A stretch of DNA of 64,000 nucleotides from a candidate division WOR-3 bacterium (GTDB taxonomy: Bacteria > Hydrothermota > UBA3072). A model generated the notes under the pieces. The model was not told the DNA's origin. It did not search any database and was given only the letters and a program-made list of their open reading frames with translations. Shown here in pieces: positions 1-64,000 of this stretch. Made by a program: the position numbers and the translations under genes. The stretch is taken from NCBI GenBank assembly GCA_039804165.1, contig JBDRZZ010000006.1, positions 1 to 64,000 of the forward strand. The letters are read 5' to 3'. Every line of letters begins with the position of its first letter. Position 1 is the first letter of the stretch.

Positions 1-732
1 AGGGAGAGTCTTGTTTCTGATAGGGCATATCCACTTGACACTTTACCTGCAACTTTGAAGTATTTAGTGAATCAAAAAGCGAGGGTAAGAGTTGATGTTT
101 ATAGAGGTGGTAAGTTTCTTGTTAAGATAGAGGATAGGGGTTCGGTTGTAGGGGGCAGGTGGCAATTTGCGAGTTGGAATGGGATTATTAATAATATTCC
201 TGTTGAGTCAGGGAGCGATTACAAATTCAGAATCACTGCGTATAGTTTACCAGATTTTACAGATTCTATTTCTGTATTTTCTGATAATTTTATGGTGATG
301 GATTCTCTTCCTTTGAGTTTAGGGAAATTCTTTATTCCTCCTGATTATTATGTTGGGAAGATTCACAGTGATTCTGTTTTTAATGGGAAGACTGATTTTC
401 TCTGGGAAGCGAGTGCGAGTGGAGAAGTTTATCCTCCCCAGAGATATGTTTTTGTAGATACTGCGAAGGGTATAAGGAAAAGGGTAATTAATTGGCAGGT
501 TGAAGTAAATGCTTGGGCGGGATGGGGTGTTGACGGAAAGGGGCTTAGAGACTCTGTTTATATTTTTGTTGGGTTATCTGGGGCTAGTGGTGTAAGAGAC
601 ACGGCCTTTTTCTATGTGGATCCTCCTTGTGAGTTAATGCCAGTGAAAGTTGAGTTTGTTTGGTGTTTCAATACTCTTAAAAACTTTATAGACGGAAGAA
701 CTTATAGAAAGACATTCGGCTATTATGGATAA
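1..732 (+). CDS. unrecognised protein, 5'-truncated by window edge and probably 3'-disrupted
   Basis: The frame is open from base 1, so the true start lies outside the window. The first in-window start (TTG at 55) is only the first available codon. The visible part is rich in beta-forming residues, with patches such as FYVDPP and WQVEVNAWAGWG, as in secreted Ig- or carbohydrate-binding-like modules, but I recognise no family. The last roughly 20 codons overlap sequence that in other frames reads as a GH51 arabinofuranosidase remnant. This frame itself contains FNTLK, which fits that family. The natural C-terminus has therefore probably been replaced at a deletion junction around 640-670. Function is unknown. 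Confidence 0.5.
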   Translation, partial: RESLVSDRAYPLDTLPATLKYLVNQKARVRVDVYRGGKFLVKIEDRGSVVGGRWQFASWNGIINNIPVESGSDYKFRITAYSLPDFTDSISVFSDNFMVMDSLPLSLGKFFIPPDYYVGKIHSDSVFNGKTDFLWEASASGEVYPPQRYVFVDTAKGIRKRVINWQVEVNAWAGWGVDGKGLRDSVYIFVGLSGASGVRDTAFFYVDPPCELMPVKVEFVWCFNTLKNFIDGRTYRKTFGYYG

Positions 733-1360
733 GTATGATTCCGAGAAAAGTCGGCTTAATTGTTGAGGAGTGAGGAACAGGGTATGATCTCGAAGATGGA
801 ACTAATCCTGCTTTTCTTTATCAACAAAATTACCTTAGAGATGCATTGGTTGCGGCAATGAACCTTGATATCTTTAACAATAATTGCGAGAGAGTGAAGA
901 TGGTAAATGTCGCGCAGTTAGTAAATGTTTTACAATCGGTTATTCTAACAAAGGACGACAGGATTGTGCTCACCCCAACTCACTATTTTTTAAGATGGAT
1001 AAATTGTATCAGGACGTAATACTTCTACCTACTCGTTTGAAATGCGAAGGCTATTTTTATGGTCAGGGGAAAATCCCATTAATCAGTGCGTCGGCCTCAA
1101 AGGATAAAGATGGAAAAATCCATATAAGCGTAGTGAATTTAGACCCTGTAAAGGAGAGAAACTTACTCTGCGAAATTCGCGGTGTATCTCTGGAGAAAGT
1201 TCCTGGCGAAATTATTACCGCCAATAAAATAAATGCCTATAATGATTTTGGAAAGCCTGAAGAAGTAAAAATAGAACCTTTTAAAGAGTTTAAAATAGAT
1301 GAGAATAACATTGTTGTCACTCTTTTACCTAAATCAGTTGTTATGCTTGAGGTTCAATAA
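650..1360 (+). pseudogene. decayed GH51 alpha-L-arabinofuranosidase (C-terminal part)
   Basis: Read across three frames, this stretch gives a continuous GH51 C-terminal half: FNTLK, then TEELIERHSAIMDKYD, then [19 protein letters not shown], then [15 protein letters not shown], then [14 protein letters not shown] and a closing beta-sandwich ending in LLPKSVVMLEVQ. Lesions seen are a frame change near 680, a TAG at 689, a frame change in the A-run near 747, a TGA at 771 where the family has the Trp of the EEWG motif, and one missing T in the T-run 986-991. The downstream 158-codon frame (884-1360) is the longest intact piece. GH51 enzymes release arabinose from plant polysaccharide. With five lesions this copy cannot make an enzyme. 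Confidence 0.8.
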
Positions 1361-1711
1361 ACAATAAATTGAGAGTTTTGTGATTTTTTAAATAGGAATC
1401 TCTTAAAATATAATAATTGCAATGGTTTTATGGATTTTTCAGGTGGACAGTATCAATTTTTGAGGTAGGAGTTTTCGACGACTAACCATTCAGAAGACAA
1501 CGCGGTTAATTTTTCCATCGAGGGAATTGCCACTCCCTATAGCCTCGCTCCTGTTGATTTTTAAGAATTTAAATAGACCGTGGTAGCTCGGCTTCCGAGA
1601 CGTCCTTCTTAACGGTTAGTCCTCGCTGTTAACTCGAGATAAAATATACACCAGTTATAGTGTTTTAAACAAAAATCGTGAAACTCAGATTGAGGAATGG
1701 AAAGTTTTAAG
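1361..1711. other. intergenic stretch with a GC-richer block of possible gene debris
   Basis: There is no intact gene. Bases about 1470-1650 are visibly richer in G and C than the flanks. On the minus strand one frame reads as coherent protein-like text (GVAIPSMEKLTALSSEW, then VVENSYLKN and a stop), with interrupting stops further upstream. It may be the tail of a decayed mobile-element or other gene, but I cannot name the family. A short hairpin (AGGGA/TCCCT on the minus strand) sits inside it. Confidence 0.3.
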
Positions 1712-3151
1712 TTACTTATCTTTCTGGCAATCTAATCTTTGTATCCCCCTGTCTCTCTCGATTTGACGGATCTCGTCCTCAGTAGCCTGTATCGGATATT
1801 TACCGGTAAAACAAGCAGTGCAAAAATTACTAATCTTTTTATTTGAAACAGCTTCTATAAGCCCTTCTAAGGTTTGATAGGTAAGTGAATCCACACCAAT
1901 CATTTTTCTTATATTTTCTACAGTTCTATTGTAGGTAATAAATTCTCCCTTTCTTTGCATATCAATCCCATAATAGCAGGGAAATCTTAGAGGAGGACTT
2001 GAGGAAGCAAAATGAACTTCTTTTGCACCCGCATTTTTGATTAATTGAACAATTTTTTTTGATGTTGTTCCTCGGACTATAGAATCATCTACTAAAAGAA
2101 CTTTTTTGCCTTTTATGATTTCTTTCACAGGAGAAAGTTTTATTCTTATCAACTCTTCTCTCTTTTTCTGATGAGGCATTATGAAGGTTCTTCCTACGTA
2201 ACGATTTCTTATCAATCCCTCTCTATCTTTTACTTTTAGTTCTTCTGCGAGGGATACAGCAACTGGTCTTGATGTATCCGGTATGGGAACGACTATATCT
2301 ATGTTTATTCTCTTTTTTTCTATTTCTTTTGCAAGGTTTTTGCCAAGTCTTAGTCTTGCCTCGTAGACGGATATGCCGTCTATAGTGGAGTCGGGTCTTG
2401 CAAAGTATACATATTCAAAAATACAGGGATAACGTTTCTCTTCGGTGATTTTTTTGGTGTATAATTTGCCGGCTGTGCTGAAAAATATGGCTTCTCCTGG
2501 GTGAACATCCCTCTCTATTTTATATCCAAGTGATTCGAGAGCCACACTTTCAGAGACTACACAGAAACTATTATTCTTTCTACCAAATATTAGAGGTTTA
2601 ATCCCATAAGGGTCTCTAAAAGCGAGAATACCTTTATCTTTAATCAGAGCAACAACAGAATAGCTTCCTTTTACCTTTTTGAATAATTCTCCAATAGATT
2701 CAAAAAGAAAGGAAGGAGAAAAGACAGGTTTATTTTCCATCTCTACAGAGAGAAGATTCAATAGGAGTTCTGCATCAGAAGTTGAGATAGTTATTCTTCT
2801 CTCATCTTTTTCCAATCTGTTTTTTAGAGATTCAAAATTAATTATATTTCCGTTAAATGCAAGGGCTATGCCGTAGGGAGTATTTGAAATGAAAGGCTGA
2901 GCGTTTTCTATTCCCATTTCTCCTAAGGTTGGATACCGAACATGTCCAATTCCAATATTGCCTTTGAGGTAGTTAAAATCTGCTTCTTGGAAGACATCCC
3001 TAACTAATCCTTCTCCTTTTTTGATATGGAATTTATCCGAATAAGTTACCATACCTGCTGCATCTTGTCCACGATGTTGTATTACGAGTAGAGCCTCGTA
3101 AATCTGGCTTACGACTTCTTTTTTTCCAAGTATTCCTACTATTCCACACAT
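1712..3151 (-). CDS. purF: amidophosphoribosyltransferase
   Basis: Catalyses the first committed step of purine synthesis, making phosphoribosylamine from PRPP and glutamine in the cytoplasm. The protein begins MCGIVGILG, so Cys2 becomes the N-terminal nucleophile of the class II glutamine amidotransferase domain without a propeptide. The PRPP-binding loop VLLVDDSIVRGTT lies near residue 353. C-terminal cysteines (FPCYYG and NFCTACF) match the Fe-S-type PurF of Bacillus. The 479-residue length is normal. It starts 2 nt after the gltD stop with no clear Shine-Dalgarno, so translational coupling is likely. As the last gene of the nitrogen operon it is a direct consumer of the glutamine made upstream. 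Confidence 0.96.
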   Translation of the reverse strand: MCGIVGILGKKEVVSQIYEALLVIQHRGQDAAGMVTYSDKFHIKKGEGLVRDVFQEADFNYLKGNIGIGHVRYPTLGEMGIENAQPFISNTPYGIALAFNGNIINFESLKNRLEKDERRITISTSDAELLLNLLSVEMENKPVFSPSFLFESIGELFKKVKGSYSVVALIKDKGILAFRDPYGIKPLIFGRKNNSFCVVSESVALESLGYKIERDVHPGEAIFFSTAGKLYTKKITEEKRYPCIFEYVYFARPDSTIDGISVYEARLRLGKNLAKEIEKKRINIDIVVPIPDTSRPVAVSLAEELKVKDREGLIRNRYVGRTFIMPHQKKREELIRIKLSPVKEIIKGKKVLLVDDSIVRGTTSKKIVQLIKNAGAKEVHFASSSPPLRFPCYYGIDMQRKGEFITYNRTVENIRKMIGVDSLTYQTLEGLIEAVSNKKISNFCTACFTGKYPIQATEDEIRQIERDRGIQRLDCQKDK

Positions 3152-3153
3152 TT

Positions 3154-4599
3154 TTACAAAATGGGTAAATTAGATTTTCCCATCAAATATTTATCTATAT
3201 TATGAGCAACTCTTCTGCCTTCGGATATTGCCCATACAACAAGAGATTGTCCTCGGTGCATATCTCCTGCTGCAAAAACTCCCTCTCGGGTTGTCATAAA
3301 ATTTTCATCGGTTTTTATATTACCCCGTTCTGTTAGTTCAAGCTTTAAGTCTTCCACCAGACCTCTGTGTTCAGGATGTAAAAAGCCTATAGAGAGAATT
3401 ACTAAATCTGCCTTAATTTCAAAGTCACTTTTAGGGATTTCTTTCATTATAGGGCAATTCATTTTATCGGTTTTCTTAAATTCAACTCTCACACAATGCA
3501 GTTTCTCGACATATCCTTCTTTACCAATGAATTCCTTTGTTAAAACTGACCAGAGGCGCTCACAACCTTCCTCGTGACTGCTTGAATTTTTTAGAATTGA
3601 AGGATAAAAGGGCCATGGGTCATTTGTTGTTCTACAGGCTGGGGGTTTTTCAAGTATTTCTATCTGGATTATACTCTTTGCTCCCTGTCGCTTTGCAACA
3701 CCTACACAGTCTGCACCGGTATCGCCTCCTCCGATTATTACTACTTCTTTATTTTTTGCATCAATAATTTTTTCGGGAGGTATTTTTTCTCCGCTTACTT
3801 TTTTATTTGACTGGATTAGATAATCCATTGCAAAGTGAATTCCCTGTAATTCTCTACCCTTGATTTTTAAATCTCTCGGGACTCGTGAACCTATGGCAAG
3901 ACAAATTGCGTCAAAATCTTTCAATAATTTCTCGGAGTCTATATCTACACCAACAAATGTATTTACTTTAAATTCTATCCCTTCTTTTTCCATTAATTTT
4001 AACCGTCGATCAAGGATGTGTTTTTCTAACTTAAAGTCTGGAATCCCATATCTTAATATTCCTCCGATTTTTTGGTCTCTTTCGAACACAACTACTTGGT
4101 GCCCCACTTTATTCAACTGATGAGCAGCAGCGAGCCCCGCGGGACCAGAACCTACAATTGCGATTTTTTTACCGGTTCTTTTTAGTGGTGGTTTTGCTTT
4201 AACAAGTCCTGATTTAAATGAGTATTCGATTATTGCAAGTTCATTTTCTCTGATTGTGACTGCTTCGTCATTTATTGATAAAACGCAGGAATGCTCACAA
4301 AGTGCAGGACAGATTCTTCCGGTTATTTCTGGGAAGTTATTTGTTGCGGAAAGGAGTTCATAAGCTTTTTCCCACTGATTGTTGAATAGGAGGTCGTTCC
4401 ACTCAGGAATGTAATTTCCAATTGGACAGCCCCAGTGGCAGAAAGGGGTTCCGCAATCCATACAACGGGAAGCCTGTTCCCTTGTTGTCTCATCTTTTCG
4501 TGGGATAGAAACATCTCTATAGTCGTTTATTCTTTCTTCTACAGGTCTTAATTCTGCGGTCTCTCTTTTTATCTCTAAAAATCCGTTTATCTTTCCCAT
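3154..4599 (-). CDS. gltD: glutamate synthase (NADPH) small subunit
   Basis: Beta subunit of glutamate synthase. It takes electrons from NADPH through FAD and two Fe-S clusters to the large subunit. N-terminal cysteines at 46, 49, 54 and 58 (CMDCGTPFCHWGC) and 97, 101 and 105 (CPALCEHSC) form the two 4Fe-4S sites. An FAD Rossmann motif GSGPAGLAAAHQL starts near residue 150, and a second nucleotide motif GGGDTGADCVG binds NADPH. The 481-residue length is normal. It lies 5 nt downstream of gltB and 2 nt upstream of purF, in one operon. Confidence 0.96.
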   Translation of the reverse strand: MGKINGFLEIKRETAELRPVEERINDYRDVSIPRKDETTREQASRCMDCGTPFCHWGCPIGNYIPEWNDLLFNNQWEKAYELLSATNNFPEITGRICPALCEHSCVLSINDEAVTIRENELAIIEYSFKSGLVKAKPPLKRTGKKIAIVGSGPAGLAAAHQLNKVGHQVVVFERDQKIGGILRYGIPDFKLEKHILDRRLKLMEKEGIEFKVNTFVGVDIDSEKLLKDFDAICLAIGSRVPRDLKIKGRELQGIHFAMDYLIQSNKKVSGEKIPPEKIIDAKNKEVVIIGGGDTGADCVGVAKRQGAKSIIQIEILEKPPACRTTNDPWPFYPSILKNSSSHEEGCERLWSVLTKEFIGKEGYVEKLHCVRVEFKKTDKMNCPIMKEIPKSDFEIKADLVILSIGFLHPEHRGLVEDLKLELTERGNIKTDENFMTTREGVFAAGDMHRGQSLVVWAISEGRRVAHNIDKYLMGKSNLPIL

Positions 4600-4604
4600 T
4601 TTTT

Positions 4605-7600
4605 CTATTCAATTATCGATTGAACCCATTCTTTTGGTTGTTCTTTTCTTTCAGTTTCCAACATATGTTCATATTCGATTGGGATAACCTTTATAAAATT
4701 TTTAATTAATTTATCGAAATCCTCGAGAATCTCTTTTGCTCTTTTACTCTTCGTGTATTTATAATGATTTTTTATCAGAGTGTGTATTATTTTAGAATCG
4801 TTTTCGTTTATTTTTTTTAATTTTACCATCTCGAGATTACATTTCAGTTTAAAATCTCCATCTGTATCGTACACATAGGCAACACCTCCAGACATTCCTG
4901 CAGCAAAATTACGACCTGTCTTACCCAAAATAATTACTCTTCCTCCTGTCATATACTCACAGCCGTGATCTCCCACGCCTTCAACAACCGCATCTATACC
5001 TGAGTTTCTTATACAGAAGCGTTCGCCTGCAATACCTCTTATATATGCTTCACCTCTTGTAGCTCCATAAAAGGATGTGTTTCCAATGATGATGTTTTCT
5101 TCCGCTCGATAAGTGGTTTTTTTGTCCGGGTAAATTATTATTTTTCCTCCGAAGAGTCCCTTCCCGACATAGTCGTTCGCCATTCCTTCCAGTTCAAAAG
5201 TTATCCCTTTTGTTAGAAAAGCCCCAAAACTTTGACCCGCAATTCCTTTGAATTTGAAGTGAATCGTCCCTTCCGGGAGACCTTCTTCTCCATAGACATA
5301 AGAAACTTCACCACTTAACCGTGCTCCAACTGAGCGGTTCGTGTTATTTATGTTGACATTCTCTTTTATTTTTTCTCCTTTTAAAATAGCATTTTTTGCA
5401 AGCTCTATCAGTTTGTTGTCCAAAATATTATCAAGGTCATGTTTCTCGAATTTGGAATAAAAAATTCCCCTTCTTTCTTTATTTTCCGGTTTGTATAATA
5501 TTTTGCTGAAGTCGAGGTCTTTTGTTTTCCAATCAAGAATTTTCTCGTTAACTTCCAGAAGTTCGGTTCTTCCTATCATTTCTTCGATCTTTCTTATTCC
5601 AAGACCTGCCATAATCTCACGCAGTTCTTCTGCCACAAAGTTAAAATAATTTATAAGATATTCGACTTTTCCGTTAAATCTTTTCCGGAGAATTTCGTTT
5701 TGAGTTGCAATACCCAAAGGGCAATTTCCGAGATTGCAGTGACGGAGTAGGACACATCCGAGGACAACGAGAGCAGCAGTGCCAAATCCGTATTCTTCTG
5801 CACCCAATATTGCTGCAATTGCTATATCTCTTCCCGTGCGAATCTGTCCATCTGTTTGTAGGCGGATTCTGTCTCTCAAGTTATTTAGCACAAGAGTTTG
5901 ATGCGTTTCGGAAAGCCCTAATTCCCAGGGAAGGCCTGCATGGTGTATTGAGCTTAGAGGTGCTGCTCCTGTTCCACCATCTCCTCCTGAAATCAAAATC
6001 ATATCTGCGTGAGCTTTTGCAACACCAACCGCGACTGTTCCAACTCCGACTTCTGATACGAGTTTTACGCTGATTCTTGCCATGGGATTTACATTTCTGA
6101 GGTCAAAAATCAACTGTTTTAAGTCTTCTATTGAGTAAATGTCGTGGTGAGGTGGAGGAGATATTAAGGTTACTCCAGGAGTAGTGTATCGAGTTCTTGC
6201 TATTATTTTGCTCACTTTGTAACCGGGTAAGTGCCCACCTTCTCCGGGTTTTGCTCCCTGGGCTATCTTTATCTGTATTTCGTCTGCGTGAATAAGATAG
6301 TTCGTAGTTACGCCAAAACGGCCTGATGCAACCTGTTTTACTTTGCTTCCGAATGAAGCCCCATTTGAAAGTCTTTTGAAACGGGAGGGCTCCTCGCCAC
6401 CTTCACCTGAGTTGGACATACCTCCAAGTTTGTTCATTGCCATTGCGATTGTTTCGTGTGCTTCTCTACTTATTGATCCGAAACTCATTGCTCCGACCGC
6501 GAAACGTTTTACGATTTCAGAAACAGGTTCGACTTCTTCAATTGAGATGGGAGAAAAATTTGATTTAAATTTTAAGAGACTTCGGAGGGTTGTTGGATTT
6601 TCATTTTGAACATTTATAATTTGAGCAAATTTTTTGTATTCTTCATAATCTCCTTTACGCGTAGAATCCTGAAGGTAGGCAATACTCTCGGGATTCCATA
6701 GATGATATTCTCCATCTCTTTTCCATTGAAAAATTCCACCCGAAGGGAGTATAGATGAATCGGAAAAAGCTTCTTTATGTCTTAAGATTGTCTCTTTCGC
6801 AAGAGTCAAGAGGTCCATACCTCCAATTCTTGAAGTTGTTCCAGCGAAGCATTTATCTATGACTTCTTTACCAAGTCCAAGTGCTTCAAATATCTGAGCT
6901 CCCTTATAACTCTGAAGAGTTGATATGCCCATTTTCGATAATATTTTAAGTATTCCTTTATTTATGGCTTTTTTATAGTTACTTATGGCATCGGTTATAT
7001 TAATTTTAATATCTCCTTCATCTATTAAATATCTTATAGCCTCAAATGCGAGATAAGGATTTATACAGTCTGCTCCATATCCTAAAAGTAGAGCGAAATG
7101 TTGAACCTCTTTTGCATCCGCGCATTCAACGAGGATACTTACCTTGTTTCGTAATTCATTATTTATGAGGAAATGATGGACGGTTCCAGTTGCAACAAGT
7201 GAGGGTAAAGCGGCATTTTCTTTGTTTATTCCTCTATCTGTTAAAAGTATAAAAGAATATCCGTTCTCTACCGCCTCTTCTACTTCTTCTTTTATTCTCT
7301 CTAAAGCTCCGAGAAAGTTTTTGGGGTTATTGGGATTAAAAAGTAAAGAAATATTTTTTGTTGCAAATCCTTTAATCTTGATATTTTTTAATCTTTCGAG
7401 TTCTTCATTCGTTAGAATTGGTTCTTTTAATTCTATTTTATGGGCATGTAGAGGGGTTTCTTCTAACATATTTTCCCTGGGTCCTAGGAAAGTTATGCTA
7501 CTCATAACAATCTTCTCTCTGATTGAGTCGATAGGTGGATTTGTTACTTGAGCAAATAGTTGTTTGAAATAATCAAAAACCAGTTGAGGTTTTTTTGATA

Positions 7601-9155
7601 GAACCGCATGAGGATGGTCGTTGCCCATCGAACCAATTGGTTCTTCTCCTTCAAGAGCCATTGGTTTTAAAATAAATTTTAAATTTTCTCTCGTATAACC
7701 AGACGCCTTTAAACAGGAAATAAGTTCTTCTTTTTTGTATGGAACTTTTGTTTCTTTTTTCTTATTTTGTTTTATAGAATCGAAATCGAGTAAGTTTTCA
7801 TTTAACCATTTTCCATAGGGGCTTTTATTTGATAGGTCTTTTTTTATCGTTTCGTCCGGAATTATTTCGCCTTTCTCTGTGTCAATGAAAAGTATTTTTC
7901 CGGGTTCAATTCTTCCTGATTTTATTATGTCTTCGTTTTTTATATCCAGGACTCCGACTTCAGAAGCCATTACTACTTCTTCATTTTTCGTAATTAGATA
8001 TCGGAGAGGTCGTAACCCATTTCGGTCAAGTATTGCACCAACTTTCTTACCATCAGTAAAGGCTATTGCAGCAGGACCATCCCAGGGCTCGGAAATGCAA
8101 GCGTGATATTTGTAAAAGTCTCTTAATTTTTTATCCAGAAGATTGTCATTTTCCCATGCGGGTGGAATTAGGATCATCATTGCGTGGGGGAGAGAACGAC
8201 CAGATAAAACCAGAAGTTCAAATACATTGTCTATAATTGCAGAATCGCTTTTTGAAGGATCTATTATTGGTTTTATTTTTTCTATATTTTTTCCGAACAA
8301 AGGACTGTTGAGGAGTCCTTCCCTGGCTTTCATCCAGTTTATGTTTCCACGGAGTGTATTTATTTCGCCGTTATGAGCAAGAAATCTGAAGGGCTGTGCA
8401 AGGTCCCAAGTTGGAAAGGTATTTGTGCTATAGCGGGAATGAACAAGGACTATAGAGCTTTTTATGGAAGGGTCTTTTAAATCAATATAGAAATCCTCAA
8501 CCTGCTTTGCCATCAGAAGCCCTTTGTAAGTAATTGTTCTGCTTGATATATTCGTGATATAGAAGAAAGATTTCTGCCTTATGCTTGAAAGACGAATTAT
8601 GTTCTCGACTCTTTTTCTTATAACATAGAGAATTCTTTCGAAAGCAAGTCCATCTTTATTATTCTCTATAGGGAGTTCCGGGTTTTTGCAGATAAAAATT
8701 TGTTCAATCGAAGGTTGAGATTCTCTGGCAGAGGTTCCTATATTTGAATCATTTACAGGCACTTTTCTCCAACCGAGTAAAATCTGTTTTTCTTCTTCTA
8801 TTACTTTGGTGAAAACATCTTTACAGAATGAACGTTCATGAGCATCTTGAGGCAGGAAAACAATTCCTGTTCCATATTCTCCTGGAGAGGGTAAATCAAT
8901 TTTTTCTTTATCTGTAACCTTCGTGAGGAATTCGTGAGGAAGTTGAATCAGTATGCCTGCTCCATCCCCGGTTGACGGGTCTCTTCCGGTAGCTCCACGA
9001 TGAGCGAGGCGACAGAGAATTTTTAATCCTTTTTTAACGAGCTCGTTGGATTTTTCTCCTTTGATATTGCAGACAAAACCCACTCCGCACGAATCGTGTT
9101 CATTTTGAGGGTCGTATAATCCCTGTTTTTCTGGGAAATTTTTGGGGCTTTCCAT
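4605..9155 (-). CDS. gltB: glutamate synthase large subunit
   Basis: Alpha subunit, converting glutamine and 2-oxoglutarate to two glutamates. The N-terminal amidotransferase nucleophile is Cys22 in HDSCGVGF, so a propeptide of about 21 residues must be removed. The central and FMN domains follow, with the 3Fe-4S cysteines (CVLLRHCNLGNC) near residues 1131-1142, then the C-terminal beta-helix with repeated G-x-x-x-G segments (GVGDHGCEYMTGG). The 1516-residue length is typical. It forms the GOGAT complex with the product of the next gene. The start lacks a strong Shine-Dalgarno, and 78 nt separate it from glnA. Confidence 0.96.
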   Translation of the reverse strand: MESPKNFPEKQGLYDPQNEHDSCGVGFVCNIKGEKSNELVKKGLKILCRLAHRGATGRDPSTGDGAGILIQLPHEFLTKVTDKEKIDLPSPGEYGTGIVFLPQDAHERSFCKDVFTKVIEEEKQILLGWRKVPVNDSNIGTSARESQPSIEQIFICKNPELPIENNKDGLAFERILYVIRKRVENIIRLSSIRQKSFFYITNISSRTITYKGLLMAKQVEDFYIDLKDPSIKSSIVLVHSRYSTNTFPTWDLAQPFRFLAHNGEINTLRGNINWMKAREGLLNSPLFGKNIEKIKPIIDPSKSDSAIIDNVFELLVLSGRSLPHAMMILIPPAWENDNLLDKKLRDFYKYHACISEPWDGPAAIAFTDGKKVGAILDRNGLRPLRYLITKNEEVVMASEVGVLDIKNEDIIKSGRIEPGKILFIDTEKGEIIPDETIKKDLSNKSPYGKWLNENLLDFDSIKQNKKKETKVPYKKEELISCLKASGYTRENLKFILKPMALEGEEPIGSMGNDHPHAVLSKKPQLVFDYFKQLFAQVTNPPIDSIREKIVMSSITFLGPRENMLEETPLHAHKIELKEPILTNEELERLKNIKIKGFATKNISLLFNPNNPKNFLGALERIKEEVEEAVENGYSFILLTDRGINKENAALPSLVATGTVHHFLINNELRNKVSILVECADAKEVQHFALLLGYGADCINPYLAFEAIRYLIDEGDIKINITDAISNYKKAINKGILKILSKMGISTLQSYKGAQIFEALGLGKEVIDKCFAGTTSRIGGMDLLTLAKETILRHKEAFSDSSILPSGGIFQWKRDGEYHLWNPESIAYLQDSTRKGDYEEYKKFAQIINVQNENPTTLRSLLKFKSNFSPISIEEVEPVSEIVKRFAVGAMSFGSISREAHETIAMAMNKLGGMSNSGEGGEEPSRFKRLSNGASFGSKVKQVASGRFGVTTNYLIHADEIQIKIAQGAKPGEGGHLPGYKVSKIIARTRYTTPGVTLISPPPHHDIYSIEDLKQLIFDLRNVNPMARISVKLVSEVGVGTVAVGVAKAHADMILISGGDGGTGAAPLSSIHHAGLPWELGLSETHQTLVLNNLRDRIRLQTDGQIRTGRDIAIAAILGAEEYGFGTAALVVLGCVLLRHCNLGNCPLGIATQNEILRKRFNGKVEYLINYFNFVAEELREIMAGLGIRKIEEMIGRTELLEVNEKILDWKTKDLDFSKILYKPENKERRGIFYSKFEKHDLDNILDNKLIELAKNAILKGEKIKENVNINNTNRSVGARLSGEVSYVYGEEGLPEGTIHFKFKGIAGQSFGAFLTKGITFELEGMANDYVGKGLFGGKIIIYPDKKTTYRAEENIIIGNTSFYGATRGEAYIRGIAGERFCIRNSGIDAVVEGVGDHGCEYMTGGRVIILGKTGRNFAAGMSGGVAYVYDTDGDFKLKCNLEMVKLKKINENDSKIIHTLIKNHYKYTKSKRAKEILEDFDKLIKNFIKVIPIEYEHMLETERKEQPKEWVQSIIE

Positions 9156-9196
9156 TTTTTTTAATGTCCTGCCTCTCAGTTTAATTGTTTTTTATT

Positions 9197-9236
9197 AACC
9201 GACCAACGCACTAACGGATCAACCTACTAACCATTA
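9197..9236. repeat. five-unit 8-bp periodic tract between glnA and gltB
   Basis: On the plus strand the bases form consecutive octamers beginning AAC: AACCGACC, AACGCACT, AACGGATC, AACCTACT, AACCATTA. The last unit contains the glnA stop codon. The units are degenerate at positions 4-8 but strictly in 8-bp phase. It is non-coding spacer inside the nitrogen operon. Confidence 0.6.
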
Positions 9237-10583
9237 CAAAATCGGCAGATATTTCTCTATTTCATACTGGGAAACCTGGATTCTATAGTCATCCCATTCT
9301 TTCTTTTTTAATGCAATAAATCTCGGAAATATGTGGTCTCCAAGTATTTGTCTGGCGAGGGGACTATTTTCTGTTATCGTTATTGCATGTCCAAGACTAT
9401 CTGGAAGCATCTCAATGCCCATTTCTTTTCTTTCTAATGGAGTAAGATGATAAAGATTCTTTTCCATTGGAGGTGGAACCTTGTAATTTTTTTCTATGCC
9501 TTCAAGACCTGCATGGAGGATTGCTGCAAAAGTCAAGTAAGGATTACAGGCGGGGTCGGCTGCTCTAAATTCGCATCGTGTCGCTTTTTCTTGTCCAGGT
9601 TGATACATTGGAACGCGAATTAAAGCACTTCTATTGCGATGGCTCCATGCTATGTAAACGGGCGCTTCATATCCCGGGACGAGCCGTTTATAGGAATTTG
9701 TTGTTTGTGCAAATATTGAACAGATTTCTTTTGAGTGTTTCAAGAGTCCCGCAATATAGCAACGTGCAACATCGGATAGAAAATCTTCTGAATTTTCGTC
9801 GAAAAAGGCATTTCTGTCTCCTTTGAATAAAGATTGATGAATGTGCATTCCAGAGCCATTTTGCCCGAAAATCGGTTTCGGCATAAAGGTGGCATAGACT
9901 CCGAACTTGGTTGCAATTTCTTTTACGACCACCCGGTAGGTTATGACATCGTCTGCCATTTTAAGCGCATCTGCATAACGCATATCCACTTCGTGTTGGG
10001 AAGGCGCTACTTCGTGGTGGGAATATTCTACCTGTATACCCATTTCCTCAAGGGCAAAGATAGTTTCTCTCCGAAGGTCACTTGCGACATCGAGGGTTGT
10101 CAGGTCAAAATAACCCCCCTTATCCAGAACTTCTGGTTTCTGGTCATTTTTAAAATAGAAATATTCAAGTTCTGGGCCAACATAAAAGTGGTCAAAACCC
10201 ATCTCCTCTGCTCTTTTTAATGCTTTTTTAAGGACGAATCTGGGGTCGCCATCGTAAGGAGTTCTATCTGGATTTAAAATATCACATATCATTCTTGCAA
10301 CCTTTTTCTCATTTGGTCTCCAGGGTAATATTGCGAATGTGCTTGGGTCTGGCATTGCAATCATATCAGACTCTTCTATATCTTGATAACCTGTAATAGA
10401 AGAACCGTCAAAACCCATTCCATTTGTAAGAGCTCCCTCAAGTTCAGAGATTGTTATTGCAAAGCTTTTAACCTGTCCAAGGATGTCAGTGAACCATAAA
10501 CGAATGAATTTTACATCTTCTTCTTTTACGATTTTTAAAATATCATTTTTTGTTAAAATATCATTTTTTGTTTTTTTAGCCAT
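9234..10583 (-). CDS. glnA: glutamine synthetase, type I
   Basis: ATP-dependent formation of glutamine from glutamate and ammonium, in cytoplasmic dodecamers. Family motifs are GMGFDGSSITGY near the N-terminus, the metal/substrate segments VGPELEYFYF and GSGMHIHQSL, and NRSALIRVP. The 449-residue length and the lack of a recognisable adenylylation-site segment point to the GSI-alpha subgroup, which is usually feedback-inhibited rather than adenylylated. AAAGGAGG precedes the ATG. Oddly, codons after MAKKT carry a perfect 18-bp tandem duplication that repeats KNDILT. It is preceded by PII and Amt, the usual partners. Confidence 0.97.
   Translation of the reverse strand: MAKKTKNDILTKNDILKIVKEEDVKFIRLWFTDILGQVKSFAITISELEGALTNGMGFDGSSITGYQDIEESDMIAMPDPSTFAILPWRPNEKKVARMICDILNPDRTPYDGDPRFVLKKALKRAEEMGFDHFYVGPELEYFYFKNDQKPEVLDKGGYFDLTTLDVASDLRRETIFALEEMGIQVEYSHHEVAPSQHEVDMRYADALKMADDVITYRVVVKEIATKFGVYATFMPKPIFGQNGSGMHIHQSLFKGDRNAFFDENSEDFLSDVARCYIAGLLKHSKEICSIFAQTTNSYKRLVPGYEAPVYIAWSHRNRSALIRVPMYQPGQEKATRCEFRAADPACNPYLTFAAILHAGLEGIEKNYKVPPPMEKNLYHLTPLERKEMGIEMLPDSLGHAITITENSPLARQILGDHIFPRFIALKKKEWDDYRIQVSQYEIEKYLPIL
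10537..10572. repeat. perfect 18-bp tandem duplication inside glnA 5' end
   Basis: AAAATATCATTTTTTGTT occurs at 10537-10554 and again without change at 10555-10572 (plus strand). It is in frame and adds six residues before the conserved GS N-terminal helix. Confidence 0.9.
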
Positions 10584-10595
10584 TTTTACCTCCTT

Positions 10596-10937
10596 TTATC
10601 CTATTGCTTCTTTTCCTCTTTCACCGGTTCTTATTCGAATACAATCTAAAAGGTCAAGGACAAATATTTTTCCATCTCCTATTTTTCCTGTGCGAGCTCC
10701 CTTTATGATTGCCTGGATTGTGGGTTCGACGAAATCTTCGTTTACTGCAATTTCTATCCTTGTTTTTTTAAGTAAGTTTACTTCCTGGAGAACACCCCGA
10801 TAGGTTTCTGTGTATCCTTTTTGTTGTCCGCAACCAAGAGCATTGGTAACTGTCATTTTATACACCTCTGCCTCATAAAGAGCCTTTTTTACATCAGGCA
10901 GTTTATGAGGTTGAATTAGAGCAACAATAAGTTTCAT
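10596..10937 (-). CDS. glnB: nitrogen regulatory protein PII
   Basis: Trimeric sensor of 2-oxoglutarate and ATP/ADP that typically blocks AmtB and tunes GS. At 113 residues it is full length. It shows [13 protein letters not shown], the T-loop [14 protein letters not shown] with the conserved tyrosine used for uridylylation in proteobacteria, and the C-terminal signature [23 protein letters not shown]. The start at 10937 is chosen over an upstream in-frame codon because AAAGGAGG lies just before it and because it falls 10 nt after the amt stop. The amt-glnB pairing implies a GlnK-like role in gating the transporter. A dead second copy lies at 13601-13817. Confidence 0.95.
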
Positions 10938-10947
10938 TTTTCCTCCT

Positions 10948-12210
10948 TTATTCTGTTGAGAATATCTGGAAGCCTCCATAAGCTTCCATTCCATGTTCTC
11001 CTATATCAAGCCCTTTTAATTCTTCCTCTCGAGAAACTCGCAATCCAATAGTAACATCTATCAACTTAAAAACAATGGCCATAGTTATAACAATGAATGA
11101 GATTACAGATAAAGCACCTAAAAGTTGAATTCCAAGTTGCTTTAAACCCCCGCCATAGAAAAGACCATTGGACACGAGCCCCAGACTTTTTCTTCCAAAA
11201 AGACCTAACGAAAGCGTTCCCCAGAAACCGTTCATTCCGTGAACAGGGAACGCTCCAACAGGGTCGTCAATATGAAGTTTATCCAAAAGAACAACTCCGA
11301 GAACAACGATTATACCTGCTACCGCCCCAATTGTTATTGCTGCCCACGGTTCGACGAAGGCGCAGGGTGCTGTTATTGCAACAAGACCAGCAAGAGCACC
11401 GTTCATTGCCATTGAAAGGTCAGGCTTTCCAAACATTTTCCAGACTGTTATCATTGCAAATATTCCACCTGTTGCAGCTGCCAGGTTTGTGTTTATCGCA
11501 ACAAGTGCGATTAAACTTCCGTCTCCTACATGAAGACTTGAGCCAGGGTTAAAGCCAAACCACCCGAACCAGAGAATAAAAACTCCGAGAGAAGCAAGTG
11601 GTATGGAATGCCCTGCGATAACCTTGGGTTTTCCATCAGGTCCATATTTGTCCAGTCGGGGTTTTAAGATTTTTGTTCCAACGAGAGCCGCAAAACCTCC
11701 AACTGTATGAACCACGGTCGAACCGGCAAAATCTGTAAAATTCAATTTTGCCAACCATCCACCACCCCATATCCAGTGTCCAACTATAGGGTATATCAAA
11801 GCAGAAATCACAAATGAATAGATAAGATATGCCTGGAATTTCATTCTCTCCGCCATTCCTCCTGCGACAATCGTTGCTGCTGCTCCGCAGAATGCAGCCT
11901 GAAATAACCAGAAAGCGTAAAGGGGAACATTAGCACCAGATTCGGCACCAATAAGAAACCATCCTTTAGAACCCATAAATCCATTTCCGTCGCCAAACAT
12001 TATCGCATAGCCAAACATAAAAAATCCAATTGATGCCATACAGAAGTCAAGAAAGTTTTTGGTTAAAATGTTACAGGTGTTTTTTGCACGGATAAATCCT
12101 GCTTCGACCATACCAAAACCTGCCTGCATAAAGAAAACAAGAAATGCAGCCAGAAGAACCCATAGAGTATCCAATCCAACTGAGCTTATTTGTAAAACTT
12201 CTTGTGTCAT
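10948..12210 (-). CDS. amt: ammonium transporter Amt
   Basis: Inner-membrane trimeric ammonium channel with about 11 transmembrane helices in 420 residues. It begins after a short periplasmic segment with [20 protein letters not shown]. The pore histidines are present in [13 protein letters not shown] and [11 protein letters not shown]. The C-terminal tail ISREE-like segment [16 protein letters not shown] is the conserved PII-interacting tail. It sits directly upstream of the PII gene and is controlled with it. Confidence 0.96.
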
Positions 12211-12256
12211 TTTTTCCTCCTTATTATAAGTAATTTAGTTTTAATTTCAATATTTT

Positions 12257-13216
12257 TTATAGGCTTAGTTCTCCAGGAATCTTAGGGAACAGCGTTGCAT
12301 CTTTAATATGGGGAAGTCCACAGATATAACGAGTAAGACGCTCTATCCCAATTCCAAACCCTCCCGAAGGAGGAAGACCTAATTTTGCAAGTTCAAGATA
12401 TAGCTTGAAATCATCTGGATTTAAGCCTTGACGGATTATTCTTTCTTTTATTTTATCATATTCGTTTTCTCTCATACCCCCTGAAAGTCCCTCGCCGTAA
12501 CCTTCAGGATATATAATGTCCATATCTAGCAATATTCCCGGTCTTTCTGGGTCTTCTTTATCGTAGAATTCCCTTTTCCACACAGGAATGTCAATCAGCC
12601 AGAAAGGCTCTTCCATTTTTTTTGAAAGCACCATTTCAAAATCTTTGCCGTATTTATCCATCGCTTCTGTGAAGGTAATCCTCTTGTATGGAGTTTTAGG
12701 TATTTTTAAATCACGACCAAAAAATTCAAGCTGCTTCGAACAGTTCTTTTTGACTTCCGTAAAAACATGAGTAAATAAATTTTCTCCCAGACAAAGAAGT
12801 TCGTCTCTACTTGCCCCTCTAATTTCAAGGTCAAGTTGCGTGAATTCGAAGAGATGTCTTCCGGTTGCGGCTGTTTCTTTTGTTTCGAGCCGCAGGTTCG
12901 GAGAAAAACAAAAGAATTTATCAATGCCGATTACAGCCATTAGTTTGTGAAGAATCATACTTTTGGTTATTTTGTATTTTTCTCCATAGTATTCGAATTC
13001 CGTGTCAAAAACCTCGTGACAGAGGGGGTCCGTCTCGGGAGACACCATAACAGCTCCGATTTCAAGGAAGCCATTATTATAGAGATAATTCGCCATTGCC
13101 TTCCTGATATTCGTTTGCACTATAAGCATTTCTTTAACCGCAGGATCGGTAAACCTCTTGTGATATTTTTCCGCCAAAACCACCGCTCTATCTCTTTTCA
13201 TTTTTACTTTTGCCAT
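12257..13216 (-). CDS. asparagine synthetase, archaeal-type (AspRS/AsnRS-like catalytic core)
   Basis: A class II aminoacyl-tRNA synthetase catalytic domain without the N-terminal anticodon-binding OB fold (319 residues). A motif 2-like region, FCFSPNLRLETKE then FEFTQLDLEI, and motif 3, GGFGIGIERLTRYICG, are present. Such free-standing AsnRS-related proteins are known as archaeal-type asparagine synthetase (AS-AR), making asparagine from aspartate and ammonia. The nitrogen operon context fits this. The start at 13216 is preferred because AAAGGAGG lies 5 nt upstream. The in-frame codon at 13270 would overlap the promoter leader. A tRNA ligase or modification role is less likely but not excluded. 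Confidence 0.8.
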   Translation of the reverse strand: MAKVKMKRDRAVVLAEKYHKRFTDPAVKEMLIVQTNIRKAMANYLYNNGFLEIGAVMVSPETDPLCHEVFDTEFEYYGEKYKITKSMILHKLMAVIGIDKFFCFSPNLRLETKETAATGRHLFEFTQLDLEIRGASRDELLCLGENLFTHVFTEVKKNCSKQLEFFGRDLKIPKTPYKRITFTEAMDKYGKDFEMVLSKKMEEPFWLIDIPVWKREFYDKEDPERPGILLDMDIIYPEGYGEGLSGGMRENEYDKIKERIIRQGLNPDDFKLYLELAKLGLPPSGGFGIGIERLTRYICGLPHIKDATLFPKIPGELSL

Positions 13217-13240
13217 AATGGCCTCCTTTCGTTTTAAATT

Positions 13241-13268
13241 ATTATTCATCTTTTTTGCATATTTATTC
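13241..13268 (-). promoter_or_regulatory. candidate operator of the nitrogen operon (GAATAAATAT motif)
   Basis: On the minus strand GAATAAATAT (13259-13268) is followed 11 nt later by GAATAAT (13241-13247), just downstream of the predicted transcription start. The ten-base motif is identical to an arm of the inverted repeat in front of the FMN-type glutamate synthase (15609-15640). The regulator is unknown. Confidence 0.4.
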
Positions 13269-13284
13269 ATAATGGTTTAAAAAC

Positions 13285-13312
13285 AAAATAATAAAAAATC
13301 TTTTTTTGTCAA
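13285..13312 (-). promoter_or_regulatory. sigma-70-type promoter of the nitrogen operon
   Basis: Minus strand TTGACA (13307-13312), 16-nt spacer, TATTTT (13285-13290). The leader to the asparagine synthetase start at 13216 is about 60 nt. Confidence 0.6.
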
Positions 13313-13600
13313 GGGGTAAAAATTATTTTTTTGTTTTTGGGATATTTTTTATTTGAAATAAAATTCGCAATTAGAGTTTAACATCAAATAAAAACAAATT
13401 TTGAATGTTTGAATATTTTGGTGGAGGGTTGTAAAGATGTACTAGTTTATTTCTACTTTTTGGCTCTTCCTTTGTTTTTAATGATTTATTTCTTTCGTAT
13501 TCAAAGGGTTTCCCATTACTATACAGAAATTTTTCTTAGACATTCTTTGTCGTTTATGCAACTACTGTACAATCCTTTCTTTTTCATATAATTCTCTTTT
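13313..13600. other. AT-rich spacer, nothing recognised
   Basis: Between the nitrogen promoter and the PII remnant. I see no coding pattern, RNA gene or repeat in it. Confidence 0.5.
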
Positions 13601-13817
13601 TTACCCAATCGCGTTAACCCCAGTTCGCTAGTTCTGATTCTAATACAATCCAGGAGATTCCCTTCTTCTACCTTGCCGATGTAAATCCTCACATACCCCT
13701 TTTGAGCGACCACCACCAAAAGCAATTAACCATTCTCATCTTATAAATTTCGGTATCAAAGAGAGCCTTTTTACATCAGTTAATGTGTAGGGGTGAATTA
13801 AAGCAACTAAGTTTCAT
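13601..13817 (-). pseudogene. decayed second PII (GlnB/GlnK) gene
   Basis: Reading across frames gives MKL-VALIHPYTLTDVKKA, LFDTEIYKMR, a T-loop relic GGGRSKGV, and then [10 protein letters not shown] and NAIG plus a stop, aligning end to end with the intact PII at 10596-10937. Missing bases near the fourth codon, one lost A in the A-run of DVKKA, and the loss of about 40 codons between the T-loop and the C-terminal signature make it non-functional. It follows the FMN glutamate synthase on the same strand, suggesting they once formed a unit. Confidence 0.8.
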
Positions 13818-13834
13818 TTTTCATTCAAATTTTT

Positions 13835-13905
13835 AATGGTGGTGAGCAATTGGTAGGGAGTAGGTAATGATTACGAAAGAGTATCCCTTTTTGCTCACCA
13901 CCATT
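13835..13905. repeat. 15-bp perfect inverted repeat with 41-nt loop
   Basis: AATGGTGGTGAGCAA (13835-13849) and its exact complement TTGCTCACCACCATT (13891-13905), flanked by T/A runs on both sides. It lies just past the stop of the FMN glutamate synthase and before the PII remnant. It may act as a bidirectional terminator or be a small mobile relic. The loop is long for a simple rho-independent terminator. Confidence 0.7.
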
Positions 13906-13917
13906 TTTGAAGAACTT

Positions 13918-15561
13918 TTATGATGTTAAAATCATCTTTGCTTTTTCGTCCAGCATATCGGTGAGAAAAGGTATTCCCGTTTCTCTTTCGGTTTCTCTAT
14001 TTGCCGAGAATATATCGTTACGAGAAATACCCTTTACACTAAATTTTCGAACACCAGCAAGTAATTGTTGTAAACCTGCTTTTATCTTATCCGCAAGAGT
14101 CCAGATAGCTATGGCTCCATATGGTATCTTTTTGATTTCATCTTTTCCTATTTTCTTTTCAAGGTCATAATAGCCAGCGAATATTTCTTCCGGTTTATTT
14201 CCAAATACAGAGACGGTCTTGGGAAGTTCTTCCCAGTTCCCATGTATCTTTTCTTTCATCTCAGGTTTTATTACTCCTTCGATATTTGAACCAAGGAAGG
14301 CAGGGATCATAAGGGCTCTACCCATACATACGAGCTTCGTAAAAGGACTTCCTAAAGCAAGAGCTTTAAAAATCTGATCCTCTCTTGCAATTCCGCCTGC
14401 AAAAGCTAAATCCACCACTTTCATTCCTTTAACTGCTGCAAGAATAGAAGCATATTCATAAGCCTTTGCATGAAGGAGAAGGGAGGGAACTCCCCAGTTT
14501 TCCATCATATTCCATGGGCTCATTCCTGTTCCACCGCCAGAACCGTCAATGGTTAAAAGATCAAGATTCGCTTCTGATGCATATCTAATAGCCATTGCCA
14601 GAGCTTCCATCCCATAAGAACCTGTCTTTAAAGAAATCCGCTTATAACCGAGTTTACGGAGATATTCAATTTCCTTAAAGAAATCTTCTTTAACATCTTC
14701 AGCAGACTCTCTATTTGTATATCCAAGTCTACTGTGTCGTGCAATAGATTTTATAGCTCCATGTTTAAAAGCTTCCTTAACTTCTGGCTTTGTCGGGTCC
14801 GGGTCTACAATATAGCCACGGTTCTTTAAAAACAATGCATAATCAAGACTGTTTACCTGGATTTCGCCTCCAATAGTTTTTGCTCCCTGGCCCCATTTAA
14901 GTTCGATAATGACTTTATCTCCGTATTTTTCGATTAAGAATTCAGCTACTCCGTTACGAGTATCTTCTACATTCATCTGCACAATGATAGCGCCGTATTT
15001 ATCGAAATACCTCAAGTAGGTATCAATTCGCCTTTCCAGTTCAGGGGCTTTTTTAATTTTACCATTCTTAATAACAGCATCTCTGTCAATGCCTACAACA
15101 TTTTCTCCAACAACAATTGGAAACCCAACAAGGGCTGCTCCAATTGCCAAAGAATCCCAGTATTTTGCTGCAATAAAGGTAGAACCCAAAGCACCTGTCA
15201 TTATAGGTAATGTTGATTTTGTTTTAACCGTTGCTCCAAATTCGGTTTCTACACTGACATTAGGAAAGATACAATCATCGGGATCATTGGATAAGCCTTT
15301 TTGTAAGTTCTCTGCCCCATAGAGATAACCCTGTATCCTTAGGGAATGGTATGAAACGCCAATAGCACAGGTGTTGCCACTCCCAGCTGTAACATTCCCA
15401 AAGTCCCTCGGATATAGTAAATTTCGTCCTCTTAAACTTGCCATCCAGGTTTCACATTTTCCAGTACAATCTGCCTGACAAAGAGTGCATAAACCAGATT
15501 CTGTTGGATTGCCTCGGTTGACGGTCCCAAGAGCGTCGTTTGTTTTTTGCCAATTGAGCAT
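13918..15561 (-). CDS. FMN-binding glutamate synthase family protein
   Basis: A 547-residue stand-alone homologue of the FMN/synthase domain of GltB, lacking the glutamine amidotransferase domain. Seen are an N-terminal cysteine set CTLCQADCTGKC (residues 25-36) able to hold a cluster, the barrel signature ELKWGQGAKTIGGEI, and LTIDGSGGGTGMSPW plus FAGGIARED in the FMN-binding part. Archaeal-type glutamate synthases use such a subunit with separate partners, and ammonia or an external amidotransferase may supply nitrogen. The exact reaction is inferred. Start 15561 is favoured by GGAGG just upstream. It has its own promoter and an inverted repeat in the leader. Confidence 0.88.
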   Translation of the reverse strand: MLNWQKTNDALGTVNRGNPTESGLCTLCQADCTGKCETWMASLRGRNLLYPRDFGNVTAGSGNTCAIGVSYHSLRIQGYLYGAENLQKGLSNDPDDCIFPNVSVETEFGATVKTKSTLPIMTGALGSTFIAAKYWDSLAIGAALVGFPIVVGENVVGIDRDAVIKNGKIKKAPELERRIDTYLRYFDKYGAIIVQMNVEDTRNGVAEFLIEKYGDKVIIELKWGQGAKTIGGEIQVNSLDYALFLKNRGYIVDPDPTKPEVKEAFKHGAIKSIARHSRLGYTNRESAEDVKEDFFKEIEYLRKLGYKRISLKTGSYGMEALAMAIRYASEANLDLLTIDGSGGGTGMSPWNMMENWGVPSLLLHAKAYEYASILAAVKGMKVVDLAFAGGIAREDQIFKALALGSPFTKLVCMGRALMIPAFLGSNIEGVIKPEMKEKIHGNWEELPKTVSVFGNKPEEIFAGYYDLEKKIGKDEIKKIPYGAIAIWTLADKIKAGLQQLLAGVRKFSVKGISRNDIFSANRETERETGIPFLTDMLDEKAKMILTS

Positions 15562-15608
15562 TTTTAATTTCCTCCTTTCCTTTGTTTTTGATTTATTCAA
15601 GATTTATC

Positions 15609-15640
15609 GAATAAATATTCACTTTTTTGAATATTTATTC
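15609..15640 (-). promoter_or_regulatory. 12-bp inverted repeat in the leader of the FMN glutamate synthase (candidate operator)
   Basis: GAATAAATATTC (15609-15620), 8-nt spacer, and its exact complement GAATATTTATTC (15629-15640). It is placed between the predicted start of transcription and the gene. It shares GAATAAATAT with the nitrogen operon leader at 13259-13268. Confidence 0.55.
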
Positions 15641-15656
15641 CAAAACTTTCAAAAGG

Positions 15657-15684
15657 AAGATAATCAGATTTTGTAATTTGTCAA
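15657..15684 (-). promoter_or_regulatory. sigma-70-type promoter of the FMN glutamate synthase
   Basis: Minus strand TTGACA (15679-15684), 16-nt spacer, TATCTT (15657-15662), about 95 nt before the start codon. Confidence 0.55.
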
Positions 15685-15857
15685 TGTTTTTGATTTAACA
15701 TTTGAATTAAAATTTGAAAAGAAGAGATGTTTGTCGCAAGGGAACAATTGTGTTAAAAAATAAATAATTTATTATAATCAGGTTTTAGGTTTCGTGTTCA
15801 CGTAGAAGCAGGTTGATTTTTATATTTGTAGAACGGTTTTGCCGCAATGTATGTTTT

Positions 15858-17037
15858 TTATTTCTTTTCTGGGGTAAGCAGGCTTCCTACTACAACTGCG
15901 ATTGTGGCAAGGACGAAAGAAGTGATTCTTCCGGTGATAAAATCATTTAATTTAGTATTCGCATAGATGATTGTGCTTATGGTGTCTATTAACATTCCAG
16001 CAATTGTTCCATATTTTGGGATTCTTTTCCGCTTTAAGGAGAAGAGAAGTATAGGATCGAATGAAGATCCGAGGCCAATATAGACATATGGAACCATCGT
16101 ATAAATAAGTTTTTCTGATTTTATTGCAAGTAAAAATGTTGCTACTCATATAAATAAAGTTATAATTCTTGAGGCAAACAATTGGGTTTTATCAGAGATT
16201 TTTCTTCTGAAGATGCTGTTATCCACATCTTCGGATAAAGCAGAAGATGTAAAGAGAGGATAGGAGTCAGTTGTAGACCTAATTGGAGTACTTACATCAG
16301 AGATTAAAATTACTCCAAACTAGAGCAGAAAAAGTTTTGTTGCAAGGAAAGGCATAAGGTGTTCCGAATAGATAAAGTTTCGGGTAATACCAGACCTTTC
16401 CCTCCTATACCTATAAGAAGGGCTCCTAAAAATGCAGAGATACTATAGGTAATAGCAATATTTCTCCCTATTCTGATTTCTCAGGGTCTTTTATTGACAT
16501 AAGGCGGACGATTGTGTGTGGCTGTCCAAGGTAGCCAAGAACCCCTAGCTTAACCCGCCAATTACTCCAAAAGCAACATACCAGCCTTTGGTGTTTTCCC
16601 AAAGAGAGAAGAAAGGGGAAGGTTAATGGTATACCCTCCTTATGATGCCAATAAATTCCACTATAGGAATACCTACAAGAGTTATAATCATTAATATTGT
16701 CTGAGAGAAATCTCTCCGGGCAACTGCCGAAAAACCTCTGAGAAGCGGATAAAATATTATAACTTTTTCGATTATAAACCAGGATGCAATTATTCCAGCT
16801 AAGCATCCTATGACAGTCCAGTCTTCTATAAGACCTGCAGTAAAGATCATAGTAGCTACACTTAGAATTAACCATCCTGATTCTCCAGATGCTCTCTGGA
16901 AATGCAACAACCAGAGGATAGAACCTTCTTCCGCCTAGAACAAAGTCCTCATGAGTTTTGGTAAGACTAACACTCTAAATACCTATTCCAAGAACCAGGA
17001 TAAGATAAATAAAAAATCCTATTAAAACAGGATTCAT
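15858..17037 (-). pseudogene. decayed Na+/proline-type solute symporter (SSS family)
   Basis: Fragments in changing frames follow PutP order. The start is MNPVLIGFFIYLILVLGIGI then a stop, then KTHEDFVLGGRR, ASGESGWLILSVA, W-TVIGCLAGI, GYLGQPHTIVRLMSI in the middle, and the last helix region GLGSSFDPILLFSLKRKRIPKYG ending in VVVGSLLTPEKK and a stop. A start at 17037 has a weak upstream AGAGG. Multiple indels and stops occur throughout, and several middle helices cannot be traced. The gene would have imported proline or a similar solute with sodium. It lies upstream of, and on the same strand as, the glutamate synthase. Confidence 0.82.
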
Positions 17038-17867
17038 TTTTACCTCTATATTTTTTAAATAATAGTTAATACAATTTTTATGTTATGGGTTTAAAGAGCA
17101 GAATAGGGGGAGGGGAGTTAGATTGCTTGGTAGATGTTTTTCTTTTTTCAGGATATAATCCTTGTAATTAATGGATTTATTTAATTTTTTTCAATAGAGT
17201 TTTTAAATTTGAGAAAATAATTCGAACAGGAAATTTCCTCGGATAAATGTAGATTTTGTGGTCTTCAGGGATTATTTATTGTTGTTTCGTTTTTCCTCAA
17301 AGGATTAGGTCTAAAGAAGGCTCGAGGAAAATTTCTTCAATTTTTACCAGAACTCTACCAACCTAATAAGGAACATTTTTGCCAGTTCACCTTTTCTTTT
17401 CGAGAGAAACAGAACTAACTTCTCAAGGATCGCTTCTCTCCTTAAGAGGGGAAAACAAAAGGCAAGATTCTGCCATGCGAGTTCAAATTTAGCTTGCCAA
17501 CTCTTCAGTCCTCATGAATCCAGAAATCGCGAAATAAGAATTGACGGAAGTTTAGTAGGAATACAAAAAAGAGGAAGGAGATTCTCTTTTCGGAATAGAT
17601 CTCCACCAAAACACAGAAAAAGCCCTTCAAGATAAGCTATTGGAAAACAGGCCCATCCCCTAAAATTCATTCAAATAATTTTTATGTTTTAAGTATATAT
17701 TTTTTTACATTATAAAGAACTTCTAATTAAGATTGTTTTTAGGGACGTTGTTAAAAAGGTAGGTTTTTGTTATGCAATAACTTAATTTTTAAAAATCGCA
17801 GAACTTTCTATAAAGCCTTTCCTGATGAGTTAAAAATCCAAAAATATTGAGTAATAAATTTTTTACA
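17038..17867. other. long gene-free stretch
   Basis: About 830 nt without an intact gene. Between about 17300 and 17680 both strands carry short runs that look protein-like. The plus strand ends in a stretch reading FGIDLHQNTEKALQDKLLE before a stop at about 17660, and the minus strand has two 50-codon open runs. The signals conflict, so I only record possible remains of a decayed gene. No RNA gene or repeat family is recognised. Confidence 0.3.
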
Positions 17868-17898
17868 AAGACAAATAAATGCAACACCTATTTGTCTT
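17868..17898. repeat. 10-bp perfect inverted repeat upstream of the small secreted protein
   Basis: AAGACAAATA (17868-17877) and TATTTGTCTT (17889-17898) around an 11-nt loop, 30 nt upstream of a sigma-54-like element. It is a possible activator or repressor site, or a weak terminator. Confidence 0.45.
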
Positions 17899-17927
17899 AA
17901 GTATTTGGTAATAAACAACTTGAATTT

Positions 17928-17943
17928 TGGAACAAAACTTGCA
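17928..17943 (+). promoter_or_regulatory. sigma-54-like -24/-12 element
   Basis: TGGAACAAAACTTGCA keeps GG and GC exactly 12 nt apart, as in the TGGCAC-N5-TTGC consensus. The start codon of the next gene follows 25 nt later, with GAGGTGA as ribosome site. Confidence 0.4.
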
Positions 17944-17968
17944 TTATGTAAAAATGAGGTGACGAAAA

Positions 17969-18388
17969 ATGTATATATTTATTGTCTTATTAATAACAGG
18001 AGTAAAAGCAAGCGCAACAGCAACATTGAGTTTTATATTTCCGGATTTTGAGAAAGAGGAAATTAGGGAAGAAAAGGTTGAGAAGCCTCTTATTAGGCTT
18101 CTGGGGGTAAAAGAAGAGAATGGTAAGTTTGTTATTGGTTTGTCTTCTGAGAATAGTGGAGAGGTGAAGATAAATGTAGTTGTAGCTTATGAAAATAGGA
18201 TTTTTAGAGGAGTTAGCGGTATTTCTATTTCAGGTTCTCAAAAGATAAAAATTCCGATTGTTCTTAGTGGTTCAGGAGAAAGGGTAAGGTGGGTAAAGAT
18301 TTCTTGGGAAAGTGATAGTTTAGTTGTTTGGAATGCTTCTTGTGATATGAATGAGGATTTAAGCAATTTCCTCCTTTCTCAAAATTAA
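17969..18388 (+). CDS. small secreted protein of unknown function
   Basis: 139 residues. It has a short hydrophobic N-terminus (MYIFIVLLITGVKASA) that looks like a signal peptide, then an acidic, charged segment. The C-terminal half is predicted beta-rich (GKFVIGLSSENSGEVKINVVVAYENR), resembling an Ig-like or C-terminal domain with alternating hydrophobic residues. I recognise no family. GAGGTGA precedes the ATG at normal spacing. It stands alone between a long non-coding stretch and a convergent gene, and is possibly under sigma-54 control. Confidence 0.65.
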   Translation: MYIFIVLLITGVKASATATLSFIFPDFEKEEIREEKVEKPLIRLLGVKEENGKFVIGLSSENSGEVKINVVVAYENRIFRGVSGISISGSQKIKIPIVLSGSGERVRWVKISWESDSLVVWNASCDMNEDLSNFLLSQN

Positions 18389-18417
18389 CTAAGCCCACCT
18401 TACCTTTTCTCTTTTCT

Positions 18418-19328
18418 CTAAAAATTTTGAGTTTTGAATTTTTCAAAAATACGTTCCAAAAGATTTTTTGTTTTTCTTATTCCTTCATATTCACTTAATA
18501 GGGTCCCTTCGTATTCGATTCCAATATAGCCTCTATAACCACTTAATAAAATGAGTTTAAGCATTTTTTCGTAGTCTATGGTGTTTCGTTTCCGTTTTCA
18601 TCAAAATTATATGATTTTGCGCTAATGCCTTTTGCAAAAGGCAGGAGTTTTTTTATTCCTTCGTATCTATCAATTCCTAAGGGGAAGTTTCCGAAATCAG
18701 GTAAACTTCCAAGGAAAGGATTATTTATCTCTTTGATAATACCAGAAAGCCAGTCTGGGTCTTCAGATAACCCTCCATGATTTTCTATTATTATATTTAT
18801 TTTTCTTTCCATAGCGTATTCTAAAAGTTTAAGAAGACTTTCTTTAATACGAGATTTTTGTTCCAAAGGAGTTTCTTCTCCAATAGCATTAACTCGAATA
18901 GAATGACAATTTAAAAATTTTGCAATGTCTATCCACTTATAGTGATTCTCTACAGATAAAGTTCTTTCTTTTTTGTATTTTGCGCCAAGATTCCCCTCTC
19001 GGTCGCGCATTATGAGTAGATTTTTTATTCCTTCTTTTTCTGAACGATTCTTTAATTCTTTGATGTATTTTTTATCTATTTTTTGGGGGAAGAGTTGGTC
19101 TACATATTCAACTGCATCAATTCCAAATTGTCTTTTAGCAATGAGAGGAAAATCTAAGGTGGCCTCTTCTCCACTCTTAAAGAAATGACGATGAAGTGAC
19201 CATTGGCAGAGAGAAATTTTGAAAAGAGGAGAATTTTTACTACCTTTCCTCTTCAAAAGATAGGTTTTGGGAGATTCCTTGTGAAGAGTGGAGATGGGAG
19301 AGTTAGAAGAATAGCAAAAGCAACTCAT
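18418..19328 (-). pseudogene. sugar phosphate isomerase/epimerase (xylose-isomerase-like TIM barrel), frameshifted near its C-terminus
   Basis: The first 250 codons (19328 to 18576) read as an AP-endonuclease-2/xylose-isomerase-like barrel: FKISLCQWSLHR, then the metal/substrate strands IIIENHGGLSEDPDWL and LGSLPDFGNFP. They end in ENGNETP and a stop. One base inserted near 18575 restores [25 protein letters not shown] and a natural end at 18418, giving about 302 residues. The C-terminal part holds the last metal-ligand strand (GIEYEG), so the truncated form would be defective. The lesion could be real or a sequencing error. It starts 1 nt after the CorC-like gene stop on the same strand. The substrate is unknown. 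Confidence 0.7.
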
Positions 19329-19329
19329 T

Positions 19330-20559
19330 TTATTTTTTCTCCAAGATTACTTCTATTATCCGGTTTCTTCTTATTTTTCTTATAATAAAGTTTGCTTCTT
19401 TGTGTTGGAGTCTCATTGAAGCCTTTGGCTCTACTCCGAAATAAGAAAGAATCCAATCTCCAAGAGCTTTTTCTGGTTCGGGTAAATTCATATTTAACAA
19501 CTTATTTATTTCTTCTATCTTAACGCCACCTCCAATATTGTAACGATTTTCAGTTATTTTGTATAAGTAAGACGGCATTACATCATATTCATCTTCAATT
19601 TCTCCTACTATCTCTTCAATAATATCTTCTAAGGTTACAAGGCCAAGGACTTTTCCTTCTTGAGATTCAACAATAGCAATATGCTGGCGAGAAGCGGTCA
19701 TTTTTCTAAAAGCTTCTCCATAGCTTTCTATAGGAGAAAACTTCATTATGGGTCGTTTTATGCCAACTACTGAGGGATCATGAGGATTTATTTTTAAAGC
19801 GCTAATTATGTCTTTAAAATTAACATAACCAATAACCTTGAAAGCTTCCGTGCTATCATCAATTAGAGGATACCTTGTGTGATTGTGAATGTGAGCTTCT
19901 ATTAGAGCTTCAGATAAAGACATACTTGACCTTAGGACTTTCATATCTTTTGCTGGAATCATAATATCCTGTACCTTTTTCTTTGAAACATCAATTGTTC
20001 TTGAGATAATTTGTTCTTGATCCTTGGTTATTGTTTTTGTTATATATGCATAATTAGCCAAGGCAGATAATTCATCTATGGTTTTTAGTTTAGAAGTTTC
20101 TGTGCTTTTCCCAACAAAGGGTCTGTTTAAGAGTTCAATAAACCAAACCATTGGAGAGAATATGCGAATTGTCAGTTCAAGAGGATAGACAATTAAAAGG
20201 GCAATTTTTTTATTATACTTAACCCCCAAGGTTTTTGGCAATATTTCTGTCCATTGAATCATTGCAAAGGAATAAAGAATAGAGAAAATTAGGATCCATT
20301 TCCCACCAAAAACTTTATTAAACTGAGCCCCAGCCAAAGAAGCTCCTATGGTGTGAGCAAAAGTGTTTACAATTAAAATTACAGCTATTGGCTTTTGGAT
20401 ATTATCTTTGAAGGTACTTAGGATAAAAGCAGGTTTTGGCCTTTTAATAGACATCTCTCCAATTGCTGCTCTTGAGATGCTGAGTAAACAGGATTCAAAA
20501 ATAGAGCATAGAAGAGAGATTGACATACTGAAAAAAATTACTAAGAGTAATATCACCAT
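19330..20559 (-). CDS. CNNM/CorC/HlyC family membrane protein (DUF21-CBS-CorC_HlyC)
   Basis: 409 residues in three parts. First is an N-terminal DUF21 membrane domain with about four helices (residues 1-150, beginning MVILLLVIFFSMSISLL). Next is a CBS pair around residues 200-320 (VQDIMIPAKDMKVL; VLGLVTLEDIIEEIVGEIEDE). Last is a small C-terminal CorC_HlyC domain (IGGGVKIEEINKLL). Homologues are linked to magnesium or cobalt efflux and were first named for haemolysis. A transport role in the inner membrane is inferred. It has its own promoter upstream, and the sugar isomerase follows with no gap. Confidence 0.88.
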   Translation of the reverse strand: MVILLLVIFFSMSISLLCSIFESCLLSISRAAIGEMSIKRPKPAFILSTFKDNIQKPIAVILIVNTFAHTIGASLAGAQFNKVFGGKWILIFSILYSFAMIQWTEILPKTLGVKYNKKIALLIVYPLELTIRIFSPMVWFIELLNRPFVGKSTETSKLKTIDELSALANYAYITKTITKDQEQIISRTIDVSKKKVQDIMIPAKDMKVLRSSMSLSEALIEAHIHNHTRYPLIDDSTEAFKVIGYVNFKDIISALKINPHDPSVVGIKRPIMKFSPIESYGEAFRKMTASRQHIAIVESQEGKVLGLVTLEDIIEEIVGEIEDEYDVMPSYLYKITENRYNIGGGVKIEEINKLLNMNLPEPEKALGDWILSYFGVEPKASMRLQHKEANFIIRKIRRNRIIEVILEKK

Positions 20560-20653
20560 AAGAATCCTCCTCTTAACTTTTAAAGAAAAGATATATTTTT
20601 AAGATTGTCTTATCAAAAGATAGAAAAAATTCATCAATTTGCATTTTGTTTTT

Positions 20654-20682
20654 ATTGTAAAAAATTTTTATTTCTTTGTCAA
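20654..20682 (-). promoter_or_regulatory. sigma-70-type promoter of the CorC-like gene
   Basis: Minus strand TTGACA (20677-20682), 17-nt spacer, TACAAT (20654-20659), in the gap after feoB and 95 nt before the start. Confidence 0.65.
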
Positions 20683-20695
20683 GGCTTTTATTTTT

Positions 20696-22414
20696 TTAAT
20701 AAATCAAGTTTAGAATCCACCCAACAAAAAAAGCAGAAAAGAGCATTATAATTGTAGCTTTAAGTGTATCTAATGGTCCCAATTCTTTAAGTAAAACCAC
20801 AAAAGTTGCTACACAAGGGAAATACATAGTTAGGATCGTAGAAGCTGTGATCAATTGGCCTTTAGATAAGCCTAAGGGTGCAAGCATACCAACTGCTAAA
20901 TCTTTTCTTAGAAATCCAATAAATAAAGCCAATATAGCCTCTGAAGGAAGCCCTAAAAATTTTGTGAGAATTGGACTAAAAACTCTTGATAAGAAATTCA
21001 TTACTCCAAAATTATGGAATAAATTAACAATAACAACCCCAATTAGAACAAAAGGGAGGGCTTCCTTAGAAAAGGAACTAATTCGCAACCAAAGTTTTTC
21101 TAGAAGAGTATTTAAATGTGGAACCCTATATGGAGGTATTTCTATGAAGATCTCTGGGCTTTCTCCCCTAACAAACCTTGCCATAAGTTTTCCAACTATA
21201 ACCCATACAAGAAATAATGAGAGGAAAACTGGACTAATTCCTCCTATTCCATATTTACCTAAAAGTCCAAATATCATTGCGGTTTGAGCCATACAAGGTA
21301 TTGAAATTGACATAAGAGTTATGGCGATGAATCTTTCTTTTCTTGTTTCCATAATTCTTGTTGCTAAGACTCCCGGAACATTGCAACCGCAGGCAAGAAA
21401 CATAGGAATAACACCCAATCCATGAATACCAATTTGATGCATAAAATGGTCCAAAAGGACGGCTAATCTTGGGAGATATCCGGTATCTTCAAGAATACAA
21501 AGGATTAAATAGAAACTGAAAATGTAAGGAAAAACATTAGCTATTGAGATGTATAACCCGGTGGAGAGCAAACCAAAGGATTGAGAAAAATCAATTTTTC
21601 CGTTGATTAATTCCCCAATAAAAATTCTATGGAGGAAGCTATAGCTTCCTAAAGCTTTTGAGATTTTTAATAATAGAGGAGCCCATAGATTCTCAAATAT
21701 TGGTTCAAAAACAAAATTAATTAGACTCTCTCCAATTAACCTAACAACCGCGAAAGAAAAAAGCAAAATTAGAATTCCAAGAGCCAATCCTCCTATTGGG
21801 TGAATTGATAGCCCTTCTAAAACCTGAAGGAAAGTGTGGTGGTGATGTGTTATCGCTTGGGTTTTTTTAGTAATTTCTCCAATTAAGTTCCATATATCCT
21901 CACTTTTTACATTGAATTTAGAAGGCTTTGCAGTTTTAATTTTTTCTCTTAGCTCTTTGATGCCAAAGCCTGTCACCGCCACAGTAGGGATCACTTGCAC
22001 ATCCAAAAGCTCGCTTAGTTTCTTAATATCAATGGTTATCCCTTTGTGGTGAACTTCATCCCAGAAGTTAAGAAGAACAATAACTGGAAATTCGGTAGAT
22101 AATAATTGGATTGTTAGATAAAGATTTCTTTCTAAATTTGTCGAATCAACAACATTTAAAATCAAGGTGTCTTTTGGGGAGGACTCTTCCAATATTTTCT
22201 TTGCAACTTCTTCAGCAGGAGAACTTGGATCAAGAGAATAGGTTCCTGGTGTATCAATAACTTCAATATATTCTCCATTTAATCGGATTTTTCCTCTTAG
22301 ATATTCTACAGTGGTCCCTGGATAGTTTGAAATGATTACTTTCACTCCAGTAAGTCTACTGAATATAACACTTTTACCAACGTTTGGATTCCCAAACAAG
22401 AGAATTTTCTTCAT
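20696..22414 (-). CDS. feoB: ferrous iron transporter FeoB
   Basis: Inner-membrane Fe2+ uptake GTPase. The N-terminal G domain shows GNPNVGKS (G1), DTPGTYSL (G3) and an N-x-x-D in LLNFWDEV (G4). The membrane part carries the Gate motif with the conserved cysteine (LACGCNVPGVLATR) and a second Gate repeat. At 572 residues it is shorter than the usual 650-770, mainly because the linker and helical GDI-like segment are compact. It overlaps feoA by 4 nt and completes the dtxR-feoA-feoB operon. Confidence 0.93.
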   Translation of the reverse strand: MKKILLFGNPNVGKSVIFSRLTGVKVIISNYPGTTVEYLRGKIRLNGEYIEVIDTPGTYSLDPSSPAEEVAKKILEESSPKDTLILNVVDSTNLERNLYLTIQLLSTEFPVIVLLNFWDEVHHKGITIDIKKLSELLDVQVIPTVAVTGFGIKELREKIKTAKPSKFNVKSEDIWNLIGEITKKTQAITHHHHTFLQVLEGLSIHPIGGLALGILILLFSFAVVRLIGESLINFVFEPIFENLWAPLLLKISKALGSYSFLHRIFIGELINGKIDFSQSFGLLSTGLYISIANVFPYIFSFYLILCILEDTGYLPRLAVLLDHFMHQIGIHGLGVIPMFLACGCNVPGVLATRIMETRKERFIAITLMSISIPCMAQTAMIFGLLGKYGIGGISPVFLSLFLVWVIVGKLMARFVRGESPEIFIEIPPYRVPHLNTLLEKLWLRISSFSKEALPFVLIGVVIVNLFHNFGVMNFLSRVFSPILTKFLGLPSEAILALFIGFLRKDLAVGMLAPLGLSKGQLITASTILTMYFPCVATFVVLLKELGPLDTLKATIIMLFSAFFVGWILNLIY

Positions 22415-22662
22415 TTTTCTACCTCTTCTACGATAACAGCGCTTGCCATTCCTCTACCAATGGCAACTTCACAGTTTCCAATTTTGATTATAATAGGTCC
22501 AGAAAATGGTTGGGCAGAAACCTTTTTTATAATAACCCCCTCTCTTATTCCCATACAATTAAGTTTCTTTACTAAACCTAAGCATCTTCCTTTGCCTTTC
22601 TGAATAGAAATAACTTTAAGAGGAACATCCTTTTTTGCTTCAATAAGGGTAACTATTTTCAC
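22411..22662 (-). CDS. feoA: ferrous iron transport protein FeoA
   Basis: 83-residue SH3-like partner of FeoB, with the family pattern GKGRCLGLVKKLNCMGIREG then GPIIIKIGNCEVAIGRGMA. The GTG start at 22662 lies inside the 3' end of the regulator gene (23-nt overlap) and directly abuts AAAGGAG with no spacing. Translation is probably coupled to the upstream gene, and the exact start is uncertain. Confidence 0.88.
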   Translation of the reverse strand: MKIVTLIEAKKDVPLKVISIQKGKGRCLGLVKKLNCMGIREGVIIKKVSAQPFSGPIIIKIGNCEVAIGRGMASAVIVEEVEK

Positions 22663-23044
22663 CTCCTTTAGTTTTTAAGAAAAAATCCATTCTGTTTAGG
22701 GTCTCTTTTGAAAGAACGTGCTCCATTTTGCAGGCATCTCTTTCTGCTGTTTTCTCATTCACTTTTAATATATTCATTAAGAATTCTTTTATTATTTGGT
22801 GCTTCTTTGAAATGGCTTTGCCTGTTTTGTTTCCTTCTTTTGTTAGTTCTATAAATCCATATTTTTTATGTTTTATAAGGCCGGCTTTCTCTAACATAGT
22901 TAAAGCATAATTTACGCTTGGTAGAGAAACACCCATCCTTAAGGCAATGTCTTTTACTCTTGCAACTTTCTCCTTTTTGCAAATCTCGCATATAACTTCA
23001 AGATAATCTTCTCTGCTTCCAGTTAACCCCATTTTATCCTCCAT
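22640..23044 (-). CDS. DtxR/MntR-family metal-dependent repressor
   Basis: 134 residues. An N-terminal winged helix (SREDYLEVICEIC; VARVKDIALRMGVSLPSVNYAL) is followed by the dimer and metal-binding helices (LTKEGNKTGKAISKKHQIIKEFL, with ENVL-like ERDACKMEHVLSKET). It lacks the C-terminal SH3 domain, but feoA encodes one right behind it. First gene of the feo operon; a palindrome overlaps its promoter, so it is likely autoregulated by Fe2+. Confidence 0.9.
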   Translation of the reverse strand: MEDKMGLTGSREDYLEVICEICKKEKVARVKDIALRMGVSLPSVNYALTMLEKAGLIKHKKYGFIELTKEGNKTGKAISKKHQIIKEFLMNILKVNEKTAERDACKMEHVLSKETLNRMDFFLKTKGGENSYPY

Positions 23045-23047
23045 AAG

Positions 23048-23061
23048 TTAGATATATCTAA
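23048..23061. promoter_or_regulatory. DtxR-type operator
   Basis: TTAGATATATCTAA is a perfect 14-bp palindrome lying between the -10 element and the regulator's start codon. It resembles MntR/IdeR-type boxes, which open with TTAG and close with CTAA. Confidence 0.7.
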
Positions 23062-23062
23062 T

Positions 23063-23090
23063 ATTATAAGAGATATTTATCTTTTGTCAA
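23063..23090 (-). promoter_or_regulatory. sigma-70-type promoter of the iron-uptake operon
   Basis: Minus strand TTGACA (23085-23090), 16-nt spacer, TATAAT (23063-23068), a near-consensus promoter followed at once by the operator palindrome. Confidence 0.75.
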
Positions 23091-23193
23091 GAGTTTTATT
23101 GGAGTTTCTTTGCGGAAATCCCTTTTATAAAGAATATTTTATGAAGAATGAAGATAATAAAAAATTTTTAAAAGAGATTGGTGAAAGATGTTT

Positions 23194-24327
23194 TTAAAGC
23201 AATCTTTTTTCTCCTTCTATATTCTTTATTTCTGTAATGTCATGTGTTACTTCCAAAGTCCCAAGATACTTTTCATTTCTACGAACAGCAAAATACCGAA
23301 TGTGAATAAGGCGTCCTCTCATATTTATCCAGAATTCTGCCACATCTCTTTTATTGTTTTTAAAATCTCTGAGGATCTCCTCTACTTTGTGTAGGCTCTG
23401 AGGGGGATGGCATAATTGGACTTTTCTGCCAATAACCGCTTTTCCTCTTGGGAAGATTCTTTCTTTTGCTTGATTGAAATATCGGACAGTATCGTTTTTA
23501 TCTACAAAAGTGATATCAATTGGTAAAGTATTTAAAACCGATTCCAGTTCTTCGAGGGAAAAACTTCCTGTTTCAAATTCTATTAGTTTTTCAGATCCTT
23601 TTGTGAGCTTTTTAGCTTCAACTTTTTCTGTTGGAATATTAATAATCTTTGGAGTAAAACAGCAATAACCTATTTCTGTAAATTGTGTTTCTATATCTTT
23701 CCATTCATCTTCCTTTATAATATTTAATGCTGTTGGGAAAAGAATGTTGTTTTCCTTATAGAAATGACTCATAAGTTTATCGCCGAGAGCAAAAGTTATA
23801 TCTTTAAGCTTCTTGATATAATCTTCCTGTTTTATCTTTTTCTCTTCTTCAATTATAGAATAAAGCTCTTTTTCATTTACTCTTATTTCATTATGCTCAG
23901 CCCACATAACTTTAGGTGGTTCTGTAATTCCATGTTTCTCAATGTAAGGGAATAAAACATTCTCTTCCCGAAGATAGTGTTTCTCCGAATCTTTGAAATG
24001 TTCAACAATGTTATGGAATTCTTTATTAAGTAAGCGGTGATCTTTAACATTATTTGCTCTCTCTATTATATTCTTTAGGTCTTCTACGAATCTCAAAATT
24101 ATTTTGTGCTCTTCCATAAGGATTTGTATTGGATGACCTTCAGGAACTAAAATATTCTGTTTGTCCAAATATTCTTTAAAAATTTTTAAATGGATATCAC
24201 ATAATCGCTGAATTTCCTCTAAGGATATCCCTTCTTTTATTAGTTCTTCTTCAATTGAAGTAATCTCTTCGACACTTAAATCCTTAAGAATTCCCCTAAA
24301 TTTTTCTTTTGCAATTTCTGGGTCCAT
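23194..24327 (-). CDS. DUF438/hemerythrin-like/PAS domain protein
   Basis: 377 residues read in one frame. The parts are a DUF438 segment (residues about 1-70, SVEEITSIEEELIKEGIS), an HHE hemerythrin-like four-helix region with His and Glu ligands (EEHKIILRF, EHFKDSEKHYLREENVLFP, HFYKENNILFP), and a PAS domain of the DUF438 type (residues about 250-370, NTLPIDITFVDKND; CHPPQSLHKVEEILR). Such proteins are thought to sense oxygen, NO or redox state and are common in anaerobes. The natural start is probably 24401: ATG with AGGAGG begins MSELFGEKKDK, but one A missing from an A-run breaks the frame. Function is inferred from domains. Confidence 0.85.
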   Translation of the reverse strand: MDPEIAKEKFRGILKDLSVEEITSIEEELIKEGISLEEIQRLCDIHLKIFKEYLDKQNILVPEGHPIQILMEEHKIILRFVEDLKNIIERANNVKDHRLLNKEFHNIVEHFKDSEKHYLREENVLFPYIEKHGITEPPKVMWAEHNEIRVNEKELYSIIEEEKKIKQEDYIKKLKDITFALGDKLMSHFYKENNILFPTALNIIKEDEWKDIETQFTEIGYCCFTPKIINIPTEKVEAKKLTKGSEKLIEFETGSFSLEELESVLNTLPIDITFVDKNDTVRYFNQAKERIFPRGKAVIGRKVQLCHPPQSLHKVEEILRDFKNNKRDVAEFWINMRGRLIHIRYFAVRRNEKYLGTLEVTHDITEIKNIEGEKRLL

Positions 24328-24401
24328 TCCTTTGTGTATCTTTTTTATAAGTTCTTTTATAAGATTTTTTTATCCTTTTTTTCTCCGAATAATTCACTCA
24401 T
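24328..24401 (-). other. frameshifted 5' end of the DUF438 gene
   Basis: ATG at 24401, behind AAAGGAGG, encodes MSELFGEKKDKK and stops after ILs frame. The other frame continues NLIKELIKKIHKGMDPE into the main gene. The switch point is a run of seven A on the minus strand (seven T at 24365-24371). Eight would restore one reading frame of about 402 codons. Confidence 0.7.
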
Positions 24402-24469
24402 TTTTCCTCCTTTTTACTTTCTTCTCTTATATTGACCTCTTTGAGAGACTCTATTCATTTTCCATGCTG

Positions 24470-25402
24470 TCAAATTTTTGAAAAAAGAGTTCCTAAGCAT
24501 AATGCGAGGATGCTGATGATTGTTAAATATGTAAGGAGAATTTTAATTCCAAACTCTTTTCTTAAAACGAGGAGAGTTCCCCAACTTGTGACTGGCCCTA
24601 CAATGAGTAAGACCATCCCTGCTCCAATATTCATTCCTTGAGAAATGAAGGCATGAACTAAGGGGACACTCCCAGTAGCACATATATACATTACAACTCC
24701 AAAGACAAGGCTAAATAGATACCCAAAAACACCTCCAAAGTAATCTTCAATGAATTTCCCAATAGGAGTGATTATAACTATAAGTGCTGCGAGAGCTAAC
24801 CCTAAGAGTAATTCTGGGCCAATTTCTTTCGGTAAATCTACGAAAGAATGTCTGAAAACACATTTTAATCTTTGGTTGAACTTTCTTGGAGGAATCTCCC
24901 TTTTAGAGTTAGTCTCAATTTTTTCCTCACAATGAGCACAGGAAGGATTAGAAGCCAAAGTCAGGTTTTGAGAAGAGAGGTCTCTATTTTTGACGTCAAT
25001 AAGGTTCCCAAATAGGCCTATCACCAAACTAATTATTATAACGGCGAAGAATATAAAGACGGCAAATTTTATCCCAAGAAGAGCATAGGTTACCAAAAGG
25101 GCGGGTATAGAAGTAGCTGGGGTTGCCACCAGAAACGCTAAAATTGGACCCAACTTTACCCCCTTCTTGTGCAAGCTAACTGCTACCGGAAGAGAACCAA
25201 AACAACAAAGGGGAAGAATTACTCCTGAGAGGGTGAGGTAAATTATGGGTCTTATTCTCTTACCACCAAGAGTCTTTTCTACCCATCCTTGGGGTATGAA
25301 TTCGTGAATTATCCCACTCAATAAAAATCCTACTCCAACAGATGGTAAGACCTCAATAAAATAATCTTTAAACGCCATAAGAAATTTAATTATTATCTCC
25401 AT
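24470..25402 (-). CDS. permease of the ArsP/SO_0444 family
   Basis: 310 residues with eight or so transmembrane helices in two related halves. The paired signatures are CCFGSLPVAVSLHKKGV (first half) and CATGSVPLVHAFISQGM followed by GMVLLIVGPVTSWGT (second half). A soluble loop between them holds CAHCEEK, a possible metal-binding pair. Relatives export organoarsenicals or copper/zinc; the substrate here is unknown. It has its own GGAG ribosome site and lies 57 nt after iscU on the same strand. Confidence 0.83.
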   Translation of the reverse strand: MEIIIKFLMAFKDYFIEVLPSVGVGFLLSGIIHEFIPQGWVEKTLGGKRIRPIIYLTLSGVILPLCCFGSLPVAVSLHKKGVKLGPILAFLVATPATSIPALLVTYALLGIKFAVFIFFAVIIISLVIGLFGNLIDVKNRDLSSQNLTLASNPSCAHCEEKIETNSKREIPPRKFNQRLKCVFRHSFVDLPKEIGPELLLGLALAALIVIITPIGKFIEDYFGGVFGYLFSLVFGVVMYICATGSVPLVHAFISQGMNIGAGMVLLIVGPVTSWGTLLVLRKEFGIKILLTYLTIISILALCLGTLFSKI

Positions 25403-25459
25403 CTATATTTTCTCCTTTTTTAAAGGTTTGATTCAACATTTTTGTTTTTATCCATTTTT

Positions 25460-25858
25460 CTAATTATGCTCGGTTCTTGGAGGATCTTTTTTGATTTTCT
25501 TAAAGTAATCATTAATTGCAGCCTTAATCCCTTCTTCAGCTAAAAGAGAGCAATGCATTTTTATAGGAGGTAGTCCGCCTAGTTCTTCTGCCACATCTTT
25601 GTTTGTAACTTTAAGAGCTTCTTCAATTGTTTTCCCCTTTACAAGTTCAGTCACCATTGAAGATGTAGCTATTGCCGCACCACAACCAAAGGTTTTGAAT
25701 TTAATATCTGTAATTATATTATCTTTTACTTTTATATAAATCGTCATTAGATCCCCACAGACAGGGTTTCCAACCTGACCAACTCCATCTGCATCCGGAA
25801 TCTCTCCCATATTTCTCGGATTCATAAAATGTTCCATTACTTTTTCTGAATAAACCAT
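25460..25858 (-). CDS. iscU: Fe-S cluster scaffold IscU/NifU N-terminal type
   Basis: 132 residues. It assembles Fe-S clusters from sulfur supplied by the cysteine desulfurase encoded 5 nt upstream. The three cluster cysteines are present: VCGDLMTIY, FGCGAAIATSS and MHCSLLAEE. There is no C-terminal NifU domain. The C-terminal tail is short and charged. Last gene of the nifS-iscU pair in the sulfur operon. Confidence 0.93.
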   Translation of the reverse strand: MVYSEKVMEHFMNPRNMGEIPDADGVGQVGNPVCGDLMTIYIKVKDNIITDIKFKTFGCGAAIATSSMVTELVKGKTIEEALKVTNKDVAEELGGLPPIKMHCSLLAEEGIKAAINDYFKKIKKDPPRTEHN

Positions 25859-25863
25859 TTTCC

Positions 25864-27027
25864 CTATCTTTTTGGATAAAGCGGTGACATTTTTCTCATT
25901 TTATCCACAATTGGAGGTAAAACCTCTAAAACCTTATCCACCTCTTCTTCAGTATTTTCTCTTCCGAAACTGAATCGCAGTGAGCCGTGAGCAATCTCAG
26001 GAGGAATTCCCATAGCGGTTAAAACATGGGATGGTTCGAGGGAAGCTGAGGTGCAGGCAGAGCCACTCGAGGCTGCTATTCCATAGTAATCTAACTGTAA
26101 TAACATTGACTCTCCTTCTACATATTTAACGCACAGATTCAAAGTTCCCTCTAATCTTTTTTCAGGATGACCATTTATTATTATCTCATCAATTAGTTCA
26201 AGAAGACCTTTTTCGAGCTTATCTCTTAATTTTTTTATTTCGACTCTTTTATCGATTTCTTCCAAAGCGATTTCTGCTGCAACTCCAAGACCAACAATTC
26301 CGGGAACATTTTCTGTTCCTGCCCTTTTATTTCTTTCTTGATGACCACCATGGAGTAGGGAATCAATTTTTATCCCTTTTTTTATGTAAAGAGCTCCAAC
26401 GCCTTTTGGTCCGTACAATTTATGGGCGGAGAGTGATAAGAGATCCACCCCTAAATCTTCCACATCAATAGGAATTTTCCCTACAGTCTGAACAGCATCA
26501 GTATGAAAGTAAATATTTCGTTCTTTTGCAATTTTAGCTATCTCTTTTATCGGTTGAATTGTTCCTACTTCATTATTTGCATGCATAATGGAGATTAAGA
26601 TTGTCTTATCTTTTATAGTATCTTTCAATTCATCCAAATCAACAATTCCATATTTGTCTACCCCAATGTAACTAACCTCAAAACCTTGTTTTTCAAGCCA
26701 CTTGAATGTATTAAGAACCGCAGGATGTTCTATTTTTGAAGTTATGAGATGATTTCCACGGTCTTTGTTTGCAAAAGAGATTCCCTTAATTGCAAAATTA
26801 TCAGATTCTGTGCCTGATCCTGTAAAAAATATCTCATAGGGTTTTGCATTTATAAGAGCTGCGACTTTCTCCCTGGCTTTTTCTTTCGCAAGTTCGGATT
26901 CCTTGGCAAGTCTATATATACTTGAAGGATTTCCATATTTTTCCGAAAAATAAGGGAACATTGCAAGAAGGACTCTTTTATCTACAGGGGTTGTTGCGTT
27001 ATGATCAAGGTAAATTAGTTTTCCCAT
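25864..27027 (-). CDS. nifS: cysteine desulfurase, NifS type
   Basis: PLP enzyme that strips sulfur from cysteine and hands a persulfide to IscU. The 387-residue class V aminotransferase fold shows LDHNATTPVD at the N-terminus, the PLP lysine in LSAHKLYGPKG and the catalytic cysteine loop SSGSACTSASLEPSHVL. ATG at 27027 lies inside the 3' end of the small upstream gene (23-nt overlap), pointing to coupled translation. With a Rrf2 regulator in the same operon it is probably under Fe-S feedback. Confidence 0.95.
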   Translation of the reverse strand: MGKLIYLDHNATTPVDKRVLLAMFPYFSEKYGNPSSIYRLAKESELAKEKAREKVAALINAKPYEIFFTGSGTESDNFAIKGISFANKDRGNHLITSKIEHPAVLNTFKWLEKQGFEVSYIGVDKYGIVDLDELKDTIKDKTILISIMHANNEVGTIQPIKEIAKIAKERNIYFHTDAVQTVGKIPIDVEDLGVDLLSLSAHKLYGPKGVGALYIKKGIKIDSLLHGGHQERNKRAGTENVPGIVGLGVAAEIALEEIDKRVEIKKLRDKLEKGLLELIDEIIINGHPEKRLEGTLNLCVKYVEGESMLLQLDYYGIAASSGSACTSASLEPSHVLTAMGIPPEIAHGSLRFSFGRENTEEEVDKVLEVLPPIVDKMRKMSPLYPKR

Positions 27028-27178
27028 CTTTTAGCCTCCCGTACTTCTTTTCTTCTATTTTAAGATAATTTCTATCCTTAAATTCCTCTTTCTTTCCAAC
27101 ATTCCATCCCTCAACGGGTCTAAAATAACCAACAATTCTTGAATAAACCTCTGTTTTAACTGCAATTATTTTTTTCAT
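27005..27178 (-). CDS. 57-residue protein related to the glycyl-radical tail of anaerobic ribonucleotide reductase
   Basis: ATG at 27178 follows AAAGGAGG at good spacing. The product has VYSRIVGYFRPVEGWNVG followed by KKEEFKDRNYL. This matches the C-terminal tail of class III ribonucleotide reductase (NrdD), where R-x-x-GY holds the radical glycine and W-N-x-GK-x-EF-x-DR follows. The zinc-ribbon cysteines and the catalytic barrel are absent. It could be a spare-part radical protein in the manner of GrcA, or a repurposed fragment. No nrdD lies in the window. It overlaps the nifS start by 23 nt. Confidence 0.7.
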   Translation of the reverse strand: MKKIIAVKTEVYSRIVGYFRPVEGWNVGKKEEFKDRNYLKIEEKKYGRLKDGKTNLP

Positions 27179-27195
27179 TCAATCCTCCTTTGAGG

Positions 27196-28950
<1,755 letters not shown>

Positions 28951-28954
<4 letters not shown>

Positions 28955-30585
28955 CTTTCTTCCTCCAGAGATTCAAAGAAAACTGGCCAGAAGGGATCTT
29001 GAGTTGGAATCTTTAAGGGTTCGATTTCTCCTTTTATTCTTTTTATAAACCGCTTTCTGGTATTCTCAGTTACCTTCCCTATAATAGAAGCTTTTATCCC
29101 TTCTTTCTTTAAATTTAAAATAATTCTATCTGAATGGGTAGGGTTGGAAGTGATGATTAGTGATCCCTCTGAGATTGCATAGAGGGGGTCAATCCCGAAT
29201 GCTTTACAAACTGTCTTGACCTCTTCCGGATATATGAACTTTGTTTCATCTATCTCCATTCCGACAGCACTTGCATTTGCAATTTCAAAAAGTCCTCCGA
29301 TAATCCCTCCTTCTGTTGCATCATGCATCGCGGTAACCTCACCTGATTTCATAGCTGTTAATGCATCTTTTACCACTGAGATCTCCTTTGATAGTTTTTG
29401 TGCTTTTTTAACAATAGATGTTCCATATTTCTTAATTAATTCTTTTTCTCTTAGAATAGATAAAATACCAACCGCTTCTATAGCAGGTCCTTTCGTGAGG
29501 ATAATATCGTCTCCAGGTTTTGCTCCTTTTGAGGTTACATATTTCCCTTTTTTAGCAAAACTAAAGACAGTAATTCCGCCAACTGTTGGAGAAGCAAATC
29601 CCGGATAAAATCCAGTATGTCCTCCAATAATCGCTATTCCAAGAGAACTTGCAGTTTTATGAATTGAATTCACGATAGTCTTGAAATCTTCTTCAGGAGT
29701 TTCTGGAGGCATTATTAATGTATAACTCATAAATTCAGGTTTTACTCCCATAACAGCCACATCACTTGCTCCAATATGTACAGTGTACCAACCATACATC
29801 TCTAATGGTTGCCCAGGAATAGAGAATATTGGATCTTCTGCTATGATTAAAACTTTATCTTCATCGATTTCAATAACAGCTGCATTCACGCCAGTTAGAG
29901 GTGGAACGATGACTCTTTTATCTTTCTTCCCCAACCTTTTTAAGAGATAGGTTTCAAAAGTCTTTAGGTCGATTTTACCTACTTTTAACTTCCTCTGTGA
30001 TTTCTTAAAATAAGCTCTTGCGAGGGAACAAATTTCTTCTGCCACTTCTATTGGGTCCTTACCAACTAAAACCGTTACTTCCTCTTTTCCCAGAGCACCC
30101 GTTTCATAGAAAACCCTTGGGACTTTTCCGCCAGTAGACTCAACAGCCATTTTTATTTTCCAAGACATAGAAGCCATTTCTGGCCTTCTCACATCTTCTG
30201 GTTCCAAAGAGCGGTCTATTTTACCTAAAATCCAGTCTTTCTTAACACTATAATCTTGTAGGAATTTTACTATTTTCTCATTACAGGCAAAATTTATTCC
30301 TGCGCGAATGGAAGGTTCATATTTGTTTATTTCAAGAATTAATCTTGCCATGTGACTAGAAGCTCCAAATTTCAAATTACCTGAGGCTCTTGGTTTACCA
30401 TTTACAATTGTAATTCTTCCATCTATTCCAAGGACATCTTCAACTCTTTTCGCATCTTTCTTTGCATATACTAAATTTGTTCTAACTTCGGGTATAAAAG
30501 AGGCAAACTCTTTACAATTTTCAATTTCGCTTAGAGCTATGCTCATTTTGCCGAATAACTCAATCTCTTCTGCCCTATTCTTCAT
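28951..30585 (-). CDS. fusion of a ThiN-like domain and an AIR-synthase-related (HypE/SelD/ThiL superfamily) domain
   Basis: 544 residues. Residues about 1-200 carry the ThiN thiamine-phosphate-synthase-like pattern: FIPEVRTNLVYAKKDA, GRITIVNGKPRASG, LKFGASSHMARLIL, SLEPEDVRRPEMASMSW. Residues about 225-530 form a PurM/HypE-type ATP-binding domain with AAVIEIDEDKVLIIAEDP, GASDVAVMGVKPE, IIGGHTGFYPGFASPTVGG and AMHDATEGGIIGGLFE. That superfamily phosphorylates carbonyl, amide or selenide groups. Start 30585 has GGAGG upstream. The operon between cysK and the Fe-S regulator suggests sulfur or cofactor metabolism. The reaction is unknown. Confidence 0.8.
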
Positions 30586-30599
30586 AAGTTCCTCCAATA

Positions 30600-31523
30600 T
30601 TAATCCTCAAAAAGGTTTGTGCTTAAATATCTTTCTCCGTGATCTGGGAGAATAACAACTACTTTCTTCCCTTCCCCCAATCTCTTAGCTACCTTTAAAC
30701 CTCCCCAAAGAGCAGCTCCTGAAGAGATTCCTGCGAAAATTCCCTCCTTTCTTGCAAGTAATTTAGCCATCTCAAAAGCGTCTTTGTTGCTTACCTGGAT
30801 TATTTCGTCATAAATCTTCGTATTCAAAACTTTAGGAACAAATCCGGCACCAATACCTTGAATTTTATGTGGACCCGGCTTTCCGCCGGAAAGGACAGGC
30901 GAATCCAGAGGTTCGACTCCGATAATCAGGATCTCTCTCTTTTTTATTTCTTTCCGGAGAATCTCGCCCACACCAGTTATAGTCCCACCCGTGCCGATGC
31001 CTGCAACAAAAGCGTCTAGATCTGGAATCTGTTCTAAAATCTCTCTTGCTGTCGTTTTTCTGTGAATTTCGGGATTCGCAGGATTATTAAACTGCTGAGG
31101 TTGAAACCATCCGTGTTTCTCTGCTAATTCCTGGGCTTTTTCTACAGCCCCCTTCATTCCTTTCTCGCCAGGAGTAAGTATAATCTCTGCTCCAAAAGCC
31201 TTCATTATTTTTCTCCTCTCTACACTCATTGTCTCTGGCATTGTGAGCACCAATTTATATCCCTTAAAAGCCGAGACAAAAGCAAGTCCTATTCCTGTAT
31301 TACCACTTGTAGGCTCAATTATGGTATCCCCCGGCTTTATTTTTCCTTCTTTTTCTGCGGCCTCTATCATACTGAGAGCAATTCTGTCTTTTATAGAACC
31401 TAAAGGATTAAATCCTTCTAACTTGCAATATACATCAGCAGAATCCTTCTTAACTAACCTACTTAATTTCACGATAGGTGTATCACCTATCAATTCTAAA
31501 ATACTGTTCACAACTTTACCCAT
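30600..31523 (-). CDS. cysK: cysteine synthase (O-acetylserine sulfhydrylase)
   Basis: PLP enzyme making cysteine from O-acetylserine and sulfide. At 307 residues it is full length: [17 protein letters not shown], the PLP lysine in [22 protein letters not shown], and [15 protein letters not shown]. Start 31523 is set by GGAGG six nt upstream; in-frame codons further up would lie inside the promoter. First gene of the sulfur/Fe-S operon. Its product is the substrate of the NifS encoded downstream. Confidence 0.96.
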
Positions 31524-31543
31524 TTTTAACCTCCTAATTAATA

Positions 31544-31578
31544 TTATAACTAATATCATAGTTTTAGTGATATTATAA
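31544..31578. promoter_or_regulatory. imperfect palindrome at the cysK promoter (candidate Rrf2 operator)
   Basis: TTATAACTAATATCA (31544-31558) and TGATATTATAA (31568-31578) are near-complementary arms that cover the -10 region and the likely transcription start. The operon encodes its own Rrf2 regulator. Confidence 0.45.
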
Positions 31579-31598
31579 CAAAAAATTTAATTTGTCAA
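31572..31598 (-). promoter_or_regulatory. sigma-70-type promoter of the sulfur/Fe-S operon
   Basis: Minus strand TTGACA (31593-31598) with TATAAT 15 nt downstream (31572-31577). An overlapping TAATAT gives the standard 17-nt spacing. Confidence 0.65.
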
Positions 31599-31737
31599 GG
31601 GGGGATTTTGTTTAAAATTTAAAAGGCTTTTTAAATTATTAGGTCTCCTTGGGAAAAAGATTAAAATATTAATTTGTTTTTTAATCTTAGCAAAATTTTT
31701 AAAGAAAAGATAGGTTGGATAAAGAAATCTTCTCGAT

Positions 31738-32205
31738 TTAATTTTTTTTATTTTGATTTTTAGAGAAAAACTCTTCTATTTTTTTTATTGCTTCTTTTGG
31801 AGAGTTAGCCTTTTCTATTGGGATTGGAAGATCGCATTTTATCCCTATTATTTTTTTATCATATATCTTAGCGAAAGCAATTTCGCTTTGTGTCCCTAAG
31901 GCTCCGTCGATTGCTATTAAAATATCGGCGGTTTGGACAATGATTACGTTCCTTGCATGTCCCATTCCTGTAAGTATTGGGATGTCTACCCATCTATTAG
32001 CTGATTCTTTTGAGCTTCCTGGTAGGATTCCAATAACTAATCCTCCCTCTTCTTTAGCTCCTTTTGAAGCTGCTTCCATAACTCCTCCTAATCCCCCAGT
32101 GACTAAAGCGTAGCCCTTTCCCCCAATTAGCTTTCCCATTTCGTAGGCTATATTATAAATTTCTTCTGTAACCTTAGAGCCGCCAATAACACCGACAATT
32201 TTCAT
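31738..32205 (-). CDS. TIGR00725/LOG-like nucleotide-binding protein
   Basis: 155 residues with a Rossmann fold of the lysine-decarboxylase-like (LOG/YvdD) superfamily. It has VIGGSKVTEEIYNIAY, YALVTGGLGGVMEAASKGA, MGHARNVIIVQTADILIAI and the GALGTQSEIAFA loop in place of the usual PGG-x-GT-x-x-E motif. Relatives hydrolyse nucleotide monophosphates to bases or have no known role. The start overlaps the C25 peptidase stop by 4 nt, so it is translationally coupled to it. Confidence 0.8.
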   Translation of the reverse strand: MKIVGVIGGSKVTEEIYNIAYEMGKLIGGKGYALVTGGLGGVMEAASKGAKEEGGLVIGILPGSSKESANRWVDIPILTGMGHARNVIIVQTADILIAIDGALGTQSEIAFAKIYDKKIIGIKCDLPIPIEKANSPKEAIKKIEEFFSKNQNKKN

Positions 32206-35200
32206 CTTACTACCGCTATTTTACCGTAATAAGGCTCGGTATTTCCTGCTTTTATCATATAATAATAAACTCCATTAGAAACGGGTCTTCCTAATTTATC
32301 TTTTCCATCCCATTCTACATAATTAATCCCATATTTTGAGACTCCAGGATAAATTTCTTTAACCAGTCTTCCAGCTATCGTAAAGATTTTTATTTCAACA
32401 GGCACTTCCTGAGATGTATTATAAACGATTATTGTTTTATCCTTCATTGGATTTGGATAATTGTTTACGTTCCAAAGAATTTCTTTTCTCCCAACTTTAA
32501 AGCTCGTTTCGCAAGAACCAATGTTTCCAGAGTTGTCCTTAGCATAAACTTTAATTTTAATAGAATCAGAGAGAGAGGGAGCTTCATAGGCAAAAGAAAC
32601 TTCTCCTATAGTGCAGGTTCCTGTTAAATAAGTAAATTTATCTCCAAGGAGAAGTTTTGAAGTTCCGCCAACGTTGACTTGGATATTGGTTTTGTCTCGT
32701 AAGTCAATTCCACTGGAATCGCTTATAATAAGAGTCATCTCCCCTGAAGGAGGAATCAAATCTCCTTTTTTAAGAACCCTACCTTCCAATTGGAAAGAGA
32801 TAGAAGGTGGTAGTGTATCTAGGGAAGGGAGGCCTTCTTTAAAATATATTCTTGAGGAGAAATATGATTCTTTTTCTCCTCTTGAATAGAAACGGATTCT
32901 TCCAGAATCTGCTTTTATGTCATAAGGGAGGTTCATTTTTATCACAAAAGAATCGTTCACTATTGGTGCACTACCTCTAAATAATATTCTTCCTTCTTTT
33001 CTTACTTTAATCATTAAAGTGCCACTTCCTTCGCTTCCGTCTATTAATGTATCATAGCTTCCCTCTGTTAGAAGACAGGAAATCTTTTCTGCTGAATTTT
33101 TACATTCTCCTTTTATTTCTATAGAAGAGCCTGTTTTAAAAGTATCATTTAGGGAAACAGTTAACGGAGCTGAATCAATCAATATAGAAGTTCCGGGATC
33201 TCCGAAGAATGTGTAGGTTGAATGTCCTCCCTTTTCTTTTGCAAAAAGGAAAGCCTCTCCTGCAGTTTTTACAGAATCGTTAAAAAGATACTCGATTATC
33301 CTTTCTCCCAAGTATGTATTATCAGGGTTTCCTGTAGCTCTTCCTGCAGCAATTGTTACGATGGTTCCCCCCTCTTTATAAAGAACAGAATAATCCCCAA
33401 TGCTACGCTCATCCGGTCTTTCAAAGTAACCAACATCACAAGAGCCAAAATAATAGATTGGGGTTTTTCTCCAATTAGAAAGTAGGTTTATGTCTTGAAT
33501 TAGAAAAACTCCTTCGTGGGCTAAACCTCTTAAGTTTCCATGCCCAATATACATTCCAACAAGAGCTCCTTCTTTCATTGACTCAATGTGAGCTTTCCTG
33601 GCGGAAGGTTTTAATCCTGCCTCTCTTGGATATTCTATTAAATATATTTTATCTTTATAAATCCACCCTGGAAGTTTTCTTGCAATACTTTCCATACCGT
33701 CAGTATTCTCTCTTTCAGCACTACTTGTAGCAGAAAATGCATCATCAGCGAGAAGAATAGCTTTCATTCTCCAATTACCCGAACTTTTCTCATATTCTAT
33801 TAACTTATCTACCCATCCTTTAGCTTCTTGTAAGTTAGAAGCTGTGACTCTCCCAATAGGTATATCTGGGACTTGTCTTGGGTCTTCGTTAAAATTTACA
33901 AACCAGCTATCCCAAGAAGGATTTGAAGTTAAATAACCCTCTTTCTGAGAAACCGTGATACCTTCTGTATGAATAGGAATGAAGGATGTCTTCCCATTCC
34001 CTGTTAAATTTTTGTCATCGTAACTACCATTTCCGAAAAGCAAAACATAATTAGGAGGTGGATTCCAATTTAATTGCGTCCAATATAAGAATCTTTTTAT
34101 GGCGGAAGGATCTTTAACCCCATAAGAAAAATTATCATAAATTTCTTCAATTTTTACAACCTTTGCTATAGGAGAAGAAAAGCCTCTTAAATTACTCTCT
34201 CTCCAATTTTTTAATTTTAGAGCTTCAGAGAAAAAGGTTTCTGGGGTTATGACAATCCAATCTGCTCCACCCTGGAATAGGGAGGTTGGATTTGATATGG
34301 ATATTTCTTCTATAGAAAAAGGAGAGCTTTGTAAAAGAACTCTACTTGAGGCAGAAGAAAAATTCACAGTTCCATTTTCGAAATCAGAAGAAATTAGTTT
34401 CGGAGAGCTTTCTTTACTAATGTCAAGCACATAAGGATTTCTTAAGAATCCTTCTACTCGGTAATTTCTTAAAGAAGAATCCTGTTTTATAATTAAAAAA
34501 TCTTCTTTCCCGATTGTTTTTCTTTTATAAATAATTTCTATATAATCTAAAATTATAGATCTCTCACTACTTCTAAGAGAAACACTTAACTCGTTTATTC
34601 CTGAGTGGAGGTTTTCTAATGTATCTATAAAAATTGTCCTATCAGTTTTAGGGTCTCCAAAACAAGGAACTGTTTTAAGAGATGTTTCTCCATTTAAAGA
34701 GATCTCCAAATCAGTGTTTTTATTCTCCTTAGGATAGAAAGCTACAAATATTATTGCTTTAGAGTCAAGGGGGTCTTGGGGAATAAAGGTTGTTATTAAT
34801 TTGCTATTTTCACTTTCTAAGTTTTCTCCAATCACATTTAATTCTTTCCAACCCCAGGTAAGTCCACTTTTTAAAGGACTAAAAACATCTTCTTCAAGAT
34901 GGATGGTATCAATAAAGAAAGAAGATTCTTCTCCTCCAACTTGAGAAACTTGATTCATTTTTAAGGCTTCTTTGTTAAAGCGGAGCCAGTAAATATTTGT
35001 GTCTGTGTAAGGGTGATAATAGAAAAACACTTTAGAAGTAAACCTATTCCTTTTCCAACCCGAAAGAGAATGAGCATAAAATATGATTCTCTCCCATGGT
35101 TCAAAAGTTTCGTCTTCATCGATCTCATATATGGTAGGAAGGACTTCTGGAAGAGTGTCCATTGCTAAAAGGCTATCCAAATTCCATTTCATAACCTTTT

Positions 35201-35888
35201 TATATCCACCAAGAATTTGAATCTTTTTCGGATCCACTCTTAATGGATTAATGCCAACTTTTTCTAAATCTTTTGGGGTAACTTCATATAAGCCTTCTTT
35301 TAGTGTTTTTAATTTTAAGTAAAGGGAGGGTTCTTCTCTTATTTTATAGATAGAAGGTATTATTGCTTCTCCTTTTTGTTTATTTAAAAAAATGCTAAGT
35401 TTTCTTGCTTGATAGCCCCTTGGTTTAATCCATTTTCCTCCTCTAAAATAAATTTTAATTAAAATTAATTTCCTTTCCTCTATTTTTTCTCCATCAAAAG
35501 AAAAAGGATTTATGATTAAAGTAGAATTTCCAAAGGGAGAAGGGGTATTTTCTTCTATCGCAACAGGAGGTAAAATGTAGGGAGGAGGAGTTTTTTCTAT
35601 TTCCTCTCCGAAGTAAGATAAAACTCTTGGGATCCCTTTCTCTTTTTGAGATTCTAATACTTTGTATTTTAATTCTATTTCGCATCCAACTGGAGTTAAA
35701 ATTGACCTTCTTATAGAAGGTAACTCAGCCACTCCTTCTTCTATAGGGTAAAAGTTTCCTTCTTTTAGTTTATAGGAAATTCTACCTGAGATTAGAAATT
35801 TTTCATATTCTAAGGTATATTTAATAATTAAAGAATCTGGGGTATCTGCAATAATATTTATGGCAGAAAATAAAAAAAACAAAATCAT
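32202..35888 (-). CDS. secreted C25-family (gingipain/PorU-like) cysteine peptidase with C-terminal sorting domain
   Basis: 1228 residues. A signal peptide ([14 protein letters not shown]) leads. The central peptidase C25 domain (about residues 550-910) has the His of [15 protein letters not shown] and the Cys of [16 protein letters not shown], the expected dyad. Beta-sandwich modules follow. The last roughly 80 residues ([49 protein letters not shown]) form a FlgD-like/type IX sorting domain. It is a candidate sortase (PorU) or exported protease. Its ATG overlaps the upstream Trm112-like stop. Confidence 0.85.
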
Positions 35889-36049
35889 AATTTTTCTGCT
35901 TCCTCAATTAGCATTACAGGAATTCCATCTTCAATTGGATATGCAAGTTTACATTTGTCGCAGATTAGCCTTTCTTTTTTTTCATCCAACCTTAATGAAC
36001 CTTTACATTTAGGGCAAACAAGGATATCCAATAATTCTTTTTTTATCAT
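35885..36049 (-). CDS. Trm112-family small zinc-ribbon protein
   Basis: 54 residues, begun by ATG at 36049 behind AAAAGGAGG. It has [17 protein letters not shown], then [19 protein letters not shown], with two Cys-x2-Cys knuckles as in the Trm112/YcaR family. Such proteins activate methyltransferases in eukaryotes and archaea; bacterial partners are mostly unknown. Its TGA overlaps the ATG of the C25 peptidase gene. Confidence 0.87.
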
Positions 36050-36133
36050 TATTACCTCCTTTTAAATAAAAACTATTTAACAAGGAGCAAAAGTCAATAG
36101 AAGTCTAATACTTAACTTCGTAAAGCCTAATTA

Positions 36134-37350
36134 CTAAATTATTCCATTTTTTAGAATTACATAACTTTTAACATATTTTAAGTTAGAATTTAAAGGAGGA
36201 GAAAATTCTTCTTCCTCAATGAGATAATAAATCTTTTTCCTCTGAGATCCCTCTTTTAGAGAATGATAATCATAATAAAAATCAAATTTATTTATCTCAA
36301 GTAGACTTAATTAAAGCTCCATTCTCTCCCATTTTTATTGTTGAAAAATCAGGACTTTTTAAGTAGTAATATACAAATTATTAAAATTCCATAAGTTTGT
36401 AAAAATTATAAAAAGGAAAAGAGAAAAAAATATGCGATTTCTTGATTCTCCTGTAATTCTGAAGAACTCAATAAAGTTAATAGGAAGAGTAACAACAAAA
36501 TATACAATGAGGGGTATTAGAATTAGGAAATATCTAGGTGGTTGATAAGTAAGAAAGTCAAGAAATATATAACTTTTGAAAATTAGCGTAGAGATATCTC
36601 TAAGTTGGAGTTTTTCTTTCTCCTTAAATTCAGAAACAAAATAAAAATGTTGCATAAAGCCAAAAGAAATAGACAAAAATTTTTTCTTAAAAGATAATTT
36701 CCAAAAATTTAATGTAGTTTTTACCTATCACCGTTAACGTTTTTTGCTTTATTTTGAAATAATAATATTGAAATAATAATATTATTGTTTGGATATACTT
36801 TTCTTTAAAGATTTTTTAAAATAAATGAGAAGAAAAAGTTATAGTAAAAAACTTAAAACAAGGAATAGGAAATCCTTACCTTTAATTTTATGAATTACTC
36901 TTATTTGTTAAAAACTTGCGTTCAAAAAATCCGCTCAGTAAATAGAGTAGTTTTTTCTTTTAGAGTTAAAGCCTTATTATAAAAACAATAAAATTCCAAA
37001 GGAAATCATTGGGACTTCAAGTAGGGCGCTTATTCTCTAAATAAATATAATTTGAACCCATTATTATTGTATATAAAATTAATAAAAACATCAAAAAATC
37101 TGAGTTTTAGAGACCCTCAAAAAGGTAGTAAGCTAATCCTATTATTAGGATGACAGAGAAGATACAAGAAGGTAATCTCGTAGAGAACAGATTTAACCCG
37201 GTTAGTTTAAACAGGTGGTATCGAATAAAAGGCATTAAAGGCATAATTACCATATGATTTATTTTATCGCAAATCCAAGGATCTCTAAGATATTTTTTGC
37301 AACATTTCCCATATGATAACTTTCATCTGCAAAGAAAACTTTGGATCATG
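36134..37350 (-). pseudogene. decayed GT39-type (ArnT/PMT-like) membrane glycosyltransferase
   Basis: Pieces in different frames follow the family order. On the minus strand from about 37350 come YGKCCKKYLRD-type and SYGNYAFNAFYSIPP-type remains of the N-terminal D-E and P-P-L loops, then LFKLTGLNLFSTRLPS and FSVILIIGLAYYLFEG. A 105-codon hydrophobic run follows at 36359-36676 (QPPRYFLILIPLIVYFVV). The C-terminus has PDFSTIKMGENGALIK, DYHSLKEGSQRKKIYYLIEE and KYVKSYVILKNGII with a stop at 36134. Many stops and shifts lie between. Intact relatives move a sugar from a lipid carrier at the membrane. Confidence 0.65.
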
Positions 37351-37433
37351 TTAAAGAAGGAATCTGGATCTCATGTTATTTTATAGAATCTTAGGCTCGT
37401 GAAATCAAGTAAAAGGATTAAATAAAACGATTT

Positions 37434-39122
37434 TTATTCCTTTATAATTACCCATTCTTTTATAGTTTTATTACCTTGGTTATCGGTTAAAGAGATTTTA
37501 AGAATGTGTTTTCCTTTTTTAATTTCTTCTGGATATTCAAAAATCAATCTCTTCCTCTGGGGTTCATAAGCAAAAACTGTTTGTTTCCCATCTATAAATG
37601 TTTTAATTGAATGGAAGTTGACCCCGGATAAATTGTCATCAACTTCTATTATAAGAGGAACTTGAGAGGAAAATTTTTCACTTTTTAAAGAAAGAAGAGG
37701 TTTAGTTGTGTCCCTTAATATTCCAAAACACCCAAGGTGATCTATAAAGCCTATAAGGTTATCTCTATCTCTTTTAGAAGAAATGAATATCCAACTCTTT
37801 CCTTTCTTTTCATAAATAGAGGATTTTTCTTCTTGAGTCTTTATCCTTATTTTTATTTTCTTTTTGAAAGGAAGTGGTGGCTCCCACTCCCATATGTCTC
37901 CATTTTTGTGTGATTTTACTGCTATTAAATCGGTGAAAAGGTTAGCATCCGCAGGAATAGAAATTTCACACTTTCCTTCTATAGATCTTAACTTATTCAT
38001 TTTAATCTTTTTTAGATTCCAAACTAAAATTGAATCCCCAGACTTTAAAATTCCTCCAAATTTGTTTGGATTAAACCATTTTCCTCTACACAAAAATCCA
38101 TATGGTTCAAAAAGGAGTTCTTTCCCCAAGGTAAGAGTTTTTCTTTCTGGAAGAGAATCTATTAATTTTATTATTAAAGAGGTAAAGTTATAAGCAGCAT
38201 CATAAACCTCTATTAAGTAAACTCCTTTTTCTTCTCCTTTTATTATTCCATCTTCACCTTCGAAAAAAGGAAGTTCATTGCCAGGACAACTAAAAACTTT
38301 CCTAAATTTTCTTCCTGTTCTTTTTTCGTATGCAAAATCGAAAAGGAACCTTGAGTCTTTGTAATTTGAATATGGAAATTTATCAATAAGTTCTCTTCTT
38401 ATTAGTCTTTCTCCTTTATATAGTCTAATTTCTTTTGGCCCAACTCTTCCGGATTTCCCATTTACTTTGTCGAATACCTCTATTTCTATTCCTGCTTTTC
38501 CTTCTATAAAAACTTTAATTGTGTCATAAATGGAGTTGTAAAGTTCTCCAATAGGAGAGCCATTTACTCTTGAAGAACCGCCCAAAGGAATGATTCTTAG
38601 TCCTGTGATTACAGGAGGGATTGAGTCAGAAATAGTAAACCCTCTAATAAGAGGATCCATAGGTTTTTGAAATTTGTCTCTCATTTCAAAATGAAGATGA
38701 GGAGATAAACAGCCCGAATTTCCTCCATACCCAATTACGTCACCTCTTTTAACTAAGATTTCTCCTTCTTTAAACCATATATCCGTAGAATAAGAAAGTT
38801 TCCTTAACTGTTCTTTTCTCACTATTTCTTCTATTTTTTTTGGAAAGGAAAATAGATGAGCGTAGACAAAAGTTTCGCCTGTCCAACTTTTTACGTATAC
38901 TGCTTTCCCATAACCCCAAGGAGAAGTTTTTACTCTCCATACCCAGCCGTCACAAACCGAGAGAATTTTCTCCCCAATTTTCTTAATAGGAAGATCAATC
39001 CCAGCGTGAAGATGATCTTCCCTCCACTCCCCAAAAGAAGAAAGAATGCCTTTTTCTTCAGTAGGCCAAAGAAAATCTATTTCGAGAAAGATAGAAAAAA
39101 AATAAAATCCAAAAAATCCCAC
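37434..39122 (-). CDS. secreted M23-family metallopeptidase
   Basis: 562 residues. A hydrophobic N-terminus (MGFFGFYFFSIFLE) acts as a signal or anchor. The LytM/M23 domain follows at about 25-160, with zinc ligands His39 and Asp43 in HLHAGIDLP and the HLHFEMRD motif near residue 145. The remaining 400 residues are beta-rich modules ending in an Ig-like domain (LSLKSEKFSSQVPLIIEVDDNLSGV). Likely cuts peptidoglycan cross-links or acts as an envelope scaffold. It stands alone, divergent from the response regulator. Confidence 0.9.
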   Translation of the reverse strand: MGFFGFYFFSIFLEIDFLWPTEEKGILSSFGEWREDHLHAGIDLPIKKIGEKILSVCDGWVWRVKTSPWGYGKAVYVKSWTGETFVYAHLFSFPKKIEEIVRKEQLRKLSYSTDIWFKEGEILVKRGDVIGYGGNSGCLSPHLHFEMRDKFQKPMDPLIRGFTISDSIPPVITGLRIIPLGGSSRVNGSPIGELYNSIYDTIKVFIEGKAGIEIEVFDKVNGKSGRVGPKEIRLYKGERLIRRELIDKFPYSNYKDSRFLFDFAYEKRTGRKFRKVFSCPGNELPFFEGEDGIIKGEEKGVYLIEVYDAAYNFTSLIIKLIDSLPERKTLTLGKELLFEPYGFLCRGKWFNPNKFGGILKSGDSILVWNLKKIKMNKLRSIEGKCEISIPADANLFTDLIAVKSHKNGDIWEWEPPLPFKKKIKIRIKTQEEKSSIYEKKGKSWIFISSKRDRDNLIGFIDHLGCFGILRDTTKPLLSLKSEKFSSQVPLIIEVDDNLSGVNFHSIKTFIDGKQTVFAYEPQRKRLIFEYPEEIKKGKHILKISLTDNQGNKTIKEWVIIKE

Positions 39123-39238
39123 TTTGTTAATTTAACAAAAACTAACAATTTCGCAATGTTAGTAAAAATATTTAAACTGAGGTTATCTTAATTTTACATA
39201 ATCTTAAGTTAAGTTTTTGATTTTTAATATCTTATTTT

Positions 39239-39254
39239 TGGAACAATTTTTGTA
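39239..39254 (+). promoter_or_regulatory. sigma-54-like element before the response regulator
   Basis: TGGAACAATTTTTGTA has GG and GT 12 nt apart, and its first eight bases match the element at 17928. The -12 C is replaced by T, so the call is weaker. The start codon follows 14 nt later. Confidence 0.3.
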
Positions 39255-39268
39255 ATATAAATTTTATT

Positions 39269-40069
39269 ATGAAAGAGATTTTGATTGTTGATGATTTTAG
39301 GCCAACTTTAGATTCAATTGGAGATTATCTCTCAAGGAAATTTAAGGGAGAGATGAGGATACATTTAGCAGAAAATGGAAGGGAAGCAATAGAGATCTTA
39401 GAAAAGAAAGAAATAGATTTGGTTGTGACAGATATAGCAATGCCTATAATGGATGGGTTAGAACTTCTTGCTTATATGAGCAAGAAATATTCTGAGATTC
39501 CTGTTATTGTAATGACCTCTTTTGGAACGCCACAAATAGAAGAGAATCTTAAAAAATTTAAGGCTTTTCTTTATATTGAGAAGCCTTTTGATATTAATTC
39601 TCTTGAGGAGAAAATTTTGGAAGGGCTTAAGGGTGAAACAGAAGGGCATATTAGGGGTTTCTCGTTGCCTTCTTTTTTACAACTCATAGCCTTAGAATCC
39701 AAAACTTGCACCCTAAAGATTGAATACGAAGGAAAGAAAGGTTTTTTATATTTTATAAATGGTTCTTTAATAGATGCTAAAACCGGAACAAATTCTGGGT
39801 TAGAAGCTGCAATAGAGCTTTTATCTTTAGAAAAAGCTGAGATTGAAATTGATGGGAAATGTAAGAAGACAGAAAGGGTTATAGATGCTCCTTTACATTA
39901 TCTTTTACTTGAGAGTGCTCGGATTAAAGACGAAGAAAATAGAAAGAAAAAATCAGTAGAAGATCTTGAGAAAGAAATTAAGATTGAAGTGGAAAAGGAG
40001 TTATATACTCTTTTAGATCTTAACTTTAATTTGCTTTTAAATAATGATACGGAAGGAACCTTTTTATAA
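39269..40069 (+). CDS. response regulator with C-terminal DUF4388 (PATAN-like) domain
   Basis: 266 residues. A receiver domain at 1-120 has Asp8, Asp9, the phosphorylation site Asp55 (LVVTDIAMP), a Thr/Ser in VMTSFG, and the lysine in IEKPFD. Then a DUF4388 module at about 125-240 (GHIRGFSLPSFLQLIALESK; GFLYFINGSLIDAKTG). There is no DNA-binding domain. Such proteins act through protein contact, for example in motility or gliding systems. No partner kinase is adjacent; the hybrid kinase at 49412 is a possible one. Confidence 0.87.
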   Translation: MKEILIVDDFRPTLDSIGDYLSRKFKGEMRIHLAENGREAIEILEKKEIDLVVTDIAMPIMDGLELLAYMSKKYSEIPVIVMTSFGTPQIEENLKKFKAFLYIEKPFDINSLEEKILEGLKGETEGHIRGFSLPSFLQLIALESKTCTLKIEYEGKKGFLYFINGSLIDAKTGTNSGLEAAIELLSLEKAEIEIDGKCKKTERVIDAPLHYLLLESARIKDEENRKKKSVEDLEKEIKIEVEKELYTLLDLNFNLLLNNDTEGTFL

Positions 40070-40099
40070 ATTTTTAAGTTTTATAAAAAGGAGGTTAAG

Positions 40100-42646
40100 A
40101 TGAAAAGAGGTAAGGTAGTAGGACTTATGTTATTTTGTTATCTTTTTGTTTTCTCTCTCTTTGGGATTGAGCTTATTAAGGATGATTTTAGGCTGAATGA
40201 TGATGAAGTTGGAGGGAATAACTATTCCCCAGATGTTTTAATTTTTGGAAATGGGGAGGAAGTAATTTTTTGGGGAGATGAACGAAATGGGAGTAGGAAT
40301 ATCTATGGGCAATTTTACGATTCTTTAGGGAATAAGCTTTGGGGTAATTTTAAGCTCACAATGATGAATGCTTTCAATTGGGAGACCGACCCAAAAGTTT
40401 CTAATATTGGTGATAGCTTACTTGTAATTTATAAATATGGTTATGCTCAGTGGTTAACTATAGAGGGAGAGGCTTTAGGTTATCCAATTTATCTTGGATA
40501 TTTATATGATTTTGATTTTGCAATAAGTGATTCAGGAATATTTTTGGTAGGCTCTACTTATATTTCAGGGAAGGGGTATGATGTTTTTCTTAAAAGATTT
40601 AAATTTAATGGAGACTCTGTAGGTCAACGAATTATTTTGAATACTGATGGGTCTTCTGCCGATCAAATGTATCCGTTTATAGCAAGAGACAATAACGGAA
40701 GATTTGTTGTTGTGTGGAGAGATTGTAGGAATTCCTCTAAAGGGGACATATATGGACAACTTATTAATGAAAAGGGAGACCCGATAGGTTCAAATTTTCT
40801 TGTAAACACAGATTTAGGGGATAATGATCAACTATCTCCTTCTTGTGCAATGGATTCAGCCGGAAACTTTATTGTTGTTTGGGAGGATGGGCGGAGTAGT
40901 CCTCATTGCGTTTATGGCCAGAGGTTTGATCAATCGGGTGTCCCAATAGATACTAATTTCAAAATAAATGACACCTCTCTTACTTGTTCCCATCCTTCCT
41001 GTGGAATGGATAAGGAAGGGAACTTTGTTGTTGTTTGGGGAGAGGGAAGTAAAACCATCTCCGGGCAGCTCTTTGATAAAAGCGGGAGTAAAATAGGTTA
41101 TAATTTTAAGATAGTTGAAGATGATAATAGTTTTAGCCTTAATCCTTGCGTTATTATGAGTGAAGACAAATTTGTTGTAGCATGGGAGAGGGATAAAGAG
41201 GGTGGTTTGGATATTTATAAGAGAAGCTTTAAAAATGATGGGACTCCTCTTTCTGGAGAGGAAAAGGTTAACGAGATTGAAGGGACCGCAAATCAAGAGT
41301 ATCCAGTTGTGGATATGAATTCTTCGGGTAGTGTTGTTGTCGCTTGGACAGATTTCCGGAGCCCTTGGGGAGTTTATTTCCAGCGACTTGATCCTCTTGG
41401 AAATCCAATTGGGGAAAATATTCATATTGAGCCCGGATACACTCCAGATGTAGCATTATCTGAAGATTCAAGCTTTGTTATCGTATACAGATATTATGGA
41501 GAAATTCATCTTCAGAGAGTAAGTCCTTCTGGAGATACCGTAGGCTCTCCTCTTAGGATAGATGAGGTAAGTGGTTATTATTGTTATAGTCCTTCGGTTG
41601 ATATTGATTTTCTAAATAATGCTGTTGTTACTTGGTATGATCACCGTGATGGAGACAATGATATTTGGGCTCAAAAGATTAATAAATTAGGAATGAAAGT
41701 AGGCAGTAACTTTAAAGTGAATGAAGATGATGGTTCTTCTTCCCAAGAAGAACCGAGTATAGCAATGACTCCCAATGGTAAATTTCTAATAGCTTGGGCT
41801 GATAATAGAAACGGAAATTATGATATATATGCTCAATTGTTTGGTTCGGATGGGACACCTATAAATGGAAATTTAAAGATTAATGAAAGTGAAGATCCTT
41901 CCGGGCAATTTAATCCCTGTGTAGCTTATCTTCCAGATGGAAATTTTATTGTTGCTTGGGAGGATTACGGTTCTTCTTATGGTGTTTATTTTCAAATAGT
42001 AGATACCACAGGAGTTCTTGTTGATTCTAATTGTAAGGTTAGTCAGAATAATCACTGGGGATTTTCTCCAGAAGTGAGTGTTGCGCCTTCCGGTGAATTT
42101 GTAATTACTTGGGAGGATTATGATTATTATTCTTTTTATAATATCTATGCTCAGAGGTATAAAGCTCAGAGAACCCCTGATGAAGAAAACTTTAAAGTAA
42201 ATAACGATATGGAAGGAGTAAATAATTCTCAGCTCTACCCTTCTGTCGCAACAAATGGGAATTCGTTAATTTTCGTTTGGCAAGATGCAAGATGGCAAAA
42301 AGGTTGGGACATAGCAGCAAAAGTATTTGGTCTTCCATTTGGGATAGAAGAGAGAAAATCAGAAAAGTTTCTTACCACGCTTTTCCAAAATATCCCAAAC
42401 CCATTTGGTAATACAACTTTTATTTCCTATCAACTTGAGGAAATTGAAGAGATAAGCTTGAATATATATGATATCTCAGGAAGATTAGTTAAATCTCTTG
42501 TAAGTGGTGTTGGAAAACCAGGAATTCATACCATTATATGGAACGGAAAGGATAAAAATGGTGTGGATCTACCTTCTGGGATTTACTTCTGTCGTTTGGA
42601 AACACCTAAAAAGACTTATTCAATAAAAATGACGCTTCTTAGATGA
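40100..42646 (+). CDS. large secreted repeat protein with C-terminal type IX/FlgD-like sorting domain
   Basis: 848 residues. A signal peptide (MKRGKVVGLMLFCYLFVFSLFG) precedes about a dozen repeats of roughly 50-60 residues, each with a core like GNFVVVWEDGR followed by IYGQ and a short turn, then G-x-x-x-G-x-NF. A propeller or solenoid is the likely fold. The C-terminal 85 residues (LFQNIPNPFGNTTFISY; LNIYDISGRLVKSLV; WNGKDKNGVDLPSGIYFCRL) form the sorting/anchoring domain seen also in the C25 protein. Surface-exposed; role unknown. AGGAGG lies before the ATG, 31 nt after the response regulator. Confidence 0.85.
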   Translation: MKRGKVVGLMLFCYLFVFSLFGIELIKDDFRLNDDEVGGNNYSPDVLIFGNGEEVIFWGDERNGSRNIYGQFYDSLGNKLWGNFKLTMMNAFNWETDPKVSNIGDSLLVIYKYGYAQWLTIEGEALGYPIYLGYLYDFDFAISDSGIFLVGSTYISGKGYDVFLKRFKFNGDSVGQRIILNTDGSSADQMYPFIARDNNGRFVVVWRDCRNSSKGDIYGQLINEKGDPIGSNFLVNTDLGDNDQLSPSCAMDSAGNFIVVWEDGRSSPHCVYGQRFDQSGVPIDTNFKINDTSLTCSHPSCGMDKEGNFVVVWGEGSKTISGQLFDKSGSKIGYNFKIVEDDNSFSLNPCVIMSEDKFVVAWERDKEGGLDIYKRSFKNDGTPLSGEEKVNEIEGTANQEYPVVDMNSSGSVVVAWTDFRSPWGVYFQRLDPLGNPIGENIHIEPGYTPDVALSEDSSFVIVYRYYGEIHLQRVSPSGDTVGSPLRIDEVSGYYCYSPSVDIDFLNNAVVTWYDHRDGDNDIWAQKINKLGMKVGSNFKVNEDDGSSSQEEPSIAMTPNGKFLIAWADNRNGNYDIYAQLFGSDGTPINGNLKINESEDPSGQFNPCVAYLPDGNFIVAWEDYGSSYGVYFQIVDTTGVLVDSNCKVSQNNHWGFSPEVSVAPSGEFVITWEDYDYYSFYNIYAQRYKAQRTPDEENFKVNNDMEGVNNSQLYPSVATNGNSLIFVWQDARWQKGWDIAAKVFGLPFGIEERKSEKFLTTLFQNIPNPFGNTTFISYQLEEIEEISLNIYDISGRLVKSLVSGVGKPGIHTIIWNGKDKNGVDLPSGIYFCRLETPKKTYSIKMTLLR

Positions 42647-42648
42647 AG

Positions 42649-43101
42649 TTACAAATCAAGGAAGACCCTTCCTCCAATGCTCGCAGAGGCATCAAAGTCT
42701 GTTTCTGGATAAAGATTTAAAAGAGGAGAAATTTCGAAAAATAAGTCAAATGGTGCTTCTTCAAATAAGTAGGTAAGTCCAACTGGGACCCTAATTCCAA
42801 TTTCTATTTCTTTCTTAAATAAAATCCTTCCTCCCATTCCAAGATATAAAGGAAGCTCTCCTTTTTCTACCTTAATCAAATCAAAAAAATGATAAATGAA
42901 ATCACAATTTATTTGAAAATAATCTTCTTTAAAAGACCATCCAGATGCTCCACAAACGCTGGTGGAGCTACCTGTCCAGGTCTTAATTGTTATGCCCGTA
43001 GGATCTCCAGCAACAATACCTAAGCCTAAATCTTTTTTTAGAACAATACTCTTTCCAATTAAAGAAATAGCTATTAATGAAAAACAAGCAATTTTTCTCA
43101 T
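42649..43101 (-). CDS. small predicted outer-membrane beta-barrel protein
   Basis: 150 residues with a signal peptide (MRKIACFSLIAISLIGKS). Alternating hydrophobic strands follow: LGLGIVAGDPTGITIKTW, LYLGMGGRILFKKEIEIGIRVPVGLTY, and a final aromatic strand SIGGRVFLDL, as in eight-strand barrels. The G-x-x-x-GDPTG motif is shared with a family of small predicted barrel proteins in FCB-type bacteria. Start 43101 has GGAGG nearby; an in-frame codon at 43170 would place charged residues before the signal. It converges on the repeat protein gene, with 2 nt between the stops. Confidence 0.7.
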   Translation of the reverse strand: MRKIACFSLIAISLIGKSIVLKKDLGLGIVAGDPTGITIKTWTGSSTSVCGASGWSFKEDYFQINCDFIYHFFDLIKVEKGELPLYLGMGGRILFKKEIEIGIRVPVGLTYLFEEAPFDLFFEISPLLNLYPETDFDASASIGGRVFLDL

Positions 43102-43163
43102 CTTTCTCTCCTCCTTTTTCCTGAAAATTAATCTGGATTCTGAGAAAGTCAATATTTGCTTAC

Positions 43164-43191
43164 TTGACATATAAATAAATTTTTCTATTAT
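43164..43191 (+). promoter_or_regulatory. sigma-70-type promoter of the YIP1-TolC-ABC operon
   Basis: TTGACA (43164-43169), 16-nt spacer, TATTAT (43186-43191), about 90 nt before the first gene. Confidence 0.6.
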
Positions 43192-43277
43192 ATAGTAAAC
43201 TTATAAAAATTTTTAAAAATATAAAAAGTATTTGAATAAAAGTTTTTATTATTTGTAAAATTAATAAAGGAGGATAT

Positions 43278-43928
43278 ATGATGAGTGTTATAAATGTAAT
43301 AATTGAACCTCAAAAGGTGTTTGAGCACATTAAAGAAAAAGACGATTGGTGGATCCCTTTTATTATTGTTATCCTTATAAGTTTTCTTTTCTTATGGATT
43401 AGCTCTCCCGCAGTGAATCGTCTCTTAGCAGAGAAGATGGCTGAGGTTGGAGTGAGTAAAGAGTTCTCTAAAGCAGCAGAAATTATAAAGTATATAGTGG
43501 TTCCAATTACAAGCTTTATTGGATTTTTGATTCTTTCTTTAATTATATGGCTTTTAGGTAACCTTTTTGGAGGAGATTGGGATTTCGTTAAAGCTCTTGA
43601 TCTTTATGCATATTCTTCTATTACTCAGGTTTTAAGAACCTTACTAAACATAATAACGATTCTTATTCGGGGGACTCCAAATATAGTAACTCTTAAAGAC
43701 TTAAATGTTGCTACAGGGCTTAATCTCTTTTTTAATCCTCAAAATCCCAAACTTTATGCTCTTTTTTCCGGAATAGAAGCTTTTACTATTTGGCAATTTA
43801 CACTTATCTCTTTTGGAGTTTCCCAAGTTTCCGGGGTCTCTAAGAAAAAAGGAGTTTGGGTTGGAGTTATTTCTTATATTATCTCTCTTGGATTTAGCGT
43901 TATTTTTGCAAAGAAAGAGATAATGTGA
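43278..43928 (+). CDS. YIP1-family membrane protein
   Basis: 216 residues with four or five hydrophobic helices. It starts VIIEPQKVFEHIKEKDDWWIPFIIV, typical of bacterial Yip1-domain proteins, and includes GGDWDFVKALDLYAYSSITQVL. Role unknown, often linked with membrane traffic or transport genes. Its TGA is embedded in the GTG start of the TolC-like gene (4-nt overlap), so it probably serves the export system that follows. Confidence 0.82.
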   Translation: MMSVINVIIEPQKVFEHIKEKDDWWIPFIIVILISFLFLWISSPAVNRLLAEKMAEVGVSKEFSKAAEIIKYIVVPITSFIGFLILSLIIWLLGNLFGGDWDFVKALDLYAYSSITQVLRTLLNIITILIRGTPNIVTLKDLNVATGLNLFFNPQNPKLYALFSGIEAFTIWQFTLISFGVSQVSGVSKKKGVWVGVISYIISLGFSVIFAKKEIM

Positions 43929-45166
43929 GTATTCTATTAATCCTATTAATTTCTCTTATTAATTTAACTCTCAGTGATGCGATCAAAAAGGGATTAAAAG
44001 AGAATCCTCTTTATTTACAGGCAAAAAAAGAATTTCTAATAAAGCAAAAGAATAATGCTTATTTTTATTCAGAACTTCTCCCAAGAATTTCAGGAGGATA
44101 CCTTAGGCAGAAAAACAACTTAATTCTTGATGGGGTAGAAGTTTATGACTCCACAAATAGATATTATGGTGTAGAGATGAACTGGGATTTGAGTCCTAAT
44201 GAAATTTTTAATGCTTTTTCTTCTCATTATGATAATAGCTCAATATTTTTTTCTTTTTTGGAGCTTAGAGACCAAGCAATATACGAGATTATATCGCAAT
44301 ATCTTAATACTCTTAAACTTGATAAGCTATTTGAAAGTAGAAAGAGAGCTGTGGAGCGAACGGAAAACAATTTGAAACTTATTGAGGAAAAAAAAGAACT
44401 TGGAGCAGCTTCTTTTGCGGAAGTTTTGCAAGGGAAGGTGAACAACTTAGAAGCACAATTGGAATTTATGGAAACTAAGAAGAATAGGAAAATTAGTTTG
44501 TTGAAACTGAAAAAGCTTATTGGTCTTGGGATAGGAGATTCTGTTTTACTTGAGGAACCAGAGATTGATTTTGTAATTCCGCCAAAGGATTCTATTTTTT
44601 ATTTGGCCGAGAGAAGAGACCCACTTATTAATGAATTTACTTCTGAACTTATAAAGGCAAGAATTGATTTTTTGAATGTTTCAACAAAGAATTTTTTTTC
44701 TTTTTCTTTTGGAACAGAATGGAGATATAGAGATAAAGAATTTCCTAATTTAGATTTTTTGAAAGATAATTATAATTATTCTATTGGATTTTCTATTTCT
44801 ATTCCTTTATTCACAGGTTTTTCCAGAATTAATGAAATTACAAAAGCCCAATTAATAATGGATTTGGCTTTTTTGAGGCTTAAAGAAAGAGAAAAAGAAT
44901 TAAGAATATTGGTGGAAGAGAATTATCTCTTATACGAGGAGTCCCAAAAGAAATTAGAGTTAGCACAGACCGCCTTAAGTTTTGCAGAAGAGAATTATAA
45001 GGCTGCATCTGAGAGGTATCGCCTTGGGGAAGCCTCAATAATTGAACTTTTAGGAGCGGAAGAAGACCTCCTAAAAGCTCAATATTATTTAACTGAAGCG
45101 AGATTTGATTGGTATCTTTCTATTTATAGTCTTAGAAAACTTATGGGAGAATTATATGAAGAATAA
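43925..45166 (+). CDS. TolC-family outer-membrane efflux protein
   Basis: 413 residues. A signal-like N-terminus (LLILLISLINLTLSDAIKKGL) leads into two coiled-coil TolC repeats, the first around residues 120-200 (NLKLIEEKKELGAASFAEVLQG) and the second around 310-395 (NYKAASERYRLGEASIIELLGAEEDLLKAQ). The GTG start overlaps the previous stop. It forms the outer-membrane duct for the MacAB-like transporter encoded next. Confidence 0.9.
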   Translation: MSILLILLISLINLTLSDAIKKGLKENPLYLQAKKEFLIKQKNNAYFYSELLPRISGGYLRQKNNLILDGVEVYDSTNRYYGVEMNWDLSPNEIFNAFSSHYDNSSIFFSFLELRDQAIYEIISQYLNTLKLDKLFESRKRAVERTENNLKLIEEKKELGAASFAEVLQGKVNNLEAQLEFMETKKNRKISLLKLKKLIGLGIGDSVLLEEPEIDFVIPPKDSIFYLAERRDPLINEFTSELIKARIDFLNVSTKNFFSFSFGTEWRYRDKEFPNLDFLKDNYNYSIGFSISIPLFTGFSRINEITKAQLIMDLAFLRLKEREKELRILVEENYLLYEESQKKLELAQTALSFAEENYKAASERYRLGEASIIELLGAEEDLLKAQYYLTEARFDWYLSIYSLRKLMGELYEE

Positions 45167-46292
45167 GAGAAAATTAATTGTTTTGATTTCTATAATCGTG
45201 TTTTTTATTCTTGTAATATTTGTAAATATAAAAAGAACAAATGTTGTTAAGGTTGAGGTTGTAAAAGTGAGTAGAGGTAAAATAGAGGAGATTGTCTCTG
45301 CTCCTGGAGAGATTCATTCGGAGGAAGAAAGGCAGATAAACGCAGAAGTTACAGCTGAAGTGATTAAGTTATATGTAGAGGAAGGAGATAAAGTGAAAGA
45401 AGGGCAGGTTCTTGTAAAACTTGATTCTACGGAGCAATACGCTGCTTATAGAAGAGCTCTTGCAGGGCTAAATGCCCAAAGAGCAGATCTTGAGTTTAAG
45501 AAAGAACAGCTAAGAAGGAAAAAAGAGTTATATGAGAAGGGGTTAATCTCTAAGGAGAATTATGAGAATATTGCGACTGAAGTAGAGCTTGCTGAGAGTA
45601 ATTTTGAAAATGCAATTGCAGAACTAAAAAGAGCAAAAAGAATGCTTGAAAGAGCAACAATTAGAGCCCCTATTAAAGGAACAATAATGAATATAAATAA
45701 AAGGGAGGGAGAGGTTGTGGTTGCCGGAACTGTAAATAATCCTGGTTCAATAATCCTAACCATTTCAGATCTTGAAAAAATGGAGATGGTAGCAAAAGTT
45801 AATGAGAATGAAGTTCCGAGAGTTTCGATAGGAGATACCGCAAGGATTTCTATTGATGCTTTCCCAGACACCACATTTATTGGAATCGTTTATTATAAGG
45901 CAAGTATGCCAAAAGAAACTTCTCTTGGAGTTGTAGAGTTTGAAGTGAAAATTTCTATACCTTTTCATCCCGGGATGTTGCCTGGTATGAGTGCAAATTG
46001 TGAAATTATTACAGCAAAGAAACAAAATGTTCTTCGTATTCCTCTTCAAGCTTTGGTTACGAAAGAGGAGAAAAGTGGGGTTTATAAGATAGAAAATGGT
46101 GTTGTTAAATTTGTGGAAATTAAAACTGGAATAATAGAAGGGAAGTGGGTTGAGGTTAAAGAAGGACTTCTAGAAAACGACCTTGTTGTTTCTGGGCCAC
46201 TTAAGACAATGATTAATCTTGTGGATAATCAAAAAGTTAGTTGGGAAGAGAGTGAAAGGAAAGATAAAAAGATTGAAAAAAATGATAAGTAA
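45156..46292 (+). CDS. membrane-fusion protein of a MacA/HlyD-type efflux system
   Basis: 378 residues. An N-terminal transmembrane anchor (LIVLISIIVFFILVIFV) is followed by a lipoyl half (EVIKLYVEEGDKVKEGQVLVKLD), an alpha-hairpin (about residues 95-165), the second lipoyl half (ATIRAPIKGTIMNI), and beta-barrel and membrane-proximal domains. It bridges the ABC permease and the TolC-like duct. The start at 45156 has GGGAG upstream and overlaps the TolC gene by 11 nt; an in-frame start at 45105 is less likely. Confidence 0.92.
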   Translation: MKNKRKLIVLISIIVFFILVIFVNIKRTNVVKVEVVKVSRGKIEEIVSAPGEIHSEEERQINAEVTAEVIKLYVEEGDKVKEGQVLVKLDSTEQYAAYRRALAGLNAQRADLEFKKEQLRRKKELYEKGLISKENYENIATEVELAESNFENAIAELKRAKRMLERATIRAPIKGTIMNINKREGEVVVAGTVNNPGSIILTISDLEKMEMVAKVNENEVPRVSIGDTARISIDAFPDTTFIGIVYYKASMPKETSLGVVEFEVKISIPFHPGMLPGMSANCEIITAKKQNVLRIPLQALVTKEEKSGVYKIENGVVKFVEIKTGIIEGKWVEVKEGLLENDLVVSGPLKTMINLVDNQKVSWEESERKDKKIEKNDK

Positions 46293-46301
46293 TTTGGAAG
46301 T

Positions 46302-47552
46302 TTGGTGGGTTTATTGATTAGTGGTTTTCTTGTAGAAATTTTAAGATCCTCTTTTGACTCTATTAGATCCAACAAGCTTAGGTCATTTCTGACTACACTT
46401 GGTATTGTTATTGGGGTTATGACTGTTGTAGGTGTTATGTCTATTATCTCTGGTTTGAAAAGAAGTGTTGCGAAGAGTTTTTCACAGTTAGGTGCAAATG
46501 TTATTTATGTAGATAAATATCCTTGGTTTATGGGAAAGATGAGCAGAGAGGAGTGGAATAAAATTAGGAAGAGAAAAGATATAGATCTGAAAGCTCTAAA
46601 TGCATTAAAAGAATATGGAACTTCTTTTAAGTTCGTCTCTCCTCTTATTACAAGAGGTTTTAATATAACAAGGGGAGAAAAGGAAGCTGTTGAGGTGGAC
46701 GTCCAGGGAACTTCTCAAGATTTTGTTTATATTATTAAACAGAACGTAAAGCTTGGAAGATATCTTTCAAGTGACGATTTAAAATACAAAAGATATGTTT
46801 GTGTTTTAGGTGAAGATGTGGTAAAAACGCTTTTTCCAGAGTGCAAAAACCCAATTGGTGAAAAGATAAAGATTCAGGGAAGACAATTTAATGTTATTGG
46901 AATCTTAGAGAGAAGAGGAGAAATGATGGGAATGAGTATGGATAATATTGCAATAATCCCATTTCCAATAATGGCTGAATTTGTAGGAGAAGATAGAAAA
47001 TCTATTACAATAGCAATTTCTGTAGAAGATGAGGAGGAGGCAAGGGAGGAAATAAGATGGATTTTAAGAAGGGTTAGAAATTTAAGGCCGGGTGAAGAAG
47101 ATGATTTTTCAATTAATTCTTCAGAAGCTCTTATAAGACAGTTTAATGAGTTAACAAAAGCTTTGTTCCTTTTTTCAATTGCAATTGCAGGTATTTCTTT
47201 GGTTGTTGGTGGAATTGGTATAATGAATATAATGCTTGTTTCTGTTTCTGAAAGAACAAGAGAAATTGGAATAAGAAAAGCTATCGGAGCAAAACCGTCT
47301 GAAATTTTGGGACAATTCTTAGTGGAGGCAGTTGTGATTTGTCTTATTGGTGGAATAATTGGTATTTTTTTAGGAGCTTCTATTACAAAGATAATTTCTG
47401 TTTTAAGTAGAGGAAATCTTCCTTTTTATATACCTATCTGGTCAATATTTCTTGGGTTTGGTTTTTGTGGAAGTATTGGGATTTTTTTTGGTTTTTTCCC
47501 GGCAAGAAAAGCTTCAAAATTAAATCCTGTAGAAGCTCTTCGATATGAGTGA
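46302..47552 (+). CDS. ABC transporter permease, MacB/FtsX type
   Basis: 416 residues. The first membrane helix (RSFLTTLGIVIGVMTVVGVMSI) precedes a large periplasmic MacB_PCD domain (about residues 60-270), then three C-terminal FtsX helices with the signature SVSERTREIGIRKAIGAKP. The first codon is a TTG or the adjacent GTG (46305), and which is used is uncertain. Pairs with the ATPase that overlaps by 8 nt. The substrate could be a peptide, lipopeptide or drug; it cannot be told from sequence. Confidence 0.92.
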   Translation: MVGLLISGFLVEILRSSFDSIRSNKLRSFLTTLGIVIGVMTVVGVMSIISGLKRSVAKSFSQLGANVIYVDKYPWFMGKMSREEWNKIRKRKDIDLKALNALKEYGTSFKFVSPLITRGFNITRGEKEAVEVDVQGTSQDFVYIIKQNVKLGRYLSSDDLKYKRYVCVLGEDVVKTLFPECKNPIGEKIKIQGRQFNVIGILERRGEMMGMSMDNIAIIPFPIMAEFVGEDRKSITIAISVEDEEEAREEIRWILRRVRNLRPGEEDDFSINSSEALIRQFNELTKALFLFSIAIAGISLVVGGIGIMNIMLVSVSERTREIGIRKAIGAKPSEILGQFLVEAVVICLIGGIIGIFLGASITKIISVLSRGNLPFYIPIWSIFLGFGFCGSIGIFFGFFPARKASKLNPVEALRYE

Positions 47553-48222
47553 ATTAATTAAGATGAAGAAAGTAACGAAAGTTTATTCGCTAGGAGAAGT
47601 GGAGGTTTGTGCACTAAGAGGAATTGATCTTAAGATAAAGAAGGGAGAATTTGTTTCAATAATTGGCCCTTCGGGTTCTGGGAAATCTACTTTGATGCAC
47701 TTAATTGGGTGTCTTGATGTTCCTACCTCTGGTTCTTATTTCTTAAGAGGAAAGGATGTAATTAAAATGGATGAGAATGAGTTGGCGGAGATAAGGAAAA
47801 ATCTTATTGGTTTTGTTTTTCAAGATTTCTATTTATTGCCGGGAGCTCCTGCCTGGTATAATGTTTCTTTACCAATGATATATAATAGAATTCCACCAAA
47901 GGAAAGAAAAGAAAAAGCTATTTCCCTTCTTGAAAGAGTTGAGCTTGGTGATAGAATAGATCATTTCCCTAAGCAGCTTTCAGGCGGAGAGCGTCAGAGA
48001 GTGGCAATTGCAAGGGCTTTAGCAAATGATCCAGAGATTATAATAGCTGATGAACCAACTGGTAATTTAGACTCTCGGAGAGGAGAAGAAATATTAGATA
48101 TTTTTTCCCGTCTCCATGAAGAAGGGAAAACAATTATCATTGTTTCTCATGAGAAGTACGTTGCAGAGAGAGGTAAAAGAAAAATTTATATAAGAGATGG
48201 AATTGTTGAAAGAGAAGAGTGA
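47545..48222 (+). CDS. ABC transporter ATP-binding protein, MacB/LolD type
   Basis: 225 residues. Walker A GPSGSGKSTLMHL, Q-loop FVFQDFYLLP, signature LSGGERQRVAIARAL, Walker B IIIADEPTGNLDS and the switch His in IVSHEK are all present. The ATPase is a separate polypeptide from the permease, as in many MacB relatives outside proteobacteria. Its last 26 nt overlap the glycosyltransferase gene. Confidence 0.95.
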   Translation: MSELIKMKKVTKVYSLGEVEVCALRGIDLKIKKGEFVSIIGPSGSGKSTLMHLIGCLDVPTSGSYFLRGKDVIKMDENELAEIRKNLIGFVFQDFYLLPGAPAWYNVSLPMIYNRIPPKERKEKAISLLERVELGDRIDHFPKQLSGGERQRVAIARALANDPEIIIADEPTGNLDSRRGEEILDIFSRLHEEGKTIIIVSHEKYVAERGKRKIYIRDGIVEREE

Positions 48223-49339
48223 AAGAAAACCTGGAATATTGGTTATTAATTGGCAAGATTGGACTAACCCTCTTTCAGGAGGAGCGGAAGTTCATTTTTA
48301 TGAAATATTTAAAAGACTTGTGGATGATTTTAATATTTTTCTTCTTTGCACTCATTTTAAAGGGGCTAAGAGTATTGAAGAGTTAGAAGGGATTAAGATC
48401 TATAGAGTTGGTTCAAGAAACACTTTTAACTTTTGGGTTCCAAGAGCTTATAAGAGAATAAGAAAAAGAGAAAGGATAGATCTTGTCATAGAAGATTTAA
48501 ATAAAATCCCATTTTACGGCAAAATATTTGTTTCTGAAAATAGAATTGCAATTCTCCATCATCTTTTTGGTAAAAAAATATACACTGAAACAAATCCAAT
48601 ATTTGCTTCTTATGTTTTTTTTGCGGAAAGACTAATACCGAAATTTTATGATGATATTCCTATTATAGCTATTTCAGAAAGCTCGAAAGAAGTTCTTGTT
48701 AAGATGGGAATTCCAGAAAAGAATATTGAAATAGTATATAATGGGATTGATTTAAATAGATATTTCCCCCAAAAAAAGAAAACTGAAGAACCGACAATTG
48801 TTTGTCTTAATAGGATGAAAAGATATAAAAGGATTGATATTTTGCTTGAAGCTATTCCAGAGGTTTTGAGAAAAATCTCTAAACTCAAAGTATTCATAGT
48901 TGGGGAAGGAGATGACCTCCCAAGGCTTAAAAAATTAGCTTTTAAGAAAAGAATAGAAAAAGTTGTTAATTTTACTGGTTTTGTTCCAGAGGGAGAAAAG
49001 ATTTCTCTTCTTTCCGGTTCTTGGGTCTCTGTTAATACTTCTCCAATAGAAGGGTGGGGTTTAACTTCAATCGAAGCTCAAGCCTGTGGGACTTTGTCTG
49101 TTGTCCCTGATTCTCCTGGGTTGAGAGAGACAGTGAAAGACGGTTTTAGTGGATATATATATAGATGTGAGGATGCTCAAGCTCTCTCTGAAATTCTTGT
49201 AAAATTACTGAAGGATAAGAAGTTTATCTTAAAAATGGGAAAGCAGGCAAGGGAGTGGGCTTCTAAATACTCTTGGGATAACTCTAAAGAGAGAATGAAA
49301 AAAATAATTGAAGCTAATATCAAAAATAATAGCAGATAG
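48197..49339 (+). CDS. glycosyltransferase family 4
   Basis: 380 residues with a GT-B fold. The N-terminal domain has WTNPLSGGAEVHFYEIFKRL. The C-terminal domain has IVYNGIDLNRYFP, VCLNRMKRYKRIDILLEA, VNFTGFVPEGEKISLLS and the nucleotide-sugar segment SPIEGWGLTSIEAQACGT. It probably transfers a sugar to a glycan or lipid precursor in the cytoplasm. Its start lies inside the ABC ATPase gene, so it is the last member of the operon, although the functional link to export is not obvious. Confidence 0.88.
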   Translation: MELLKEKSERKPGILVINWQDWTNPLSGGAEVHFYEIFKRLVDDFNIFLLCTHFKGAKSIEELEGIKIYRVGSRNTFNFWVPRAYKRIRKRERIDLVIEDLNKIPFYGKIFVSENRIAILHHLFGKKIYTETNPIFASYVFFAERLIPKFYDDIPIIAISESSKEVLVKMGIPEKNIEIVYNGIDLNRYFPQKKKTEEPTIVCLNRMKRYKRIDILLEAIPEVLRKISKLKVFIVGEGDDLPRLKKLAFKKRIEKVVNFTGFVPEGEKISLLSGSWVSVNTSPIEGWGLTSIEAQACGTLSVVPDSPGLRETVKDGFSGYIYRCEDAQALSEILVKLLKDKKFILKMGKQAREWASKYSWDNSKERMKKIIEANIKNNSR

Positions 49340-49351
49340 TGACAAACACCC

Positions 49352-49380
49352 TTGACAAAGACCTTATTTAAGTTTAAGAT
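49352..49380 (+). promoter_or_regulatory. sigma-70-type promoter of the hybrid histidine kinase
   Basis: TTGACA (49352-49357), 17-nt spacer, TAAGAT (49375-49380), 32 nt before the start codon. Confidence 0.65.
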
Positions 49381-49411
49381 AATAGTAGAATCTTAAGAAA
49401 GGATAACTCAG

Positions 49412-52400
49412 ATGGTGGAAAGGAGGAAATTTGCAAAGGATTATAGCTTATTAATTAAAGAGTTTGATATTCCATGTTGTTTCTTAGATAAAGAAGGAAG
49501 ATTTCTTTATTTTAATTCAGCTTGTAAAAAACTTTTTGGTGTTTCAACTCTTAAGAATAAAAATTTAAAAGAATTTATCTCTCCTTCGTTTTCTGACTCC
49601 TTGAGAGAATGGACAGAAGGAAAGGCTATTATATGTGAAGGAGAAATTTCTGTGAAAGGGAAAAAGAAATTTGTTCGTCTTTTACCTTCTTTAAAGTATG
49701 ATAAAAAAAACAATTATATTGGAGCTCTTGTTATTTTTGAAGATCTTGGGGAGAAAAAAATAGAAGAATTGAAAGAAAAAACCAAAAAACTTGAAGAGGA
49801 TATTTTTATTAAGAATGAATTATTATCCAATCTTCTTGATAACATTCCGGATAATATTTATTTCAAAGACAAGAAAAGTCGTTTTATTGCTGTGAGTAAG
49901 GCGCTCGCAAAATGGGTTAAGGCTAAGAGTCCTGAGGAAATGATTGGTAAAACAGATTTTGATTACTTTACAAAAGAACACGCAGAGCCTGCCTTTAAAG
50001 ACGAACAAAAAGTTATGAGAACAGGCAAACCCATTATTGGTAAAATTGAAAAAGAAACTCATCTTGATGGGCGAGTAACATGGGTTTCTACAACAAAAAT
50101 CCCAAGATACGATAAAGAGGGTAATATAATAGGGACTCTTGGCATTTCAAGAGATGTGACTGAAGAGGTGAAGATGCGAGAGAAACTAAGAGAAAGTGAG
50201 GAAAGAAATAAGGCGATTCTTTCTGCATTACCAGATCTTCTGTTTCAGGTTAAAAAAGATGGGACTTTTCTTTCTTATTTTGCTCCAAATGAAGAGCTGC
50301 TTTACGCTAAACCAAGAGATTTCTTAAATAAAAAAATTAAAGATTTGCTTCCAGAGAAAATTGCTTCTCTTGCTATGAAGGGAATAAAAGAGGTTCTAAA
50401 AAAAGGTAAGGTTTTTAGGTTTGAATATGAACTCCCGCTAAAAGGAGTATTAAAAAATTGGGAGGCAAGAATAGCAAAATGTAGTGAAGAAAGTGTTATT
50501 ATCCTTGTAAGAGATGTTACTGAAATAAAGGAAGCGGAAAAGGAAGTTGCAAAGTTGACCGATCTTATAAGACAATCTTCTGATGGAATCTTTAGAATGA
50601 ATAAAGAGATGCGGATTGATTATATGAATGAAGCTGCTAAGAGTTTATTTGGATATTCTTTTTCTGAACTTAAGGATAAAACTCTTGAAGTTTTAATTGC
50701 AGAACCTGAAGCTATGGAGATTCAGAAAGAGATTTTTGATTTTGTTTCAAAGGGAAGAATATATTCCAAGGATCACTTAAGTATAAAAAAAGATGGTTCT
50801 ATATTTTTTGCCAGATTTAGGATTATACCACTTTTTGAGGTGAATGGTGAAATTTATGGATATATGGCATCAATTATAGATATTTCAGAGGAGAAAAAAG
50901 CACAAGAAGAACTTTTCTTTAGAAAGAATTTATTAGATTCCCTTTTGGAAAACATACCTGATGAGATATTTTTTAAAGACAGAGATTCTCGTTTCTTAGA
51001 GGTTAGCGTCTCTAAAGCTAAGAAGCTTGGTGTTTCTAAAGAAGAAATAATTGGAAAGACAGATTTTTCTTTTTTTGAAGAAGAAGTTGCTGAAAAATAT
51101 TTTAGAGAAGAACAGGAAATGATGAGGAATAAACAACCTATCTTTGGAGGAATTGGGAAAAGAATTGATGAGAACGGAAAAGTTCACTGGATTTCTTATT
51201 CAAAAGTTCCAAGGTATGATGAGGAAGGGAATGTTATTGGTCTTATAGGGATTTGTAGGGATATTACTGAGCTTAAAGAGAAGGAAGAGGAATTAAGAAA
51301 AGAACACGAACTTTTGTCTAACACTTTGGAATCAATGGAGGAAGGAGTTCTTGTTTTAGATAAAGATTTCAATTTTACCTATTGGAATAAAGAAATGGAG
51401 AGAATTACAGGGATGAAAAGAGAGGAGGTTTTAAAAAGTGGGAAGAAACCTTGGGAGTTATTTCCTAACCTGAAAGATGTTAAAGTGGATGAGATGATGA
51501 GAGAAGCTATGGAAGGAAAGGTGGTTAAAAAAACGCAAATTCCTTATAAGAGAAATGATAATAAGAGGATTTTTACCTCGGAGATGTATCTGCCTCTTAG
51601 AGATCCAAAAGGAGAGATTTATGGAATTATTGGTGTGGTCCGAGACATCACAAAAGAAATAGAGGTGGAGGAATCCTTAAGAGAATCAGAGGAAAAATAC
51701 AGGATTCTTGTAGAAAGTAGCAAGGATGGGGTTTTTATTTGTAGAAATGGGAGATTTCTTTTTGTTAATAATCGCTTATCGGAAATCCTTAAATATAAGA
51801 AAGAAGAACTTTATGCGATGGAAATTTGGGATGTAATTATAGAAGAGGAACGAGATTTAATTAAGGAGATGGGGAGGAGGAAAGAAAAAGGAGAAGAAAT
51901 TCCTGATGTTTATGAGGTTAATGTGATTACAAAGGATGAGAATATACGGCTTTGTGAACTTTCTTTAAAAAAGATAAAATATCAGGGAGAAGAATCCTTT
52001 ATGGGTGTTCTAAGAGATATCACAGAGTATAGAGATATGGAAAGAGAAAGGGAGAAGGCGGATAGACTTGAATCTCTTGGTATTCTTGCTGGGGGAATTG
52101 CTCACGACTTTAATAATTTTCTTACAGGAATTCTTGGGAATATTTCTCTTGCAAAGCTTCATTTAAGCCCTGATAGTGAAGTTTATGAGATATTAGAAGA
52201 ATCGGAGAAGGCCGCTCAAAGCGCTAAGAGTTTGACCCAGCAACTTTTAACTTTCTCAAAAGGAGGTGTTCCTGTAAAAGGAGAAGTAGACATTGAAGAT
52301 TTAGTAAAGAGCTCTGCAAATTTTGTCACAAGCGGATCTAATGTTAAATGTAAATTTGAGTTTCAAAAAGAGCTTTGGTTTGTAAGTGGAGATAAAGGAC

Positions 52401-53179
52401 AACTTAATCAGGTTTTTAACAACATAATTTTAAATGCAATCCAAGCAATGCCTGAGGGCGGGATCATAACAATTAGAGGAAAGAATTTAGAACTTTCAAA
52501 GAGTTCTTCTTTACCTCTTCCTTCTGGTAAATATGTAGTGGTAGAGGTTCAAGATACGGGGGTTGGGATTCCTCAAAATATATTGCCAAGAATATTTGAT
52601 CCTTTCTTTACGACAAAACAAAAGGGAAGTGGCCTTGGCCTTTCAACAGTGTTTTCTATAGTTAAAAGACACGAGGGATTTGTAACTGTGGAATCGGAGG
52701 TGGGGAAAGGGAGCACTTTTTATGTTTATTTACCTGCTAAGGTAAAAACAAAGGAAACCTTGGAGGAACCTGAAGAAAAAGAGCTCCAAAAGGGGAAAGG
52801 GAAAGTTTTAATAATGGATGATAAGAACTTTATAAGAAAGTCTGCGGTTAGAGCCTTAGAGTTGGGTGGATATGAAGTTGAAGATAGTTCTGATGGGATT
52901 GAGACAATTAGACTGTATAAAAAAGCATTGAATGAGGGGAAACCTTTCGATGTGGTGATTTTAGATTTAACAATCCCTGGAGGAATTGGAGGAGAAGCTA
53001 CTCTTCATAGGTTAAAAGAGATTGACCCAAAAGTTAAGGCTATAGTGTCAAGTGGATATGCTGAAGATCCTATAATGGCTGAATATAAAAGATATGGTTT
53101 TAAAGCAGTTGTTCGGAAACCCTATAAATATGAAGAACTTTTAGAGGTTGTTAAAAAAGTAATAGAGGAAAAATCATAA
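49412..53179 (+). CDS. hybrid histidine kinase with seven PAS domains and a C-terminal receiver
   Basis: 1255 residues without transmembrane helices, so cytoplasmic. PAS-like units lie at about 10-115, 134-252, 264-375, 383-500, 506-625, 633-755 and 763-880. Next are HisKA with the phospho-His in LAGGIAHDFNN (about 898), HATPase (NNIILNAIQAMPEGG; DTGVGIPQ; FFTTKQKGSGLGLS) and a receiver (about 1130-1255; ILDLTIPGG, SSGYAED, RKPYK). Units two and five are close copies sharing IGKTDF and HW/TWVS-K-PRYD-EGN. Probably senses redox or small ligands. It stands alone, so its output partner is elsewhere. Confidence 0.93.
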   Translation: MVERRKFAKDYSLLIKEFDIPCCFLDKEGRFLYFNSACKKLFGVSTLKNKNLKEFISPSFSDSLREWTEGKAIICEGEISVKGKKKFVRLLPSLKYDKKNNYIGALVIFEDLGEKKIEELKEKTKKLEEDIFIKNELLSNLLDNIPDNIYFKDKKSRFIAVSKALAKWVKAKSPEEMIGKTDFDYFTKEHAEPAFKDEQKVMRTGKPIIGKIEKETHLDGRVTWVSTTKIPRYDKEGNIIGTLGISRDVTEEVKMREKLRESEERNKAILSALPDLLFQVKKDGTFLSYFAPNEELLYAKPRDFLNKKIKDLLPEKIASLAMKGIKEVLKKGKVFRFEYELPLKGVLKNWEARIAKCSEESVIILVRDVTEIKEAEKEVAKLTDLIRQSSDGIFRMNKEMRIDYMNEAAKSLFGYSFSELKDKTLEVLIAEPEAMEIQKEIFDFVSKGRIYSKDHLSIKKDGSIFFARFRIIPLFEVNGEIYGYMASIIDISEEKKAQEELFFRKNLLDSLLENIPDEIFFKDRDSRFLEVSVSKAKKLGVSKEEIIGKTDFSFFEEEVAEKYFREEQEMMRNKQPIFGGIGKRIDENGKVHWISYSKVPRYDEEGNVIGLIGICRDITELKEKEEELRKEHELLSNTLESMEEGVLVLDKDFNFTYWNKEMERITGMKREEVLKSGKKPWELFPNLKDVKVDEMMREAMEGKVVKKTQIPYKRNDNKRIFTSEMYLPLRDPKGEIYGIIGVVRDITKEIEVEESLRESEEKYRILVESSKDGVFICRNGRFLFVNNRLSEILKYKKEELYAMEIWDVIIEEERDLIKEMGRRKEKGEEIPDVYEVNVITKDENIRLCELSLKKIKYQGEESFMGVLRDITEYRDMEREREKADRLESLGILAGGIAHDFNNFLTGILGNISLAKLHLSPDSEVYEILEESEKAAQSAKSLTQQLLTFSKGGVPVKGEVDIEDLVKSSANFVTSGSNVKCKFEFQKELWFVSGDKGQLNQVFNNIILNAIQAMPEGGIITIRGKNLELSKSSSLPLPSGKYVVVEVQDTGVGIPQNILPRIFDPFFTTKQKGSGLGLSTVFSIVKRHEGFVTVESEVGKGSTFYVYLPAKVKTKETLEEPEEKELQKGKGKVLIMDDKNFIRKSAVRALELGGYEVEDSSDGIETIRLYKKALNEGKPFDVVILDLTIPGGIGGEATLHRLKEIDPKVKAIVSSGYAEDPIMAEYKRYGFKAVVRKPYKYEELLEVVKKVIEEKS

Positions 53180-53200
53180 CATTATTCAAAAAATTACCTC

Positions 53201-53228
53201 TTGACTTTCCTTTTTTATTTTTTAATAT
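53201..53228 (+). promoter_or_regulatory. promoter of the tRNA-Gly gene
   Basis: TTGACT (53201-53206), 16-nt spacer, TAATAT (53223-53228), placing the transcription start a few bases before the tRNA. Confidence 0.6.
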
Positions 53229-53238
53229 TTTTTATTAA

Positions 53239-53311
53239 GCGGGCATAGCTCAGCTGGAAGAGTACGAGCTTCCCAAGCTCGGGGTCGCGGGTTCAAATCC
53301 CGTTGCCCGCT
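53239..53311 (+). tRNA. tRNA-Gly (anticodon CCC)
   Basis: The cloverleaf can be folded by hand. Acceptor GCGGGCA pairs with TGCCCGC, the anticodon stem CGAGC/GCTCG encloses the loop TTCCCAA (anticodon CCC), and the T-arm is GCGGG-TTCAAAT-CCCGT. The discriminator is T. CCA is not encoded; a T-run (53313 onward) follows and may end transcription. Confidence 0.95.
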
Positions 53312-53324
53312 CTTTTTTAATTTT

Positions 53325-54458
53325 ATGGAAAAAGCCCTTTTTAGAGTAGAAACTAAAGATAAAGCTGCCCGGTGTGGTGTAATAAAAACAAAAAGAGGAA
53401 AGATAAATACACCTGCTTTTATGCCTGTTGCGACTTTGGGAGATATAAAAACTCTCCCAATTTGGGATATAAAGAAGTTAGAGATACAAATTTTTATTAC
53501 AAATACCTATCATCTTTATATTAGACCTGGAGAAGAGATAATTGATAAATTGGGAGGTCTTCATTCTTTTATAGGATGGGATGGACCAATTGCTATTGAC
53601 TCAGGAGGATTTCAAATTTATTCCCTATCGCCCAAGATAAAGATTCAAGAAGATGGAATTCTTTTTTCTTCTTTTGTGGATGGGACAACTCTTAGATTTA
53701 CTCCTGAGAAGGTTATTGATTTAGAGGTTAAATTTGGAGCGGATCTCTTATTACCTTTGGACGAGTGCGTTGGATATCCGATAGGAAGAGGTTATGCAAA
53801 GGAAGCAATGGAGAGAACTAATAGATGGGCAGAAAAATCTCTTTTTCATTTTAGAACTCTTGATTCTCAAGCTCTTCTTTTTGGAATTGTTCAAGGTTCT
53901 ACATATCTTGATTTGAGGAAAGAAGCCGCTTATTTTTTAAGAGAACTTGATTTTGATGGTTATGCTATTGGAGGGCTTGTCGTTGGGGAAGCGGAGGAGC
54001 AGACAAGGGAAGTGATTAGTGCTACAGTTCCTATTTTGCCTGAGGAGAAACCAAGATATGTAATGGGTGTGGGAAAGGTGGAGGATATTTTGTGGGCTGT
54101 TGGCGAAGGGGTTGACCTTTTTGACTGTGTGATACCAACAAGAAATGCAAGGACAGGGACCGTTTACACTTGGGAAGGTAAAATTAATCTTAAAAATTCT
54201 CTATTTAAGGATGATTCAGCGCCTATTTCAGAAGGATGTAAATGTCTCACCTGCCTTCATTATTCAAAAGCTTATCTTCGTCATCTTTTTAATACAGAGG
54301 AACTTCTTGGAAAGTATCTTGCAACACTTCATAATATATCATTTTATATGGAATTGATGAAGAAGATAAGAGAGAAAATTACTCAAGGAACTTTTTTTGG
54401 TTGGAGAGACGAAGTTTTAAGTAATTTTAAAGGAGGTTTTGATGATGAGAGTAATTGA
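53325..54458 (+). CDS. tgt: queuine tRNA-ribosyltransferase
   Basis: Exchanges guanine for preQ1 at the wobble base of GUN-anticodon tRNAs. 377 residues: LPIWDIKKLEIQIFITNTYHL near the N-terminus, the substrate motif AIDSGGFQIYSL, catalytic Asp in DLFDCVIPTRNARTG, and zinc ligands CKCLTC plus a downstream His (TLHN). It starts 13 nt after the tRNA gene. Followed by yajC, the classic tgt-yajC order. Confidence 0.96.
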   Translation: MEKALFRVETKDKAARCGVIKTKRGKINTPAFMPVATLGDIKTLPIWDIKKLEIQIFITNTYHLYIRPGEEIIDKLGGLHSFIGWDGPIAIDSGGFQIYSLSPKIKIQEDGILFSSFVDGTTLRFTPEKVIDLEVKFGADLLLPLDECVGYPIGRGYAKEAMERTNRWAEKSLFHFRTLDSQALLFGIVQGSTYLDLRKEAAYFLRELDFDGYAIGGLVVGEAEEQTREVISATVPILPEEKPRYVMGVGKVEDILWAVGEGVDLFDCVIPTRNARTGTVYTWEGKINLKNSLFKDDSAPISEGCKCLTCLHYSKAYLRHLFNTEELLGKYLATLHNISFYMELMKKIREKITQGTFFGWRDEVLSNFKGGFDDESN

Positions 54459-54789
54459 AGTTATGTTGTGTCTTTTTTCTTCAGCTCCTAAGGAAGGAGT
54501 AAAGGGAAATCCTGGAGCTTGTGGAGATGGTCTGTCTCCTCTTTTATTTATGGTGATTATCTTCGCGATTTTCTACTTCCTTTTTATAAGGCCCTCACAG
54601 ATCCAACAGAAAAAACACAAAGAGATGATTAACTCTTTACAGAAAGGAGATAAGGTGATTACTTCTTGTGGAATTCATGGGAGGATAACTCAGATTAAAG
54701 ACACAACTGTTAAGCTGAAAGTGGATGAGAAAACAGAGATTGAGCTTGAGAAAAATATGATAAGAGTGGTTTTGAAAAAAGAGGATTAG
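54442..54789 (+). CDS. yajC: preprotein translocase subunit YajC
   Basis: About 115 residues. A single transmembrane helix (LLFMVIIFAIFYFLFIRPSQ) ends in the family signature FIRPSQIQQKKHKEM, followed by a small basic domain (LQKGDKVITSCGIHGRI). It works with SecDF at the inner membrane. AGGAGG is spaced for ATG 54442 or 54445, and the TTG at 54439 is not needed. It overlaps the end of tgt. The N-terminal 30 residues are unusually rich in Gly, Pro and Cys. Confidence 0.92.
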   Translation: MMRVIEVMLCLFSSAPKEGVKGNPGACGDGLSPLLFMVIIFAIFYFLFIRPSQIQQKKHKEMINSLQKGDKVITSCGIHGRITQIKDTTVKLKVDEKTEIELEKNMIRVVLKKED

Positions 54790-55718
54790 TGAAAGTAATA
54801 TTTTTTGGAAGTTCCTCTTTTTCTACAATTATTCTTGAAGCCCTCATCTCGGAAGGGATTGAAGTTCCTCTTGTTGTAACAAAAGCTCCTAAAGAAAAAG
54901 GAAGGGGGAGAAAAAAAACTCCAACACCTGTGGGAGTTTTTGCTAGAGATTTATCTCTTAATCTTATTGAAACGGACAATCCAAATTCTTCTTGGGTGGA
55001 GAATATGATTAAAGATACTAAAGTTGATACCTTTGTTCTTGCTTCATATGGAGCTATTTTGAAGGAAAATATTATAAAAATCGCAAGATACCCCCTTAAT
55101 ATACACCCTTCTCTTTTGCCCAAGTATAGAGGAGCAGCTCCTGTGGCAAGAGCCTTGATGAATGGAGAAAAAAAAACAGGTTTTACCATCTTTTTAATGA
55201 ATCCGGAGGTAGATAAAGGAGAAATTGTGATGGCAAAAGAAGTTCCTATAGAACCTCTTGAAGTGCGAAGTGAATTGGAAACAAGGCTCTTTAAGGAAGC
55301 GAGAGAACCTATATTGTATATTCTTAAAGAAATAGAGAGGGGGGTGAAGCTTAAAACCTATCTTCAAAATGAAAGTGAAGCAAGTTATGCCCCTAAGATA
55401 AAGAAAGAGGAATGCAAAATAGATTGGAGAGAGAAAGCTGTTTTGGTTGAGGGTAAAGTAAGGGGTCTCTCTTATACTCCAGGGGCTTTTTGTATTTTTA
55501 GAGGGAAAAGTCTAAAACTTCTTAGAGCTAAAAGCTTAGAAGGTTATAAAAATGATTTTTCTCCTGGAGAAATAATTGAAGCGAAAAGGGGTATTATTGT
55601 TAAGTGTGGAGAAGGAGCAATCGAAGTTTTGGAACTTCAACTTCAGGGGAGAAATAAAATGGACGCAATATCTTTTATAAATGGTTATCATATAAAATCT
55701 GGAGAGCGCTTAGGATGA
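54789..55718 (+). CDS. fmt: methionyl-tRNA formyltransferase
   Basis: Formylates initiator Met-tRNA using 10-formyl-tetrahydrofolate. 309 residues: the N-terminal GART-like domain with IFFGSSSFSTIILEALI, the catalytic region NIHPSLLPKYRGAAPVARAL (Asn, His) and Asp in MNPEVDKGEIV, then the C-terminal OB fold (CKIDWREKA; VRGLSYTPGAFC). GTG start overlaps the yajC stop by one base. Housekeeping gene. Confidence 0.95.
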   Translation: MKVIFFGSSSFSTIILEALISEGIEVPLVVTKAPKEKGRGRKKTPTPVGVFARDLSLNLIETDNPNSSWVENMIKDTKVDTFVLASYGAILKENIIKIARYPLNIHPSLLPKYRGAAPVARALMNGEKKTGFTIFLMNPEVDKGEIVMAKEVPIEPLEVRSELETRLFKEAREPILYILKEIERGVKLKTYLQNESEASYAPKIKKEECKIDWREKAVLVEGKVRGLSYTPGAFCIFRGKSLKLLRAKSLEGYKNDFSPGEIIEAKRGIIVKCGEGAIEVLELQLQGRNKMDAISFINGYHIKSGERLG

Positions 55719-56372
55719 ATGGTTAAAACATTCTTTATTCTCATATCTTTTGGCTTTAATTGGTATGATGTTACTGTTGATTCAAAGGGGCGGATATTTC
55801 TTCTTTCTATGGAAGATAGAATTGTAAGAGATTTAAAAGGAGATTTTAGTTTTCCCATTGAATCAATGTTTGCCCCAAATGCTATTTCTGCATCATCTTT
55901 TTCAATCTGGGTTACTTCTATTTCAGAGAAAAAGAGTCAGAGGTATTCATTATGGGGCGAACTTATTGGAGAAATTAATATAGGAGGTTTTGATATTGAT
56001 GTGGATGAAAAAAGAGTTCTTATTGCGGGAGAAAAATCTTATTTAATTGATTTAAGTTCCGGAATTAACTTCATAATATCACACAAAGAGATGAAACGAT
56101 GTGCTCTTTTTAAGGATTCACTATTTCTTTATGGAAAAGACACAATTTATATTTTTGATAAAAAAGGAATCTTGAAAAGAAAAAAATTTATTCCTCAAGT
56201 TAAAGATATCTGTCTTTATAATAAAGAGCTTTGTTTTCTTTTTGAAGATTCTTTAATTATTGGGGAAACAATTGTTCCTGTATTTAAAGGGAAAAGAGTA
56301 GAGGGAAAAGACTCATTTATTTCTATTCTTACAGATACAGGAGTTGTTTATTATCCCTCTAAAAAGCAATAA
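55719..56372 (+). CDS. predicted secreted beta-propeller-like protein, unknown function
   Basis: 217 residues. A weak hydrophobic N-terminus (MVKTFFILISFGFNWYDV) is followed by recurring strands of the kind D-x-KGRIFLLSMEDRI, DVDEKRVLIAGEKSYLIDLSSG and LFLYGKDTIYIFDKKG, suggesting a small NHL/WD-type propeller. No family recognised. It begins directly after the fmt stop and is probably co-transcribed, though no functional link is seen. Confidence 0.6.
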   Translation: MVKTFFILISFGFNWYDVTVDSKGRIFLLSMEDRIVRDLKGDFSFPIESMFAPNAISASSFSIWVTSISEKKSQRYSLWGELIGEINIGGFDIDVDEKRVLIAGEKSYLIDLSSGINFIISHKEMKRCALFKDSLFLYGKDTIYIFDKKGILKRKKFIPQVKDICLYNKELCFLFEDSLIIGETIVPVFKGKRVEGKDSFISILTDTGVVYYPSKKQ

Positions 56373-56452
56373 TTTTTATATAGACTTGACAAAATTAAAT
56401 TTCTTTTTAGTTTTTGAAATGAGTTGGTTGATGATGAGTTATCTTTTAGACA

Positions 56453-56986
56453 ATGAAATCCGAGGAAATAATGGATGAGAAGGTTTTATATACTTTAAAC
56501 TATGGAGTATATTTGATATCCACAAAATTTCAAGATAAAATTAATGGACAGATAGCAAATGTTGTTTTTCAGGTGACTTCAGAGCCACCTAAGATTGCAA
56601 TTTGTCTTAATAAAAAAAATCTCACGCATTTGATGATTCTTAATAGCGGAATTTTTAATGTCTCTATTCTTGGAAGAAGCTGTAATATGAAATTTATAGG
56701 GAAGTTTGGTTTTAAGAGCGGAAGAGATATTAATAAATTTGAAGATGTCAATTACATTATTGGAAAGAATGGAGCTCCAATAGTTAAGGATTTTTCTGTG
56801 GCTTATCTTGAGTGTGAGGTAGAGAAAATGTTGGATGTTGGGACGCATTCTCTTTTTATAGGAAAAGTTACTGAGGGAAATTTTTTGAATGAAGATACTC
56901 CCCTTACTTATTCCTATTATCATTCAGAACTAAAAGGAAAGGAGCCGGAGAATGCTCCAACATTTGTAAAAAAAAGAAAGGAGTGA
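56453..56986 (+). CDS. flavin reductase family protein (FMN-binding split barrel)
   Basis: 177 residues. LNYGVYLISTKFQDKINGQIAN at the start, then TSEPPKIAICLNKKNLTH and SGIFNVSILG, match the flavin-reductase-like split barrel. A rubredoxin gene follows after 3 nt. In Moorella and clostridia the same two units are fused as high-molecular-weight rubredoxin, which feeds electrons from NADH to flavodiiron proteins for oxygen or NO removal. Here they are separate genes. A TTGACA at 56386 hints at a promoter. Confidence 0.88.
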   Translation: MKSEEIMDEKVLYTLNYGVYLISTKFQDKINGQIANVVFQVTSEPPKIAICLNKKNLTHLMILNSGIFNVSILGRSCNMKFIGKFGFKSGRDINKFEDVNYIIGKNGAPIVKDFSVAYLECEVEKMLDVGTHSLFIGKVTEGNFLNEDTPLTYSYYHSELKGKEPENAPTFVKKRKE

Positions 56987-56989
56987 GGA

Positions 56990-57166
56990 ATGGATAGATA
57001 CGAATGTACAATCTGTGGGTATATTTATGATCCAGTAGAAGGAGATCCTGAAAATGGGGTTGCCCCTGGAACACCATTTAGAAGTCTCCCTTTAGATTGG
57101 GTTTGTCCTGTTTGCGGAGCTTCCAAAGAGGATTTTGAGAGGATCGAAGAGGAGGAAGAAATTTAA
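56990..57166 (+). CDS. rubredoxin
   Basis: 58 residues, with [15 protein letters not shown] and [14 protein letters not shown] giving the two Cys-x2-Cys iron ligands, and the usual aromatic residues between. GAGTGAGGA overlapping the previous stop serves as ribosome site. One-electron carrier, almost certainly the partner of the flavin reductase encoded before it. Confidence 0.96.
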
Positions 57167-57211
57167 GTTAGCTTTGTCTGGTTTAATGTAAAATAAATAT
57201 TGTGTTTTAAA

Positions 57212-57928
57212 ATGTGGGTAATTTTTTTAGCTTTTATGCTAAAGGATACAAGTTATGTAAAGAGAGAACTATTAAAATCAGACTCTTTATATTTGGAGAG
57301 TTATAAAGATGAAGCTCTTTTTGATAAAGCAGAGAAGATTGTTGATTCTCTTTTGTTGAATTCAAAAATATTAGTGGATGAAATCTTATGGAGGAAAGCT
57401 CATTTTTGTTTTGAGAGAGGATACGCTCTTAAGGAAATTTCAAGAAAAAAAGAATGGTATAAAAAAGGGGAAGAGTTTGCAAGGCTTGCAATTAAAAACA
57501 ATCCAAATAATCCAGAGGCCCATTTTTGGTTTGCTATAAATAAGGGAGCCATTGGTAAGTTGAATGGTGTTTTACATTCCCTTTTTATGATTGGAGATCT
57601 TAAAAAAGAAGCAGAGAGAATAATAGAGCTTAAGCCTGATCATCCAGGAGCTCATATAATTATTGGAGAAATTTATAAATCTCTGCCAGAAATTTTTGGG
57701 GGCGATAAAAATAAGGCTTTAGATGAGTTTAAATTGGCCATTGAAAAGGATTCTCTTTATACAGCTAGTTATATAAGCCTTGCAGAAACTTATAAAGAGA
57801 TAGGGGATAGCTCAAAAGCGAAAGAAACTCTTTATAAGTTATTATCTCTTAAAAATTCTCGGGATATAAGAAGATTTAATTTATATGAAATAAAAGAAGC
57901 TAAAGAATTATTGAGACAAATAAAGTAA
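57212..57928 (+). CDS. secreted TPR-repeat protein
   Basis: 238 residues from ATG 57212. A short hydrophobic start (MWVIFLAFMLKDTS) precedes helical repeats, with NNPNNPEAHFWFAINKGAIGK and IELKPDHPGAHIIIGEIYKSLPEIFGGDKNKA, a pattern seen in TatT/regulator-of-microtubule-like TPR proteins that accompany TRAP transporters. About four TPR units. No transporter is adjacent. Function unknown. It converges on the propeller gene, with 6 nt between the ends. Confidence 0.75.
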   Translation: MWVIFLAFMLKDTSYVKRELLKSDSLYLESYKDEALFDKAEKIVDSLLLNSKILVDEILWRKAHFCFERGYALKEISRKKEWYKKGEEFARLAIKNNPNNPEAHFWFAINKGAIGKLNGVLHSLFMIGDLKKEAERIIELKPDHPGAHIIIGEIYKSLPEIFGGDKNKALDEFKLAIEKDSLYTASYISLAETYKEIGDSSKAKETLYKLLSLKNSRDIRRFNLYEIKEAKELLRQIK

Positions 57929-57934
57929 AAATAT

Positions 57935-59833
57935 TTAAATTTTTATTCTTATAACTTTCACGTTACCGCTTTTATCCAGGCCTCTAATTGCAATATTTTC
58001 CTCTTTTTTATGAACTTTGAATTGGAATTTTTCTTTCATTTCATCAAAAAGTCCATCCAAAGCTTTAGCATTTTTCCAGTGATATTCCTGTGTGATTTTT
58101 GTAGTGTATTTAGCACCAATTATTGGAGAAAGTTCGTCAGAAATAATTCCTGAAACTACCACACTATCTCCAATATATTTTTTTTCTATTTCTTTTATCT
58201 CTGGTGGGGTTTGATCGACCAAAAAAGAGGTGATTTTTTCTGCTTTAAGGGGTTGAGTTTGATCTATATTGTCCTTTGCAACTAATTTAACATAATAATT
58301 CCCATCAGGATAAGCAGAGATGTTTATAAAATAACTGTTATTGGTTAAGTCCTCTTTTATTTTCTCCCATGTTTTGGAATCAGAAGAGATATAAAGATCA
58401 AATAACAGACGATCTTGTTCAGGATCTCTTGCCTCCCAATAAAAACAGAGAAGCCCTTCTGGAATGAAAAAAGCCTCTTCTGGGATAAAAAAACCCATTT
58501 TTCTAAGGCGCTCTTTTTCTTCCTGTGAGATATTTGACCCCCCAAAGGGAAAGTTTTCGGTTCCTCTCCCGCTTCCAACTCTAGGTGGAAGGGCAGTTAA
58601 TTTTTCTATTTGGGGAGGGGAGTTCTGTTTACCATAAGAAATTTGAACTTTCTTTAAGCTTGAACTCTTCCTTTTTAAAACTGCTTTCCACTGAATAAAA
58701 GGGGTTTTTATTGAAATACTATTTTCAATTTTTTCCCATTTACTCCAAGAGGAATCAACTTCTTTTTTATTTCCCCCTCTTATGAAAAAGCTAATATCTC
58801 CTTTTCCTTCATAGTTTAAATTTCCCCATACGACAGGATATCCTCCTTTAAACACCGAAGAAATATACTCTCCTTCTTTTACCATCTTGTTTTTTATTTT
58901 ATAAACTTTGGCAGGATATCCAGTTCCAATCCAAAGTTCCCCATCAATACTTTTAAGAGTTGTGATCCTTGATTCTTCCAAATCTAAAATTATTTTAAGA
59001 TCATCTTTATGGAACTCTCCGATTTGTCCATCTTCTCCTTCTCCAGCATAAAAGGTTCCCCCAGATTCTTCTCCACACAATATGGGAGTTCCTTTGTAGA
59101 CTTCGTATTCCATATTATTAATAAAAAACTTTATTTCCCCTATGTTTTCTTTTTCTGTTTGGGAAAGGCCTGAAACACATAAAGTTTCTCCTATAAATCC
59201 AAGTCCGTTTATTTCCTCAAGCTGGGGATCATAATAGACCTTCAAGATAGAATCTTTCTCTAATTTATATATAACTCCAGGATTTGCAGTTCCAAGGAAT
59301 AATTCATCTCCCTTTTTGAATATTTTTGTAACAGAGGTTGCCTCTACTTTGAAAACCTCCTTGAAATTTCTATTCTCCAATTTGAAGACTTTGCCAAAGG
59401 GGCCTGTTCCAAATAGAAGCTTTCCTTTAAAATCAGAGATAGAAAAAACGTTTTCTGCTGGAATTGACAATGAGTCTATTATTTTAGAACCTTTTATAAA
59501 AAAAGTCTTTCCTAAAGGAGAAAGCCCAACGATTAGAGTATTGCCTTTCCCTGAAAGAGAAATCATTGCTCCTTCTCTATTCAAAATTGTGTCTTTTTTC
59601 CCGGTCTCAGAAATTCTGACAACCATTCCAAGATCAGATATACCTAAATAGAGATCTTTGTCTATCTTTACTATGCTTGATATAAATCCGCTGCTTTCCC
59701 AAGGTAATGTATCTATTTCCTTTCCAAGATATATAGAGTCTCTGGAAATAACTGTGCCTTTTGGAATACCTTTATAAAGGGAATCTCCTTCGTAAATCCA
59801 TAGATAAGCCATAGAGATTAAAGAAAGAAACAT
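57935..59833 (-). CDS. secreted beta-propeller protein with C-terminal Ig-like region
   Basis: 632 residues. A signal-like start (MFLSLISMAYLWIYEGD) precedes about ten short blade motifs such as KDLYLGISDLGMVVRISE, GKLLFGTGPFGKVFKLEN and DELFLGTANPGVIYKLEKD, which form a propeller. A linker with SISQEEKERLRKMGFFIPEEAF follows, then an Ig/fibronectin-like end (YFINISAYPDGNYYVKLVAKDN; LVDQTPPEI). Secreted or periplasmic; ligand unknown. Follows the S55 protein gene by 1 nt, so the two are almost certainly co-expressed. Confidence 0.78.
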   Translation of the reverse strand: MFLSLISMAYLWIYEGDSLYKGIPKGTVISRDSIYLGKEIDTLPWESSGFISSIVKIDKDLYLGISDLGMVVRISETGKKDTILNREGAMISLSGKGNTLIVGLSPLGKTFFIKGSKIIDSLSIPAENVFSISDFKGKLLFGTGPFGKVFKLENRNFKEVFKVEATSVTKIFKKGDELFLGTANPGVIYKLEKDSILKVYYDPQLEEINGLGFIGETLCVSGLSQTEKENIGEIKFFINNMEYEVYKGTPILCGEESGGTFYAGEGEDGQIGEFHKDDLKIILDLEESRITTLKSIDGELWIGTGYPAKVYKIKNKMVKEGEYISSVFKGGYPVVWGNLNYEGKGDISFFIRGGNKKEVDSSWSKWEKIENSISIKTPFIQWKAVLKRKSSSLKKVQISYGKQNSPPQIEKLTALPPRVGSGRGTENFPFGGSNISQEEKERLRKMGFFIPEEAFFIPEGLLCFYWEARDPEQDRLLFDLYISSDSKTWEKIKEDLTNNSYFINISAYPDGNYYVKLVAKDNIDQTQPLKAEKITSFLVDQTPPEIKEIEKKYIGDSVVVSGIISDELSPIIGAKYTTKITQEYHWKNAKALDGLFDEMKEKFQFKVHKKEENIAIRGLDKSGNVKVIRIKI

Positions 59834-59834
59834 T

Positions 59835-61433
59835 TTACCTCCTAATTTCTATTGAGAGGGAGCTTTCTCCTTCAAGAGGTCCGTCAAATTTTATTTTTTC
59901 TTCTTTAATTAAATACATTTCACTTTGGGTAACTCTTTTTCTTTTTTCCATTATATTTCTTAAACTAGGCGGAAGGCTTTTAAATTCTCCTGCCTCTGTA
60001 TTTAAAGAAACTCCTTTTTTATAGAAACAGAGAATTAGTTCATCTGGAGCAGGAAGTGAATTTATAAATTCTCTCCATTTTGAGAAGGAGTTAAACTGAA
60101 AATTTAAAGGAGCTCTTTCTAATTCATAATATAAATATTCATTTCTTCCAGAAACTTTAATTAAAAGATCCGAAGGAGCGTCTGGAGCTATGAAGCTAAA
60201 GTTAACTGTTGTATCTGATTTGCGAAACCTCGTTAGTCTCACGCTTAAATTAATTGTGTCTCCTAATTTGAAATTTTTCTTTTTAATAAGAAGATCTTTT
60301 ATGATGTATTCTTTTATTTCGGGGAAAATAGAAAGGTCTACTAAAATAGAATCAATTTTAACATTTTCAAGATTATTCTCTTGAATTTGTAGAAAAATTT
60401 CCCTTGAAAACTTATATAAATCATATTGGACTTGAGTCCCGCTAATAGCAAAAGGAACTTTAATATCTCCTTTAGAAGTCCAAATTTTGAAATTTCCTAA
60501 AGTGGTGGCATCTCCAAATAATCCTTTATTTTCAATCCAGTTTGAAAGGAGAATAAAAGGAGAAACGAGAGGGAAAATACTCTTTTCGGATGCGACTTTA
60601 TATTTCTTTTGAATTTCTCCGAATTTGATCTTGTAATCAATCATAGGGGGTGTTTCTCCAATTATAGCTTTTATTCCCGAATTACCATCAAAGATTACTT
60701 TTCCAATTATCTCCCCTGGTATAGCAAAATTGAAAGAACGATAATAAGAGGGTAGATAACTTAAAACTTCTCCTCCACAGAATGGAAGTTCAGTAAAACC
60801 AACCCCATAAGCTGAGTGTCCAAAAGCAAAGATTGTATCTCCCACTATTTCAGTTATTGTTCCTATTGCAGAGATATTCCCGTCGCCTGAAACAATAGTG
60901 ATTCCGCACACACCTCCTGGAGTTAAATTAGCGACTTTTGTTTTACCTCCACTAAATGGTTGAGAGATAGAAAAATTAAAAGGCAAAGAATCCAGGAAGG
61001 GAAGAGAGGAAGCAGGGAATCCATAAACAGTAAGAATGGGTTTTATAGGAGAGAAAGTTGAAGAGCCAAGTGTTTTTTTTATAGTCATTTTTTTCATTTC
61101 CGTAAAAGGAGTAATTCCACAAATTGGTTCTTTTGAGAATGCCCATCCAGAAGCAATTGCTCCTAAGAGTTTCCCTTCTATATAAACAGGACTTCCACTC
61201 ATACCTGCTACAATTCCTGCTTCTTCTACAATTTTTCCTTTTAATTTTGCAATAATCATTTCACCACTTCCAGCCTCTCCAGGAATCTTGCCTAAAATTT
61301 CAACTTCAAGAGTGTCTATTTTCTTTCCCCCAAAAGAACTTAGGGCAATTCCCTTCATCCCTTTCTCTACTTTTTGAGGATTTATAAATTCAAAAGCTTC
61401 GATAATTTGAAACAGTAAGGTTATAGTTAACAT
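59835..61433 (-). CDS. SpoIVB-type S55 peptidase domain protein
   Basis: 532 residues. An N-terminal hydrophobic segment (MLTITLLFQIIEAFEF) precedes the S55 domain. This has NPQKVEKGMKGIALSSFGG, then AGIVAGMSGSPVYIEGKLLGAI with the nucleophile Ser in GMSGSP, and GDTIFAFGHSAYGVG. The C-terminal half is beta-rich and of unknown role. S55 peptidases were described in SpoIVB of spore formers, but related proteins occur in non-sporulating bacteria with other roles. Paired with the propeller gene downstream. Confidence 0.85.
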   Translation of the reverse strand: MLTITLLFQIIEAFEFINPQKVEKGMKGIALSSFGGKKIDTLEVEILGKIPGEAGSGEMIIAKLKGKIVEEAGIVAGMSGSPVYIEGKLLGAIASGWAFSKEPICGITPFTEMKKMTIKKTLGSSTFSPIKPILTVYGFPASSLPFLDSLPFNFSISQPFSGGKTKVANLTPGGVCGITIVSGDGNISAIGTITEIVGDTIFAFGHSAYGVGFTELPFCGGEVLSYLPSYYRSFNFAIPGEIIGKVIFDGNSGIKAIIGETPPMIDYKIKFGEIQKKYKVASEKSIFPLVSPFILLSNWIENKGLFGDATTLGNFKIWTSKGDIKVPFAISGTQVQYDLYKFSREIFLQIQENNLENVKIDSILVDLSIFPEIKEYIIKDLLIKKKNFKLGDTINLSVRLTRFRKSDTTVNFSFIAPDAPSDLLIKVSGRNEYLYYELERAPLNFQFNSFSKWREFINSLPAPDELILCFYKKGVSLNTEAGEFKSLPPSLRNIMEKRKRVTQSEMYLIKEEKIKFDGPLEGESSLSIEIRR

Positions 61434-61485
61434 ATTAGAAAAAACAATAAAATTTAATTAATTCTTCAGAGATTTTATTTTTATT

Positions 61486-61737
61486 TTACTCTGAAATTAC
61501 ATTTATAACCTTTTTACCGTGGCGTCTTCCGAATTCTACTCTACCAGATTTTAAAGCAAAAAGGGTGTTATCTCCTCCCATTCCAACATTCCAGCCAGGA
61601 TGATATTTTGTTCCTCTTTGGCGGATTAAGATGGATCCTGCTTCTACTCTTTCTCCCTCAAATCGTTTAACACCAAGATATTTTGGATTTGAATCCCTAC
61701 CATTATGTGAAGAACCAACGCCCTTTTTATGTGCCAT
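61486..61737 (-). CDS. rpmA: 50S ribosomal protein L27
   Basis: 83 residues: [40 protein letters not shown] and [11 protein letters not shown]-like [15 protein letters not shown]. It begins directly with the mature-like sequence and has no cleavable N-terminal extension of the Firmicutes type. AAGGAGG upstream; 13 nt after rplU. Sits near the peptidyl transferase centre. Confidence 0.97.
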
Positions 61738-61750
61738 TTATGAACCTCCT

Positions 61751-62236
61751 TTATTTTTTCTTCGTTGTTTTTCCTTTTTTTGTGGTTTTTGTAGAGGTTT
61801 TCTTTGTTGTTTTTGTTTTTTCTTTTTTCCCTTTGGCTTTCTTTTCTTTTTTCTCTTTCATTTCTATTTTTTCAATTTCTTTTGCTTCTTCTATAGGTTC
61901 ACTCACTATCGTCTCCTCTTTTGGCTTTCCAAGTAGAATATCCTTTATTTCTATTTCTGTATAAGTTTGGGTATGTCCTCTTTTTCTTCTATATCTATTC
62001 CTTCTTTTGAATTTAAACACCAATATTTTATCATATTTTCCATGAGAAACAACCTCTGCAACCACAGAAGCTCCTTCAACATAAGGTTGTCCAATTTTTA
62101 GATCCCCATTTTTTAATAGGAGAACTTTATCAAAAGTTACAGTTTCCCCAATTTTGTTATTTAAACGAGGGATCTTTAGTTTATCTCCTTTATTTCCAAT
62201 ATATTGAAATCCTTTAGCTTCAAAGACTGCAAACAT
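61751..62236 (-). CDS. rplU: 50S ribosomal protein L21 with lysine-rich C-terminal extension
   Basis: The first roughly 105 residues are canonical L21: [39 protein letters not shown] and [17 protein letters not shown] further 50 or so residues are almost only Lys, Glu and Thr, an unusual disordered tail. It precedes rpmA as in most bacteria. Confidence 0.95.
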
Positions 62237-62255
62237 CTAAACCTCCTTTCTTATC

Positions 62256-62606
62256 TTATTCAGAATCCTTGGGTTCTACTGGAGTTTCTGGGATTTCTTC
62301 TAGTGGAAATTCTACTTTTTCTTCTGAGAGTCCTTTTCTTAGCTTTTTTTCTATTTTTCCTCCTTCAGTTTTGGTAACTCGCGGAATTCTTATTGCTATT
62401 GTTGTGGAAGTAAGGAAAAATAAAGCTGCCAGAACAATCGTTACTTTTCTTAGGAAAATAGAAGCACCTCTTCCTCCGAAGAGGGATCCACTTCCTCCTC
62501 CTCCAAAAACAGAGCTCATACCAGCTCCATGAGATTGTTGCATAAGAATAACTAAAATTAAAAGCACTGCAAAAAAAACGTGGAGAGTTATAAGAAAACC
62601 TAACAT
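62256..62606 (-). CDS. secG: preprotein translocase subunit SecG
   Basis: 116 residues with two transmembrane helices (FLITLHVFFAVLLILVILMQQ and VTIVLAALFFLTSTTIAI), joined by the conserved loop QSHGAGMSSVFGGGGSGSLFGGRGA. A charged C-terminal tail follows. It overlaps the tpiA stop by 7 nt. The tpiA-secG order is common. Confidence 0.94.
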   Translation of the reverse strand: MLGFLITLHVFFAVLLILVILMQQSHGAGMSSVFGGGGSGSLFGGRGASIFLRKVTIVLAALFFLTSTTIAIRIPRVTKTEGGKIEKKLRKGLSEEKVEFPLEEIPETPVEPKDSE

Positions 62607-63349
62607 CTAATCTCCTTTGCTATGTTTACCATTTCTATAAAACCATTAACTTCGAGTGAAGCGCCTCCAATTAAAGCTCCATCGATGTTTTTTTTAGAGA
62701 TAAATTCTCGTATATTGTGTGTTTTAACAGAGCCTCCATAGATGATTCTAACTTTCTCACCTTTATTTCCTAACTTTTCTCTTATAAGAGAATGCATCTC
62801 CTCTGCCTCTTCAGGATGGGGAGTTTTTCCGCTCCCAATTGCCCAGACAGGCTCATAGGCAATTGCAAGATTTTCTGGAATGTATTCAATTCCTAACAAT
62901 GCTTCTTCTATCTGGATGTTTAGAATTTCCTTCGTTTTACCTTCATCTCTCTCTCTTTCTGTTTCTCCTATACAAAGAACAACCTTTAACCCTTCTTTTA
63001 AAGCCTTTTCAACTTTCTTTCTAACAGTTGCATTTGTTTCTCCGAAATATGTTCTCCTTTCAGAATGTCCTATTATTACCCATTCCACTCCAAGCTCTTT
63101 AAGGAAAAGAGGGGATATTTCGCCTGTATAGGCTCCTTTATCTTCCCAGAAAAGATTTTGAGCACCAATAGAAATTCCAGTATCCTTAAAGCTCCTTATT
63201 GCTTCCGGGATGGAGGTAAAGGGTGGAGCTACAAAAACATCCACTCCGTTTGCTGAGAACTTTTTCTCCTTAATCTCTTTCGCAAAATTAGCCGTTTCCT
63301 TTACTCCATTATACATTTTCCAATTTCCGCCAATAAGCATTTTTCTCAT
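62600..63349 (-). CDS. tpiA: triosephosphate isomerase
   Basis: 249 residues: GGNWKMY (substrate Lys), VIIGHSERRTYFGE (electrophile His), the catalytic Glu in AYEPVWAIGSG (Ser where most have Thr), and YGGSVKTHN. Interconverts DHAP and glyceraldehyde-3-phosphate in glycolysis. It lies 9 nt after pgk, a frequent glycolytic pair. Confidence 0.97.
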   Translation of the reverse strand: MRKMLIGGNWKMYNGVKETANFAKEIKEKKFSANGVDVFVAPPFTSIPEAIRSFKDTGISIGAQNLFWEDKGAYTGEISPLFLKELGVEWVIIGHSERRTYFGETNATVRKKVEKALKEGLKVVLCIGETERERDEGKTKEILNIQIEEALLGIEYIPENLAIAYEPVWAIGSGKTPHPEEAEEMHSLIREKLGNKGEKVRIIYGGSVKTHNIREFISKKNIDGALIGGASLEVNGFIEMVNIAKEIRC

Positions 63350-63358
63350 TTCAAACCC

Positions 63359-64000
63359 CTATCCTGCAATTATCTTTATTCCAGGTAATTCCTTTCCTCC
63401 TACAAATTCAAGAGAAGCTCCTCCTCCTGTAGAAAGATGAGTAACTGAGATCTCTGTTCCTTCGAAGACTTTGTCAGTATCTCCGCCCCCTACCACAGTG
63501 AAACCTCCTTTTTCTGTAAGTTTACCAATTTCTTTTGCGATTTCCCAAGTTCCTTTATCAAAGGGAGGTTTTTCAAACACTCCAAGAGGTCCATTCCAGA
63601 AAAGGGTTTTAGAGCTTGCGATTATTTTCTTGTAGATTCCTATAGTCTTTTCTCCTATGTCAACTCCCATTTTTCCTTTTGGAATATCAAAAGAAGAAAC
63701 AACGTTCCATTTTACATCAGGAGGAATACTTTTTATATCCTTAGTGTAGTCTATAACCACTACGTCTTCAGGAAGAAGGAAGTTTTTCTTTTCTTTTTCT
63801 ATAATTTTAATAGCCTCTTCAACATCTTTAAGCAACTCTTTTTCAATAGGAGAATCACCCACATTTCCGCCTTTAAAATGAATAAAGCTAAAGCACATTG
63901 CACCCCCAATTAAGATATTATCTGCAAGAGGAGCCAGATTTTTTATTACAGGGATTTTTGTTTCTAATTTTACTCCTCCAAGCACTACCGTGAATGGTGA
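63359..64000 (-). CDS. pgk: phosphoglycerate kinase, 5' part beyond the window
   Basis: C-terminal domain only; the frame is still open at base 64000 and the start lies outside. Seen are TVVLGGVKLETKIPVIKNL, the nucleotide-binding WNGPLGVFEKPPFDKGTW, and the final loop GGGDTDKVF with HLSTGGGASLEFV. Transfers phosphate between 1,3-bisphosphoglycerate and ADP. First visible gene of the pgk-tpiA-secG-rplU-rpmA run. Confidence 0.96.
   Translation of the reverse strand, partial: SPFTVVLGGVKLETKIPVIKNLAPLADNILIGGAMCFSFIHFKGGNVGDSPIEKELLKDVEEAIKIIEKEKKNFLLPEDVVVIDYTKDIKSIPPDVKWNVVSSFDIPKGKMGVDIGEKTIGIYKKIIASSKTLFWNGPLGVFEKPPFDKGTWEIAKEIGKLTEKGGFTVVGGGDTDKVFEGTEISVTHLSTGGGASLEFVGGKELPGIKIIAG

Follow-up and report, generated by a model that had tools for sequence, protein, structure and literature searches.

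What is the role of a protein that joins a ThiN-type thiamine phosphate (TMP) synthase domain to a domain of the PurM/HypE/SelD/ThiL superfamily (AIRS), and whose gene lies among genes for cysteine and Fe-S metabolism? The question is posed by an open reading frame in the window, the stretch of 64,000 nucleotides of a candidate division WOR-3 contig that was analysed here (Table 1). An earlier note on this DNA had read the frame as a ThiN-like N-terminus followed by a PurM/HypE/SelD/ThiL-type remainder, and a Pfam search bore this out: ThiN scored 170 bits (gathering threshold 25), AIRS_C 88 and AIRS 59, all well above cut-off, the AIRS halves covering residues 234-337 and 356-513. Translation starts at the ATG at 30585, which has a good ribosome-binding site (GGAGG) on its 5' side and lies 14 nt past the cysK stop. 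In the AlphaFold2 model (pLDDT 94) the predicted ThiN part has the fold of PDB 2pb9 (1.4 Å rmsd, 30% identity), and the predicted AIRS part is closest to structures of HypE (TM 0.84), ThiL (up to 0.78), SelD (0.73) and PurM (0.69).

Table 1. Window positions of the fusion gene, its domains and the surrounding operon.
Feature	Positions	Strand	Evidence
ThiN-AIRS fusion gene, 544 aa	28951..30585	-	ORF list, Pfam, start site
ThiN (thiamine-phosphate synthase) domain, residues 14-186	30028..30546	-	PF10120, E 4e-50; fold match 2pb9, TM 0.93
AIRS (PurM/HypE/SelD/ThiL superfamily) domain, residues 200-544 (start approximate)	28954..29988	-	PF00586 and PF02769; family alignment A3
Asn234 codon AAT	29884..29886	-	all 113 other family members that have a residue at this position carry Asp
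cysK, directly upstream of the fusion, same operon	30600..31559	-	TIGR01139 above cut-off
Rrf2-family regulator (CymR/IscR-like), 4-nt overlap with the fusion	28502..28954	-	PF02082 and TIGR00738 above cut-off
O-acetylhomoserine sulfhydrylase (metY type)	27196..28524	-	TIGR01326 above cut-off
nifS cysteine desulfurase	25864..27027	-	TIGR03402 above cut-off
iscU/nifU scaffold	25460..25858	-	TIGR03419 above cut-off

The operon runs cysK - fusion - Rrf2 - metY - nifS - iscU on the minus strand. The cysK product is cysteine synthase A (460 bits, above cut-off), and the stop of the fusion overlaps the ATG of the regulator gene within the sequence ATGA (28951-28954). The position and overlap described in the earlier note therefore stand, but its "IscR" does not: the regulator matches the Rrf2 superfamily model (143 bits, above cut-off), and the CymR and IscR equivalog models only below theirs. 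The downstream nifS and iscU genes are present as described, with the O-acetylhomoserine sulfhydrylase gene, which the note had left out, in between. As far as tested, it was also right that the window holds no other thiamine gene; in this genome ThiE and Thi4 are encoded on contig C2, ThiC on C20 and ThiL on C9, the fusion being on C6. No Rfam match was obtained at positions 20000-36000 with E up to 1 and no TPP riboswitch was found in the genome, so that control of the operon by a TPP riboswitch or another RNA was rejected. A "predicted permease" of the ArsP type (PF03773) is encoded at 24470-25402, and recurs in or near Rrf2/AIRS/CysK clusters elsewhere (L109, L110, L111, L115, L122 and L124), which suggests that it serves the same regulon, concerned with sulfur or metals. 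A DUF438-hemerythrin-PAS protein is encoded at 23194-24327, downstream of the iscU and permease genes.

The ThiN domain carries both R57 and H78. In the ThiN of Pyrobaculum calidifontis, R320 and H341 are reportedly essential; they are likewise 21 residues apart, and we take them to be the counterparts of R57 and H78. The two residues are among 35 columns that are invariant across the ten ThiN domains of the closest relatives (alignment A1), and both are kept in 58 of the 59 ThiN sequences of the wider survey. Among 53 ThiC-positive relatives, ThiN occurs in six of the eight without ThiE as against four of the 45 with it; in the phylum set (147 genomes), ThiE is absent from 20 of the 25 genomes with ThiN. 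As the genomes are related to one another, p-values for this pattern overstate its significance. Taken together, this inverse distribution and the intact ThiN features indicate that in the phylum ThiN very likely functions as a TMP synthase, and we have high confidence that the domain in the fusion would be active as such. As the genome of the window also encodes ThiE, ThiN would there be a second TMP synthase and not an obligatory one. In an AIRS-ThiN fusion of Methanofrustulum (L200:2774-4375) the ThiN half is degenerate (68 bits, with the His replaced by Tyr, as judged by eye), suggesting that a fusion can persist after its ThiN part has ceased to be catalytic.

The AIRS domain, judged by its sequence, is a distinct and unnamed family of the PurM superfamily. 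Its scores lie below the NCBIfam cut-offs of HypE (TIGR02124, 115.5 bits against 252), ThiL (TIGR01379, 103.6 against a curated 184), SelD (TIGR00476, 86.3 against 125) and PurM (TIGR00878, 29.3 against 236); on these scores and on motifs, membership of HypE, PurM and SelD was rejected. The family has its own invariants across 115 relatives (window numbering): G203-K204, D234, D251-P252, S274-D275, G322-H323-T324, T364-K365, E370, M420-H-D-A-T-E425, E473-G474 and D530-x-F532-W533. Some 40 positions, including all acidic and motif residues of the superfamily type, are nearly invariant in archaea and bacteria alike. Only the window protein has Asn at position 234, which may be either a genuine loss, possibly of a residue that binds metal, or an error of sequencing or assembly.

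It is very improbable that the protein combines a TMP synthase with a TMP kinase belonging to the known ThiL family. ThiL does belong to the same superfamily, and a profile-profile alignment of the two families extends over 304 columns (probability 99.8), but a separate ThiL above cut-off is encoded elsewhere in the genome and the ThiL motifs GDD, VEGxHF, GGDT, SDGL and GGEDFEL are absent from the aligned AIRS domain, which has GVN, DPIF, HDATEGG and SEG at the places of GDD, VEGxHF, SDGL and GGEDFEL. Just as improbable is a HypE-type hydrogenase maturation protein or PurM-type AIR synthase that merely adjoins ThiN: HypE gives the best PDB matches in both fold and sequence, yet the protein ends in EER and thus lacks the C-terminal Cys of HypE, the genome has a separate HypE beside hypD, and the genes found near the family are those of thiamine and not of hydrogenase or purine metabolism. 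"Uncharacterised enzyme", one of the options of the earlier note, is an apt description of the AIRS domain, to judge from the literature and profile libraries searched. Full-text searches found no paper on a ThiN-AIRS fusion, mostly owing to the collision of "ThiN" with "thin", and an earlier mention is possible. A survey of archaeal fusions mentions thiamin fusions in no detail (PMC11237513).

The gene neighbourhood of the family was surveyed in GTDB representatives. At least 574 AIRS relatives were detected, and the best 80 were fetched and examined by name; these are the closest to the window's protein and may therefore favour ThiN partners. Neighbours were labelled by profile and sequence searches at thresholds set by us, and a sample was verified with Pfam; most of the genomes are metagenome-assembled, so that absences are soft. 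A thiamine gene on the same strand is fused to AIRS or no more than 300 nt from it in 69 of these best 80 loci, the partner being mostly ThiN and otherwise ThiE, ThiD, TenA, ThiC or a thiamine-binding protein (PF01910). There is a strong decay with distance (76 thiamine genes within 1.5 kb, four beyond). Among the 115 rows of the family, the partner is ThiN in 59, ThiE in 17, the thiamine-binding protein in nine and another thiamine gene in two, while 17 loci have solely Fe-S or cysteine genes as neighbours. Most ThiN/AIRS pairs overlap or are separated by a few nucleotides, and either gene may come first. Within the phylum, all AIRS relatives above 500 bits are fused to ThiN or directly beside it; more distant ones have ThiN or ThiE as a neighbour or belong to Rrf2/NifS/IscU/NadA/TrmU/CysE/CysK clusters. 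In the fusions of the window, of a genome of the same family (G003), of Jordarchaeia, Archaeoglobus and Methanomassiliicoccus, ThiN precedes AIRS, whereas it follows AIRS in those of Moorella, Truepera and Clostridia, among other bacteria; as both orders exist, the fusion arose more than once.

Several loci show further variation. The PF01910 gene lies directly before AIRS at L156, L159, L168, L172, L174, L176, L177, L180-L182, L198 and L199, and is sometimes itself preceded by thiE. In Moorella and in a Clostridia MAG, the AIRS-ThiN fusions (L185:1467-5306 and L197:5971-11917) lie beside genes of the IF-2B and nucleoside phosphorylase families, probably a methylthioribose-1-phosphate isomerase and an enzyme of methylthioadenosine salvage, respectively. 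A gene that looks by eye like selD is located just downstream of AIRS in genome G032 (L045:208-1161). When loci L008 and L010 are set against L012 and L013 of the same genus, ThiN is seen to have kept its two flanking genes in unchanged order, with the AIRS gene missing from between them. The two genes can thus separate, G049 having a distant AIRS gene at 19 kb.

On a FastTree phylogeny of the 115 rows, partnership with ThiN changes 13 times, at least seven of the changes being forced by starred branches, and partnership with ThiE nine times, at least six of them forced. The strongest case for the AIRS family acting together with TMP formation is made by this repeated swapping of partner, ThiN and ThiE being unrelated TMP synthases. 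Supported in this way by gene neighbours across phyla, a place for the AIRS domain in thiamine metabolism is highly probable, and the bifunctional thiamine protein that the earlier note offered as one option has gained strong support. The nearest AIRS domains among the best 80 of the at least 574 are those of Jordarchaeia (71-72%), Aminicenantes (68%) and Archaeoglobus (67%), plus that of G003, and together with these the window's domain falls in a clade of 26 rows (support 99). Neither the single further genome of the genus nor, G003 excepted, any genome of the family in the set was found to have ThiN. The fusion was likely acquired by lateral transfer from archaea, to judge from these relationships. 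Another WOR-3 sequence (L184) groups in the same 115-row tree with the phylum members G011, G033 and G037.

The operon of the window also invites a different explanation, in which a SelD- or HypE-like AIRS enzyme would spend ATP to activate the sulfur that NifS delivers, for use in thiazole or other thio-cofactors, and the linkage to ThiN and ThiE would reflect a shared cofactor pathway. NifS, IscU, TrmU, NadA, CysK, CysE and Rrf2 are recurrent neighbours, the loci with Fe-S and cysteine genes only are of this kind, and both the GGHT motif and the invariant Lys204, which aligns with the N-terminal KIS region of SelD, recall a selenium-activating enzyme. Yet no row of alignment A3 has a Cys before Lys204, where SelD carries its catalytic Cys or Sec three residues ahead of the Lys; AIRS also occurs in thiD-thiE-thiM-thiL-tenA and thiE-thiD-tenA operons, which are salvage-like and need no sulfur; and it is fused to the condensing enzyme, which acts after the thiazole has been formed. 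The link to NifS, IscU and CysK is real and keeps the sulfur reading alive, but we consider it improbable, and a sulfur or selenium role is weaker than the thiamine role with which the earlier note had ranked it equal.

The step carried out within thiamine metabolism is harder to name. Phosphorylation of TMP is the simplest proposal, as the domain belongs to the superfamily of ThiL and is fused to the enzyme that would make TMP. Canonical ThiL is, however, present in 38 of 50 genomes with AIRS (40 if split hits are counted), thiamine pyrophosphokinase (TPK) was found in all eight of the clearest AIRS genomes without ThiL, and within the phylum the presence of AIRS is independent of that of ThiL (p 0.52), with no complementation. 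One operon of Truepera, thiD-thiE-thiM-thiL-tenA-AIRS/ThiN, holds ThiL and AIRS-ThiN together. As ThiL or TPK usually coexists with AIRS, a plain TMP kinase would be redundant and TMP phosphorylation is unproven as its step. A general replacement of ThiL by AIRS was rejected, for hardly any of the genomes tested lacks both ThiL and TPK. Dependence of AIRS on a single thiazole route was also unsupported: Thi4 is present in the window's genome, and several AIRS/ThiE and AIRS/ThiN genomes, including G003, are without a detected Thi4.

Coexistence with ThiL or TPK, neither of which is replaced, would also suit a regulatory or non-catalytic partner that binds ATP and TMP or TPP and tunes the output of the TMP synthase, or acts as a sensor. 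The pairing with a thiamine-binding protein and the Asn in place of a metal-ligand-type Asp in the window copy point the same way; against it, the 40 or so near-invariant positions suggest catalysis in the family as a whole, and a purely regulatory role is in our view unlikely.

We thus lean, with some reserve, towards a bifunctional protein of the thiamine pathway. Its ThiN domain would condense HMP-PP with thiazole phosphate to TMP, and its AIRS domain would be an ATP-dependent enzyme that partners TMP synthases of either type (ThiN or ThiE), its substrate being TMP or a compound removed from it by a single step. Phosphorylation of TMP or a TMP precursor is the step we tentatively favour, a TMP kinase in the strict sense being possible but doubtful. 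It is conceivable, at similar strength, that the family is an undescribed and widespread class of thiamine enzyme with another step, partnering whichever of ThiN and ThiE the organism has; tentative examples are the activation of sulfur and the activation or repair, driven by ATP, of an intermediate such as a thiazole, a formyl-pyrimidine or ring-opened thiamine. Our expectation is thus shared about evenly between TMP kinase and another ATP-dependent thiamine-related step, with sulfur activation or a regulatory role taking the rest. Intermediates may be channelled between the two domains, and the gene would be co-expressed with those for cysteine and for Fe-S and sulfur mobilisation, presumably under Rrf2 control. 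Counting against this bifunctional reading are the absent ThiL motifs, the 17 loci with Fe-S or cysteine neighbours only, the genome's own ThiE, and Asn234.

Nearly all of thiamine synthesis is regarded as assigned. A conserved and presumably ATP-using family with at least 574 relatives in bacteria and archaea, which is linked to two unrelated types of TMP synthase, is repeatedly fused to one of them and yet coexists with canonical ThiL or TPK, suggests that the present picture lacks a step or a point of control, and a step of vitamin B1 metabolism or of its control probably remains undescribed.

Among known systems, ThiL (TIGR01379; PDB 3c9t, 5cc8) shares with the AIRS family the superfamily, the fold and the thiamine gene context; the AIRS family differs in scoring below the ThiL cut-off, in coexisting with real ThiL and in a signature of its own (GK, GVD, DP, SD, GGHT, TK, MHDATE, SEG, DPFW). 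HypE (TIGR02124; PDB 2z1e, 3vys) is the best match in fold and profile, whereas the AIRS family has GGHT in place of GDT and neither the C-terminal Cys nor hyp neighbours. With SelD (TIGR00476; PDB 3u0o, 2yye) it has in common the N-terminal KIS/Lys region, the GGH motif and, at some loci, the neighbourhood of NifS, but it is without the catalytic Cys/Sec, scores below cut-off and has thiamine genes as neighbours. The other half of the fusion resembles the ThiN of the Pyrococcus ThiD-ThiN protein (PDB 2pb9) and of MJ0236 (PDB 2php) in its PF10120 score above cut-off, its fold, the R57/H78 pair and the partial replacement of ThiE; where archaeal-type ThiN is joined to ThiD or a DNA-binding domain, its partner here is an enzyme of the AIRS superfamily.
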